From: Zestosphaera sp.
GTDB taxonomy: Archaea; Thermoproteota; Thermoprotei_A; Sulfolobales; NBVN01
Direction: 5' to 3'
DNA: 45,208 nucleotides
NCBI GenBank assembly: GCA_038843015.1
Contig: JAWBSH010000010.1
Location: forward strand, 1-45,208
The position numbers and the translations under genes are program-made. The notes below the pieces were generated by a model, which was given only the letters and a program-made list of their open reading frames with translations, did no database searches and was not told where the DNA came from. Shown here piece after piece: positions 1-45,208 of this stretch (positions are counted from its first letter, which is position 1; every line of letters starts with the position of its first letter).

Positions 1-725
1 CCTATATACATGTCGTCTTGTATTACGTTAAACTCCCATAAACCAACCTTAAGTAGCACGTCTTTCTTGTACAGAGTTCCACTACCTAAAGGGAAAACCA
101 TGAGACCGAGGTTGTGCCTACTCTTGTATAGCGTGTCTACCACATACTTCATACTGTACGTCAGGGAGACACCGAGCTTCGTCTTTCTGTAAGTATAGCC
201 TAACCATCTAGCTACACACGCATCATACCCCAACTCAATACACGAGATTAGTTTAGGTATGGTGTCTTCATGCAATCTTGAGTCAGCATCTAAGAAAAGA
301 ATCAAGTCATGTCTAGAATTAAGAACCCCATAATTTAGGGCGGCGGCCCTGCCTTTAGGTCCTTCGGTTCTCACAACGAACTTGAAATTATTGAGTCCTA
401 GTTTTGAGGCATATTCTTCAGAAACTCTCTTAAGTTCTAATCCTGTTTCGGGAGGGTCATCACATATAATCAAGACTTCATACTCGCGGTTCAGAGTACT
501 TAAGCCCTTACTTAGATTGTCTATCAATTCAAGTATTAGGTGTTCCGGCTCATTCTTCACAGGCACTACCACACTGACGCCAGAATTTAGGAGACTACTA
601 CTCACCCGTACTTCTTTCTTCCTATTCTCTTCGCCAAGAAAGTACATGACGCTGTGAATAAACATTACTAAAATACTCGGCATTATTAGGAAGACATAAA
701 TCAGCAGCCTGATTATCTCGTTCAT
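1..725 (-). CDS. Glycosyltransferase family 2, C-terminus cut by window edge
   Basis: The frame is open from ATG at 725 to the window edge, about 241 residues. An N-terminal hydrophobic stretch (residues about 5-27) suggests a membrane anchor. It is followed by a GT-A fold: 'VSVVVPVKNEPEHL' (about 50-63), 'LFLDADS' with the DxD metal and nucleotide-sugar site (about 148-154), and 'VIQDDMY' near the edge, which matches the conserved acidic motif before the catalytic base in processive GT2 enzymes. It probably transfers a sugar from an activated donor to a lipid or polymer at the inner membrane face. Donor and acceptor cannot be told. The gene is divergent from the small HTH gene at 892. A TATA-like box lies at 762-772, giving a short leader. 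Confidence 0.85.
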   Translation of the reverse strand, partial: MNEIIRLLIYVFLIMPSILVMFIHSVMYFLGEENRKKEVRVSSSLLNSGVSVVVPVKNEPEHLILELIDNLSKGLSTLNREYEVLIICDDPPETGLELKRVSEEYASKLGLNNFKFVVRTEGPKGRAAALNYGVLNSRHDLILFLDADSRLHEDTIPKLISCIELGYDACVARWLGYTYRKTKLGVSLTYSMKYVVDTLYKSRHNLGLMVFPLGSGTLYKKDVLLKVGLWEFNVIQDDMYI

Positions 726-761
726 TGTTACTCCCTACACTAAACATAATACTAAGAGGTA

Positions 762-772
762 GACTTTAATAA
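762..772 (-). promoter_or_regulatory. TATA-like box of the glycosyltransferase gene
   Basis: On the minus strand the box reads TTATTAAAGTC. Its centre lies about 43 nt before the ATG at 725, so transcription should start near 742 and leave a leader of about 17 nt. Confidence 0.45.
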
Positions 773-841
773 CGTTTAATACCTAATAACTTAGGTAAGA
801 CGCGTAAGATTAGAGCAGGATTGAGAGACTTAAAGCATGAA

Positions 842-851
842 AACTTTTATA
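842..851 (+). promoter_or_regulatory. TATA-like box of the small HTH gene
   Basis: AACTTTTATA lies about 45 nt before TTG 892. The predicted transcription start near 872 leaves a leader holding the AAGGTG ribosome binding site at 878-883. Confidence 0.5.
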
Positions 852-891
852 GTCTTTTGTTTAAGTAAAACTTAGACAAGGTGTGACACTC

Positions 892-1164
892 TTGACTCAT
901 CTGGATGATGTAGTTGAGTGGTTAAAGACTTACGGCTCTTCTTTTGTGAACGCCAGGAAGATCTCGAGAAAATTCAACGTGAATAGTAAGGTAGCAGCAC
1001 ACATACTAAAACAACTCAAGATTAGAGGTTATGTAGTACTTTATAAGAGGAGGAGAGGCAGATTCAATATATACAAGATAAATAAGAGCAGGTTAAACAA
1101 CAAAATAAAAAGCTCTAAGGAAGTAAATGTTTTAGTTAAGTCTAAGCAGTTTTTACAGGGCTGA
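892..1164 (+). CDS. Small winged-helix DNA-binding protein
   Basis: This is a basic protein of about 90 residues. Residues about 5-60 have the pattern of a winged helix: helix 'LDDVVEWLKTYG', helix-turn-helix 'NARKISRKFNVNSKVAAHILKQLKIRG' and a strand 'YVVLYKRRRGRFNIYKI', then a lysine-rich tail. It is likely a transcription factor or a nucleic-acid-binding accessory protein; the target is not visible. I chose TTG 892 because AAGGTG at 878-883 fits the spacing seen across the window. An in-frame GTG at 883 overlaps that site and would add three residues. It could also be a divergent ribosomal S25e-like protein, but the typical lysine-rich N-terminus of that family is missing. Confidence 0.65.
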   Translation: MTHLDDVVEWLKTYGSSFVNARKISRKFNVNSKVAAHILKQLKIRGYVVLYKRRRGRFNIYKINKSRLNNKIKSSKEVNVLVKSKQFLQG

Positions 1165-1272
1165 CAGTGCTAAGGTCCCTATCTTTAAGTGATGAAGTAT
1201 TTAAGAAGATGCAAGCTCTGCTTACTTAAGTTTAGAGATGAGCTAGTTTCTTAGTAGGTGGTGGCTTTAGTC

Positions 1273-2190
1273 GTGAGCCAGAAACCGGAGCTTATTGAAG
1301 GCGACATGATTAGACTTCATGATAATAGTTTATGGGTTGTAAAAGGTTGTTATCACCCGCCCGAAGGTATAGTTGCGGTTCTTAGATTATTTGAAGGTAA
1401 GAAAATTAAGAGATTAAGTGATGCTTACGTCATCATGTCGAGATACTACAAACATTACATGAGGTTTATTCCAGAACTTGGAAAAATCGTTCCCGTAATT
1501 CCTCACTATGCAGTGTCTGATTATTTAAGGTCCCTAGCAATGACTAGAGAGTTATGTGAAGGTCTAAGCTACCTACATGACGTAGCACTCAATCTAATAA
1601 AATTACTATCTAGTCAGGGTATTGAGTGCGGCTTAAGCGGTAGCCTACTCGGTGGTTACTACACTCAAGACTCAGATATAGACCTGATTTGCGTGGAGCA
1701 GTCAGTTAATAGTTATGAGATCCTGAAAAATTTGATGAAGTCTAAAATCACGGAACATCTCTCACCAGGTGATGCTTTAGAGGAAATCTCGTCAGTAGGT
1801 GAGCTAGTCCCAAGAAATTATCACGTGAGGTTCCTACAACGTAAGCTTACTCAGGGGAAGTTTAAGGGGGTTAAATATACTCTCAGGATTCTTGATTGCA
1901 GTGCAGAGGAAGAGTTTTTAGGTCCTTATGACGTAACTCTTGAAGATCAAGTAGTAATTAAGTTAGATAGTAGCTCTTATAAAACACCTGCCGTATACGA
2001 AGCAAGCATTTTAAGACCCCAGTTAATCCGAGGAGTGAGGACTTACCTCATCTCTTACAGAGCTAGACTAACAGAGTTACATAAAGGAACCTTAATAGTG
2101 GGTAGGGGTTTAATTCACTTAAGACTTGATGACGGATTAGCTGTCATAGACTTCGACGCACCAAATTCTTTCTTGGAACACATTAGCTAG
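1273..2190 (+). CDS. Predicted nucleotidyltransferase (archaeal COG1665-like)
   Basis: About 305 residues. The central part has a pol-beta type nucleotidyltransferase motif: 'GLSGSLLGGYYTQDSDIDLI', with a GS dipeptide and a DxD pair that would bind metal and NTP. The flanks (residues about 1-100 and 190-305) resemble no domain I can name. I believe this is the archaeal family of predicted nucleotidyltransferases grouped as COG1665, whose substrate is unknown. In-frame GTG codons at 1258 and 1261 sit in or next to the AGGTGGTGG ribosome binding site, so I place the start at GTG 1273. The gene lies 108 nt behind the small HTH gene and may be cotranscribed with it. Confidence 0.7.
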   Translation: MSQKPELIEGDMIRLHDNSLWVVKGCYHPPEGIVAVLRLFEGKKIKRLSDAYVIMSRYYKHYMRFIPELGKIVPVIPHYAVSDYLRSLAMTRELCEGLSYLHDVALNLIKLLSSQGIECGLSGSLLGGYYTQDSDIDLICVEQSVNSYEILKNLMKSKITEHLSPGDALEEISSVGELVPRNYHVRFLQRKLTQGKFKGVKYTLRILDCSAEEEFLGPYDVTLEDQVVIKLDSSSYKTPAVYEASILRPQLIRGVRTYLISYRARLTELHKGTLIVGRGLIHLRLDDGLAVIDFDAPNSFLEHIS

Positions 2191-2203
2191 GGTACTGTTA
2201 GTG

Positions 2204-2234
2204 TGACCTCAACAATATTATATAGTTGAGGTCA
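2204..2234. promoter_or_regulatory. Perfect 10-bp inverted repeat around a TATA box
   Basis: TGACCTCAAC (2204-2213) and GTTGAGGTCA (2225-2234) are exact inverted copies separated by 11 nt, AATATTATATA, which contains a good TATA box. It sits about 50 nt before the start of the gene at 2277. The arms flank the TATA element, so a dimeric repressor bound here would block TBP. As RNA the same sequence would fold into a hairpin and could instead end transcription of the upstream gene. Confidence 0.5.
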
Positions 2235-2276
2235 ATATATCTAATCAATGGATATGAGAGCAGTTAGGTGGTCTGG

Positions 2277-3005
2277 TTGAATGCGAAAAGGAGGAGAGTG
2301 AAGGCGTATGTCAACGCATTAAGTGATTTAATAAGTAGCGATAATCCTAGTAGAGAACTGGCGATTCAGCTAGTTAAGAAGTATCTAGAGAGTGTTAATG
2401 TAGAGCCTTTCAGAGGCGCTTCAAAACCTGAAGATATATACGAGAAAGAAATGATTAGCCTTTACGTAATAGCTACTAGAGGACTAGGAATAAACAATGA
2501 GTTTAGAGAACTGATGAGTAAGGTTTTTAATAAGGAGCTAACGTATGAGGACACTTACTTACTACTCTCTCGAGACACGCCTCCAGAGATTATACGAGAA
2601 GAGATCCGAGCACTTGTGGGTAATATTGACGAGTCCTACATCACGAGAGTTTTAAGATACGCTTTAATACTTTACCACCTGGACTTTGAGTCTTTCGAGA
2701 ACGTGATAAGAGTCTTGAAGAAGGCTTACCAGGCCTTCCCAGAATTTAGTGACGCTGTAAGGAGGTTTACTAAATTCGTTATCTCGGTTAAGCTTGCTGA
2801 AGAGATAAGTCAAGGAATAATAAAGAATAAGATCGAGAAAGAGATAAGGAAGCAATTAATTTCTTTAGAGATAGGACTACCTAAGTCTACTCCCTCAGAC
2901 GATTACGTGATGAAGGTAGCTAAAGTCACGTATGAGATAAGCGATACTCTTCTCTCAAAAATTTTCGAGCAAACTCAACCTCAGAACAACAAGACTAGCG
3001 ACTGA
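2277..3005 (+). CDS. Conserved archaeal protein of unknown function (DUF2192-like)
   Basis: About 242 residues, mostly helical, no transmembrane segment, no obvious catalytic motif. The stretch 'KPEDIYEKEMISLYVIATRGLGI' (about 60-85) reminds me of the crenarchaeal DUF2192 family, which has similar length. This assignment is from memory and moderately sure. The C-terminal third is rich in Lys/Glu helices. TTG 2277 is taken as the start because AGGTG lies at 2266-2270 with 6 nt spacing; an in-frame GTG at 2268 overlaps that site. Its promoter holds the inverted repeat at 2204-2234. Confidence 0.6.
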   Translation: MNAKRRRVKAYVNALSDLISSDNPSRELAIQLVKKYLESVNVEPFRGASKPEDIYEKEMISLYVIATRGLGINNEFRELMSKVFNKELTYEDTYLLLSRDTPPEIIREEIRALVGNIDESYITRVLRYALILYHLDFESFENVIRVLKKAYQAFPEFSDAVRRFTKFVISVKLAEEISQGIIKNKIEKEIRKQLISLEIGLPKSTPSDDYVMKVAKVTYEISDTLLSKIFEQTQPQNNKTSD

Positions 3006-3189
3006 AAAGTTAATCTAGAATTTCTCAGAAGTCTAGAGCCTCACTAAAAGCAGAGTCTGTTCTAGACTGAGCAAGCTCTTTAGAGCGTTAACATACTGAA
3101 TTACAACTGAAAGTCTCGTCTCTTTATGGTGGAGGTGGTGTGGTAGGGTTCGTAAGCTCTTAAGCTCTATATCTTTCAGTATGTATATT

Positions 3190-3280
3190 TTGGTGGGTAG
3201 CATATTCCCGAGCTCCGCACTATGTGGGGTAGGGGGTAAAGCGCTTGAAACCGGGCGCAGGACTGAGCCCGGCTCCCACC
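3190..3280 (+). other. GC-rich structured region, candidate noncoding RNA
   Basis: The stretch between two genes (3006-3291) contains a block clearly richer in GC than its surroundings. Complementary segments are GGTGGG (3192-3197) with CCCACC (3275-3280), a CCGGGC/GCCCGG hairpin (3251-3256 and 3267-3272), and a weak stem around 3213-3229. Together they can be drawn as a cloverleaf, but no TTC(G/A)A T-loop and no G18G19-like D-loop is present, so I do not call a tRNA. A TATA-like ATGTATATTTT lies at 3181-3191. The strand is uncertain. Earlier in the gap, GCTCTTTAGAGC (3075-3086) is a short hairpin behind the gene ending at 3005. Confidence 0.3.
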
Positions 3281-3291
3281 GAGGAGGTCAG

Positions 3292-3552
3292 TTACCTGTA
3301 GACTTCAGATATCGCTTTTCTAACCTCGGGGGGCAGAGTCTCATACTCTACTTCAGTATCTTTAACTTCCTTAAAATCACTTAACTCTAGCAAATTCCAC
3401 TCTTTTTCTTCCTCGCCGACAGAATATGAACCTTTAAGTGTTTTATGTACTACTATAAAGCTCTTCCCGTCAGGAGTCCTATAATGCTCTACAACAATTC
3501 TCTCCCTACCCTTCTTAACGTGATATACTGACTGCCTCTGAGCCTTCAGCAC
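3292..3552 (-). CDS. Small hypothetical protein
   Basis: 86 residues, highly charged, no membrane segment or known motif. It looks like a small alpha/beta protein: alternating strands 'RIVVEHYRTPDGKSFIVVHKTLKGSYSV' (about 17-45) and an acidic C-terminus ending in 'PPEVRKAISEVYR'. The GTG start at 3552 is preceded by GGTGTT about 6 nt away, and a TATA-like box overlaps 3584-3593, so expression is plausible. It is divergent from the radical SAM gene at 3671. Function unknown. Confidence 0.55.
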   Translation of the reverse strand: MLKAQRQSVYHVKKGRERIVVEHYRTPDGKSFIVVHKTLKGSYSVGEEEKEWNLLELSDFKEVKDTEVEYETLPPEVRKAISEVYR

Positions 3553-3583
3553 CAGCTAACACCAACATTAGAGTTCATGCCAG

Positions 3584-3609
3584 GTATTTAAGCATTTGAT
3601 CTAATGCTT
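3584..3609. promoter_or_regulatory. Divergent promoter with a 7-bp inverted repeat
   Basis: The minus-strand TATA-like CTTAAATACC (3584-3593) overlaps the inverted repeat AAGCATT (3590-3596) / AATGCTT (3603-3609) with a 6-nt spacer. The site lies between the small gene at 3552 and the radical SAM gene at 3671 and could be an operator for one or both. Confidence 0.35.
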
Positions 3610-3670
3610 TAGTAAAGGATATTATTTTTGTAGACTTGCTTTACTTGACGCGAGTTTGGTGGTTCAAGAG

Positions 3671-4825
3671 ATGGGTAAGTGCTTAGCGTGTGGAAGAGAA
3701 GCTAACACTATCAGCTCATCTCTCTCTATTTGTGGAGAGTGTTTAAAGAGCTTAAGTAAGGTTCCGGAGTTTAGTAAATCTAGGCGTGTGAAGTTTAGGA
3801 GTAGTTTGGGGCTTCCAGTATTTCCTCCAGTCGTGAGTGAAGAAGGTGGTTTCAGGCAGTGTAGTATATGCGTTAACGAGTGTCAGTTAAGGGAAGGCGA
3901 TGTAGGTTTTTGTGGTTTGTGGACAAACATAGGAGGCTTAATGAAGTTCAGGCTAGGTCTAGATAAAGCACTAGGTTTATGGTATCTTGACCCACACCCA
4001 ACAAACTGTGTTGCAGCACCTGTATGTCCAGCCAACACCAGCAGAGGGTACCCTGAATACACAAAAACACCAGGTGTTGAGGTAGGCTACTATAACTTAG
4101 CAGTCTTCTTCGGCGGTTGCTCACTAGATTGTTTATTCTGCCAGAATTACGAACACAAAGAACTCGTGTCAGAAAGTATTAGAGGGAAAAGTAAGAGATT
4201 CTTCGCTGTTAAGGACCTTATTGAGAGAGCATTAAGTCCTGTAGTGACTTGTGTCTGTTACTTTGGTGGCGATCCAGGACCTCACTCGCCTCATGCCATA
4301 GCGGCGTCCAGAGAAATACTCAGAAACTCTGAAGAGCAAATCAAGAGGATATGTTGGGAGACTAACGGTCTTCAGAACCCGGCTATCATGCGTGAGATGG
4401 CTAAATTAAGTCTCGAGTCTGGCGGGATAGTCAAGATAGATTGGAAAGCCTGGAGTCCCGTAATTTACGAGGCGCTCACAGGAGTTAACGGGGTTAAAGC
4501 CGTTGAGAGGCTAAAACATAATGTTCGACTAATTAGCGAGTTGAGAAGTTCTAGGAGAGAGCCCCCACTCTTAGTAGTAAGCACTCTCTTAGTTCCAGGA
4601 TATGTTGACCTATATGAGGTAGAGGGAATAGCTACGTACATAGCTAGTGTAGACCCTGACACGCCCTACGTCTTACTAGCGTTCCATCCAACACACCTAA
4701 TGAGAGACCTACCCACCACCAGTTACGACCATGCTCTCAAAGCGCTAAGAATCGCTCGAAGCTCAGGACTGAAAGAAGTATACATAGGTAATGAGTGGTT
4801 ATTATCAAACTCGTACCTCGTATGA
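3671..4825 (+). CDS. Radical SAM protein, AmmeMemoRadiSam / PflA-activase-like
   Basis: About 384 residues. The N-terminus has a zinc-finger-like set of cysteines (CLAC near residue 4 and CGEC near residue 22). Then 'CSICVNECQLREGDVGFCG' (about 63-81) matches the cysteine-rich leader of AmmeMemoRadiSam radical SAM proteins. The cluster motif 'GGCSLDCLFCQNYE' gives CxxxCxxC for the SAM-bound 4Fe-4S centre (about 150-163). 'YFGGDPGPH' is the expected glycine-rich SAM-binding region. The target of the radical chemistry is unknown, and the usual Memo and AMMECR1 partners are not in this window. I chose ATG 3671 with GGTG at 3658-3661; TTG 3656 would place the start before that site. Confidence 0.75.
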   Translation: MGKCLACGREANTISSSLSICGECLKSLSKVPEFSKSRRVKFRSSLGLPVFPPVVSEEGGFRQCSICVNECQLREGDVGFCGLWTNIGGLMKFRLGLDKALGLWYLDPHPTNCVAAPVCPANTSRGYPEYTKTPGVEVGYYNLAVFFGGCSLDCLFCQNYEHKELVSESIRGKSKRFFAVKDLIERALSPVVTCVCYFGGDPGPHSPHAIAASREILRNSEEQIKRICWETNGLQNPAIMREMAKLSLESGGIVKIDWKAWSPVIYEALTGVNGVKAVERLKHNVRLISELRSSRREPPLLVVSTLLVPGYVDLYEVEGIATYIASVDPDTPYVLLAFHPTHLMRDLPTTSYDHALKALRIARSSGLKEVYIGNEWLLSNSYLV

Positions 4826-5248
4826 CGAGCCGACCTGTTTGTTCTCACTTAGTCACTACGTATAGACACTTCAGAGCCGTCATGAATTATGAGTACATTG
4901 ATGTAGTGTCTTGAATAATCGTTGAGCTTGATAACGTTAGACTGCCTGTAGGTTGTTTTTGTTGTTTCTATGGATTCCGAGAATTAATTACATAGTATAG
5001 TGTTTGAGTGTTTTGGAGCCTGTGAGCTGATGAGTCGTTGGCGAGGGACGAGGCTCTGTAAACCGCTCTTAGCTGATAGCTCTTGAGAACACAGTAGCTC
5101 CCTAGAGCTGCAGGCGGGAATAACCAGAGATAAACACAACCAAAATAACTAAAATAGCCTAGCTAATGGGCACAGGCAACCACCTCTCTCAACACCTGGT
5201 TTAGTTATGTTTTTAATACTCTAGTGTTTTTATGGTGTGGGTGCTGAG
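4826..5248. other. Gene-poor stretch of about 420 bp
   Basis: No open frame of convincing length on either strand. It contains a weak C/D box sRNA-like segment at 5024-5082: closing bases GAGC (5024-5027) and GCTC (5079-5082), a C-like TGATGA (5028-5033) and a D box CTGA (5073-5076). The inner D'/C' boxes are poor. A TATA-like TTTTTAATA at 5209-5217 serves the next gene. The 3' part is A-rich without visible repeats. Confidence 0.4.
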
Positions 5249-6112
5249 TTGAGCAGGAGAGGCTCTGTCTCTGTTCTTGCTTACCTCATGTTTTTATGTA
5301 TTATTATTCATTACATGTCAGCGACTCCAGCGGTAAATGCTCAGACGCAAGTTCTCGATAAGTTATTAACTATAAGCAACAACGACTTAATACTAGTCTA
5401 CAATATAACTAGAACTCTCGAAGTAGTCAACGTTAGTAGCATGCCAATGAGTTATAGTGTAAAGCAGGAATACATGATTAGAGTTAAGGTAGTCAACGAC
5501 ACTCACGTATTCGTCCAGGGATTCAGATTCCCTGAGTCAGAAATATACTTAACACTCAGCAGTTCTAATTGGGTAGGTATAGGAGGACTTATTTACTGGA
5601 TCCTCAGCAACTACACAGACTTCCTAGCAAAGAATATCTTGCCCGAGTATAACACTACTATAAATAAGAGACTTGCAACCGATTTCATGAATTCTGTGTT
5701 TGTTTTGCCTATACTAAGCGGGGAGGCTTCAGGTACTTGCACGAACATCCCGATAGGCGGCGCTTACATAAGCGGCTTTAAAGCAGTGATTTCTACGAGC
5801 TTAGGTAGCGGCAACGCCTATTACGACTGCAAGTACGGGATCCTTTTTAAAGCATACATAACCAAAACGATTCACCAGAGTTCAGTAAACACTACACACT
5901 TAATTAAAGACTCAGTAAATCTAGAACTTCACAGAGCCAACACAGAAATACTAAACGAGATAGTTATTAAGGAGCGTGTTTGGAGCCTCTATGACATCTT
6001 AATTTACGTAGTTCCCGCGACTTCTGTAGCGGTAGCTACAACTGCAGTCCTCATTTATGTATTAAAGATTAGGAGAAAGCCTATAGTAAGTGACCAGTCG
6101 GCTAGCAGGTGA
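5249..6112 (+). CDS. Secreted, C-terminally membrane-anchored protein of unknown function
   Basis: About 287 residues. The N-terminus is a clear signal peptide (hydrophobic core about residues 8-23, ending 'AVNA' before 'QTQ'). The outer domain of about 220 residues has several N-x-S/T glycosylation sequons and two cysteines (in 'GTCTN' and 'YYDCKY') that could form a disulfide. Near the C-terminus 'ILIYVVPATSVAVATTAVLIYVL' is a transmembrane anchor followed by the basic cytoplasmic tail 'KIRRKP'. It should stand on the cell surface. TTG 5249 fits a GGGTG site 5 nt upstream and gives the cleanest signal peptide; GTG 5237 in the same frame is the alternative and would be nearly leaderless. No family recognised. 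The gene's stop codon overlaps the ribosome binding site of endonuclease III. Confidence 0.65.
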   Translation: MSRRGSVSVLAYLMFLCIIIHYMSATPAVNAQTQVLDKLLTISNNDLILVYNITRTLEVVNVSSMPMSYSVKQEYMIRVKVVNDTHVFVQGFRFPESEIYLTLSSSNWVGIGGLIYWILSNYTDFLAKNILPEYNTTINKRLATDFMNSVFVLPILSGEASGTCTNIPIGGAYISGFKAVISTSLGSGNAYYDCKYGILFKAYITKTIHQSSVNTTHLIKDSVNLELHRANTEILNEIVIKERVWSLYDILIYVVPATSVAVATTAVLIYVLKIRRKPIVSDQSASR

Positions 6113-6118
6113 TTACAT

Positions 6119-6796
6119 CTGAAGAACTTAAGTCTAATAGTAGACAAGCTGATTGCTAAGTATTCAAGCATGTTAGAAGATGACTCGTTTATCCCAACTA
6201 AAGCTAGGAAAGCTTCTTTAAGCCCTCTAGAATCCTTAATAGGAATAATACTCTCACAAAACTCTACAGATAAGAACGCGTGGAAAGCTCTTGAGAATCT
6301 GATTAAGTATTATGGTGGTAGAGTTACTGCAGAAAAAATAAGTAGTACTGACTTGAGAGTCTTGGAGTCGCTGATAAAGCCAGCAGGCATTTACAGGTCT
6401 AAAGCTAGAGCTATTAAAAACCTTGTGTTAGTCTTGAGGGAAGAAGAATTAACTTCTCTAGACGCTAGTAAGTTAAAAGAAAAACTAGCTCTCGTACGTG
6501 GTGTAGGGCCGAAAACCATAGATGTCTTCTTGGCTAGCGTGCGCGGCGTGCCCACCTTCCCTATAGACACGCACATCAGGAGAATCCTCTACAGGCTTGG
6601 AGTGATAGATAAGAGGATTGAAAAGTATGAGAAGATTAGGTCTGTGGTAATGAGTCAAGTACCGCCAGATAAGCTCCTGACGACTCACTACGTGTTAATA
6701 ATTCACGGAAGGACTACATGTAAGGCTAGAAAACCGCGGTGTGCTGAATGCCCAGTAGAAGACTTGTGTGAGAAGAGAGGAGTTAGTTTCTGTTGA
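6119..6796 (+). CDS. nth: Endonuclease III (HhH-GPD, 4Fe-4S), probable CTG start
   Basis: A DNA glycosylase/AP lyase that removes oxidised pyrimidines in base excision repair. 'LVRGVGPKTIDVFL' is the helix-hairpin-helix with the catalytic lysine. 'TFPIDTHIRRIL' carries the conserved aspartate. The C-terminus has the cluster pattern Cx6Cx2Cx5C ('CKARKPRCAECPVEDLC'). The first ATG in frame is 6170, but the 17 upstream codons encode a typical N-terminal helix of this family ('LSLIVDKLIAKYSS'), and a perfect AGGTGATT site at 6107-6114 stands 7 nt before CTG 6119. No ATG, GTG or TTG lies between. I therefore extend the gene to CTG. The site overlaps the stop codon (6110-6112) of the preceding gene, which points to translational coupling. 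Function is certain, the start less so. Confidence 0.88.
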   Translation: MKNLSLIVDKLIAKYSSMLEDDSFIPTKARKASLSPLESLIGIILSQNSTDKNAWKALENLIKYYGGRVTAEKISSTDLRVLESLIKPAGIYRSKARAIKNLVLVLREEELTSLDASKLKEKLALVRGVGPKTIDVFLASVRGVPTFPIDTHIRRILYRLGVIDKRIEKYEKIRSVVMSQVPPDKLLTTHYVLIIHGRTTCKARKPRCAECPVEDLCEKRGVSFC

Positions 6797-6824
6797 AGAA
6801 TAGCGCTACTGCCGCGGTCTTCTC

Positions 6825-8702
6825 TCAAAATACTGTAACAGTTTTCGCTAGGTTCCTGGGTTTGTCAGGGTCTAGACCTTTCTTGATGGCTGTGTAGTAA
6901 GCTAATAATTGTAAGGGTATGATGTATGAAACTGCTGAAGCCACCTCATGCTGAACAGGCATTACGAGCCGGAAATCAGCTAAAGATAACGCCTCCTCCG
7001 CGTTATTTGGTGAAACCAGTATCGTGTAAGCATCTCGTGCTTTCATTTCCTCAATATTACTCTTTATTAGTTCTTCCTCGTCTTTACTTAATATGACGAA
7101 CAACACTGGAAAGTCTTTCTCTATCAGAGCTATGGGACCGTGTTTTGACTCTCCAGCTGGGTATGCCTCAGCATGCACGTATGCGATCTCCTTCATTTTA
7201 AGCGCTCCCTCCATGGCTACGGGCAGCCCAAGTCCTCTCCCAAGATAGTATGCGTTACTCTTCAAACTCATTTTATCGGCTAGTACTGATACTTTCGTCT
7301 CTTCCTCTCTCAAAATCTTAGCTACTATATTAGGAGTTTCACGTAATGCGTTATACGCGTCATTAGCTATTTGAGGCTTTAAGACCCCTCTTAACTCGCC
7401 TGTCTTGAGAGCTAAGTATGAGAGAAGTGCTACCTGTGATGTGAAGGTCTTTGTTGCCGCCACGCTTATCTCTGGTCCTGCTCTTATGTATATAGGCATA
7501 TCAGCTTCTCTAGCTATAGTAGACTCCACCACGTTAGTTACCGCGATCGTTAAAGCACCCTTCTCTCTAGCCTCCCTGATTCCTCTTAAGGTATCTATAG
7601 TCTCGCCTGACTGACTAACCCCGATGACTACATCACCTTTACCTAGTGTGTTGAGCCACCAGCGACTCTCTGAAGCTACTATAGCTTCAGCCCATAAGTT
7701 AGCGTACTTCCTGAGCAAGAGAGCTGCTATTAGTGTGGCGTGGTAAGACGTTCCCGCGCCAAGTAGTAAGACTCTCTCTGACTTGGCAATCACTCTAGCT
7801 ACCTCGCTAGTTGCTTCACCTGCACCACTCAACGTAGAAGCCAACGCATAAGGTTGTTCGTGAATTTCTTTAAGCATGAAGAAGTCATAGCCTTCTTTAG
7901 AAGCCATTTCGGGGCTCCACTCGACAGTCCTAACCCTAGACTCTACATTGACAGGAACCCACTTAACCACGTCTTCACTACTCACCATCTTCTCTATCAC
8001 AACCTTACTTGGCGTGACGTAACCTACCTCCCCATCCCTCAACACTATTATTCTCCTAGTGTAGTCTATGAACGCCACAACATCGCTTGCTACAAAATTA
8101 CTTTTATTTCCCAAACCTACTATTAAGGGCGACATTCTCCTAGCAAAAAATATTTTCTTGGGTTCCTCTACGTCTATCATCGCCAGAGCGTAAGCTCCCT
8201 CCAACAACTCAATAGTCTTCTTGAAAGCCTCGTAGGTTTCGTAGCCTCTCTTCTTAAAAGACTCTACTAGGTGAGGGATTACCTCAGTGTCTGTATCTGA
8301 GGTAAAGCTATGCCCCTCGCTAATTAAGAGCTCCTTAAGCTTCTTATAGTTCTCTATGATTCCATTATGTACTACAGCTATACGACCTGAGCAATCAACA
8401 TGAGGGTGAGCGTTCTCATCACTAGGTTTCCCGTGTGTTGCCCACCTAGTATGTCCTACGCCGCTGACTCCGTAGATAGTATCAAAACTCAGTTTTTGAG
8501 ATACAAGATCTATCATGCCCCTAGACTTCCTAACTTTAAGCAAGCCTTCATTAGTCATAACAGCTAAGCCTACAGAGTCATAACCCCTATACTCTAACTT
8601 CTTTAAAGCTTCCTTAATCAGCTTGCCTAGAGGCTCTTGAGAGAGCATTTCGTCTGTAGTCACTCCTATTATGCCACAAACCACGTCATCACAGCCCCAC
8701 AC
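6825..8702 (-). CDS. glmS: Glucosamine-6-phosphate synthase (isomerizing)
   Basis: Makes glucosamine-6-phosphate from fructose-6-phosphate and glutamine, the entry to amino sugars for the envelope and N-glycans. The N-terminal class II glutamine amidotransferase domain (about 9-230) has 'CGIIG', 'YRGYDS', 'GHTRWATHGKPS' and 'HNGIIENY'. Two SIS domains follow ('GAGTSYHATL', 'VSQSGETIDTL') and the C-terminus 'PRNLAKTVTV' is classic. Odd point: the catalytic cysteine, normally residue 1 after Met removal, is residue 9 from the GTG at 8702, and is preceded by a GTT codon. The nearest possible start, GTG 8684, still leaves Met-Val before it. The TATA-like box at 8724-8732 predicts transcription from about 8702. 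Confidence 0.95.
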   Translation of the reverse strand: MWGCDDVVCGIIGVTTDEMLSQEPLGKLIKEALKKLEYRGYDSVGLAVMTNEGLLKVRKSRGMIDLVSQKLSFDTIYGVSGVGHTRWATHGKPSDENAHPHVDCSGRIAVVHNGIIENYKKLKELLISEGHSFTSDTDTEVIPHLVESFKKRGYETYEAFKKTIELLEGAYALAMIDVEEPKKIFFARRMSPLIVGLGNKSNFVASDVVAFIDYTRRIIVLRDGEVGYVTPSKVVIEKMVSSEDVVKWVPVNVESRVRTVEWSPEMASKEGYDFFMLKEIHEQPYALASTLSGAGEATSEVARVIAKSERVLLLGAGTSYHATLIAALLLRKYANLWAEAIVASESRWWLNTLGKGDVVIGVSQSGETIDTLRGIREAREKGALTIAVTNVVESTIAREADMPIYIRAGPEISVAATKTFTSQVALLSYLALKTGELRGVLKPQIANDAYNALRETPNIVAKILREEETKVSVLADKMSLKSNAYYLGRGLGLPVAMEGALKMKEIAYVHAEAYPAGESKHGPIALIEKDFPVLFVILSKDEEELIKSNIEEMKARDAYTILVSPNNAEEALSLADFRLVMPVQHEVASAVSYIIPLQLLAYYTAIKKGLDPDKPRNLAKTVTVF

Positions 8703-8723
8703 TTACTTAATTTCTCAGTTAAG

Positions 8724-8732
8724 AAATAAATA
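8724..8732. promoter_or_regulatory. Two-way TATA element between glmS and surE
   Basis: AAATAAATA is centred at 8728, exactly midway between GTG 8702 (minus) and ATG 8754 (plus). A spacing of about 26 nt in each direction predicts leaderless transcripts for both genes. Confidence 0.55.
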
Positions 8733-8753
8733 GTTTGAGTGAGGGTTGTCTGC

Positions 8754-9551
8754 ATGAAGGTCTTGCTAGTTAATGATGACGGGTTTGTGACTAAAGCTTT
8801 GCCTCTAACTTATCACGCGCTATCATCTTTCGGCGAGGTAATAGCTGTAGTTCCTGAGGTGCCTAAGTCAGGCGGTGCTCACTCATTAACGTTGCATAAG
8901 CCTCTCTTCTTAAGAGAACTCTTAATACATGACATTAAGGTCTACGTAATAAACGGGACCCCTGTAGACGCGATTCACGCCGCACTACAGATACTCAATT
9001 ATAAGCCGTCTTTAGTAGTTTCGGGAGTGAATATAGGAGAGAACACGTCATCTCAAAACATACTCTACTCAGGAACTATAGGAGCTGCCCTAGAAGCAGG
9101 CTTGCTAGGAATTCCGTCTATTGCTTTCTCAGCTGACGTAGAGAACGATGAGGAACTAATAGAGCCTCAATACTCGTTTAAAGTCAGGAAGATAATAGAA
9201 GCTATCATAAACTTCATCGCGAGTAGAGGCTGGTTTAACGGGGTAGACACTATATCAGTGAATATTCCTAAATCTGGTTTCAGGGGCGTAGTAATGCCTC
9301 GAACTCAGAGATTAAGATTTTTTCAGAGATTTGAGAGCAGGGTAGACCCTAGAGGAAGGAGATACTACTGGTTAGTTGGTAATAAAGTCACCGAGAAAGA
9401 CACAGACTCTTACTACCTTAGTGAGGGTTACGTGGTTCTTACGCCTTTAAGAGTAGACTTAACACACCCTACACTGAGCGGCTGTAGCGAGCTAGACCCT
9501 CTCCTAAATGATTTAGTAAAACACCTCAACCACACATTAAAGCTACTTTAG
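8754..9551 (+). CDS. surE: 5'/3'-nucleotidase SurE
   Basis: Metal-dependent phosphatase acting on nucleoside monophosphates. 'LLVNDDG' at residues 4-10 holds the two metal-binding aspartates, 'PKSGGAHSLTL' (about 38-48) the conserved serine, and 'SGVNIGENTSSQNILYSGTIGAALE' the Asn and the YSGT motif; length (265) is normal. ATG 8754 puts the NDD motif where the family has it. An in-frame GTG five codons upstream (8739) is less likely, because the shared TATA element predicts transcription from about 8754. The gene is followed closely by moeA. Confidence 0.93.
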   Translation: MKVLLVNDDGFVTKALPLTYHALSSFGEVIAVVPEVPKSGGAHSLTLHKPLFLRELLIHDIKVYVINGTPVDAIHAALQILNYKPSLVVSGVNIGENTSSQNILYSGTIGAALEAGLLGIPSIAFSADVENDEELIEPQYSFKVRKIIEAIINFIASRGWFNGVDTISVNIPKSGFRGVVMPRTQRLRFFQRFESRVDPRGRRYYWLVGNKVTEKDTDSYYLSEGYVVLTPLRVDLTHPTLSGCSELDPLLNDLVKHLNHTLKLL

Positions 9552-9577
9552 CTAAGTAGTTGTGAGGACATGATGCG

Positions 9578-10846
9578 ATGAGTAGAAGGAGACTAGAAGG
9601 TTTTACACGTTTTGAAGAATACGAAAATGCTCTATCAAAATTACTGACTCAAGTCAACGTAGCTCTCGAGTTAGAGAAGATACCTGTGAGTGAGTCTTCT
9701 GGTAGGATTGCGGCTGAAGACTTGTACAGCCTAAGAGATTACCCGCCTGTTGATAGAGCAGCCTTAGACGGCTACGCAGTAAGGTCGCTAGACGTGTTAA
9801 GTGCTTCACCAAGTAATCCAGTAATACTGAAAATTGTTGGAAGTATTGAAGCAGGAGAAGTCCCTAAGTTCTCAATCAATGCCGGAGAAGCCGCCATAGT
9901 CTTCACCGGCGCTCCAATACCTGAAGGCTCAGACTCTGTAGTTCCTTTTGAGGAAGCCGTCAGGAGAGGAAACCTTGTTCATATCCTGAGGCCAGTCCAG
10001 AAATACAAGAATGTTAGCAGGGCTGGTGAAGACATCAAGACAGGTGATTTAATAATTAGGAGAGGCATCATAATAAGACCATGGCATATAGCGGCATTAA
10101 TTGAGGCTGGGTTTGAGGAAGTTAAGGTCTTTAAAAGACCTAGAATAGGCATCATAAACGTAGGTAATGAGCTAATAGTTGAGGAAGGTAACAAAATACC
10201 GAATTCTACCGGGCCCCTAATATACGCGTACCTAAAAGAACTTGGTTGCGAGCCTGTCTTGATCGGTGTAGTACCTGACGATGAGGAAGAGATACTTAAC
10301 ACGGTTTTGAGAATTTTGCGAGATTTTGAAATACTTATAACGACTGGAGGAACTTCCGTCGGCGGCAAGGACTTAGTTCCTGAAGCTCTCTCTAGGATTA
10401 GCGGCGCTAACCTGATTTTCCACGGTGTTAACTTAAGGCCTGGCAGGACTACTGGAGCATACGTAATTGAGGGAAAGCCTATACTGATGTTTTCAGGTCT
10501 TCCTGTAGCGGCTTTAGTAGGTCTTGAAGCTTTTGTTAAGCCCCTCATCAGACATCTCACAGGAGCTACGCTACTACCAGAACCTACTGCGAGAGTTAAA
10601 GTACGTAGGAGAGTAACTAACGTTATTGGGTTTAAGTCTTTCTTTAGGGTAGTTGTTTACCGTGAGGGTGGTGAGCTCTCAATGGAGCCACTGAGACTAA
10701 CAGGGTCAGGGATCATATCAACCCTTCTAAGAGGTAACGCCATACTAGTCGTTAATGAAAATATAGAAGGATATGATGAGGGCGACTACGTAGATGTAGT
10801 CTTGATAGGACCTATATACGAGAAAAGACCCGAGTTCTTAGAGTGA
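9578..10846 (+). CDS. moeA: Molybdopterin molybdotransferase MoeA
   Basis: Inserts molybdate or tungstate into adenylylated molybdopterin. Motifs along the 422 residues: 'PPVDRAALDGYAV' (domain II/III), 'FTGAPIPEGSDSVVPFE', 'IGIINVGNELI', the MPT-binding 'TTGGTSVGGKD', 'HGVNLRPGRTTG', 'MFSGLPVAALV', and a C-terminal beta domain ending 'EGDYVDVVLIG'. It lies 26 nt behind surE in the same direction. A MoaB homologue is at 23784-24293, so the organism makes the cofactor, most likely for tungsten enzymes, although none is in the window. Confidence 0.93.
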   Translation: MSRRRLEGFTRFEEYENALSKLLTQVNVALELEKIPVSESSGRIAAEDLYSLRDYPPVDRAALDGYAVRSLDVLSASPSNPVILKIVGSIEAGEVPKFSINAGEAAIVFTGAPIPEGSDSVVPFEEAVRRGNLVHILRPVQKYKNVSRAGEDIKTGDLIIRRGIIIRPWHIAALIEAGFEEVKVFKRPRIGIINVGNELIVEEGNKIPNSTGPLIYAYLKELGCEPVLIGVVPDDEEEILNTVLRILRDFEILITTGGTSVGGKDLVPEALSRISGANLIFHGVNLRPGRTTGAYVIEGKPILMFSGLPVAALVGLEAFVKPLIRHLTGATLLPEPTARVKVRRRVTNVIGFKSFFRVVVYREGGELSMEPLRLTGSGIISTLLRGNAILVVNENIEGYDEGDYVDVVLIGPIYEKRPEFLE

Positions 10847-10880
10847 GAGACGCTATGAACGCTACTACTTATAGTAGATT

Positions 10881-12020
10881 TTAACCAAATATTGCGCTTT
10901 CTTTAAGTAGCTTACCTTCTTCGAATCTCTCTAGTCTCAATTCTTTAGTCTCAGGTATCCTGGGCTTGCCTTCTAAGATTATATTCTTGAGTTCCTCACC
11001 TACTATGGGGGCCATCATATACCCATGCCCGCTAAATCCTGTCGCAGTAACGAGGTTTTCTATGAATGGAACCGCTCCCACTATGGGGTGGTGGTCTGGC
11101 GTGACCTCGTAGTAACCTACCCACACTCTAAGCAGGTTAGTACCTAGTATTTGAGGGAAATACCTAGACATTATAGTCACTGCTTTCTTTAAGTATCCGT
11201 ACCTCAAGCTCATGTCTTCTTCAGGTACAGGGAATTCTGCACCGACTAAGAGACTCCCCGTCTCATGCTGTACTATATAAGAGCCTGTCTCTTTATGTAT
11301 GACTAGAGGTCTGATGAACTGCACATACTTCTCAGTGACTAGCAAGTGGTGTGGGTCTTTCTTGAGTGGTATCTTAATACCTAGCTTTCCTAATAAGTCC
11401 TTGCTCCACACGCCAGCAGCTATTACTACATGCTCGTTTACTTGAATCTCCCTCATTCTATCAACGACTATAGAACGCGCTCTACCGCTAGACACTCTCA
11501 CGTCAGTAACTGAAGTGTACTCATGAATAGTGACACCTAACTCTCTTAACTTCCTCCTCACAGCCCAAAGGAACTTTAGTGGGGATGCTTTACCCGCCAT
11601 GGGGTCATAAAGTGCTGCTAGAACGTCATTTAGTTCTATGGGTATCAAGTCTCTTATCTCGTCTCTGTCAAGCATGCGTGTCGGGACGCCCAGGCTATTC
11701 TGATAAGCCGACAACTTCTTATGAAATTCTACGAGCTCTTCCGTGGTTAGCAACCATAAGTACCCGTCTTGCACGAATTCTAAACCACTAATCTCTTCTC
11801 TTAGGGATAACCATCTACGTATAGATTCTTTCATTAGCTTTATGTGGACGTCTGACGCGAACGAAGCCCTAACACCGCCTGCACACCTACCCGTACTACC
11901 AAAACCTAGGTACTTTTCCTCAAAAACATGAATATCTTTAACGCCTTCTTTAGCTAAGTAGTAAGCAGTCATAAGCCCTGTTGAACCACCGCCTACTATA
12001 GCTACATTAACAGACTTCAA
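10881..12020 (-). CDS. FAD-dependent dehydrogenase beta subunit (DAO family)
   Basis: Catalytic flavoprotein of a four-subunit complex. 'VNVAIVGGGSTGLMTAYYLAKEG' is the N-terminal FAD-binding Rossmann motif; 'GSTGRCAGGVRASF' follows the sarcosine oxidase / glycine oxidase pattern; 'TATGFSGHGYMMAPIVGE' near the C-terminus closes the FAD site. About 379 residues, as in the beta subunits of heterotetrameric sarcosine oxidase and dye-linked L-proline dehydrogenase. It is last in an operon with BFD-like, ferredoxin-like and alpha subunits (12030-14225), all in one direction. Start TTG 12020 follows an AGGTG site that overlaps the stop of the gene before. The substrate is likely a secondary amino or imino acid, but a hydroxy acid cannot be excluded. 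Confidence 0.85.
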   Translation of the reverse strand: MKSVNVAIVGGGSTGLMTAYYLAKEGVKDIHVFEEKYLGFGSTGRCAGGVRASFASDVHIKLMKESIRRWLSLREEISGLEFVQDGYLWLLTTEELVEFHKKLSAYQNSLGVPTRMLDRDEIRDLIPIELNDVLAALYDPMAGKASPLKFLWAVRRKLRELGVTIHEYTSVTDVRVSSGRARSIVVDRMREIQVNEHVVIAAGVWSKDLLGKLGIKIPLKKDPHHLLVTEKYVQFIRPLVIHKETGSYIVQHETGSLLVGAEFPVPEEDMSLRYGYLKKAVTIMSRYFPQILGTNLLRVWVGYYEVTPDHHPIVGAVPFIENLVTATGFSGHGYMMAPIVGEELKNIILEGKPRIPETKELRLERFEEGKLLKESAIFG

Positions 12021-12029
12021 CTCCTTAAC

Positions 12030-12308
12030 TCACCTCTCCTTAAATACGTATAGGGGCACTGGCTTCAGGGGAGGTCTTGATGGGGGAACCCTCAATTCTG
12101 TATCACTTTTCTCTTTAGCCGTATTGCCAAAGAGCTGAGGATACATACGTAGTACCATGTTTATACAATAACGACCTCCGCAAGGACCCATACCCAGCCT
12201 AAGCCTCCTCTTAAGTGTCTCTATATCTCTAATACCTTCCTCCTCTATTACCTTCTGAACTTCCTCTAAGGATATCTCTTCACATAAGCAGAGGAGTTTC
12301 ACCATCAC
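12030..12308 (-). CDS. BFD-like [2Fe-2S] subunit of the flavin dehydrogenase
   Basis: 92 residues. 'LLCLCEEISLEEVQKVI' and 'GMGPCGGRYC' give the CxC ... Cx4C arrangement of BFD-like [2Fe-2S] domains. In sarcosine oxidase-like enzymes this domain is often fused to the alpha subunit; here it is a separate gene, as in the gamma subunit of Thermococcales proline dehydrogenase. It should pass electrons between the two flavins or to the ferredoxin subunit. It overlaps the upstream gene by 4 nt and the downstream start follows its stop, so translation is coupled. The C-terminal 30 residues are proline-rich and may dock to a partner. Confidence 0.8.
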   Translation of the reverse strand: MMVKLLCLCEEISLEEVQKVIEEEGIRDIETLKRRLRLGMGPCGGRYCINMVLRMYPQLFGNTAKEKSDTELRVPPSRPPLKPVPLYVFKER

Positions 12309-12799
12309 TTAATCACCCTAATAGCTCTTACGACCATGGCTAAATCCTTAGGAGCTGAGACTGTGACTACCCAAGACTTAGTTATCTTATCTCTGTAGAC
12401 TCTTGTTACAACACCTCTACCGACTTCTCTTCCCTCACGGTCTAGGAGCACTACCTCGTCTCTTTTTGAGGGAGCAGGGAGTAGTTCGTGAGGTAGTGTG
12501 ACGTAACCAGCATCTCCTTCTCTTGAGACATCTACTACGAAGATTGCCAGACCAGGACACCGCCCAACACACACCCCGCAACCAGTACATTTACTGAAGT
12601 CTATTTTGGGTAAGTCAGTTATTTTGCTTTTGGAAACGGCGTTGAACGGGCAGGAAAACACGCACACGTTACACGGTATCTCTTCAACACACTCGTAAAT
12701 TGCTACAGGACCCTTATGTAATCTAGTCTCGTCTGGAACGTACCCCATCTTAGTGAGCGTATCTAAATCAACTACACCTGTTTCTTTGAAGCGACTCAT
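12305..12799 (-). CDS. Ferredoxin-like 2[4Fe-4S] subunit of the flavin dehydrogenase
   Basis: 164 residues. Two cluster motifs: Cx5Cx2Cx3CP in 'CVEEIPCNVCVFSCP' (about 36-50) and Cx2Cx2Cx3CP in 'CTGCGVCVGRCP' (about 71-82). After the ferredoxin part comes a domain of about 80 residues without cysteines, containing 'DEVVLLDREGREVGRGVV', probably a beta-barrel that docks to the other subunits. It should be the electron exit of the complex. The ribosome binding site GGGGTG overlaps the stop codon of the alpha gene, so the two are coupled. Confidence 0.8.
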   Translation of the reverse strand: MSRFKETGVVDLDTLTKMGYVPDETRLHKGPVAIYECVEEIPCNVCVFSCPFNAVSKSKITDLPKIDFSKCTGCGVCVGRCPGLAIFVVDVSREGDAGYVTLPHELLPAPSKRDEVVLLDREGREVGRGVVTRVYRDKITKSWVVTVSAPKDLAMVVRAIRVIK

Positions 12800-12803
12800 T
12801 CAA

Positions 12804-14225
12804 TCACACCCCGCAAGGCATGAGAGACGATTGCCAGCCTTTCCTAACTTTCTCGCTGACGGGCGCGGACCTATACTCGTAAAGCATTCTTATGAGGTTT
12901 TCTCTCTTAGTAACATACTCTTCTTTCTCGCCGTAAGCTTTGACCAGTATAGAATAGCCCGCAATCCACCCCTCAATAAACGCCGTAGTTGCTTCCTCGA
13001 TTGCTGCTAAGTCTCCTGCTATGAAGACGTTCTCTACTGAAGTCTCCATATACTGAGTCCTCAGAGGTACTAGACCCCCGAGTTCGGGTATGTATTTCAT
13101 GGCTGCTCCAAACTGCCTCACTAATTCTGTGTTCGGAGTTAATCCAACAGCTAATAATACCGTGTCTACCTTAAAGGATTTCTCAGTGCCTTGTATGACA
13201 TTCCAGCTCTCGTCAACACGAGCGATGATTGCCTCTTCAACTCTCTCAGCGCCTTTAACGCCTAGTATAGTGTGGCTTGTGAGTATAGGTATTCCGTACC
13301 TCCTTATCTTAGCTGCGTGAACAAACCAGCCCCCGATCTTCGGCAAAGCCTCAACAACCGCCTTGACTTCAGCACCTGCTTGAAGTAGCTGATAAGATAT
13401 TATTAGTCCGACATTACCAGAGCCCACCACTAAAATCTCGTTGCCAGGCTTAACTCCCCACACGTTCATCAAGGTCTGTGCTCCTCCAGCCCCCATAACT
13501 CCTGGTAAGTCATTATTCTCGAACACTAGGTAGTTTTCGTAGGCGCCAGCCGCGATCACGACGTACTTAGGTCTTATTAAATACGTGGCTTCATCGCTGA
13601 TTGCTACTATACCCTCCTTAAACACCCCTATTACGGTAGTCCTACTCAGTATTCTGATGTTAGGGCATTTACTCAGCTTATTAGCGTACTCTTCAGCTAT
13701 CTCAAAACCTCTTTTACCAGCAAATAATTCCTTAGAACCAAAGAATATGTGAGTCTGCTTTATTAGCTGACCGCCGAGTCTTATCTGGTCGTCTACGAGC
13801 GCTACGCTGAGGTTCGTGCCACACAAGACTTCAGCTGAAGCCATTCCAGCAGGCCCTCCGCCGACAATCAGCACGTCAACGTCAAGTTCCTCATTAACCA
13901 ACCTCTTCTCGTACTTGCTCGCTTCAGGGAGGTTGCTAATCCTCTCTATCTTCATGTTCTCTTCTGCTGGCGTAACACACGACCGTGTCGGAATTCCGTT
14001 GACCCTGACTATGCAGGAACCACACTTGCCGACCATGCAGAAGACAGCTCTAGGCCTTTTTAAGCTAGGTGATAACCTAAATAAGTCTATCCCAGCTGCG
14101 TAAATCGCTGCAGCCAGAGACTCACCCTCAAAAGCTCTTATGGGCTTGCCCTCAAAGAATATAGTTATTTCTTTGCCGCGCTTAAACTCTAGTATTGGGT
14201 GTGTATGTATCCTCCTATCCCTCAA
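12804..14225 (-). CDS. Flavin dehydrogenase alpha subunit ([2Fe-2S] plus FAD/NAD domains)
   Basis: 473 residues. The N-terminal region (about 10-100) is a [2Fe-2S] ferredoxin-like domain with cysteines in 'FCMVGKCGSCIVRVNG' and 'RSCVT', as in sarcosine oxidase alpha. A pyridine-nucleotide-disulfide oxidoreductase fold follows: 'DVLIVGGGPAGMASAEVL' (FAD), 'EILVVGSGNVGLIISYQLL' (second nucleotide) and 'ENVFIAGDLAAIEEAT' (C-terminal FAD motif). It is the second flavin subunit of the complex at 10881-12799. Compared with bacterial sarcosine oxidase alpha (about 960 residues) the C-terminal aminomethyltransferase half is absent, as in archaeal dye-linked proline dehydrogenases. Start TTG 14225 with GGTTGATG upstream. 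Confidence 0.85.
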   Translation of the reverse strand: MRDRRIHTHPILEFKRGKEITIFFEGKPIRAFEGESLAAAIYAAGIDLFRLSPSLKRPRAVFCMVGKCGSCIVRVNGIPTRSCVTPAEENMKIERISNLPEASKYEKRLVNEELDVDVLIVGGGPAGMASAEVLCGTNLSVALVDDQIRLGGQLIKQTHIFFGSKELFAGKRGFEIAEEYANKLSKCPNIRILSRTTVIGVFKEGIVAISDEATYLIRPKYVVIAAGAYENYLVFENNDLPGVMGAGGAQTLMNVWGVKPGNEILVVGSGNVGLIISYQLLQAGAEVKAVVEALPKIGGWFVHAAKIRRYGIPILTSHTILGVKGAERVEEAIIARVDESWNVIQGTEKSFKVDTVLLAVGLTPNTELVRQFGAAMKYIPELGGLVPLRTQYMETSVENVFIAGDLAAIEEATTAFIEGWIAGYSILVKAYGEKEEYVTKRENLIRMLYEYRSAPVSEKVRKGWQSSLMPCGV

Positions 14226-14308
14226 AACGCATCAACCAAAAAGTAATCTCTAAGAAATAAAAATATTTTAGTTTTCGTCAAAAGAAGATTTAGTGAGGTG
14301 CTAGGTAC

Positions 14309-15727
14309 TTGGAGAACACGAGAGTATCAAGCCTAACACACTTTTTCAAGCCTAGAAGCGTGGCTGTTTTAGGAGCTTCTGTCATTGAAGGTACTGTAGG
14401 CAGAGCAATAATGGTTAATTTAGTTAGTGAGTTTAAGGGAGTGATATACCCTGTAAATCCTAAGTATGATGAAATCTTAGGCTTAAAGGCTTATAAATCG
14501 TGTAGAGACCTCCCAGAAGTTCCGGACCTAATAGTGGTTGCCGTACCAGCTAAGATAGTGCCTCAAGTGCTTGATGAGTGCGGGAGTAGGGGGGTCAAAG
14601 CAGCCATAGTAATAAGTGCTGGCTTTAAGGAAGTGGGGGAGGAAGGCGAAAAGCTTGAAAAAATGCTAGTTGACGTGGCTAGAGAACACGGAGTTAGAGT
14701 GATAGGACCTAATTGTTTAGGTGTCTACGACGCGCACTCAAGACTCAACACAATATTTAACCCGCCTGATAGACAGAAAATGCCGCCTCCAGGTAGTGTT
14801 GCTTTCTTGTCTCAGTCAGGCGCGTTAGGTGCGGCAATACTTGACTGGCTAGCAGAATATAATATCGGCATGAGCAAGTTCGTTAGTTACGGTAACGCTG
14901 CTGACGTGAAGGAATGGGAGCTCCTAGAGTACCTGGTTGAGGACCCGGAAACTAGAGTCATAATGATGTATATTGAGGGAGTTGAAGACGGCAAGAACCT
15001 GCTTAAGGCAGTGAGGAAGGCCACCGTGGCCGGGAAGCCAGTCATAGTATTAAAAGCAGGTAAGTCTGAGAGAGGCATTAGAGCTGTATCGTCACATACT
15101 GGCTCCCTAGCAGGCTCATACAAGGTCTACGAAGCGGGCTTAACACAAAACGGTGCCTTAGTAGTTAATGAGTTAGATGAATTCATACTAGCTACTAAGG
15201 CACTCAGTTGGTTGCCTGCCCCACACGGTGATAGAGTAGCTATAGTGACAAATGGCGGTGGTGCTGGAGTACTGACTACTGATGCGGTAGAACTTCTGGG
15301 TCTACGTCTTGCTGAATTATCTGAGGAGACTAAGAGATACTTGAGAAGTAAGTTACCCCCGGCAGCATCCTTGAATAACCCTGTAGACATACTTGGTGAC
15401 GCGCCGCCAGAAAGATACGAGGTAGCTATGGAGGCAGTGATGAGAGACGATAACGTAGACTTAATAATAGTCATAGGAATAATGCAGTCACCAGCATTTA
15501 AGCCTTTAGAAGTTCTTGAGAGTATAAAGAAACTACTGAGAGAGTATAAGAAGCCGACGGTCTTTGTAGCTCCAGGCGGAGAATACACTGTAAACAACTT
15601 GAAGAAGATAGAGTCTGGGGCTAGAATACCCACGTTCAAGTCTCCTGAAGAAGCGGCTAAGGCTTGCTACTTCCTAACAACCTGGTATAGGAACTACGAG
15701 GTGCTGAAGTCTCTGAAGACTACCTAA
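14309..15727 (+). CDS. Acyl-CoA synthetase (ADP-forming) alpha subunit
   Basis: About 472 residues. Converts acyl-CoA, ADP and phosphate into the acid, CoA and ATP, the archaeal route of substrate-level phosphorylation from 2-oxoacid oxidation. 'RSVAVLGASVIEGTVG' is the N-terminal CoA-binding Rossmann fold, 'VIGPNCLGVYD' and 'VAFLSQSGALGAAIL' are ligase-CoA signatures, and 'VSSHTGSLAGS' carries the phosphohistidine. The C-terminal Rossmann-like domain ('RVAIVTNGGGAGVLTTDAV') is present. No beta (ATP-grasp) subunit lies nearby, so it must be encoded elsewhere. It is divergent from the flavin dehydrogenase operon. Start TTG with GAGGTG upstream. Preferred acyl group is unknown. Confidence 0.88.
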   Translation: MENTRVSSLTHFFKPRSVAVLGASVIEGTVGRAIMVNLVSEFKGVIYPVNPKYDEILGLKAYKSCRDLPEVPDLIVVAVPAKIVPQVLDECGSRGVKAAIVISAGFKEVGEEGEKLEKMLVDVAREHGVRVIGPNCLGVYDAHSRLNTIFNPPDRQKMPPPGSVAFLSQSGALGAAILDWLAEYNIGMSKFVSYGNAADVKEWELLEYLVEDPETRVIMMYIEGVEDGKNLLKAVRKATVAGKPVIVLKAGKSERGIRAVSSHTGSLAGSYKVYEAGLTQNGALVVNELDEFILATKALSWLPAPHGDRVAIVTNGGGAGVLTTDAVELLGLRLAELSEETKRYLRSKLPPAASLNNPVDILGDAPPERYEVAMEAVMRDDNVDLIIVIGIMQSPAFKPLEVLESIKKLLREYKKPTVFVAPGGEYTVNNLKKIESGARIPTFKSPEEAAKACYFLTTWYRNYEVLKSLKTT

Positions 15728-15751
15728 AGAACGTGCTAGAAGGTATCATTG

Positions 15752-16465
15752 ATGATAATTCAAGGAGACCTGCACATCCACTCATACGTGAGTGATGGGG
15801 AGGCATCACCAGAAGAGATCGTTAAATATTCTATCAAGAAAGGTCTTAACGTCATCTCGATAACCGATCACAATACTTTCTTAGGGTCCCTGTCAGCGAT
15901 ACCTAAGACAAGAAGCCTCAAGAAGTTGATTGTCATACCGGGAGCTGAGATCAGGACTTACTGGGGTGACGTGCTAGTCTTGTGTCAAACACCTGTTAAA
16001 GTCTCTGAAGATCCTCTAAAGTTGTGGGAAGAAGCTGTAAAAAACCATTGCCTACTAATACCTGCTCACCCATTCGATATTCTGAGGCTAGGCATAGGGA
16101 TTAGGTCTAAGTATGCTTCTCTGTGGGATGCTTACGAAGTATTTAATTCTTCATCAGACCCGTTAACAAACTTTGTTTCTTTCCTTTACTTAAGGAATTT
16201 AGGTAAGCCGCTCCTCTCTAACTCAGACGCACACACTGTTGAGGGGATTGGGTCATCAAGAAATATTTTTGAGGTGGACGAACTCAGTATAGAAGACATT
16301 CTTGAAGCAATTCGCAAGAATTTCGTGAAGCCAGTACCCAGTTATTCTATCTCTTCAACAATATCTAAATTAAGATGGGGAATAAGGATTAAGCCTTTCT
16401 CGAAGAGTCTGAGAGAACGTTACGAGCTCTATCTGAGGTCAGGAGGATTACCCCCTCATCTCTGA
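15752..16465 (+). CDS. PHP-domain phosphoesterase
   Basis: About 237 residues. The PHP metal site shows as 'GDLHIHSYVSDG' (HxH), 'ITDHNTF', 'IPGAEIRTY', 'IPAHPFD' and 'SNSDAHT'. This small stand-alone type hydrolyses phosphoesters such as small nucleotides or histidinol phosphate-like compounds; the actual substrate is unknown. The start may be ATG 15752 or the TTG just before it (15749). The last 26 codons overlap the opposite-strand radical SAM gene (16389-17708). It lies 24 nt behind the acyl-CoA synthetase gene and may be cotranscribed. Confidence 0.8.
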   Translation: MIIQGDLHIHSYVSDGEASPEEIVKYSIKKGLNVISITDHNTFLGSLSAIPKTRSLKKLIVIPGAEIRTYWGDVLVLCQTPVKVSEDPLKLWEEAVKNHCLLIPAHPFDILRLGIGIRSKYASLWDAYEVFNSSSDPLTNFVSFLYLRNLGKPLLSNSDAHTVEGIGSSRNIFEVDELSIEDILEAIRKNFVKPVPSYSISSTISKLRWGIRIKPFSKSLRERYELYLRSGGLPPHL

Positions 16466-17708
16466 GCTTCAACAATTCTCTCACAGTCTTTTCTTGATTC
16501 AGCCAATTTCCGCGTGCCCTACCACTCCCAACCAACTTCATTAACTCGTGCCTGATTTGCAGAGGGATTACTGAGGGATTTCTTAACGCGTAGGGAGTCC
16601 CAGGTAGGGGTATAAAGTAATGTATTCGGACCTTCCCACCCATACTGACCACTCTCCTCATATGCTCAATAGTTATCTGCTGGTCTTCTAAAGTCTCGTC
16701 AGGTAACCCGATAATGTAGTCTATTTCTGCAGTTAACCCAACACTACTGAGTGCCTCCAAAGCGTTCAACACGTCTTCTGAAGTATGTCCTCTCCTAATC
16801 TTTTTTAGCAGCTCGTCAGAACCTGACTGCGCGCCTATATTAACCCTCTTGTTATCAACGTGAGTCTTCAGAAACCTAGATAATTCTCGATTTATTTTCT
16901 CAGGCCTCATTTCTGAGGGGAAGGTGCCGAAGTATATCTTGCCCCCTATACTCCTTAACTTACTTAACTCTGTCAGGAGGTCAAGGAAGTCTTGACTAGT
17001 TCTTGGATCCTCATATGAGAGCGCGTCAGGAGTTATGAACCTTAAGTCTCTAATTCCTTTACTCAGTAAATACTTACACCAGAATACTATGTTCTCTATG
17101 CTTCTATGCCTGGCTCTAGCTGTGTGTATGTAGCTGACTTGACAAAAACTACATGAGTGGCGGCACCCTCTAGTTATTTCTATAGGGTTGAATAAACCAA
17201 GTCTTGGCGAGAACGGCGGGTACGTGTCTAGCTCCTTAGTAAATCCCCTCCCTCTAAACACGAACTTGCCTGAGTCAACGTAGAATATTCCTGTAGTGCT
17301 TGAGGGGTCTCTATAGTTGAACCCTAACTCAACTAATTGAGGGAGTGAGTCTTCCGCATCACCTAAGAAAGCATACTTGAAACCTAGTGAGATGACTGTG
17401 CCGAAAGGGTCGCCGGTTGCGTGAGGGCCTCCAGCGATGCTTACAATACCTAGCTCACGTAGCTTCTTATTAATCTCGGCGAGCTTTTTATGTCTCGACG
17501 GAAGGTCCGTAGTTAGCAGTGTCTGCATGTACATGATCTTTGAATACTTAACTCTTAACTCGTTGATGGTGTTCAGCACATCATCTATCGATGCTAGATA
17601 GAAGTCAACATCTTTATGTAGTCCGTGCTTTTCTGCTGCCCCTAGCAACGTGTGTACACTATACTTGATAGTCTTCCAATACCCGACAACTATAGCGTTC
17701 TTCTTCAT
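16389..17708 (-). CDS. B12-binding/radical SAM protein, MJ_1487 type
   Basis: 439 residues. The first 150 residues look like a cobalamin-binding-like Rossmann domain ('NAIVVGYWKTIKYSVHTLLG', 'SIAGGPHATGDP', 'YAFLGDAEDSLPQL'). The radical SAM motif 'ITRGCRHSCSFCQVS' (about 180-195) gives CxxxCxxC. 'RVNIGAQSGSDELLKKIRRGHT' and 'DYIIGLPDETLED' are usual for the Elp3/MiaB-like superfamily. I recognise it as the archaeal MJ_1487-like family, reaction unknown. The gene ends inside the convergent PHP gene, 77 bp of overlap. Confidence 0.8.
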   Translation of the reverse strand: MKKNAIVVGYWKTIKYSVHTLLGAAEKHGLHKDVDFYLASIDDVLNTINELRVKYSKIMYMQTLLTTDLPSRHKKLAEINKKLRELGIVSIAGGPHATGDPFGTVISLGFKYAFLGDAEDSLPQLVELGFNYRDPSSTTGIFYVDSGKFVFRGRGFTKELDTYPPFSPRLGLFNPIEITRGCRHSCSFCQVSYIHTARARHRSIENIVFWCKYLLSKGIRDLRFITPDALSYEDPRTSQDFLDLLTELSKLRSIGGKIYFGTFPSEMRPEKINRELSRFLKTHVDNKRVNIGAQSGSDELLKKIRRGHTSEDVLNALEALSSVGLTAEIDYIIGLPDETLEDQQITIEHMRRVVSMGGKVRIHYFIPLPGTPYALRNPSVIPLQIRHELMKLVGSGRARGNWLNQEKTVRELLKLRDEGVILLTSDRARNVLSDSSRKA

Positions 17709-17810
17709 CTCAAGAGCCCATCACATTACATCGTTATAATGGGTACAGCTTCCTCCAGTATCATTTTTAGTTATTTAGGTCTTTTAAGTATTAGAGTAAG
17801 GTTGAGTTAA

Positions 17811-19913
17811 TTGCGCGTTGACGAGCTGAAGCTACCTAACGAAGTAGTAGAAGCTTTAAGAAGAAGAGGAATAACCATACTTACGCCGCCTCAAGCAGAA
17901 GCTATTAAGAAAGGCTTGTTTGAAGGGCGCTCTCTAGTTGTTGTAGCTCCCACAGCAAGTGGTAAGACGCTTGTCGGCGAGTTAGCACTCATTAATACGT
18001 GGCTTAGCGGAGGTAAAGGGATCTACGTATCGCCTCTGAAGGCTTTGGCCGAAGAAAAATACGAAGAGTTTAAGTTTTGGAGTAGCCTTGGTGTGAGGGT
18101 AGGCATAACTACAGGTGATTACGATAACCCGGGTGAGGAACTTAAGAGGTATGACTGGATCGTAGCTACTTACGAGAGAATGGACTCAGTGTTTAGGCTT
18201 AAGCCTTCCTGGCTCAATGAAGTGAAGACCATAGTAATAGACGAGCTTCATATGGTAGGCGACGAAGATAGAGGACCTATTGTTGAGTTGTTGGCTGTTA
18301 GGTCACTCCTTAATAACTTACAGATAGTGGGGCTTTCGGCAACTGTTGGTGAGCCGCAAATACTTAGTGAGTGGCTAGACTCAGAACTAGTCGTTAGTGA
18401 TTGGCGCCCGGTAAAACTAATTGAAGGCTTCTACCTGTCTAGAAGAAACCTCATAGTTTTTTCTGATGGACGTTTAGAGGAAGTCCAGAAGAAGCAGACT
18501 CTCCCACAACACTGTTATACGAGAGCTATAAACGAAAATTACCAACTACTTATTTTTGTGCAGGCAAGGAAGAAAGCCGAGGAACTCTCTTCTAAGCTAG
18601 CGTCTCTAAACCTAGAGGAAGTACCTGAAACTAAAGACTTAGTGAGAGAGCTAGAGTCTTCTGAAGCCCCGAAATCAGAAATCGAGTCGTTATCTAAGGT
18701 GGTTCTGCGAGGAATTGCATACCATCACGCAGGACTCTCTCTAGCGTCAAGGAAAATAATAGAGAAAGGGTTTAGGAACAGGATCCTCAGAGCAGTCGTA
18801 GCTACTCCCACCCTAGCAGCAGGTATAAACCTGCCTGCTAGGAGAGTAGTAGTCTATACTAGGAGATTTGAGGGCTTCCTCAAACCAATCACGGTGGCTG
18901 AATTCAAGCAGATGGCCGGGAGGGCGGGCAGACCTCAATATGACCCTTATGGGGAGGCAATAGTAGCTGACGTATCCTCGGAAGAAGAGGGGTGGGGCTA
19001 CGTTTTAGGCAAGCCAGAACCTGTCAAGTCTGCTTTACTGCAGGATAGAGCAGTAAGAATCAGCACTTTAGCTCTAATAGCTTCGGGAGATGCTAGAACA
19101 CCCGAAGATCTCATAAGTATTTTCGAGAAAACTCTGGCGGGCTTCATGATGGGCAGGAGAGCCAGCATCAATGCTGTTAATTACGGGCTGAAGATATTGA
19201 GTGAGGAAGGCATGATCGAAGAGAGTGGCTCCCTGCTGAGAGCTACTAAGCTAGGAGCTACTGTTTCAAGAATGTATATAGACCCGCTCTCAGCAGTCAT
19301 CATACTCAACAACCTTAAGAAGATCATAACAGCTAAGCCTCTCTATTACCTGACGCTGATAGCCCTAACCCCGGATTTCGGCAGAGTCAGGATAACGAAT
19401 TACCGAGTATATTCTGCAGAAGCGCGCTCACTACTTGCTATGAGTTTAATCCCAGAACCCCCTGAAGACTTAGAAGAAGTAGGGTATTATGACTGGTTGC
19501 GAGCCTACAAGATAGGTAAAATACTTAATGAGTGGATAGAAGAAGTTCCTGAAGACGAGATTTTAAGTAAGCACGGTATCGGGTCAGGGGATTTAAGGAT
19601 ATTAATAGAGACTGGCGAGTGGCTAACTTATGCTGCGTCAAAAATATGTGACGTAATTGGCTTGAAGGAACATGCTAAGAGACTTGACACGCTAAGTGTT
19701 AGAGTTAGTTACGGTATTAAAGAAGAATTACTTGATTTAGTTCGTGTTAGGGGGATTGGGAGAGTAAGAGCTCGAATTCTTTACGACCACGGAATTAAGA
19801 CTGTTGAAGAGCTTGCTTCCGCTGACCCGGCTGAGCTAGCTAATCTTAGGAGCTTCGGACCTAAAGTAGCTCGTGAAGTAATTGAGGATGCTAAGAAGCT
19901 TGTCAGCTCATGA
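17811..19913 (+). CDS. hel308: DNA helicase Hel308
   Basis: Superfamily 2 helicase of the Ski2-like family; unwinds lagging strands at stalled forks and helps recombination repair. Seen along the 700 residues: Q-motif region 'LTPPQAEAI', Walker A 'APTASGKT' (about 47-54), DExH box 'DELHMV' (about 145), motif III 'LSATVGEP', motif VI 'QMAGRAGRP', the winged-helix and ratchet region, and a C-terminal helix-hairpin-helix 'VRGIGRVRARILYDHGI'. Length is normal for archaeal Hel308. TTG 17811 has AGGTTG with 6 nt spacing. The last codons overlap the convergent pheT by 6 bp. Confidence 0.93.
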   Translation: MRVDELKLPNEVVEALRRRGITILTPPQAEAIKKGLFEGRSLVVVAPTASGKTLVGELALINTWLSGGKGIYVSPLKALAEEKYEEFKFWSSLGVRVGITTGDYDNPGEELKRYDWIVATYERMDSVFRLKPSWLNEVKTIVIDELHMVGDEDRGPIVELLAVRSLLNNLQIVGLSATVGEPQILSEWLDSELVVSDWRPVKLIEGFYLSRRNLIVFSDGRLEEVQKKQTLPQHCYTRAINENYQLLIFVQARKKAEELSSKLASLNLEEVPETKDLVRELESSEAPKSEIESLSKVVLRGIAYHHAGLSLASRKIIEKGFRNRILRAVVATPTLAAGINLPARRVVVYTRRFEGFLKPITVAEFKQMAGRAGRPQYDPYGEAIVADVSSEEEGWGYVLGKPEPVKSALLQDRAVRISTLALIASGDARTPEDLISIFEKTLAGFMMGRRASINAVNYGLKILSEEGMIEESGSLLRATKLGATVSRMYIDPLSAVIILNNLKKIITAKPLYYLTLIALTPDFGRVRITNYRVYSAEARSLLAMSLIPEPPEDLEEVGYYDWLRAYKIGKILNEWIEEVPEDEILSKHGIGSGDLRILIETGEWLTYAASKICDVIGLKEHAKRLDTLSVRVSYGIKEELLDLVRVRGIGRVRARILYDHGIKTVEELASADPAELANLRSFGPKVAREVIEDAKKLVSS

Positions 19914-21551
19914 AGGCAGCGCAGAAAACAACTTCACTAAATCTACTTCAGCTACGGTGATAGGAACGAGTATGTTTAAGCTAATCAATATCTCAGGACT
20001 TACCTCGCCGACAATCCCTACTGACTCACCCTTAACAAAAACCTCAGCGGTCCTACCACTTATTAATGCCTTTCTTGAAGTTCTTCTCAACTCGTAGTTA
20101 ATCCCGAGTGTCTTCATCAACGACTTAAGCACTACCAGCCCATCAGTTAGTGTGTAGCCGTCACCAGCTAACCCATAAGCGAGTTTTTTCGTATACGTTG
20201 GTTGCCCACCTTCACTAAGCCTGACTACATCACCTACCTCGAATATCTCTAGCTTTCTTCTTTTAGAGCTGTTCGTTTTCACTGACGTGAGTATAGCGGG
20301 TATTAGAGAGTTCCTTACAGCTGAGTATGTCTTCATCTTAGGATTCTTCACTCTCACAAAGTCTTCATCGCTAACTAAGCTGAGTATGTCAGGGTCTGTC
20401 AACATGAAATTCAGTACTTCCTGAAGACCTAAACCCAACATAACCTCTCTTAAATACTCTGCGAACCTCTCTAACGAGTTTACTCCGCCGAAGTGTGGTG
20501 GAGGGGTAATCACACTACTAAACTCGTTATACCCATAAGATATTGCTAAGTCTTCTATGACGTCAACGTATGAGAGCACGTCTATCCTGTAGGGAGGAAC
20601 CCTAACTACTATACTCTCACTACTTAAGTTCTGGATCTCATAACCCATAGACTCTAGTAGGTGTGGTCCCTTGACTTGGATAGGGTCAATACCTAGTAAT
20701 GAGGTAACGTAGTCTCTCTTAACTTCCACCAAGCTTTCTTCTAATACCGGGCTGTAAGGAAAGAGTGAAGCACCCTTAATACTCACTTTCTTAATGACTG
20801 GATTTCTAGACCTCTCACTAACAGAAGTTGTCACGATGTTCAAAACCTTCATCATTAAGTGTGGTTCCGTTCCTGTCACGTCTATAACTACTCTACGCGT
20901 TTCTTCAGTGACTTTATTGTCTTCTGCGTTAAGTATTGGCGGAAAGGAAAGTACCTGACCCTCAGAATCTACTAGGAGGGGGTAGCGTCGATGACGTACT
21001 AGGTGAGCATATTTAAGTCCTTTTTCAGTCTTACGCAGTATCTCGTCTAAGCTCATTATGCTGTCATAGCCTAAGGGTCTGTAGCTAGCGTTCTCTACTT
21101 CAACGTATCTTATAGGTGGCTTCACCTTATCTAAGTCGTAGAGACCTACTGACACGAGCTCTCTGTCACCACAGTATGTGGCGTGGAGCTTCTCCTGCAA
21201 CTGAAATATCTGCCTGACCGCCTCTTCATCTAGCTCTAAATTCTCTACTATAGCTAAGTACGCGTACGGTCTGTACTCAGGAGCTTTACTAACGTCTAAG
21301 TAGGTCGTCGAGTCCTCGATTACGTACTTGACTGGCTTCCTAGAGCCTTTGTAGACTCCTACAGCTCTGCCGAGACCCTCGGCAGAAAACATGTCTGGTC
21401 TGTCGTGACTAGCCTCATAAACTATAGTATCGCCCCTCACTTCTTCTAAATCGCCCTTCAGCATCTCTAGGATCTTTCCGAGCTCTTCTAGAGATAGTGG
21501 GGTTTCAGCGATCCTTTCAACATCCCATAACTTTACTTCAACTTTAGGCAT
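19908..21551 (-). CDS. pheT: Phenylalanyl-tRNA synthetase beta subunit
   Basis: 547 residues, the short archaeal/eukaryotic form without the bacterial N-terminal tRNA-binding extension and anticodon-binding tail. Contains the B3/B4 editing region, with 'YDSIMSLDEIL' and 'YPLLVDSEGQVLSFPPILN', the B5 domain, and a degenerate catalytic-like domain near the C-terminus with 'LEIFEVGDVV' and 'GIVGEVSPEIL'. It pairs with PheS in an (alpha beta)2 enzyme charging tRNA-Phe. Its ATG overlaps the pheS stop codon, a coupled operon. Convergent with hel308. Confidence 0.95.
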   Translation of the reverse strand: MPKVEVKLWDVERIAETPLSLEELGKILEMLKGDLEEVRGDTIVYEASHDRPDMFSAEGLGRAVGVYKGSRKPVKYVIEDSTTYLDVSKAPEYRPYAYLAIVENLELDEEAVRQIFQLQEKLHATYCGDRELVSVGLYDLDKVKPPIRYVEVENASYRPLGYDSIMSLDEILRKTEKGLKYAHLVRHRRYPLLVDSEGQVLSFPPILNAEDNKVTEETRRVVIDVTGTEPHLMMKVLNIVTTSVSERSRNPVIKKVSIKGASLFPYSPVLEESLVEVKRDYVTSLLGIDPIQVKGPHLLESMGYEIQNLSSESIVVRVPPYRIDVLSYVDVIEDLAISYGYNEFSSVITPPPHFGGVNSLERFAEYLREVMLGLGLQEVLNFMLTDPDILSLVSDEDFVRVKNPKMKTYSAVRNSLIPAILTSVKTNSSKRRKLEIFEVGDVVRLSEGGQPTYTKKLAYGLAGDGYTLTDGLVVLKSLMKTLGINYELRRTSRKALISGRTAEVFVKGESVGIVGEVSPEILISLNILVPITVAEVDLVKLFSALPS

Positions 21552-23052
21552 GCCTTAAAATCACCTCAGGTATCTTCGTTGATTCTATGACGTCTAAGTC
21601 ACACGAGTAAAGGTTTCTTATGTCGTCAAACCCTAAAACTATCATAGCGAGCCTGTCTATCCCTATCCCCCAAGCAGCTACCTTGTAGTCTGGGGGTAAA
21701 GCCACACTAGCTAGTACTTCAGGTCTGAACATGCCTCCCGGAAATACCTCAATCCACCCTAACTTAGGATGTTTCACGAAGCCCTCAACACTCGGCTCTG
21801 TAAACGGGAAGTAAGCAGGCCTAAACCTGACTTCCTCCATACCCAAGCGTCTAGCAAGTTCTTTAAAGAACCCCAGCAACTCACTGAAAGTTACTTTCTT
21901 GCCTACTATAATGCCTTCAAGCTGGTGGAACTCCATCAAGTGTGTGGGGTCTGGAGTGTCAGGCCTGAACACTCTATCAAACGAAAAGACCCTATACTCG
22001 CCGGCACCGCGTTCGTGTATAGTCCTCAGAGATACTGGGGTCGTATGTGTTCTGAGGACCGTCATTCGAGCTATGTCTTCTCTCCAATTATACTTCCAGA
22101 CTCCCACGTGTACTTTCTTAGTTCTCTGAAGCACGTCGATATCCTTAACCTCAACACGCGCGTTCTCCACGTAGTATACATCTGTTTCTTTCCTTGAGGG
22201 ATGGTATTGAGGGACGAATAACGCGTCAAAATTCCATAAACAACTCTCTACGTAAGGACCCCTAACTTCCTCGAAACCCATCTCAACCAGTATTTCCTTA
22301 ATATACTTCATGAAGAGAGTATAGGGGTGTCTTAACCTGGGCGTGCGTGCCGGAACCTCAACCCCAACATCGAATTCTTTAAATATAGCCTTTCTCCACG
22401 CCCCAGTAGCGAGGTCTTCAGAAGTTAAGTTAGTTATTAAAATTCCCTCAACTACTCTCCCTTCACTCACTAGGTTGAGTAGGTCCTGCGTCGGGTAGAT
22501 TTTAATAATCTTTACATCATCTACTTCAACGAGCCTCCTGCGTTTCAGGCTTGCTACCCACTCAGGCACCTCATCATATAGTACGGGCCTCACATGATTT
22601 TTCAGCAACTCCTTAACACTGCTTACCTCACTTAAGAAACTACCTAACTCTCCTTCAGCTAGGATTACTGAACCGCTCTCCAGCTTGATTAACCCGTACT
22701 TCCTTAAGCGACCTAACGACGCTCTTATCTCGTCTCCATCTAAACCTATTGAAGCTAACTCTTCTAAAGACACCCTCTTATTACTAGACATCAAATACTT
22801 CAACACCTTCTCTTCAGGTAACCCCGACTCAAGATACTTAAGTCCTAACTCACTTAATCTAACTGAGTACTTCACAGTTTTTTCCAGCTTTATTAACTGC
22901 TTGCTCTCTAATTCTATTAAGTCTCTCATTAAATCTGACTCCTTAACTCCTAGAGAACTACTCATTTCGTTGATATCGACTCCTACACTTACTTCACTTA
23001 AATACTTAACGATCTTGAACTGCCTCGGAGGCAACACCAAACTCTTAAGCAC
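21544..23052 (-). CDS. pheS: Phenylalanyl-tRNA synthetase alpha subunit
   Basis: 502 residues. N-terminal winged-helix repeats (about 1-150) as in archaeal and eukaryotic PheS, then the class II catalytic core: motif 2 'YRVFSFDRVFRPDTPDPTHLMEFHQLEG' region and motif 3 'AWGIGIDRLAMIVLGF'. GTG 23052 is preceded by GGTGTAG, and a TATA-like CTTAAATACT on the minus strand at 23071-23080 puts the transcript start close to the GTG. First gene of the pheST operon. Confidence 0.95.
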   Translation of the reverse strand: MLKSLVLPPRQFKIVKYLSEVSVGVDINEMSSSLGVKESDLMRDLIELESKQLIKLEKTVKYSVRLSELGLKYLESGLPEEKVLKYLMSSNKRVSLEELASIGLDGDEIRASLGRLRKYGLIKLESGSVILAEGELGSFLSEVSSVKELLKNHVRPVLYDEVPEWVASLKRRRLVEVDDVKIIKIYPTQDLLNLVSEGRVVEGILITNLTSEDLATGAWRKAIFKEFDVGVEVPARTPRLRHPYTLFMKYIKEILVEMGFEEVRGPYVESCLWNFDALFVPQYHPSRKETDVYYVENARVEVKDIDVLQRTKKVHVGVWKYNWREDIARMTVLRTHTTPVSLRTIHERGAGEYRVFSFDRVFRPDTPDPTHLMEFHQLEGIIVGKKVTFSELLGFFKELARRLGMEEVRFRPAYFPFTEPSVEGFVKHPKLGWIEVFPGGMFRPEVLASVALPPDYKVAAWGIGIDRLAMIVLGFDDIRNLYSCDLDVIESTKIPEVILRHA

Positions 23053-23070
23053 TCTCTACACCGCTACATG

Positions 23071-23080
23071 AGTATTTAAG
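23071..23080 (-). promoter_or_regulatory. TATA-like box of pheST
   Basis: CTTAAATACT on the minus strand, centred about 24-26 nt before GTG 23052, predicts a nearly leaderless pheS transcript. Confidence 0.5.
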
Positions 23081-23136
23081 GAGAATAATAAAAAATTATT
23101 AAGTTAGGCGCCCCCATATGTTTAGGGGTGGATGTA

Positions 23137-23775
23137 GTGTCTTTCATTGAAGCATATCCTAAGAAAAGCGGAGGACTACTTATTTGGTTTCCCGTAGCTA
23201 TAGCTGAGTTTCGTGAGTGTGGTTCCCGCATTGACAGGCTAGTTCTTGAATGTTACTTGAGTGAAGTTCTTGAGAATCCTTTAATCAGGTTCCTCACTAT
23301 AAGGAAGCTGAACAAGAACACGAGAGTCTTGACGTACCCGAGTGTTGAGGCGGTGAAACTCACTCACGCCAGATGTAGTGAGTACGAATTATTTAAAGAC
23401 GTTGAAGCAACTGAAGAAGTCTTGAGTGACGTGGAGAAAGCCAGGAAATACTTTAGTGACTTGATGTCAAGCGAGGTTACGGAACAAAAGACAAAAAGAA
23501 GATGGTGGACTCTAGAATTTTTCAGGCCTCCCAAGATTGACGTGCACGAGATGCTCCTGAAAAGCAATATTGCGATAGTCAGGGAGATCCTCAAGAATTT
23601 ATGTCTAGATAAGCGGGTGAAGCCTTCTTACTGGACGCCTGGGTACCTCTTAATGAGAGTAGACCAGAAGTCTGCTCAAGTCTCAGTAATAGAAAAAGAC
23701 AAGGAAGAGATTTCTAAGATATATTCAAGACTTTTCACGAGTAAAAAAATGACAGAGGTCCTGAAGAATCTCTAG
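23137..23775 (+). CDS. Hypothetical protein
   Basis: About 212 residues, soluble, no family recognised. It starts 'MSFIEAYPKKSGGLLIWFP' with mixed alpha/beta content, has a basic aromatic middle ('KTKRRWWTLEFFRPPKIDV', about 122-140) and a C-terminal region of helices and strands. Start GTG 23137 has GGGGTG with 6 nt spacing; GTG 23128 in the same frame overlaps that site. It is divergent from pheST and convergent with moaB. The four tryptophans and basic patch would suit nucleic acid binding, but that is a guess. Confidence 0.55.
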   Translation: MSFIEAYPKKSGGLLIWFPVAIAEFRECGSRIDRLVLECYLSEVLENPLIRFLTIRKLNKNTRVLTYPSVEAVKLTHARCSEYELFKDVEATEEVLSDVEKARKYFSDLMSSEVTEQKTKRRWWTLEFFRPPKIDVHEMLLKSNIAIVREILKNLCLDKRVKPSYWTPGYLLMRVDQKSAQVSVIEKDKEEISKIYSRLFTSKKMTEVLKNL

Positions 23776-23783
23776 AACTCAAG

Positions 23784-24293
23784 TCACGTCTTCTTGAGCT
23801 CGTAGAGTAGGTGACGTACTTCAGGCATTATGAGCTCTCTTAAAGCTAACTCGACGGCATCTGGCGACCCAGGCAACGCGAATACTAGAACATTTCCTGA
23901 AACGCAGGCGAAACTTCTTGAAGCTATAGCGGCAGACCCGTGCTTTAGGAAAGTTAAGTACCTAAAGAGTTCTCCAAATCCAGGCACGTCTTTGCTACAG
24001 TAACTCTTAAGAGCTTCTACCGTCACGTCTCTAGGGCTTAATCCAGTCCCCCCAGTGACTATGACGACATTACACGTGTTTATCACATGATTAAATGCTT
24101 TCTTGATTTCATCTTCACTATTAGAGACCAAAACCCGATTCTTTAACGTCACACCATACTCGCCACACACTCTATCCACGAGCGGCGTGATCTCGTCTTC
24201 CTTAAGACCTTTCAGGATTGAGTCGCTAGTTATGATTAGTCCGAGGTTAACTTCTATATTCGTTGCTTCCTTGCGGTGTTCCTTGACGGGCAC
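23784..24293 (-). CDS. moaB: Molybdenum cofactor biosynthesis protein MoaB/MogA
   Basis: 169 residues. Adenylylates molybdopterin before metal insertion by MoeA. 'LGLIITSDSILKG' at the N-terminus, 'VVIVTGGTGLSPRDVTVEAL' with the GGTG molybdopterin-binding loop, 'IASRSFACVSGNVLVFALPGSPDAVELAL' near the end are family signatures. It lies just behind the SufT-like gene in the same direction, with a 4-nt gap. The partner moeA is about 13 kb away at 9578. Confidence 0.9.
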   Translation of the reverse strand: MPVKEHRKEATNIEVNLGLIITSDSILKGLKEDEITPLVDRVCGEYGVTLKNRVLVSNSEDEIKKAFNHVINTCNVVIVTGGTGLSPRDVTVEALKSYCSKDVPGFGELFRYLTFLKHGSAAIASRSFACVSGNVLVFALPGSPDAVELALRELIMPEVRHLLYELKKT

Positions 24294-24297
24294 TGTG

Positions 24298-24741
24298 TTA
24301 ACCCCTGATCTTACCGCTCTTCACTAAATCTAGGTATTTCTCAACGATGTCGTACCCGTACTTCAGCTCAAACTTCTTTCTACCTTCCTGAGTCATCTTT
24401 AGGGGGGTCCACCTAGGGTCGAGGACTACGTCAACACGAACATCTCCAATACCCTCAATAACTGACAACTTCTTGTATATATCGAAAAGTATGTAGGTGC
24501 TGGCAGGACATCCCGGAGCGGTGAACGTCATCTTTATTGAGACGTCACCACCCTCACTGACTGAGACGTCGTAGATAAGCCCTAGATTCCACACATCAAT
24601 GCCTAACTCAGGGTCTTCCACAGTCTTTAACGCCTCTATGACCTTACTTTTAAGATCTTCTGTCACCCTCTCAAACCTCCCTGATATTATCGTTTTGTCT
24701 TTATTAAGGGCTTGAGAACTCTTACTTCCACTCTTTAACAA
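24298..24741 (-). CDS. MIP18/SufT-like iron-sulfur assembly factor (DUF59)
   Basis: 147 residues. The DUF59 core has 'VIEALKTVEDPELGIDVWNLGLIYDVSV' and 'MTFTAPGCPASTYI' with the conserved cysteine, followed by 'VDVVLDPRWTPLKMTQEGRKKF', as in PaaD/SufT proteins that help mature Fe-S enzymes. The first 25 residues overlap the preceding membrane-protein gene by 20 bp and may be disordered. TTG 24741 is the only reasonable start in frame. Many Fe-S proteins occur in this window. Confidence 0.85.
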   Translation of the reverse strand: MLKSGSKSSQALNKDKTIISGRFERVTEDLKSKVIEALKTVEDPELGIDVWNLGLIYDVSVSEGGDVSIKMTFTAPGCPASTYILFDIYKKLSVIEGIGDVRVDVVLDPRWTPLKMTQEGRKKFELKYGYDIVEKYLDLVKSGKIRG

Positions 24742-25720
24742 GCTCTGTTATGCTCTTAATGCTTATCCCGAAGCTCACTGCTGCCGCCAAGAATAGAGGG
24801 TACTCACCCAACACGATAAACACTCTAGTCAGGACGCTGAGTAACGCTGCAATACCTCTGCTAATCCCAACTAAGCTTAACACACCCGTCTGTGTTAGCT
24901 CGTAGACACCTATATTTCCTGGCGTGACTATTGGGAGGAGCCATATTATCATGTAGATAGAATCAAATCCTATCACGAGTTGCCAGAAACTTGGCTTGAG
25001 ACCTACTAGGAGAGCAAGCGCGTAGCCGTGAGCAGCATTAGCTACCCTCTCCAGCATCGAAAGTATGGTAGCCCCCAAAACAAAATTGTAACGCTTAACT
25101 AAACTAGAGAAGTCGCTGAGGTACTCCTCATGAATCTTTATATTAGGGTTCTTACCTATCCTTCTATAAAACTTATTTACTAAGGACTCGAGAGACTTGC
25201 TCCTAGGCACCAAAAATAAAGACAAGTTAATTAAGATTAGGGCAGTAGCTGGTAGTATCAAGACTAGTGCACGTGAGATAGGCACGTGTAAACCCACTAT
25301 AGACAATGATAAGAAAGCTAACATAGTCAAGGTAGTCACGAGTCTGTGTGAAGTTATGCCTAGTAACGTCTTGCTGACACTCACAGACGAGTTCTTAGTT
25401 AGCAGAGCGAATTTAACTACTTCAGTAACACCTCCCACAGGAACAACCAATTCCGCGAACACCGACACGTAAGTCACCTTAATGACGTCAGACAGCTTAA
25501 CTCTCTCTACCGCCCTCAATAATACAAAGAAAGTTAACGCGTGGAGAGTGACTGAGGAAATCCTAGTAAGTAACGCTAAAGAAACATAACCGAAGCTCTC
25601 ACTCCTCGTGAGGAGCGTCACGACTTCACCGATGTCGTTAGTATACATGAAAGCAAACAGCAAGACGTAAGACGCGGCAGCGAGCAATAAAGTTATCATT
25701 AACGCTTTATTCACCCTCAT
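24722..25720 (-). CDS. UPF0104 / LPG-synthase-like integral membrane protein
   Basis: 332 residues with about eight hydrophobic segments spread over the length. 'PGNIGVYELTQTGVLSLVGI' near residue 265-285 is the signature of the flippase-like family that includes the membrane domain of MprF and archaeal AglD. It may move a lipid-linked sugar or lipid across the membrane. Promoter: a TATA-like CTTATATTTTC on the minus strand near 25763-25772. The end overlaps the SufT-like start. Confidence 0.75.
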   Translation of the reverse strand: MRVNKALMITLLLAAASYVLLFAFMYTNDIGEVVTLLTRSESFGYVSLALLTRISSVTLHALTFFVLLRAVERVKLSDVIKVTYVSVFAELVVPVGGVTEVVKFALLTKNSSVSVSKTLLGITSHRLVTTLTMLAFLSLSIVGLHVPISRALVLILPATALILINLSLFLVPRSKSLESLVNKFYRRIGKNPNIKIHEEYLSDFSSLVKRYNFVLGATILSMLERVANAAHGYALALLVGLKPSFWQLVIGFDSIYMIIWLLPIVTPGNIGVYELTQTGVLSLVGISRGIAALLSVLTRVFIVLGEYPLFLAAAVSFGISIKSITELVKEWK

Positions 25721-25859
25721 CTCTTAACAGCCCTTACTATGTAATGTCTTTAAGAAGCAGAAAATATAAGTCTAAAGCTTTTTTCATTTAGACAATTGAT
25801 TAATGTAGACTTAAACAATAAAAGAAGGTCTTAACATCTTCTTTCAGGGGTGTTGGTGT

Positions 25860-26633
25860 TTGCCGGCTTTGAGAGAGTGGAGGAGGTATATACCTTCTTC
25901 AATAGATGAAGAAACTAAGTTGCCTAAGCCTGGTCGAGACGAGGACGAGATAACTATGTCTTACGAGACTTTAAGTAAGTTGAGCTCGTCAAGGGATAGC
26001 ACGTATGTCTTTGTTAGTGATTCAAGCGATAACATAGACTTCAGTATAGTTCTTGACTTACTAAACGTAGAGAACCCCTCAGTAATTACTTTCAAGTCTG
26101 TTAGTGAGGGTCTTTACTATAGCTTGAAGAACGCTCCATCAGTCCTCACGGTAGTGAGTAGTAAGCCGCCGGCCGGCGCAGTAAGCATACTCATCAACAA
26201 CAGAGGCAGAATACAGATAACTAAGTATGAGTTAAGGAAAGAGTTTCTAGGTTTTCTTAAAACAGAGATAGTTGATGAGAAAGCTCTGAATGAGCTCGTG
26301 ACGGAAGCCTCGGTAACTACGGCGGCTAAGATACTTTCCAAACTAACTAAGTATAGAGGAGTTAAAAACGGTCACGTAAGCTTAGTGAATGGGTTTATCC
26401 GCAATCCGAGACTTCTTGAAAGAGTGCTATCTTCTCTCAAGTTAAAGAAGGCAGATTCTTCAATAGCTGAGGAGCTCAGGAAGCAAGGTTATGACGTGAA
26501 CTTAGGTACGGCAGTAGCTTTAATAAAAATTGCTGAGAAGTGTTCTGCTAACGAGAAAGTTGTTTACGTAGGAGGCACCATCTCTGAGGGCGTTATAATA
26601 CTTCATATGAAGTGTGTTGGTGATTTAAGTTGA
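25860..26633 (+). CDS. Degenerate HMG-CoA-synthase-like (thiolase fold) protein
   Basis: 257 residues. 'KPGRDEDEITMSYETL' (about 23-38) lines up with the 'DEDxxTxAxEA' start of archaeal HMG-CoA synthases, and the last 60 residues ('IAEELRKQGYDVNLGTAVALIKIAEKCSANEKVVYVGG') follow their C-terminal 'IGNTYSGSxxLGLxxVLxxAxxGxxILxVSYGSGAG' pattern. It is about 90 residues shorter than the enzyme, and the catalytic Cys, His and Glu motifs are missing. It precedes a thiolase and a DUF35 protein, the same trio that forms the archaeal thiolase/HMG-CoA synthase complex. I infer a structural or regulatory relative, not an active synthase. TTG 25860 has GGGGTG with 7 nt spacing. The homology is my reading from memory of the motifs. 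Confidence 0.55.
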   Translation: MPALREWRRYIPSSIDEETKLPKPGRDEDEITMSYETLSKLSSSRDSTYVFVSDSSDNIDFSIVLDLLNVENPSVITFKSVSEGLYYSLKNAPSVLTVVSSKPPAGAVSILINNRGRIQITKYELRKEFLGFLKTEIVDEKALNELVTEASVTTAAKILSKLTKYRGVKNGHVSLVNGFIRNPRLLERVLSSLKLKKADSSIAEELRKQGYDVNLGTAVALIKIAEKCSANEKVVYVGGTISEGVIILHMKCVGDLS

Positions 26634-27772
26634 GGAAGGTCTACGTAGCCGGGGTAGGGATGGTTAGAGTAGGCAAACACGTAGATAAGTCTTTAAGAGA
26701 CTTAGCCGGTGAGGCAGCTCTTAAGGCTATTGAGGAGGCCGGTAATGAAAAGCCTGAAGCAATCGTGGTAGGTAATATGCTGAGTTCTTTAGTTGAGCAA
26801 GAGAATCTTGCGTCACTCATAGGCGATCACATAGGCCTTAGAGGAGCGTGCGGGTTTAAGGTTGAGGGCGCGTGCGGGTCTGGCGGCGTAGCCTTGATGA
26901 CAGGATATTCTTTAGTAGCTTCAGGCCTCTTCAGCAGAGTGCTTGTCGTGGGTGTAGAGAAGCTCTATGAGAGACCCTCAAATGACGTGATTAGAGGGTT
27001 AGCTTACGCGGCTGACGCAGACTACGAGTTACTCTATGGCATTACTTTCTCTGGGTTGAACGCTCTACTAATGCGATACTATATGAATAAATACGAGATT
27101 AAGTATGAGGAGATGGCTTATTGGTCTATTCTCATGCATAAAAACGGTTCTAAGAACCCGTACGCTCAGTTAAGAAATGAGATAACCCTAGACGACGTTT
27201 TGAAGTCTCCTATCATAGCAGACCCGATAAGACTCTACGATTCCTGCCCACTAAGTGACGGGGCGTCAGCCGCGTTTCTAGTTAGTGAGGAAGTCAAGAG
27301 CGTTACAGACACGCCTATCAGCATAGCTGGTGTGAGTAACTCTATAGATAGTGTAGACTTATCATCTAGGCTAGAACTCGACAGCCTACTAGCTTCTAGA
27401 GTTTCTGCAGAGAACGCTTTAAGAATGGCTAAGATAAGCTTAAGAGAAGTGGAGGTCGCCGAGATACATGACGCGTACACGATTACAGCAGCCTTAAGCA
27501 TAGAGTCGATAGGATTTGCTGAGAGGGGTAAGGCGCCTAAAGCCTGGAGCGAGGGGCGATTCAGTCCTGGCGATAAGCCTTCCATAAACCTCTCAGGAGG
27601 TCTGAAGTCGAGGGGGCATCCAGTAGGTGCTACCGGAATTTACCAGCTGGCTGAGGTAGTAATGCAACTAAGAGGAGATTTTCCTGGGGTCTCAGTACCT
27701 GCTGAAGTAGGCTTAACTCAGAACATAGGGGGTACTGGATCTAACGTAACCACGATAATTTTGAGGAGGTGA
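26630..27772 (+). CDS. Archaeal thiolase (acetyl-CoA acetyltransferase-like)
   Basis: 380 residues. 'EGACGSGGVALM' carries the nucleophilic cysteine (about 84), 'AEIHDAYTITAAL' the HDA(F/Y) motif, and 'GGLKSRGHPVGATG' the catalytic histidine. The second cysteine of biosynthetic thiolases is replaced in 'QNIGGTGSNVT', as usual for the SCP-x-like archaeal group. It would condense two acetyl-CoA for the mevalonate pathway, or cleave 3-oxoacyl-CoA. TTG 26630 overlaps the stop codon of the gene before, with GGTGATT upstream. The DUF35 gene follows after 6 nt. Confidence 0.87.
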   Translation: MRKVYVAGVGMVRVGKHVDKSLRDLAGEAALKAIEEAGNEKPEAIVVGNMLSSLVEQENLASLIGDHIGLRGACGFKVEGACGSGGVALMTGYSLVASGLFSRVLVVGVEKLYERPSNDVIRGLAYAADADYELLYGITFSGLNALLMRYYMNKYEIKYEEMAYWSILMHKNGSKNPYAQLRNEITLDDVLKSPIIADPIRLYDSCPLSDGASAAFLVSEEVKSVTDTPISIAGVSNSIDSVDLSSRLELDSLLASRVSAENALRMAKISLREVEVAEIHDAYTITAALSIESIGFAERGKAPKAWSEGRFSPGDKPSINLSGGLKSRGHPVGATGIYQLAEVVMQLRGDFPGVSVPAEVGLTQNIGGTGSNVTTIILRR

Positions 27773-27778
27773 CGAGCT

Positions 27779-28171
27779 ATGACTACTCTCCAGAGAGTAT
27801 GGAGGCTGAAGAACACTATACTCAACTTAATTGCGAGTAGGTGTCCTGTATGCGGCTACATAACATATCCTCCTAAGATTAGGTGTCCTGTATGCGGCTC
27901 TAGAGAACTAAGAGAGGAGAAGTTGCCGCGCGAGGGTGAGGTACTGAGCTATACAGTCATTCAAGTGCCTGCGAAGGGCTTCGAAGAGTTTACACCACTA
28001 GTAATAGCGTTGATTAAGCTGGGTGACGCTAAAGTGTTGTCAGAAGTTGTGGATGTTAAGCCTGAAGAAATGAGTATCGGTATGCGAGTTGTCGCTACTG
28101 TGAGGAGGTCTGCAGAGACTATCGATGGTGGAGTTCCTTACGTGATTAAGTTTAAGCCACTTAGGTTATAA
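27779..28171 (+). CDS. DUF35 zinc-ribbon/OB-fold protein, thiolase partner
   Basis: 130 residues. Two zinc knuckles 'RCPVCG' (about 21-26 and 35-40) form a rubredoxin-like ribbon; 'GEVLSYTVIQVPAKGFEEFTPLVIALIKL' and 'IGMRVVATV' form the OB-fold. In the Methanothermococcus thiolase/HMG-CoA synthase complex such a protein bridges the two enzymes and forms the shared CoA tunnel. The gene order here matches. The two knuckles are encoded by a 20-bp exact direct repeat (27838-27857 and 27880-27899). Confidence 0.87.
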   Translation: MTTLQRVWRLKNTILNLIASRCPVCGYITYPPKIRCPVCGSRELREEKLPREGEVLSYTVIQVPAKGFEEFTPLVIALIKLGDAKVLSEVVDVKPEEMSIGMRVVATVRRSAETIDGGVPYVIKFKPLRL

Positions 28172-28205
28172 ACTCGCGGTGTAGGTTTATGTTGGGTGGT
28201 TCAAA

Positions 28206-28550
28206 TTGGGTTCACCCGAGTATGTGGATTTCTCAGACTTCCAGAAGCTAGATTTGAGGGTTGGCTTAGTCGAGAGTGCTGAGAAGATTCCGGGCTCTAA
28301 GAAGCTAATCAGGTTGATAGTTAACTTAGGTGAGAAAGGGAAAAGACAGCTAATAGCGGGCCTCGCTGAGTGGTATAAACCTGAAGACCTGGTAGGGAAG
28401 TACATCATAGTAGTTTCTAACTTAAAACCAAAAAAGATGATGGGGTTTGAGTCTCAGGGCATGTTACTGGCAGCAGGGTGTGGCGAGAAGGAAGTACCTG
28501 TAATCTTGACTGTTGAGAAGCCCGTGAATCCAGGCACTAAAATATGTTAG
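28206..28550 (+). CDS. tRNA-binding (EMAP/CsaA-like) OB-fold protein
   Basis: 114 residues. 'FQKLDLRVGLVESAEKIPGSKKLIRLIVNLG', 'RQLIAGLAEWY', 'GKYIIVVSNLKPKKMMGFESQGMLLAA' form the tRNA-binding domain found at the C-terminus of MetRS, in Arc1p/EMAP II and stand-alone CsaA. In archaea it often acts as a separate MetRS beta protein; this one probably binds tRNA in trans. TTG 28206 has GGTG with 7 nt spacing. Convergent with ppdK. Confidence 0.85.
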   Translation: MGSPEYVDFSDFQKLDLRVGLVESAEKIPGSKKLIRLIVNLGEKGKRQLIAGLAEWYKPEDLVGKYIIVVSNLKPKKMMGFESQGMLLAAGCGEKEVPVILTVEKPVNPGTKIC

Positions 28551-28599
28551 TTAGTAATTGAACAAATCCAGCACATCAAAATAGCCAGACCTAACGTTT

Positions 28600-31527
28600 T
28601 TAGTCTGAAGCGCTAGTCTTGCCTAGCTTTTCTGAGACAGCTGCTTGAGCTGCTGCCAGCCTAGCCACAACTATTCTGAAGGGTGATGCGCTGACGTAGT
28701 CTAAGCCGGCTTTATGTAGGAACATTATAGATTCTGGGTCGCCACCGTGCTCGCCACATATGCCTACTTCAAGGTTTGGATTAGCTTTCTTACCTTCTCT
28801 AGTCCCTAGCTCTACTAGAGACCCAACCCCGACCACATCTATTGTCTGGAACGGGTTCTCAGGCAGTATTTCGTACTCTAGGTATTGTGGCATGAACTTA
28901 TTCTCGACATCGTCTCTGCTGAAGCTGAACGTAGCTTGCGTTAAGTCGTTAGTGCCGAAGCTGAAGAAGTCTACTTCCTTAGCTATCTCGCCAGCAGTCA
29001 AACAAGCTCTGACTGTTTCAATCATAGTGCCTATCTTGACGTCGCTTAAGTCGACACCGTACTCCTTCTCTACGTCTTTTATTGCTGGTATTATAGCTCT
29101 CTGCTTAACGAACCTAACCTCGTTAACGTGCGCTACCTGAGGTATCATTATCTCTAGGACTGGCTTATACCCTTCTTTCTTTAACTCTGCAGCAGCCTCA
29201 AGCATGGCTCTCGACAAGTAGTAGTAGATTTCAGGGAACGTTACGCCCACCCTAACACCTCTGTGACCCATCATCGGGTTATGCTCTTTGAGAGTAGATA
29301 CTCTCTTGTATAATGCCTCAAGCTTCTTTGCTCTATCTTCAAGCTCTTTAATTACGTTCGGGGTTAAGTCCTTAGCTACTTGAGAGTTATTTAACTCCAG
29401 GTATGCTGTCTTAACCTCGTAAAGTTCTTTCAGTACTTCTTCCGGTGCTGGCAGGAACTCATGTAATGGCGGGTCAATTAACCTTATCACTACTGGGAGT
29501 CCGTCCATTATCTTAAGCATTTCTTTAAAGTCTGGCTTAATCAGCTCGACTAATTTCTTCAGGTGTTCTTCTCTAGCTTCCCTAGTCTCAGAGAGGATCA
29601 CGTTTCTGAGAGCTTCAAGTCTCTCTGGCTTTCTAAACATTCTCTCGATTCTCAGTAATCCTATGCCTTCAGCCCCGAACTTCCTAGCTATGAACGCGTC
29701 TTCAGGCACGTCAGCGTTAGCTCTAACGCCTAGCTTTCTGATGGTGTCAGCCCACTTAAGCAACTTATCAAGCTCAGGTATTATTTCAGGTTCTACAGTC
29801 GGTATCTTGCCTACATACACGTTGCCTGTGTTTCCATCTATCGTTATCCAGTCTCCTTCCTTAACTATCTTACCGTTGACCTCAAACACCTTTCTCTCGT
29901 AGTCTATCTTAATTGCTTCAGCACCAACTACTGCTGGCTTGCCAATACCTCTAGCGACCACCGCAGCATGTGAGGTCATGCCTCCCTTAGAAGTCAGTAT
30001 TCCTACGGCTGCGTAAAAGCCGTGTACGTCGTCAGGCTTTGTCTCAACCCTAACTAAAATGACCTTCTTGCCTTCCCTGGCTTTAAGGACTGCTGTGTCA
30101 GGGTCGAACACTACCTCACCGCTTACAGCTCCTGGTGAGGCAGGTAATCCCTTAGCTATAGGATCTGCTTTAGTCTTAGGGTCTACTCTCGGGTAGAGTA
30201 GCTTCAGTACTATGTCTGGAGAGACCTTCATTATCGCTTCTTCCTTGGTTATTACGCCTTCCTCAGCTAGCTCAACAGCAGTCTTAACTCTAGCTACGGG
30301 AGTCATCTTAGCTACTCTATTCTGGAGGAAGTATAACTTACCTCTCTCTATAGTGAACTCTATGTCCATCACATCCTTATTCAGCTTCTCAAGTAGTTTG
30401 CCAGCTCTTATTAGCTCATCATATATCTCCGGCATCCTTTCTCTGAGCTCTTCTAAGCTTAGCGGGGTCCTAATACCCGCTACTACGTCTTCTCCTTGAG
30501 CGTTAGGCAGGAACTCGCCGTAAGGTCTGTTCTCGCCCGTAGCAACGTCTCTAGTGAAGTAAACACCAGTGCCTGAGTCCCAGCCCATGTTGCCGAAGAC
30601 CATAGTCACGACGTTGACGGCGGTGCAGTCAGCTATGTCTGGGGTTATGTTATTAGCCATCCTGTAGAATATAGCTCTCGGGTTCATCCAAGACCTGAAA
30701 ACAGCTTTTATCGCGAGTTCTAGTTGCTTCCACGGGTCTTGAGGAAACTCACCCCAGTTACTCTTAATGACTTCCTTATACTCCTCAACAACTTTCTTCA
30801 AGTACTCTACTGAGAGCTTCCATAGTCTGGGAGCCACGTCTGCAGGTGGCTGAGCGTCAAGTCTTAAAGTATATTTGGGATACTTAGCCTTAACAGCTTC
30901 TAACTCACTCGCGTAGAGCTTCTCAGCCTGCTCTTTAAATTCTTCCTCATACTTGTCGAAGACTTCATTAAATAGCTCCTCATTAATCTCGAGAACTATC
31001 CTGCCAAACATCGCTAAGAATCTCCTATACGCGTCATAAGCAAACCACTCATTCTCTGTTAGTTTCGCAAGTCCCTTAACTACCTCATCGTTTATTCCTA
31101 AGTTAAGGACTGTGTCCATCATGCCGGGCATGGAGACAGCAGCACCAGACCTGACAGACACTAGCAGGGGGTTCTCAGGAGAGCCGAAAACTTTACCTGT
31201 CTTTTCCTCCAGCTTCTTCATGTATTCTCTTACTTGCGCCATTAAGCCGTTAGGTAACTCCATACCTCTTATTATGTCCCATATTCTCTTGATTAACTGG
31301 TCTCTTACTTGCGGCGGCGGGTTTTTCTCAAGCTCTTTAACTATTGCCTCAATCTCTTCACGCCTACACACGTAGAACTCTCTACAAGCTTGAGTAGTTA
31401 TTATGAAGCCTGGAGGTACTGGAAGACCTAACTGAATCATCTGCGCTAGTGAGGCTCCCTTACCTCCTAATAGCTTCTTGTCTTTCCAGTCAGCTTCTTC
31501 AAAACCATAAACGTACTTGTTACTCAT
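28600..31527 (-). CDS. ppdK: Pyruvate phosphate dikinase
   Basis: 975 residues. Interconverts pyruvate, ATP and phosphate with PEP, AMP and PPi; links glycolysis and gluconeogenesis in many crenarchaea. N-terminal ATP-grasp part begins 'LLGGKGASLAQMIQLGLPVPPGF'. 'LTSKGGMTSHAAVVARGIGKPAVVG' is the phosphohistidine domain. The C-terminal TIM barrel has 'SFGTNDLTQATFSFSRDD' and 'GICGEHGGDP' with the catalytic cysteine. ATG 31527 follows a GTGATAT site. TATA-like TTTAAAAGC lies near 31559-31568. Some 70-100 residues longer than typical bacterial enzymes, mainly in the N-terminal half ('NEWFAYDAYRRFLAMFGR' to 'QPPADVAPRLWK'). Confidence 0.95.
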   Translation of the reverse strand: MSNKYVYGFEEADWKDKKLLGGKGASLAQMIQLGLPVPPGFIITTQACREFYVCRREEIEAIVKELEKNPPPQVRDQLIKRIWDIIRGMELPNGLMAQVREYMKKLEEKTGKVFGSPENPLLVSVRSGAAVSMPGMMDTVLNLGINDEVVKGLAKLTENEWFAYDAYRRFLAMFGRIVLEINEELFNEVFDKYEEEFKEQAEKLYASELEAVKAKYPKYTLRLDAQPPADVAPRLWKLSVEYLKKVVEEYKEVIKSNWGEFPQDPWKQLELAIKAVFRSWMNPRAIFYRMANNITPDIADCTAVNVVTMVFGNMGWDSGTGVYFTRDVATGENRPYGEFLPNAQGEDVVAGIRTPLSLEELRERMPEIYDELIRAGKLLEKLNKDVMDIEFTIERGKLYFLQNRVAKMTPVARVKTAVELAEEGVITKEEAIMKVSPDIVLKLLYPRVDPKTKADPIAKGLPASPGAVSGEVVFDPDTAVLKAREGKKVILVRVETKPDDVHGFYAAVGILTSKGGMTSHAAVVARGIGKPAVVGAEAIKIDYERKVFEVNGKIVKEGDWITIDGNTGNVYVGKIPTVEPEIIPELDKLLKWADTIRKLGVRANADVPEDAFIARKFGAEGIGLLRIERMFRKPERLEALRNVILSETREAREEHLKKLVELIKPDFKEMLKIMDGLPVVIRLIDPPLHEFLPAPEEVLKELYEVKTAYLELNNSQVAKDLTPNVIKELEDRAKKLEALYKRVSTLKEHNPMMGHRGVRVGVTFPEIYYYLSRAMLEAAAELKKEGYKPVLEIMIPQVAHVNEVRFVKQRAIIPAIKDVEKEYGVDLSDVKIGTMIETVRACLTAGEIAKEVDFFSFGTNDLTQATFSFSRDDVENKFMPQYLEYEILPENPFQTIDVVGVGSLVELGTREGKKANPNLEVGICGEHGGDPESIMFLHKAGLDYVSASPFRIVVARLAAAQAAVSEKLGKTSASD

Positions 31528-31615
31528 ATCATATCACTCTTGTGTAATTACTTACTCAAGCTTTTAAATTAAAACTAGTTTATGCTGAGATGATTTATTA
31601 GTACTACTGGAAACA

Positions 31616-33118
31616 CTACTCCTTCTTACTAACGACTAGCTTGAGACTTATAGAGACTTCACCAGCTAGCCACATGCTGATAGTGTTTATTATTTCTCTC
31701 CACTTCCTCAAGACATCAAGGATTTTCGTGTGCGGCGTTATCAGGTAGTATATAAGCATCACGAGAGTCACGTAGAATAGGGGGACTACCTGCACAGAGT
31801 AGAAGCTGTACTGTGTTTTGCCGCCCAGCAACCATAATGCTACGTAAGTTAGGTAGGTGAGCCAGGTAAACGAGTAGCTAACACCTCTGTCTGGTAAGTC
31901 TTTTATTACTGGGATAACCAGTATTGAGAGAGCCGCTGTAAGCAAGTATAAGATTGGGTTGCCGGAAGCTATTAAGTCTGCCACGAATTCTCCCTTACTC
32001 GGGTCCCACACGTAATGGAGTGGGAAGGGATTCCTGCCTATCAGCCAGTCCCAAGGCATTGCCTGAGGAGGCCCGTTAGTAGTCTTAACGCTTAAGTGCC
32101 ACCTGAAGGCCCCCTCAACAGAGGAAGACCACCACTGGAGGAAGCCGTCTCTCAAGATGTATGGAGTGCCTAAAATTATTAACATCACTATAGGCACGTA
32201 AATAATTAGTAAGAAGACTTTAGCAGGCTTGTCTCTCCTTACCCAGTAGAGGGTTGCCGGTAGTGCTGGGAAAGCCCCGCTAAACTTGCTTACGAAACCC
32301 AACCCTATAGAGACTGACGCAAGACTCAGCTTACCTCTCAGAGTGAAGTATAAGGTTAAGATAGTGAATAGCGAAACGAAGATGTCTAGCATAGCGACCA
32401 TACTCAAAGACCTGAAAGTCTTGTCGAAAGCTGTTATTAGCGCGGCTGTGAAGCCTAAAAGTAGCCAAGTACTGTCTTTTATTACTTCCCTAAATATGAG
32501 GAATATAACTACTAAAACTAAAGCGCCCGCAATCACTGACGGTATTCTCCATAGCGAGGGGGAGTCACCGACTGAAATCATAGTAAGAGCTATGAAGTAC
32601 TTGACTAGCGGGGGGTGCTCGAAGTTCATGTAGTCGAGAATGCCTTCAGCGTTCGGGTAGCAGTAACCTACCGCGACTCTCCTGACGCTAGGGTGTGAAC
32701 TCAGGTTACTGAGTAGTTCCGGGCTAATCTCCGCACATAACGCTGAGAGAAACTTGCCGTCTGATTTAAACTTGTAGTATGACTCGTCTTTCACTAAGCT
32801 CCCGTTAAGGTCTGATACTATGTACTTCTTAACGTCAGCGACAGTCTTCAAGTACTCGCTCTCTATCGATGACTTAACAAGCTCTACAGTCACGACAACC
32901 TTGCCAGCAGACGTTGAGGGAGGTCTTAATCCCAGATACTTCGTGAGAGTATTTCTCGCAGCACTCGCATACCAGCACTCATCAGATATGTAATCGGATA
33001 TCCCGGCAGCGTAGCTGTATGTCAGGTAAGCGTAAGTCAGTGGTAACGCGACGATCAACGCTAACGCTAATATCTTGACTTGCCGTTCTCTTAACCTTAA
33101 AGACATCACTCTAACCAC
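31616..33118 (-). CDS. GT39/PMT-like membrane glycosyltransferase
   Basis: 500 residues, about ten transmembrane segments. The first outer loop has the metal and catalytic pair 'SDECWYASA' (about 44-52); the PMT motif 'NFEHPPLVKYF' comes about 110 residues later. This distance is much longer than usual; the stretch between them holds two extra cysteines and reads like a small folded extracellular domain. The enzyme likely transfers a sugar from a dolichyl-phosphate carrier to proteins outside the cell. The GTG at 33118 would be leaderless according to a TATA-like box near 33140-33150; ATG 33106 is the alternative. It lies downstream of the C/D sRNA gene on the same strand. Confidence 0.75.
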   Translation of the reverse strand: MVRVMSLRLRERQVKILALALIVALPLTYAYLTYSYAAGISDYISDECWYASAARNTLTKYLGLRPPSTSAGKVVVTVELVKSSIESEYLKTVADVKKYIVSDLNGSLVKDESYYKFKSDGKFLSALCAEISPELLSNLSSHPSVRRVAVGYCYPNAEGILDYMNFEHPPLVKYFIALTMISVGDSPSLWRIPSVIAGALVLVVIFLIFREVIKDSTWLLLGFTAALITAFDKTFRSLSMVAMLDIFVSLFTILTLYFTLRGKLSLASVSIGLGFVSKFSGAFPALPATLYWVRRDKPAKVFLLIIYVPIVMLIILGTPYILRDGFLQWWSSSVEGAFRWHLSVKTTNGPPQAMPWDWLIGRNPFPLHYVWDPSKGEFVADLIASGNPILYLLTAALSILVIPVIKDLPDRGVSYSFTWLTYLTYVALWLLGGKTQYSFYSVQVVPLFYVTLVMLIYYLITPHTKILDVLRKWREIINTISMWLAGEVSISLKLVVSKKE

Positions 33119-33164
33119 TAATAAAGTTGTGTGAGATGCCCAAATAAAGCCTGAGAACTTAGAG

Positions 33165-33220
33165 ACTCAGTTTCGCAGGGCTTCGCCACTGAGGTCCGTG
33201 TCGGAGGTTGTCATCACCGA
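33165..33220 (-). ncRNA. C/D box guide sRNA
   Basis: On the minus strand the layout is: C box GTGATGA (33217-33211), 12-nt guide (33210-33199), D' box CGGA (33198-33195), 5-nt spacer, C' box GTGGCGA (33189-33183), 12-nt guide AGCCCTGCGAAA (33182-33171), D box CTGA (33170-33167). Total is 51 nt, with two 12-nt guides, which is the standard archaeal geometry. A TATA element at 33243-33249 is about 26 nt before the C box. It should guide 2'-O-methylation of rRNA or tRNA by fibrillarin with L7Ae and Nop5; the D guide would target TTTCGCAGGGCT and modify the residue opposite the fifth guide base from the D box (a G). Target molecules were not identified. Confidence 0.72.
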
Positions 33221-33242
33221 TTTTATCCTAAGTTATAAGCTC

Positions 33243-33250
33243 TTATATAG
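33243..33250. promoter_or_regulatory. Two-way TATA element for the sRNA and ahcY
   Basis: TTATATAG is nearly symmetric. It is 26-27 nt before ATG 33273 on the plus strand and about 26 nt before the sRNA start near 33220 on the minus strand, so one element can serve both. Confidence 0.55.
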
Positions 33251-33272
33251 TTAGTGTGTTAGGCTGGCGATT

Positions 33273-34523
33273 ATGTTTAGAGTCGCGGATTTAGGGTTGA
33301 GTGAGGTCGGGGTAAGAGAGATTGAGTGGGCTGAGAAACACATGCCTGTCTTGATGAGGATTAGAAGCGAGTTCTTGAGAGAAAAGCCCTTAAGTGGTGT
33401 TAGGGTAGCTGCTGTCCTTCACGTAACTAAGGAGACTGCAGTCTTAATTAAGACTTTAGTTGGTGGTGGTGCTGAGGTTTGGCTGGCTGGGAGTAATCCC
33501 CTCTCCACGCAAGATTCTGTCGCCGCAGCTCTAGCTACTGAAGGCGTTCACGTGTTTGCGTGGAGAGGTCAGACACCTAGCGAGTACTACGAATGTATAT
33601 CTAGGGTAGCTTCTTCAGAACCTGAAATAGTTATTGACGACGGCGCGGACCTGCACGCGTACCTACATAGCGAACGCAGAGACATAGGTTCTAGAGTTTG
33701 GGGAGGTACTGAAGAGACTACTACAGGCGTTAATAGGTTAAGGTCGCTCGAGAAGAGCGGGAGGCTCTTATATCCCGTGATAGCAGTCAACGACTCACTA
33801 ACTAAATTCATGTTTGATAATAGGTACGGTACGGGACAGTCAACGATTGACGGGATACTCAGAGCTACGAACATCCTCCTAGCAGGTAAGGTCTTCGTTG
33901 TTGCTGGGTACGGGTGGGTTGGTAGGGGAATAGCTATGAGAGCGCGTGGCATGGGAGCTAGAGTAGTAGTGACTGAAGTAGATCCTGTGAGAGCTTTAGA
34001 GGCTGTTATGGACGGCTTCGAAGTCATGCCGATGAGTAAAGCCAGCATGATAGGAGATGTCTTCGTCACAGCTACAGGAAATAAGAGAGTGATTAGAGAA
34101 GAGCACTTTAAGATTATGAAAGACGGAGCTATACTAGCTAACGCAGGACACTTTAACGTTGAGGTAAGTGTTGAAGACCTAGAGAAGATCTCAGTTAGTA
34201 AGAGGGTCGTGAGGCCTAACCTAGAAGAGTACTTACTCCCTGACGGAAGGAGACTCTACTTAATAGGTGAGGGCAGGTTAGTCAACCTAGTAGCGGCAGA
34301 GGGGCACCCGAGTGAAGTAATGGACATGAGCTTCGCCAACCAAGCACTAGCAGTTAAGTACATAATTAGTAGTAGAGAAAAGTTAGAGAAGCGGGTTTAC
34401 GTATTACCAAGAAGTATTGACGAGAGAATAGCTGAGATCAAACTAGCTTCAATGAACATAGAAATAGATAAGCTGACAGAAGAGCAAATAACGTACTTGA
34501 CTTCCTGGGAGTACGGAACATAA
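33273..34523 (+). CDS. ahcY: Adenosylhomocysteinase
   Basis: 416 residues. Splits S-adenosylhomocysteine to adenosine and homocysteine with a tightly bound NAD; recycles the product of methyltransferases. '[14 protein letters not shown]', '[22 protein letters not shown]', 'IDDGADL', '[13 protein letters not shown]', 'NNRYGTGQS'-like region ('[10 protein letters not shown]'), NAD motif '[13 protein letters not shown]' and 'NAGHFNVEV' are all present. The start is likely leaderless. Transcribed divergently from a methylation-guide sRNA, a functionally neat pairing since SAH is the by-product of that methylation. Confidence 0.96.
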
Positions 34524-34563
34524 TTAATAAACTTTAATACTACGATAGACATGGGGAGCAGTC

Positions 34564-35172
34564 CTGAACAACCTCAATCACACTAATAAGAAGTTCGCAT
34601 ACTCACTAACAGCGCTTTTAGTTTGCTACCTCATTTTAGTGAACGTAGCTATTGCCGAGAACAACAGCCTAACGAGATATAGCTTAATAACATTCGGTTC
34701 TAAAACCTGTCCCTTCTGCAAAGCCTTACACGACTTCTTTGACAGTAATTACAAAGATAAATACTACTTCTTCTGGATTGAGGATAACAAAGGGGCGAAT
34801 CTCTTATCTAAGTTAATTATGATAGAGATTAGGTACGGACTAAGTGAAAAATCCGCTAATGCGGTACCGCATACGATGGTTCTTGTCAACGGATCTCCGG
34901 TAGCTGTAGTGATAGGAGGAGTAGCAGATACTGAGTTCTGGGATAGACTTATATCAAGTAACGTAACTGACGTGGTCGTAGTATATCTTGAAGAAACTAG
35001 ATCAGGTATTGAAATACCTGTCAGCTCACTCACTAGTTTTCTCTCAGAGTTAGAGAGTGCTCTTACTCAGCCTGACCAACCACAACAAAGCATTAACCTG
35101 GCAGGATTGACCCTCATTATAATCGGTGTGGCTCTCCTCGTATTCTATCTTGTTAAGCGTAGAGCTTCGTAA
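34564..35172 (+). CDS. Secreted membrane-anchored thioredoxin-like protein, probable CTG start
   Basis: About 202 residues. After a signal peptide comes a thioredoxin-like domain: 'YSLITFGSKTCPFCKALHDFF' with the redox motif CPFC, and 'VPHTMVLVNGSPV' with the cis-proline region. The C-terminus has a transmembrane helix ('LAGLTLIIIGVALLVFYLV') and 'KRRAS' inside. It should act as an outer-face disulfide reductase or oxidase. The first ordinary start, GTG 34639, lies inside the signal peptide. The upstream codons from CTG 34564 encode a full one (basic 'TNKK', core 'SLTALLVCYLILV', 'AIA' cleavage site); a stop codon at 34546 excludes earlier starts, and no ATG/GTG/TTG occurs between. A TATA-like ACTTTAATAC at 34531-34540 predicts transcription starting at about 34562. 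Confidence 0.75.
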   Translation: MNNLNHTNKKFAYSLTALLVCYLILVNVAIAENNSLTRYSLITFGSKTCPFCKALHDFFDSNYKDKYYFFWIEDNKGANLLSKLIMIEIRYGLSEKSANAVPHTMVLVNGSPVAVVIGGVADTEFWDRLISSNVTDVVVVYLEETRSGIEIPVSSLTSFLSELESALTQPDQPQQSINLAGLTLIIIGVALLVFYLVKRRAS

Positions 35173-35204
35173 GATTGTATAGATACAAGAAAATAATTAT
35201 TATC

Positions 35205-36671
35205 CTACTTTAGTCTTGTCTTTAATTCAGGTATCGTGTAGCCTACGAATACTATGATTGACGTCATGATCAGTATTATAGCGGATATCGGTAGACCGTA
35301 ATATGATGTCAGGAATGTTTTTCTAGGTCCTAGTGTTAGTGCGGAGATGAAAGCCGTGAGTGTTCCTACCAATAAAGACAGCAACGCCGCCTTTTTTGGC
35401 GCACCACACTTACTCTTGTGTGGTGCTAGCCAGGCAGCTATGGTTACGGGAGCTAGAGGTAGTAGCAAGACGGATGTGAGGACCGAGAGGTCTACTACGA
35501 AGCCTAGTCTCGTGTAAGCTAGGTAAGCTGAGGCGATAGTTAGTAGTGCTACTATGGTGTTAGATAACTTAAGTACGTTCACGCTACTCACGCCTCTCCT
35601 CTCTATCAAATCTCTAACAAACGAGGAAGCTACTGTGAGTATTATCGAGTTAGCAGTACTTACGGCGGCAGCTAATATTGATATGTATATGAAGGAAGCC
35701 AACACTGGATGAAGTCTTGAGACTAGTGTTGGAGTCACTAAATCCGACCTACTAACAACTTCGAAAAGACCTAATTCTGTCAGACCTCTAGTTAAGAGTC
35801 CTACACAGACGACCGCGATAGTATATAAGAAACCAAAAACCGAGAATAGCAGTACTGACTTCTTAAAAGAATGCATGTCTTTATGCACATATAACCTCAC
35901 AACTACTTGCGGATTAGTAGCGGCGAAGAATATCCACGGTATCGTGTAAGCTAGAAACGTTTGTGGAGTCCAGAACTCTGTTATTCCTAAGAGTCCTCTC
36001 TCACTTAAGACTTCCAAAACTTGATTCAACGTAACTCCTGATGAAGGTATTACCTGACTCAACAGCAAAGACACTAAGAGTATAGCGGCGCTCAACATCC
36101 ACAAGCCCTGGTAAGCGTCGGTAGTTGCGACACTCCACATACCCGCCAGCACTACCCAAGCAAGCGTCAAAAAGCTCATCACGAGAATACCTGCCTCATA
36201 CCCAACACCAAGACTCTCAAACATTGCTGCTACACCCACTATTTGCGCCGCGACGTAAGGTATCATCGCGACCAGGTATATCGTTACGGTGGCGTACCCC
36301 ACCAACTTAGATTCATAGAGGTCTGAGAGCATCTCAGACGGACTGACCCACTTCCTCTCTCTAGCCATAGCCCATACAGCAGGTCCTAAAACCGCTAATA
36401 GAATTACTGTCACTAACAAGTACGCCAACTCGAAGCCTAAAGCACCAACTCCGCTAGAATACGTTAGCCCTACGAGCCCTACCATCATGAAAGCACTGTA
36501 AGTTGTTGCGGCGTAAGTCATAGACGCTAAGAACCACCCGAGCTTATAACCAGATACAAAGTAGTCTTTACTAGACTTTACACCGTAGCGCCTAGAAAAG
36601 TAAGCTATCAATGAACCTAAAGAAACGTAAGCTATTAGCAGTAGAGCAAATATCTGTAGTAAGTCATTCAT
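35205..36671 (-). CDS. Sodium:solute symporter family (SSF) transporter, possibly for a thiamine precursor
   Basis: 488 residues, about 13 transmembrane segments. 'YFVSGYKLGWFLASMTYAATTYSAFMMVGLVGLTYSSGVGAL' is the SSF TM1-TM2 region and 'VSTANSIILTVASSFVRDLIERR' the TM8-9 region. Uses a sodium gradient to import a small solute. Its ATG overlaps the stop of a 61-residue membrane protein (ATGA), so the two are one transport unit. The divergent HTH/binding-domain gene and the nearby TenA-Thi4-ThiDN genes suggest a thiamine or hydroxymethylpyrimidine substrate, like the predicted SSF transporter ThiV; this is inference from context only. Confidence 0.8.
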   Translation of the reverse strand: MNDLLQIFALLLIAYVSLGSLIAYFSRRYGVKSSKDYFVSGYKLGWFLASMTYAATTYSAFMMVGLVGLTYSSGVGALGFELAYLLVTVILLAVLGPAVWAMARERKWVSPSEMLSDLYESKLVGYATVTIYLVAMIPYVAAQIVGVAAMFESLGVGYEAGILVMSFLTLAWVVLAGMWSVATTDAYQGLWMLSAAILLVSLLLSQVIPSSGVTLNQVLEVLSERGLLGITEFWTPQTFLAYTIPWIFFAATNPQVVVRLYVHKDMHSFKKSVLLFSVFGFLYTIAVVCVGLLTRGLTELGLFEVVSRSDLVTPTLVSRLHPVLASFIYISILAAAVSTANSIILTVASSFVRDLIERRGVSSVNVLKLSNTIVALLTIASAYLAYTRLGFVVDLSVLTSVLLLPLAPVTIAAWLAPHKSKCGAPKKAALLSLLVGTLTAFISALTLGPRKTFLTSYYGLPISAIILIMTSIIVFVGYTIPELKTRLK

Positions 36672-36853
36672 ATGAGGTCCCTCATGAGCAACAAGTTAGT
36701 TACTATTAGCCAGGCCAGGGTAGTGATAGACCAGAACACGGCTAGTTCTAGACTACCGACCTTACTAAGTCTTAAGTAAGGTACTAAGTAGAAAAGCATC
36801 ACAACAGCAACACTTAATATGACGTAAGGGGTCTTCAGTCTGCGAGACTTCAT
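36668..36853 (-). CDS. Small two-helix membrane partner of the SSF symporter
   Basis: 61 residues with two transmembrane segments ('YVILSVAVVMLFYLVPYL' and 'LAVFWSITTLAWLIVTNLLL'), a charged N-terminus and end 'MRDLI'. Similar small proteins (DUF3311 / YhdT types) precede SSF symporters such as PanF. Overlaps the symporter start by 4 nt. No ribosome binding site is visible, so it is likely leaderless, with the promoter overlapping the palindrome at 36864-36877. Confidence 0.7.
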   Translation of the reverse strand: MKSRRLKTPYVILSVAVVMLFYLVPYLRLSKVGSLELAVFWSITTLAWLIVTNLLLMRDLI

Positions 36854-36863
36854 TAGTTTTCCC

Positions 36864-36877
36864 CGAACAATTGTTCG
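36864..36877. promoter_or_regulatory. Perfect 14-bp palindrome, candidate operator
   Basis: CGAACAATTGTTCG is fully self-complementary. It lies 11 nt before the small transporter gene (start 36853), between its likely TATA region and transcription start, and just upstream of the TATA-like GAATATAAGC (36884-36893) of the regulator gene at 36921. Such a place suits a repressor of the transporter that also tunes its own gene. Confidence 0.65.
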
Positions 36878-36920
36878 ATAACAGAATATAAGCTTTTACT
36901 AGTACTGTTTATTAGAGAAA

Positions 36921-37949
36921 ATGCCTCCCAGACCTAGAGTTCGGGAAAAAGTGTTAGAAGCTCTCAGGGCGAGGGCTGGCGAGCTAGTACCGCAGAGCTA
37001 CTTACATAAGTCTTTAAGAACTTCTCGGAGCAGAGTATCAGAAGTTCTTAGCGAGCTCGAGCGCGAGGGCTTAGTGACTAGAGTTAGGGTTGGTAGTCAG
37101 TATCTAGTTAAGCTACTTGATTTCAGCGGTGAACCTGTCGGTAGGCTAAAGACTCTTCACGTAGGTATTGTGTGGTCTAGTGAGTACCCTTTCTTATCTC
37201 TTTTTGCTAAGAAAGTTAAGGAGAAGCTCAACGCGGTTATAAAGATATCTGTTTTCGCGAGTTCTGTACAGGCTACTAAGGCTTTAGTGCTCGGAGATCT
37301 TGAGTTGGCTTTGACACCCGCAATAACTCAATTATACTTCTACGCAGTTTTCAAGGACTTTAAAATGATTGGTGGGGGTGCTTACGGGGGTTCTAAAGTG
37401 TTAGTGAAAGACTCTGTCAACGCTCACACAACGTACTCTAGTGAGTTATCTACTATGGACCTAGTGAGATCACTAACTACGAGAGAGGGGATAATACCTA
37501 CAGACACGTTAACTAAGTATTTCAGAAGTCCTGAAGAAATCCTTAAGGCGGCTTATACTGGCGCGGCTAAATATGTCGTTGTATGGCACCCGATATACAG
37601 GAGGCTGGAAGAAATAGGGTATAGAGAGGTTCTGAGGAGTGAGGAACTTGGTGTGACGTATTGCTGCACGCTGGCGGCCTCTAATACTGTACCTAAAGAG
37701 ATGAGGCGCGCATTAAGCAGAATTTATAGAGAATCGCTAGAAGAGTACGTGAAAGCCCCCGAGAAGTGGGTTGAGTGGTACGCTCTGCAAGTAGGTATAC
37801 CAAGAGACGTCGTAGCAGATAGTTTGAGAGAATATAGAGTGAATCCATCCTTAAGTAGGGTAGAACTCTATAGGTACGCTAGCAGAATACCTATAGAGAT
37901 ACCGAGCATTAATACTATATTAGGTGATTTACTAGAAGTAGAAGAATGA
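36921..37949 (+). CDS. Transcription regulator: winged HTH fused to a periplasmic-binding-like domain
   Basis: 342 residues. Residues about 5-65 form a winged helix ('REKVLEALRARAGELVPQSYLHKSLRTSRSRVSEVLSELEREGLVTRVRVG'). From about 75 on, 'LKTLHVGIVWSSEYPFLSLFAKKVKEKL', 'ALVLGDLELALTPAITQ', 'MIGGGAYGGSKVLVKDS', 'YVVVWHPIYRRLEEIGYREV' read like a type II periplasmic-binding / NMT1-like ligand domain used inside the cell as sensor. No signal peptide. Likely a ligand-controlled repressor of the divergent symporter operon through the palindrome at 36864-36877. The neighbourhood points to a thiamine-pathway ligand. Leaderless ATG. Confidence 0.7.
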   Translation: MPPRPRVREKVLEALRARAGELVPQSYLHKSLRTSRSRVSEVLSELEREGLVTRVRVGSQYLVKLLDFSGEPVGRLKTLHVGIVWSSEYPFLSLFAKKVKEKLNAVIKISVFASSVQATKALVLGDLELALTPAITQLYFYAVFKDFKMIGGGAYGGSKVLVKDSVNAHTTYSSELSTMDLVRSLTTREGIIPTDTLTKYFRSPEEILKAAYTGAAKYVVVWHPIYRRLEEIGYREVLRSEELGVTYCCTLAASNTVPKEMRRALSRIYRESLEEYVKAPEKWVEWYALQVGIPRDVVADSLREYRVNPSLSRVELYRYASRIPIEIPSINTILGDLLEVEE

Positions 37950-38012
37950 GGTAGTATGGGTGTTCTCACCTGATTAAGGAGAAAAAGTCTTCATTTTCTT
38001 ACGTGAATTAAC

Positions 38013-38447
38013 TTACCTCCTCACAAGCCCTACGAGAGCCCCGATTATGAAGCCTGCGGCGATGGGACCCACGATTATTATACCTAACGTCTGAAGAGCT
38101 GTGAGTATGTATGGCATGGCATTAACTACCTCGGGGAAGAGTCTGCTTAACAGTGTAGTCAGTGAGTCTCCGAGACTCCACACGGAGAGGAACGACCCTA
38201 TAACTAGCGTGATTAGTAGTGCTATCACGTACTTTATCACTTTAAATGAGAAGTAACCGACTAAGAACCCCATCAAGAACTGAATGAATGATGAAGTGTA
38301 GAATTTCGGGTTTGACATGAGTTCTGAGATTATGTCAGAAAGAGTGTCTGGACTCCCACTTACGTTATTGGTTGCACCAACTCTAACTAAAGTCGCTAGT
38401 AGAATAAGACTTGCTACGACCAAGCAAGTAGGCAGCAAACGACTCAA
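38013..38447 (-). CDS. Small membrane protein, FUN14-like
   Basis: 144 residues. A signal-like or anchoring N-terminal helix, a short outer stretch ('NNVSGSPDTLSDIISELMS'), then helices 'FIQFLMGFLVGYFSFKVIKYVIALLITLVIGSFL' and 'TLGIIIVGPIAAGFIIGALVGLV'. The glycine-rich 'GFLVGY..KV.K' motif recalls FUN14 family proteins; function in archaea unknown. TTG 38447 follows GGTG with 7 nt spacing. It sits among the thiamine genes on the same strand as tenA but with its own promoter region; a functional link is not shown. Confidence 0.55.
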   Translation of the reverse strand: MSRLLPTCLVVASLILLATLVRVGATNNVSGSPDTLSDIISELMSNPKFYTSSFIQFLMGFLVGYFSFKVIKYVIALLITLVIGSFLSVWSLGDSLTTLLSRLFPEVVNAMPYILTALQTLGIIIVGPIAAGFIIGALVGLVRR

Positions 38448-38457
38448 TTTATTACAC

Positions 38458-38470
38458 CAAGATAATCTTG
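38458..38470. promoter_or_regulatory. 13-bp palindrome before the FUN14-like gene
   Basis: CAAGAT-A-ATCTTG, perfect around a central A, lies between a TATA-like element (about 38477-38488) and GTG/TTG start region of the gene at 38447. It could be an operator or chance. Confidence 0.3.
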
Positions 38471-38553
38471 AGCTAGCTTCTTTATTAAGTACTCACCCTA
38501 AAGTTTAAGCATGGATAGGCGCCTTATGTTGCTTTGTGCTGAGGCTAGGGAAC

Positions 38554-39231
38554 TTAAGTGTTGTAATTGAATATGAAGCGTTCTTTCCGGTATGCTGAGT
38601 CCCAAAACATGTACTCATATATTGAGCTCAGCTTGAAAGCTCTTAGAGATCTAGACCAGAGGTCTGTATTCGCAGGACTCAAGACATCATCAAGTATTTC
38701 TAAGACTCTCTCAACATACTTAGCATACTCTTTAGAAGAATAAAGTGATATCCACTTACTATAGAGCTCGTGTGGAGACCCTAACTCCTCTAGGTAACGA
38801 CCTACCTCAAAATATATCCAGTAACAAGGAGTAACTGAAGCCACACCCACGGGAAACTCACTCAACAAGACGGTTCTCCATAAATGATTCACGTACCCTG
38901 CATTAGTCGGTGTTAGCGGTGTCTTTCTGAGGTCCTCGGACGTAATGCCCCAGACCCTGAAGTAGTAGTTATGGAGTGTTTTCTCAAACTCTAGTATAGC
39001 TATCGAGTCTTCAGCAAATACCTTAACCCACTCCTCCTTAGGCGCTTTCCCCGCAAGCGTTGCAAGAACTCGTGAGTATTCGTCTAAGTATAGCGCGTCT
39101 TGAATTACGTAATACTTGAATACTTCCTCGTCTAGCGAGCCACTACTTAACTCTCTTATGAAGGGGTGATTAATTATCGCATTAAAAATCTCTCTTACTT
39201 CCTCCCACAGAATTTCCGAGGGTTTTTTCAC
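38554..39231 (-). CDS. tenA: TenA, thiaminase II / aminopyrimidine aminohydrolase
   Basis: About 225 residues, all-helical. Salvages thiamine breakdown products by hydrolysing aminopyrimidines to hydroxymethylpyrimidine. 'EVFKYYVIQDALYLDEYSRVLA' holds the conserved D and Y residues, 'ASVTPCYWIYFEVG' the catalytic cysteine, and 'YEYMFWDSAYRKE' the C-terminal conserved Tyr/Glu region. GTG 39231 has GGTTG at 6 nt; TTG 39240 and 39237 are alternatives. It follows thi4 closely, one operon. Confidence 0.9.
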   Translation of the reverse strand: MKKPSEILWEEVREIFNAIINHPFIRELSSGSLDEEVFKYYVIQDALYLDEYSRVLATLAGKAPKEEWVKVFAEDSIAILEFEKTLHNYYFRVWGITSEDLRKTPLTPTNAGYVNHLWRTVLLSEFPVGVASVTPCYWIYFEVGRYLEELGSPHELYSKWISLYSSKEYAKYVERVLEILDDVLSPANTDLWSRSLRAFKLSSIYEYMFWDSAYRKERFIFNYNT

Positions 39232-39242
39232 GGCCAACAACC

Positions 39243-40028
39243 CTACTTACTTAATGTTTTCAGTATTTCTTCAGCTACTTTCTTACCCGAGAGTAGCATG
39301 CCACTAAATATGGGTCCCATCCTGTGGAGGTGTTTTAGCGTGGCGACAGCCATTCCAGCCACGTAAAGACCTTCAACAACCTTGCCAGTCATTTCAACGA
39401 CTTTCAGTTCACTTAATTCCGAGTAAGCAGACCTCTCACCAGGTAACCTAATACCTACAGAGGGGTTTTTCTTCTCAATTATTTTGAGGACTTCAGCGTC
39501 ATGCCCTGTAGCGTCTACTACGGTCTTAGAGTAGATGAAGAGAGGGTCTACGTGTAGTCCTGCTAGAGACACAGCACTCCACTGTATCACTACACCCTCA
39601 ACCCTGAATGGTTCCTCACGAACTATTAAGTCTTCGACTGTGACGCCGTGTATTATCTTAGCTCCAGCATCTATAGCTCCGGTTGCTAGTTTTGCCATGA
39701 GTTCGGAAGAGTCTAGCACGTAGAGGTCGTAATCACTCATGTAATCGTATCTAATATTAAATTCTCTCAGTATGGGCAGAGCTCTCGCGTCAACTACTAT
39801 CTTGTGCAGTAACATCCCGCCACCCCCTATGCCTCCGCCAAAGCTTAACCTCCTCTCCAACACTACAGTCTTGAGACCTGAGCTCGCTAGGTATTTAGCG
39901 GCTGTAAGGCCTGAGGGACCCGCACCAACTACCACGACGTCTGTGTTTACTAGTTTTAGCCAGTCGTCCGCAGTAGCTCTCCATATAGCTTTAGAAATTC
40001 TTGACTCTAGAGGCTCCGTTTTACTCAC
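39243..40028 (-). CDS. thi4: Thi4 thiazole synthase, sulfide-dependent (His) type
   Basis: 261 residues. Makes the thiazole phosphate precursor of thiamine from NAD and glycine. '[19 protein letters not shown]' and '[25 protein letters not shown]' are the FAD/NAD-binding Thi4 motifs, '[36 protein letters not shown]' the C-terminal one. At the position where yeast Thi4 has its sacrificial cysteine the sequence reads 'LAGLHVDPL', i.e. histidine, as in methanogen enzymes that use free sulfide as sulfur donor and act catalytically. GTG 40028 is likely leaderless. Divergent from thiDN. Confidence 0.93.
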
Positions 40029-40085
40029 CAGTACTCAATTATCACTAAAGAATAAAAACCTTAATAATTAAGTTTTACTGGTGAG
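40024..40085. promoter_or_regulatory. Two-way thi promoter: shared TATA and 10-bp inverted repeats over both starts
   Basis: CTCACCAGTA (40024-40033) and TACTGGTGAG (40076-40085) are exact inverted copies lying right at the start codons of thi4 and thiDN. AATAAAAA (40051-40058) is centred at 40054.5, exactly midway between GTG 40028 and GTG 40081, so one TATA element can drive both, leaderless. The repeats could be operator half-sites for a thiamine regulator. Confidence 0.55.
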
Positions 40086-41451
40086 CGTCTTGAGTAATCG
40101 TTCGTGGAGAGTTGCTATCACGATAGCTGGTAGCGATTCAGGCGGTGGTGCAGGGATTGAAGCAGACTTAAAGACTTTTGCTTCTTTAGGAGTTCACGGG
40201 ACGGCCGCGATCACGAGTGTGACAGCACAAAACACTTACGAGGTTACTGCAATACATGACATACCTCCTGAAGTAGTCTACGAGCAGGTTAAGGTTGTGG
40301 CTGAAGACATGGGTATCGATGCTGGAAAGACAGGCATGTTAAGCAATAGCGACATAATACGTTCTGTAGCTAAAGCAGTTAGGGAGTTTTCTTTTCCTCT
40401 AGTAGTAGATCCTGTCATGATAGCTAAGAGTGGTGCTAGACTGCTTAGAGAAGACGCTGTTGAAGCTCTGAAGAAGGAGTTGCTTCCTCAAGCTAAGGTA
40501 GTTACTCCAAACAAGGCCGAGGCAGAAGTCCTCTCGGGAATAGAGATAAAAGACTTAGAAGACTCTAAGCTAGCAGCTAAGAAGATCCACGAAGAATACT
40601 CTTGTGAAGCTGTAGTAGTTAAGGGTGGCCACCTGGGAGGCGCTGAAGCTGTAGACGTCCTCTACTGGGGCGGTAAGTACCACATCTTAAGTAGCCCGAG
40701 AATTAGCGGCGCGTGTACTCACGGGACTGGATGCGTCTTCTCTGCCGCTATAACTGCTTACCTAGCTAAGGGGCTGAGCGTTCTTGACGCAGTAGCTAAA
40801 GCCAAAGAATTCGTGACTAAGGCTATAGACTTCGGGGTGACGGTAGGTAGGGGGCACTGCCCAGTCAACCCGGTAGCGTGGCTTGAGATACCCGCACACA
40901 AATACTTGACCCTACTAAGAGTTGAGGAAGCACTAGAAAAACTACTCAGAAATTCTGAGAGAATTCGTGAGGCAGTTCCTGAAGTGGGCATGAATTTAGT
41001 GGAGAGTATACCAGCACACTATGTTAGAGGGACTGAGGACGTCGCGGGGGTCGTGGGTAGGGTAGTAAGGTACGGGAGTAGCGTTAAGGCTGTAGGCCCT
41101 GTTAAGTTTGGCGCGTCATCACATCTAGCCAGACTAGTTATTGAGGTCTTGAAGAGAAGTCATGAGATTAGGGCAGCGATCAACGTAAGGTATGACGAGA
41201 AGTACGTGAAGAGAGCTACTGAGTTGGGTTATTTAGTTGTCGGAGTTGATAGGACGAAAGAACCTGAATACTCTAAGAGAGTTGAGGGCAGTAGTCTTCA
41301 GTGGATTGTGGGTGAAGCTCTAAGAACGTGTGGTGGGAGAGTTCCAGACCTCATATACGATACTGGAGACGTAGGTAAAGAAGCTATGATAAGGATATTA
41401 GGCAGAAATGCTACTGAAGTAGTAGAAAAGCTTCTGCGGATTCTAGAGTAA
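40081..41451 (+). CDS. thiDN: ThiD-ThiN fusion: HMP(-P) kinase and thiamine phosphate synthase
   Basis: 456 residues. The N-terminal part (about 10-265) is ThiD: 'AITIAGSDSGGGAGIEADLKTFASLG', 'VVDPVMIAKSGARLL', 'VTPNKAEAEVLSG', 'GTGCVFSAAITAYLAKG'. The C-terminal part (about 290-450) is ThiN: 'GMNLVESIPAHYVRGTEDVAGVVGRVVR', 'VKFGASSHLARLVIEVL', 'PDLIYDTGDVGKEAMIRILG'. ThiN replaces ThiE in archaea and joins the pyrimidine and thiazole parts. With Thi4 and TenA this covers most of thiamine phosphate assembly; a ThiC is not in the window. GTG 40081 would be leaderless; TTG 40090, with GGTG 6 nt before, is the alternative. Confidence 0.95.
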   Translation: MSVLSNRSWRVAITIAGSDSGGGAGIEADLKTFASLGVHGTAAITSVTAQNTYEVTAIHDIPPEVVYEQVKVVAEDMGIDAGKTGMLSNSDIIRSVAKAVREFSFPLVVDPVMIAKSGARLLREDAVEALKKELLPQAKVVTPNKAEAEVLSGIEIKDLEDSKLAAKKIHEEYSCEAVVVKGGHLGGAEAVDVLYWGGKYHILSSPRISGACTHGTGCVFSAAITAYLAKGLSVLDAVAKAKEFVTKAIDFGVTVGRGHCPVNPVAWLEIPAHKYLTLLRVEEALEKLLRNSERIREAVPEVGMNLVESIPAHYVRGTEDVAGVVGRVVRYGSSVKAVGPVKFGASSHLARLVIEVLKRSHEIRAAINVRYDEKYVKRATELGYLVVGVDRTKEPEYSKRVEGSSLQWIVGEALRTCGGRVPDLIYDTGDVGKEAMIRILGRNATEVVEKLLRILE

Positions 41452-41506
41452 AGACCTAAAGAAAGGTTTCGAGCTACAAACACTTCACGACCATAGCAGT
41501 ACCTAA

Positions 41507-41896
41507 TTACTGCTCACGAGTCCTTAAGTTTACGTAGGGGTTGTAATCTAGTGTTTGTGTTACTTCGTTTAACCAGTTTAAGACCCATAGTGAGGAAGGC
41601 TTTAAAACTTCGGGGAGTCCCGTGCTACGCCCCAACATAGACTTAATATGGTGCTTAACCGCCGCAACTGCTGCGGCAACTTCCTGAGTAGTTAGTGCTT
41701 CTCTCTCTTCTGGTCCCTCTCTATCAGTTAACACTTCCCTGACTCCTGGCGTCGGGGCGGGCGCAGGAGCCTTTGCTCTCTTCTCTATAACTAACCACCT
41801 ATAGAAGTAAAGTATGATGACTACTATAGCGAGGATTAAGAAAGCATTTAGTAGTCCCAGAATCGCAGGCAGTAATCCCTCACTTAATGAAGTCAG
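41507..41896 (-). CDS. OadG-like gamma subunit of a sodium-pumping decarboxylase, probable CTG start
   Basis: 129 residues. N-terminal transmembrane helix ('AILGLLNAFLILAIVVIILYFY'), a Lys/Ala/Pro linker ('EKRAKAPAPAPTPGVRE'), then 'LTTQEVAAAVAAVKHHI' and 'SSLWVLNWLNEV', the build of OadG/MmdD subunits, which anchor biotin-dependent decarboxylases. The first ordinary start in frame is GTG 41734, which would delete the whole membrane helix. CTG 41896 lies 7 nt behind a perfect AGGTGAT (41908-41902) and directly behind in-frame TAG TAA stops, so it is the only sensible start. The alpha and beta subunits are not in the window. Confidence 0.75.
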   Translation of the reverse strand: MTSLSEGLLPAILGLLNAFLILAIVVIILYFYRWLVIEKRAKAPAPAPTPGVREVLTDREGPEEREALTTQEVAAAVAAVKHHIKSMLGRSTGLPEVLKPSSLWVLNWLNEVTQTLDYNPYVNLRTREQ

Positions 41897-41980
41897 TTAC
41901 TATCACCTAATTAAACTCAACACATTAACTAATAAAAATCTTAGGATCTTCTTGGTTTCCGAAACACTCAAAGTTCTTGT

Positions 41981-42631
41981 TTAGGAACCTACTACCCTGT
42001 ACTTGATTTCCCTGTAGAACGAGCTCCTCGCCAGCTTATTCTCATCTACCACTATCATGTGTATGTATGTCGCTACAGCTAAAATAACGTAAGTTTGAGT
42101 CATCACAAGTACAGTCAGGGGAGATAGCAAGTATCCTGCAGGATACACCGCAGAGACCTTGGAAGCGCCTAAGTATAGAACCCCTGCTGAAGTCACTTGA
42201 TTTAAATTTATGCTTAGCTGTGTCACGACCGCTGATAATACCTTAATAATGAGTGCTAAGAAGAGTCCTGAGAAAGCCAGTATTGAGAGAGCCCCACTAA
42301 ACAACCACCTGACACCCACGTTGAAGTTTCTACCACTAAAGAATAAGTAGAGTGTTAACGCCCCCGCGAATATCAGGTACGTGCTCAACATGAGTACTAG
42401 TAAAGACAAGAAGCTCACGCTGAAGAGTGAGTCACACCTAACTGGAGTGCCGTAAAACATTAGCTCATGATGTGTTAAGGCGACATACCCCTCAATAACA
42501 CCCTCAACCACGTAGACTGGGGTTATAGCTAAGTAGATCGTGAAGAGTCCTAAAAAGACGGAGTAAGCAGAAGCTAAGACAACGAGCTTACGTAACCTCT
42601 TAACTAAAATCAATTCTTCTCTGCTCAACAA
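41981..42631 (-). CDS. Four-helix membrane protein of the surface cluster
   Basis: About 216 residues: transmembrane segments near residues 15-35, 70-95, 105-130 and 175-200, with outer loops containing 'PVYVVEGVIEGYVALTHHELMFYG' and 'NLNQVTSAGVLYLG'. No family recognised. It overlaps the end of the signal peptidase gene by about 30 nt and shares its direction, so the two are probably coupled. TTG 42631 follows AGGTG with 6 nt spacing; GTG 42640 overlaps that site. Likely a partner in export or assembly of the surface protein. Confidence 0.55.
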   Translation of the reverse strand: MLSREELILVKRLRKLVVLASAYSVFLGLFTIYLAITPVYVVEGVIEGYVALTHHELMFYGTPVRCDSLFSVSFLSLLVLMLSTYLIFAGALTLYLFFSGRNFNVGVRWLFSGALSILAFSGLFLALIIKVLSAVVTQLSINLNQVTSAGVLYLGASKVSAVYPAGYLLSPLTVLVMTQTYVILAVATYIHMIVVDENKLARSSFYREIKYRVVGS

Positions 42632-43721
42632 CTTCCTCACCTAGGAGCACGTACTTGATCATCACGTAAGCGTATTCCCCCCTACTATCCACGAGTAGCG
42701 TGTGCGTGTTTTTAGGACCTATTACGAAACTCTGGAGCTCCTCTACTTGAATCACTTTATGAATTCTTGCTTTCTCGTCATAACTCATGTAAGTTACTTT
42801 AGCGTAAGTGATGTTGATTGGTACGTAATTGGGGTTACTCAATACTAGAGAACTCCCATTGACTGAGACTCTCAGCTTACTCCAAGATATGTGTAGCGGG
42901 TAGCTACCTATCAAGAAACCCTTATCTAGTGTTAAGTTAACTAGAGTCTCGAAGCTGGTTACCCCGACTTCGTAAGCCCTCACGTAAGTCTCGGGAGGCA
43001 CTATAACCACAACACTGTCTGAGGACAGCACGTACGCTCTACACTCAATCAATTGATTAATTACCTTGATCAAGCATCCAGAGACGTTAACTATATTCAG
43101 GTGTTGAGGACTGTATCTCACTAGTATTAGTGACCCTGGATCAAGTATCTCAACACTCCTCAAACTTATAGATGGCTTGACAATTACCGTTTCTGTCGTG
43201 AAGTGATATATAGGCACTAGAGCTATTAGAGCCAAGTTAATCACCATAAAGGCTGAGAAAACTATTAGTTCTACGTCCCCGAAATCTCTCATGAGCGCTA
43301 GTATCTTCTCTTTCTCTCTAATAAGGTATAGACCCACGAACACTAGACATATAGACAGCCAGGCAATAGAGGGTACTACTAAGACTACCTTATACCTAAC
43401 ATAAGACTCAGGTATTGGAGGATCTTCAGAAGGGTTGTTATCACCTTTAGTTACTACGTAGTATCCTCTAAACTCAACTACTCTATGAACAGTGCAGTGA
43501 GTAAGGCTACTACACCAGACTACTATGTCGCCCAAGCCGTAACTAGCTATGTCTTTATGAAGACTCACGAGCAGGTCACCAGGCTTCAGAGAAGGATACA
43601 TCGAGTAACCACTAACTAGTGATAAGCTTACTGGGAAGTAAACAAACCTGCTAAGCAGTATTAAAGCAAACAAAAACAACACGACAATCAAGGTAATAAG
43701 ATGTGTAGAACCGCGACCCAC
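42600..43721 (-). CDS. Signal peptidase I with extra membrane helices and outer domain (SipW-like context)
   Basis: About 373 residues. N-terminal anchor 'LITLIVVLFLFALILL', catalytic serine in 'VSGYSMYPSLKPGDLLV', histidine in 'HCTVHRVVEF' (the Ser-His form of archaeal/ER and SipW-type enzymes), aspartate in 'VTKGDNNPSEDP'. After the catalytic domain come two more membrane helices ('VVPSIAWLSICLVFVGLYLI' and 'ELIVFSAFMVINLALIALVPIY') and about 170 outer residues of beta-rich sequence I cannot assign. The usual archaeal enzyme is only about 160-200 residues. GTG 43721 is 5 nt behind a GGTG site overlapping the LamG gene stop; an open frame continues upstream to 43784 but is unlikely to be used. 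Probably dedicated to the neighbouring surface protein. Confidence 0.8.
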   Translation of the reverse strand: MGRGSTHLITLIVVLFLFALILLSRFVYFPVSLSLVSGYSMYPSLKPGDLLVSLHKDIASYGLGDIVVWCSSLTHCTVHRVVEFRGYYVVTKGDNNPSEDPPIPESYVRYKVVLVVPSIAWLSICLVFVGLYLIREKEKILALMRDFGDVELIVFSAFMVINLALIALVPIYHFTTETVIVKPSISLRSVEILDPGSLILVRYSPQHLNIVNVSGCLIKVINQLIECRAYVLSSDSVVVIVPPETYVRAYEVGVTSFETLVNLTLDKGFLIGSYPLHISWSKLRVSVNGSSLVLSNPNYVPINITYAKVTYMSYDEKARIHKVIQVEELQSFVIGPKNTHTLLVDSRGEYAYVMIKYVLLGEEVVEQRRIDFS

Positions 43722-43723
43722 CC

Positions 43724-45190
43724 TCACACCCCCAGAGTGACTGGATAGTAAACACAGACACTCTTGAGTTGTGGATCGACACAATAAACGAGTTCTAGGT
43801 ATAGTCTTGAGGAGTTATTAGTTGATTCTTTACTAGCCTCAATACTCACCTTAAGACTAGTACTCGAGTCAATCTTAATTAAGCTAGTCTCAACAGGCCC
43901 TGCAGGCGGTGAGGCACCACTAATTAACAGAGAGTCGCTGCTCGTGCCGTTAGAGACTTCTATTACTAGCTCCAGGTCTGGCTGAATTAAGGAGTGCCCA
44001 GGGTATAGGATGATCCCTGCATAATAAGGGGTCGTGTCATCAACTGATACCGCGCTGAGAACAACTGTCTTAGGTAGTTTTAGCTGGTAAGTAGAGAAAA
44101 GTATTTGAATCTCGGCTCGCGTGTCCTCATCATAGAAGGTAGTGATTATCCTGTGAACTACCAACGCATAAGTATCACTCCCTACTATAGAGTCAACGAA
44201 GTTCTTGGCTAGGCATAAGTTGCCGCTAGCGTCGTAAATTCTGAAGACTCCTCCCCAACCCCTACCAACGACTGCGTCACTCAAGACGTTTAGGTTAGTT
44301 GTGCTACCAGATGACGTAGCTTCAGCTACTTTATTGCCTAAGTCATCATATAAACTTAGAGTAAAGCCTTGAGGCGCTCCCTCAACATAGACGTAACGCG
44401 AGTCTGAAACAGAGACTACGAAATCATCGAATACCGCCTGCCCACCATCAACATCCACGCCAACACGAGACGGGATGAAGTATCTGCCACCACTCACACT
44501 AACACTCCCTGAAGCAAGAACACTACCATCGACACTATACACTACCGCCGAGATGTAGTTAGTCGACGTTGCCGCGCTCCTACTGTAGTTAATGTAGAGA
44601 ATAAACCAGCGGTCAGTAGGAGCAGGGAAAGACGTAGCACTCCTATATAGACTTGTCCAACTCCTACCATTATAATACCAGATATCTAGATATCCTGTAT
44701 TGCCAGTCACGTAAACACTTATCTCGTAAAGTCTAGACGAGGTAGTAGGTTGCTGGAGAAGCGAGACCCCCATCCACATCGTAGTACCAGAGTACCTGCG
44801 AACCTTAACAGAAGCACTCAACCACTCATAAGAAGATATTGAGGAATCCCAGTAATAAACTGAGGAGCCGCCTGGACCTCCATTATCATCTACTCCTAAG
44901 AGGCCATTACCCTTATAGCCAGAAGCAATAGCCCAAGAACCACCCAGCCGCCCCCACCCGCTAGGCAGAGACTCGAAATCACTGAAGACTAGTGAAGACC
45001 TCCTAGAACGTATTACGTCAACACAAACAAAGAAATCGTTAAGACCACTAAAAACCACGGGCGGGGACTGAGGATAAAAAACAGCTTGAACAGGGTAAAA
45101 AACATAGACAGACGTATAGCAAACATTAAGGAAACTCAGTAAGAAAATTATAGAGACAAAAAGAACACGTAGACTTAACCAACCATTCAT
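43724..45190 (-). CDS. Secreted LamG-like (jelly-roll) surface protein
   Basis: 488 residues. Signal peptide at residues about 7-26 ('LRVLFVSIIFLLSFLNVCYT'), no C-terminal anchor. Residues about 65-245 look like a concanavalin/LamG-type jelly roll: 'VFSDFESLPSGWGRLGGSWAIASG' at the start, 'SVKVRRYSGTTMWMGVSLL' in the middle, 'VGVDVDGGQAVFDDFVVS' at the end. Then come beta-rich segments ('GFTLSLYDDLGNKVAEATS' and beyond). Rich in Ser, Thr, Tyr and Val, as in extracellular archaeal filament or adhesin proteins. ATG 45190 has AGGGTG with 5 nt spacing. The signal peptidase gene begins 2 nt after its stop, so it is likely the substrate of that enzyme. Confidence 0.7.
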   Translation of the reverse strand: MNGWLSLRVLFVSIIFLLSFLNVCYTSVYVFYPVQAVFYPQSPPVVFSGLNDFFVCVDVIRSRRSSLVFSDFESLPSGWGRLGGSWAIASGYKGNGLLGVDDNGGPGGSSVYYWDSSISSYEWLSASVKVRRYSGTTMWMGVSLLQQPTTSSRLYEISVYVTGNTGYLDIWYYNGRSWTSLYRSATSFPAPTDRWFILYINYSRSAATSTNYISAVVYSVDGSVLASGSVSVSGGRYFIPSRVGVDVDGGQAVFDDFVVSVSDSRYVYVEGAPQGFTLSLYDDLGNKVAEATSSGSTTNLNVLSDAVVGRGWGGVFRIYDASGNLCLAKNFVDSIVGSDTYALVVHRIITTFYDEDTRAEIQILFSTYQLKLPKTVVLSAVSVDDTTPYYAGIILYPGHSLIQPDLELVIEVSNGTSSDSLLISGASPPAGPVETSLIKIDSSTSLKVSIEASKESTNNSSRLYLELVYCVDPQLKSVCVYYPVTLGV

Positions 45191-45208
45191 TACAGCACCC
45201 TAAGCTAA

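Follow-up and report, generated by a model that had tools for sequence, protein, structure and literature searches.

It is very probable that an OadG/MmdD-type gene on the minus strand of the window, the 45,208-nucleotide stretch of DNA analysed here, starts at the CTG codon at position 41896 by near-cognate initiation guided by a Shine-Dalgarno (SD) sequence, and that initiation of this kind is a habit of the lineage. Across the Zestosphaera family (Thermoproteota), CTG and ACG probably act as standing start codons, each for a few percent of the SD-led genes. Both readings are drawn from sequence comparison, namely the start position in orthologues, the SD, a codon-specific excess and conservation. 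The window makes up contig 10 of the draft genome, 1.55 Mb in 20 contigs, of a hot-spring archaeon.

Start region of the OadG-like gene

The start region reads, on the minus strand, TTTAATTAGGTGATAGTAACTGACTTC; ...TTTAATT AGGTGAT AGTAA CTG ACT TCA..., and its features are collected in Table 1. The preliminary description had placed the CTG 7 nt behind AGGTGAT and directly after in-frame TAG and TAA. Codon, SD and stops were all found as described, TGA being the first of the three stop codons, but the 7 nt count from AGGTG and the distance from AGGTGAT is 5 nt. The 16S rRNA of the window genome ends in GGATCACCTCCTTTG, to which AGGTGAT is complementary, and the spacing of 7 falls within 5-9 nt. 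Of 1940 CTG codons lying in the 3' half of a gene, only 16 are preceded at spacing 4-10 by an SD match of as many as 6 bases; CTG 41896 has 7, so the SD at this position is beyond chance. From the TATA-like element upstream, transcription would be expected to begin near 41908.

Between 41896 and GTG 41734 the window translation contains no ATG, GTG or TTG in frame. A mechanical ORF list accordingly reports the 75-aa ORF 41507-41734, which is the headless fragment that the preliminary description expected from any caller limited to ATG, GTG and TTG. The 129-residue protein read from the CTG begins LTSLSEGLLPAILGLLNAFLILAIVVIILYFYRWLVIEKRAKAPAPAPTPG..., and its 54-codon extension contains a transmembrane helix (PAILGLLNAFLILAIVVIILYFY; assigned by eye from the translation) and an Ala/Pro linker (KAPAPAPTPG), in agreement with that description.

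Table 1. Positions of the OadG-like gene, its start region and the other CTG-start candidates in the window
Feature	Position	Strand	Remarks
OadG-like (sodium-pump decarboxylase gamma subunit) gene	41507..41896	-	129 codons from CTG; stop TAA 41509-41507
Proposed CTG start codon	41894..41896	-	aligned relatives: TTG (G001), GTG (G002), ATG (G003)
Shine-Dalgarno (SD) AGGTGAT	41902..41908	-	7-base match to 16S 3' end (..GGATCACCTCC..)
In-frame stops TGA TAG TAA	41897..41905	-	immediately 5' of CTG
TATA-like TTTTTATT	41931..41938	-	kept in G001 (upstream DNA alignment)
Single transmembrane helix	41801..41866	-	residues 11-32 of CTG-start protein
Ala/Pro-rich linker AKAPAPAPTPG	41744..41776	-	from translation
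First canonical in-frame start, GTG	41732..41734	-	yields headless 75-aa ORF 41507-41734
Second in-frame CTG, rival start	41870..41872	-	helix retained; SD match 4 bases; relatives TTG/GTG/TTG
Endonuclease III-like (HhH-GPD) gene	6119..6796	+	proposed CTG start 6119-6121
SD AGGTGAT of 6119 gene	6107..6113	+	overlaps TGA of upstream gene
Secreted thioredoxin-like gene	34564..35172	+	possible CTG start 34564; signal peptide retained; SD weak

Orthologues and the position of the start

Orthologues from three genomes of the same genus (G001, G002 and G003) were aligned at the start, and OadG orthologues are also present in G005; an OadG scan of the genome contigs found no relatives. In G001, the nearest relative, AGGTGGTGATAA-TTG puts the TTG exactly in the CTG column, and the same column holds the start codon of GGTGGATCGA-GTG in G002 and of GGTGGTTCGG-ATG in G003. 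An SD stands before each of the three. Comparison with related genomes, which the preliminary description had suggested, thus finds canonical starts at the column of the CTG, in support of its claim that the gene starts there. Window genome and G001 also have in common the gene order thiDN-oadG with membrane-protein gene neighbours, and the TATA-like element and the SD upstream of the gene are conserved between them.

Translation could in principle begin at the second CTG, at 41872, for instance if ribosomes reinitiate there once an 8-codon GTG frame (41906-41880) has been read. This codon is preceded by GAGG, the relatives have start-like codons aligned with it as well, and the window genome and G001 have in common the TGA that closes the short GTG frame. 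We nevertheless regard a start at 41872 as very unlikely. Its SD match is 4 bases against 7; the first position is ATG in G003 and GTG in G002, both with good SDs; G002 lacks the short GTG frame; and the conserved residues S/T-E-G/A precede the second CTG.

Between the window genome and G001 the 54-codon extension shows a dN of 0.14 and a dS of 0.65, the first, second and third codon positions differing 11, 3 and 11 times, respectively. The dN and dS values indicate that the extension evolves as coding sequence under purifying selection. It is therefore barely credible that the gene encodes a headless 75-aa soluble protein starting at GTG 41734, or that it has decayed, even though this is what an ATG/GTG/TTG gene caller puts out: the extension is conserved, the helix is present in every aligned orthologue, and the 7-base SD at 41908 precedes the CTG.

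Family assignment and possible function

The CTG-start protein matches Pfam OAD_gamma (PF04277) over residues 6-83 with 28.2 bits (cut-off 27). The 75-aa form, from which the extension is absent, gave no match in the Pfam search, so the family match exists only with the additional 54 codons. Against NCBIfam TIGR01195 the protein scores 17.3, below the cut-off of 36.05; the G002 and G003 orthologues lie under the Pfam reporting level, and the match to a solved OAD gamma chain, 6iva_B, is weak (E = 0.73). Like the OadG/MmdD gamma subunits of Na+-translocating decarboxylases, the protein has one N-terminal helix, an Ala/Pro linker and a soluble tail, but its conserved C-terminal tail is longer than theirs (WVLNWLNEVTQxLDYNPY). 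In five relatives (G012, G020, G023, G024 and G032) the OadG match and OadB are at most about 1.5 kb apart, whereas the window gene stands alone beside thiDN, with OadB (C2:127470) and a carboxyltransferase (Carboxyl_trans, C3:153200) elsewhere in the window genome. In known complexes the helix of OadG anchors the subunit to OadB. Since it is this helix that the canonical annotation loses, the CTG would be needed for a working subunit.

In the same part of the window, at 42600-43784, lies a 394-aa gene with an N-terminal archaeal signal-peptidase I domain, whose long C-terminal part matches no family. It is followed by a gene for another membrane protein.

Other CTG candidates in the window

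The preliminary description counted three CTG starts in 45 kb. Two of these, at 41896 and 6119, are borne out by orthologues, while the third, at 34564, is plausible only. At the start column of the 6119 gene, CTG is also present in G001 (GGTGATAGTGTCTG), TTG in G004 and in G003 (AGGTGAATACGTTG), GTG in G002 and ATG in G005. As two separate assemblies have this CTG in common, a base-call error can be discounted there, and the sequence comparison confirms CTG as the start of the gene.

For the thioredoxin-like gene the orthologue in G001 reads GGTGAGTGATC-ATG, and that in G004 reads GGTGAGTGATCA-CTG behind GGTGA, with a signal peptide and without a canonical start before it. The G004 gene (G004:C13:34117, L032) has its CTG in the ATG column of G001, with the same GGTGAGTGATC leader. 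In the window itself the SD at 34564 is weak and badly spaced, and for this reason a CTG start there is left as plausible.

A further gene, thi4 (39243-40028, in the stretch 39243-40034), reads GTG AGT AAA ACG behind GGTGA, with ATG at the ACG column in G001; a one-base leader difference brings the SD's own GTG into frame. It was left out of the clean ACG cases because of this in-frame GTG 9 nt upstream.

Start codons across the sampled genomes

The survey covered stretches adding up to 1.18 Mb for the window genome (G000, about 76%) and, for three relatives in the Zestosphaera family, to 1.53 Mb (G001 0.33 Mb, G002 0.80 Mb and G005, Zestosphaera tikiterensis, 0.40 Mb). Genes were taken as stop-to-stop frames, and a strong SD was defined as six or more consecutive bases of GGAGGTGATC, the complement of the 16S 3' end, located 5-9 nt before a codon within the first 12 codons. 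Expected counts were obtained from codon use in the 3' halves of genes. The p-values are Poisson tails for one codon each, uncorrected for 61 codons; the two leading pooled values would withstand that correction by a wide margin. We set the thresholds ourselves and varied them, with SD runs of 5, 6 or 7 and zones of 12 or 30 codons; under each, CTG ranks first in the window genome. A strict set was limited to genes whose frame contains no canonical codon at any point upstream. At an SD spacing of 6 or 9 the GTG within AGGTG falls in frame and may itself serve as the start, which affects several CTG and ACG genes, though not 41896 or 6119 (spacing 7), and the strict count leaves these cases out. 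As a positive control TTG was treated as unknown and was found 91 times against 5.4 expected, which indicates that the method works. An initial comparison of 5' with 3' counts, in which the SD was loosely defined, was no more than suggestive, and frame-blind counts of SD plus codon were dropped as too noisy.

Strong-SD genes of the window genome include 161 with ATG, GTG or TTG at working distance and 66 without. Behind the 66 orphan SDs CTG occurs 12 times (1.14 expected, p=4e-9) and ACG 7 times (1.03 expected, p=1e-4). In the pool of four genomes the counts behind orphan strong SDs are 20 for CTG (3.8 expected, p=4e-9) and 17 for ACG (2.9 expected, p=2e-8), and in the strict set 13 (1.7 expected) and 8 (1.3 expected). 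ACG is the top enriched codon in G002 and G005, and G001 alone, a small sample of 0.33 Mb, shows no significant excess. Four decoy motifs put in place of the SD gave no comparable excess of CTG or ACG in the pool. Taken as the excess over expectation divided by the canonical strong-SD genes (161 in the window genome, 350 in the pool), the rough shares are 4-6% for CTG and 3-4% for ACG. The 5- to 10-fold excess of CTG behind orphan strong SDs, together with its sharing between species, upholds the proposal of the preliminary description that CTG initiation is regular in this lineage; the genome-wide count named there as a possible refutation shows the excess. Use of ACG, behind strong SDs about as enriched as CTG in the four-genome pool, is absent from that description.

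Other leucine codons behind orphan SDs are flat (CTA 0 vs 5.4, CTC 3 vs 5.1 and CTT 2 vs 4.4 expected), and the threonine codon ACA is not enriched either (1 vs 3.2), so the excess is specific to the codon and not to the residue. Further near-cognates remain close to or below expectation (AAG 4 vs 9.3, AGG 8 vs 6.6 and ATT 4 vs 4.1), with a weak excess of ATC (8 vs 3.6). When CTG and ACG are removed from the strict set, TTT (5 vs 0.9) and ATA (8 vs 3.0) are in weak excess, which is probably noise.

C-to-U editing is known in some archaeal tRNAs, and a single such change before translation would make both enriched codons canonical starts, CTG becoming UUG and ACG becoming AUG. Editing predicts the same excess for GCG (to GUG) and TCG (to UUG). 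Neither is enriched (3 vs 3.2 and 3 vs 1.7, respectively), and we therefore reject editing as highly improbable.

Individual CTG and ACG genes

The CTG at 41896 itself is present in one assembly only, that of the window genome. With a draft in 20 contigs and TTG at this column in the nearest relative, it could be asked whether the true codon is TTG (or ATG or GTG) and the CTG a base-call or assembly artefact. Such an error appears quite unlikely: CTG recurs at many genes with a 10-fold excess, errors would not prefer CTG and ACG to the one-base changes ATA, AAG and AGG, and independent assemblies of different species share the CTG at genes #29, #186, #268 and #357. At #357 it is found in G000, G001 and G002. 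The sequencing error that the preliminary description had named as a possible refutation is thus countered at several genes by a shared CTG. At #611, which has a 9-base SD, and at #874 the CTG is aligned with TTG.

The proposed users of CTG or ACG include a RuBisCO, a dicarboxylate symporter and an Obg-like GTPase. In the Obg-like GTPase (#268, CTG) the next canonical start lies inside the P-loop region; in the SDF symporter (ACG) it lies 28 codons on, within helix 1; and in a nucleotidyltransferase (ACG) 55 codons on, beyond the GSxxRG motif. The RuBisCO-like gene of Zestosphaera tikiterensis (L169:17751-16432; G005:C14:96432-97751) has no ATG, GTG or TTG before codon 29 and likely starts at an ACG behind GAGGTGA. 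In all four, initiation at the next canonical codon would damage the protein, which favours the CTG and ACG starts. In G001 a RuBisCO homologue (G001:C52:19117-20355, L270) carries one in-frame TAG, and the same genome has a second, stop-free copy.

Possible mechanism

We suggest that the AGGTGAT SD places the 30S subunit on a short leader and that the ordinary Met initiator tRNA then reads CUG or ACG as a near-cognate with one mismatch. The mismatch may be tolerated because the SD fixes the subunit, and a protein initiated in this way would begin with Met. The OadG-like gene, presumed to be expressed, would be one case of a lineage habit in which CTG and ACG serve as starts both in the genus of the window genome and in Zestosphaera.

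The 16S anti-SD of the window genome looks normal. No special initiator tRNA was apparent in the sampled stretches, an incomplete sample in which aragorn lists one CAT-anticodon (Met) tRNA. In S. solfataricus, initiation factor aIF1 is reported to select against starts at non-canonical codons (work cited in PMC8211752). Loss of start-codon proofreading through a defect in aIF1 was considered and rejected, as the window genome has one intact copy that can be aligned over its full length with those of other members of the order, and the factor is therefore present and ordinary.

Relation to known systems and significance

CTG starts are already known and are very rare. Among 36 genome groups with 61,358 ancestral AUG starts only 2 switches to CUG were found (PMC5622118), and in Methanosarcina mazei CTG is the start in 5% of the unannotated small ORFs (PMC11456600). 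The rare prokaryotic CTG start, allowed in NCBI table 11, likewise involves CUG, the initiator Met-tRNA and an SD. The lineage of the window differs in that an estimated 4-6% of its strong-SD genes, ordinary housekeeping genes included, would start in this way, and in that the CTG is conserved between species at several genes.

In eukaryotes the efficient near-cognates are CUG and ACG, not AAG or AGG. The same two codons would be used here, and aIF1 and aIF2 are common to archaea and eukaryotes; a part for initiation factors may be envisaged. CUG is the strongest near-cognate in eukaryotes (PMC11706245). Unlike eukaryotic near-cognate use, initiation in the window lineage would be guided by an SD and would provide the main start of full-length genes. 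For archaeal initiation a review gives AUG, GUG and UUG only (PMC7531240), and the open-access literature searched, the coverage of which is incomplete, yielded no account of archaeal genes that start at ACG. If our reading is true, genome-scale ACG initiation would, as far as could be found, be new for prokaryotes.

One Zestosphaera strain has already been grown in culture, which makes N-terminal proteomics feasible. Because gene callers are built on ATG, GTG and TTG, many proteins of the group would be annotated without their true N-termini, and the annotated proteomes of the family would lose signal peptides, membrane helices and active-site residues. The group would then offer a natural system for studying how eukaryote-like initiation machinery copes with near-cognate codons while the SD fixes the frame.
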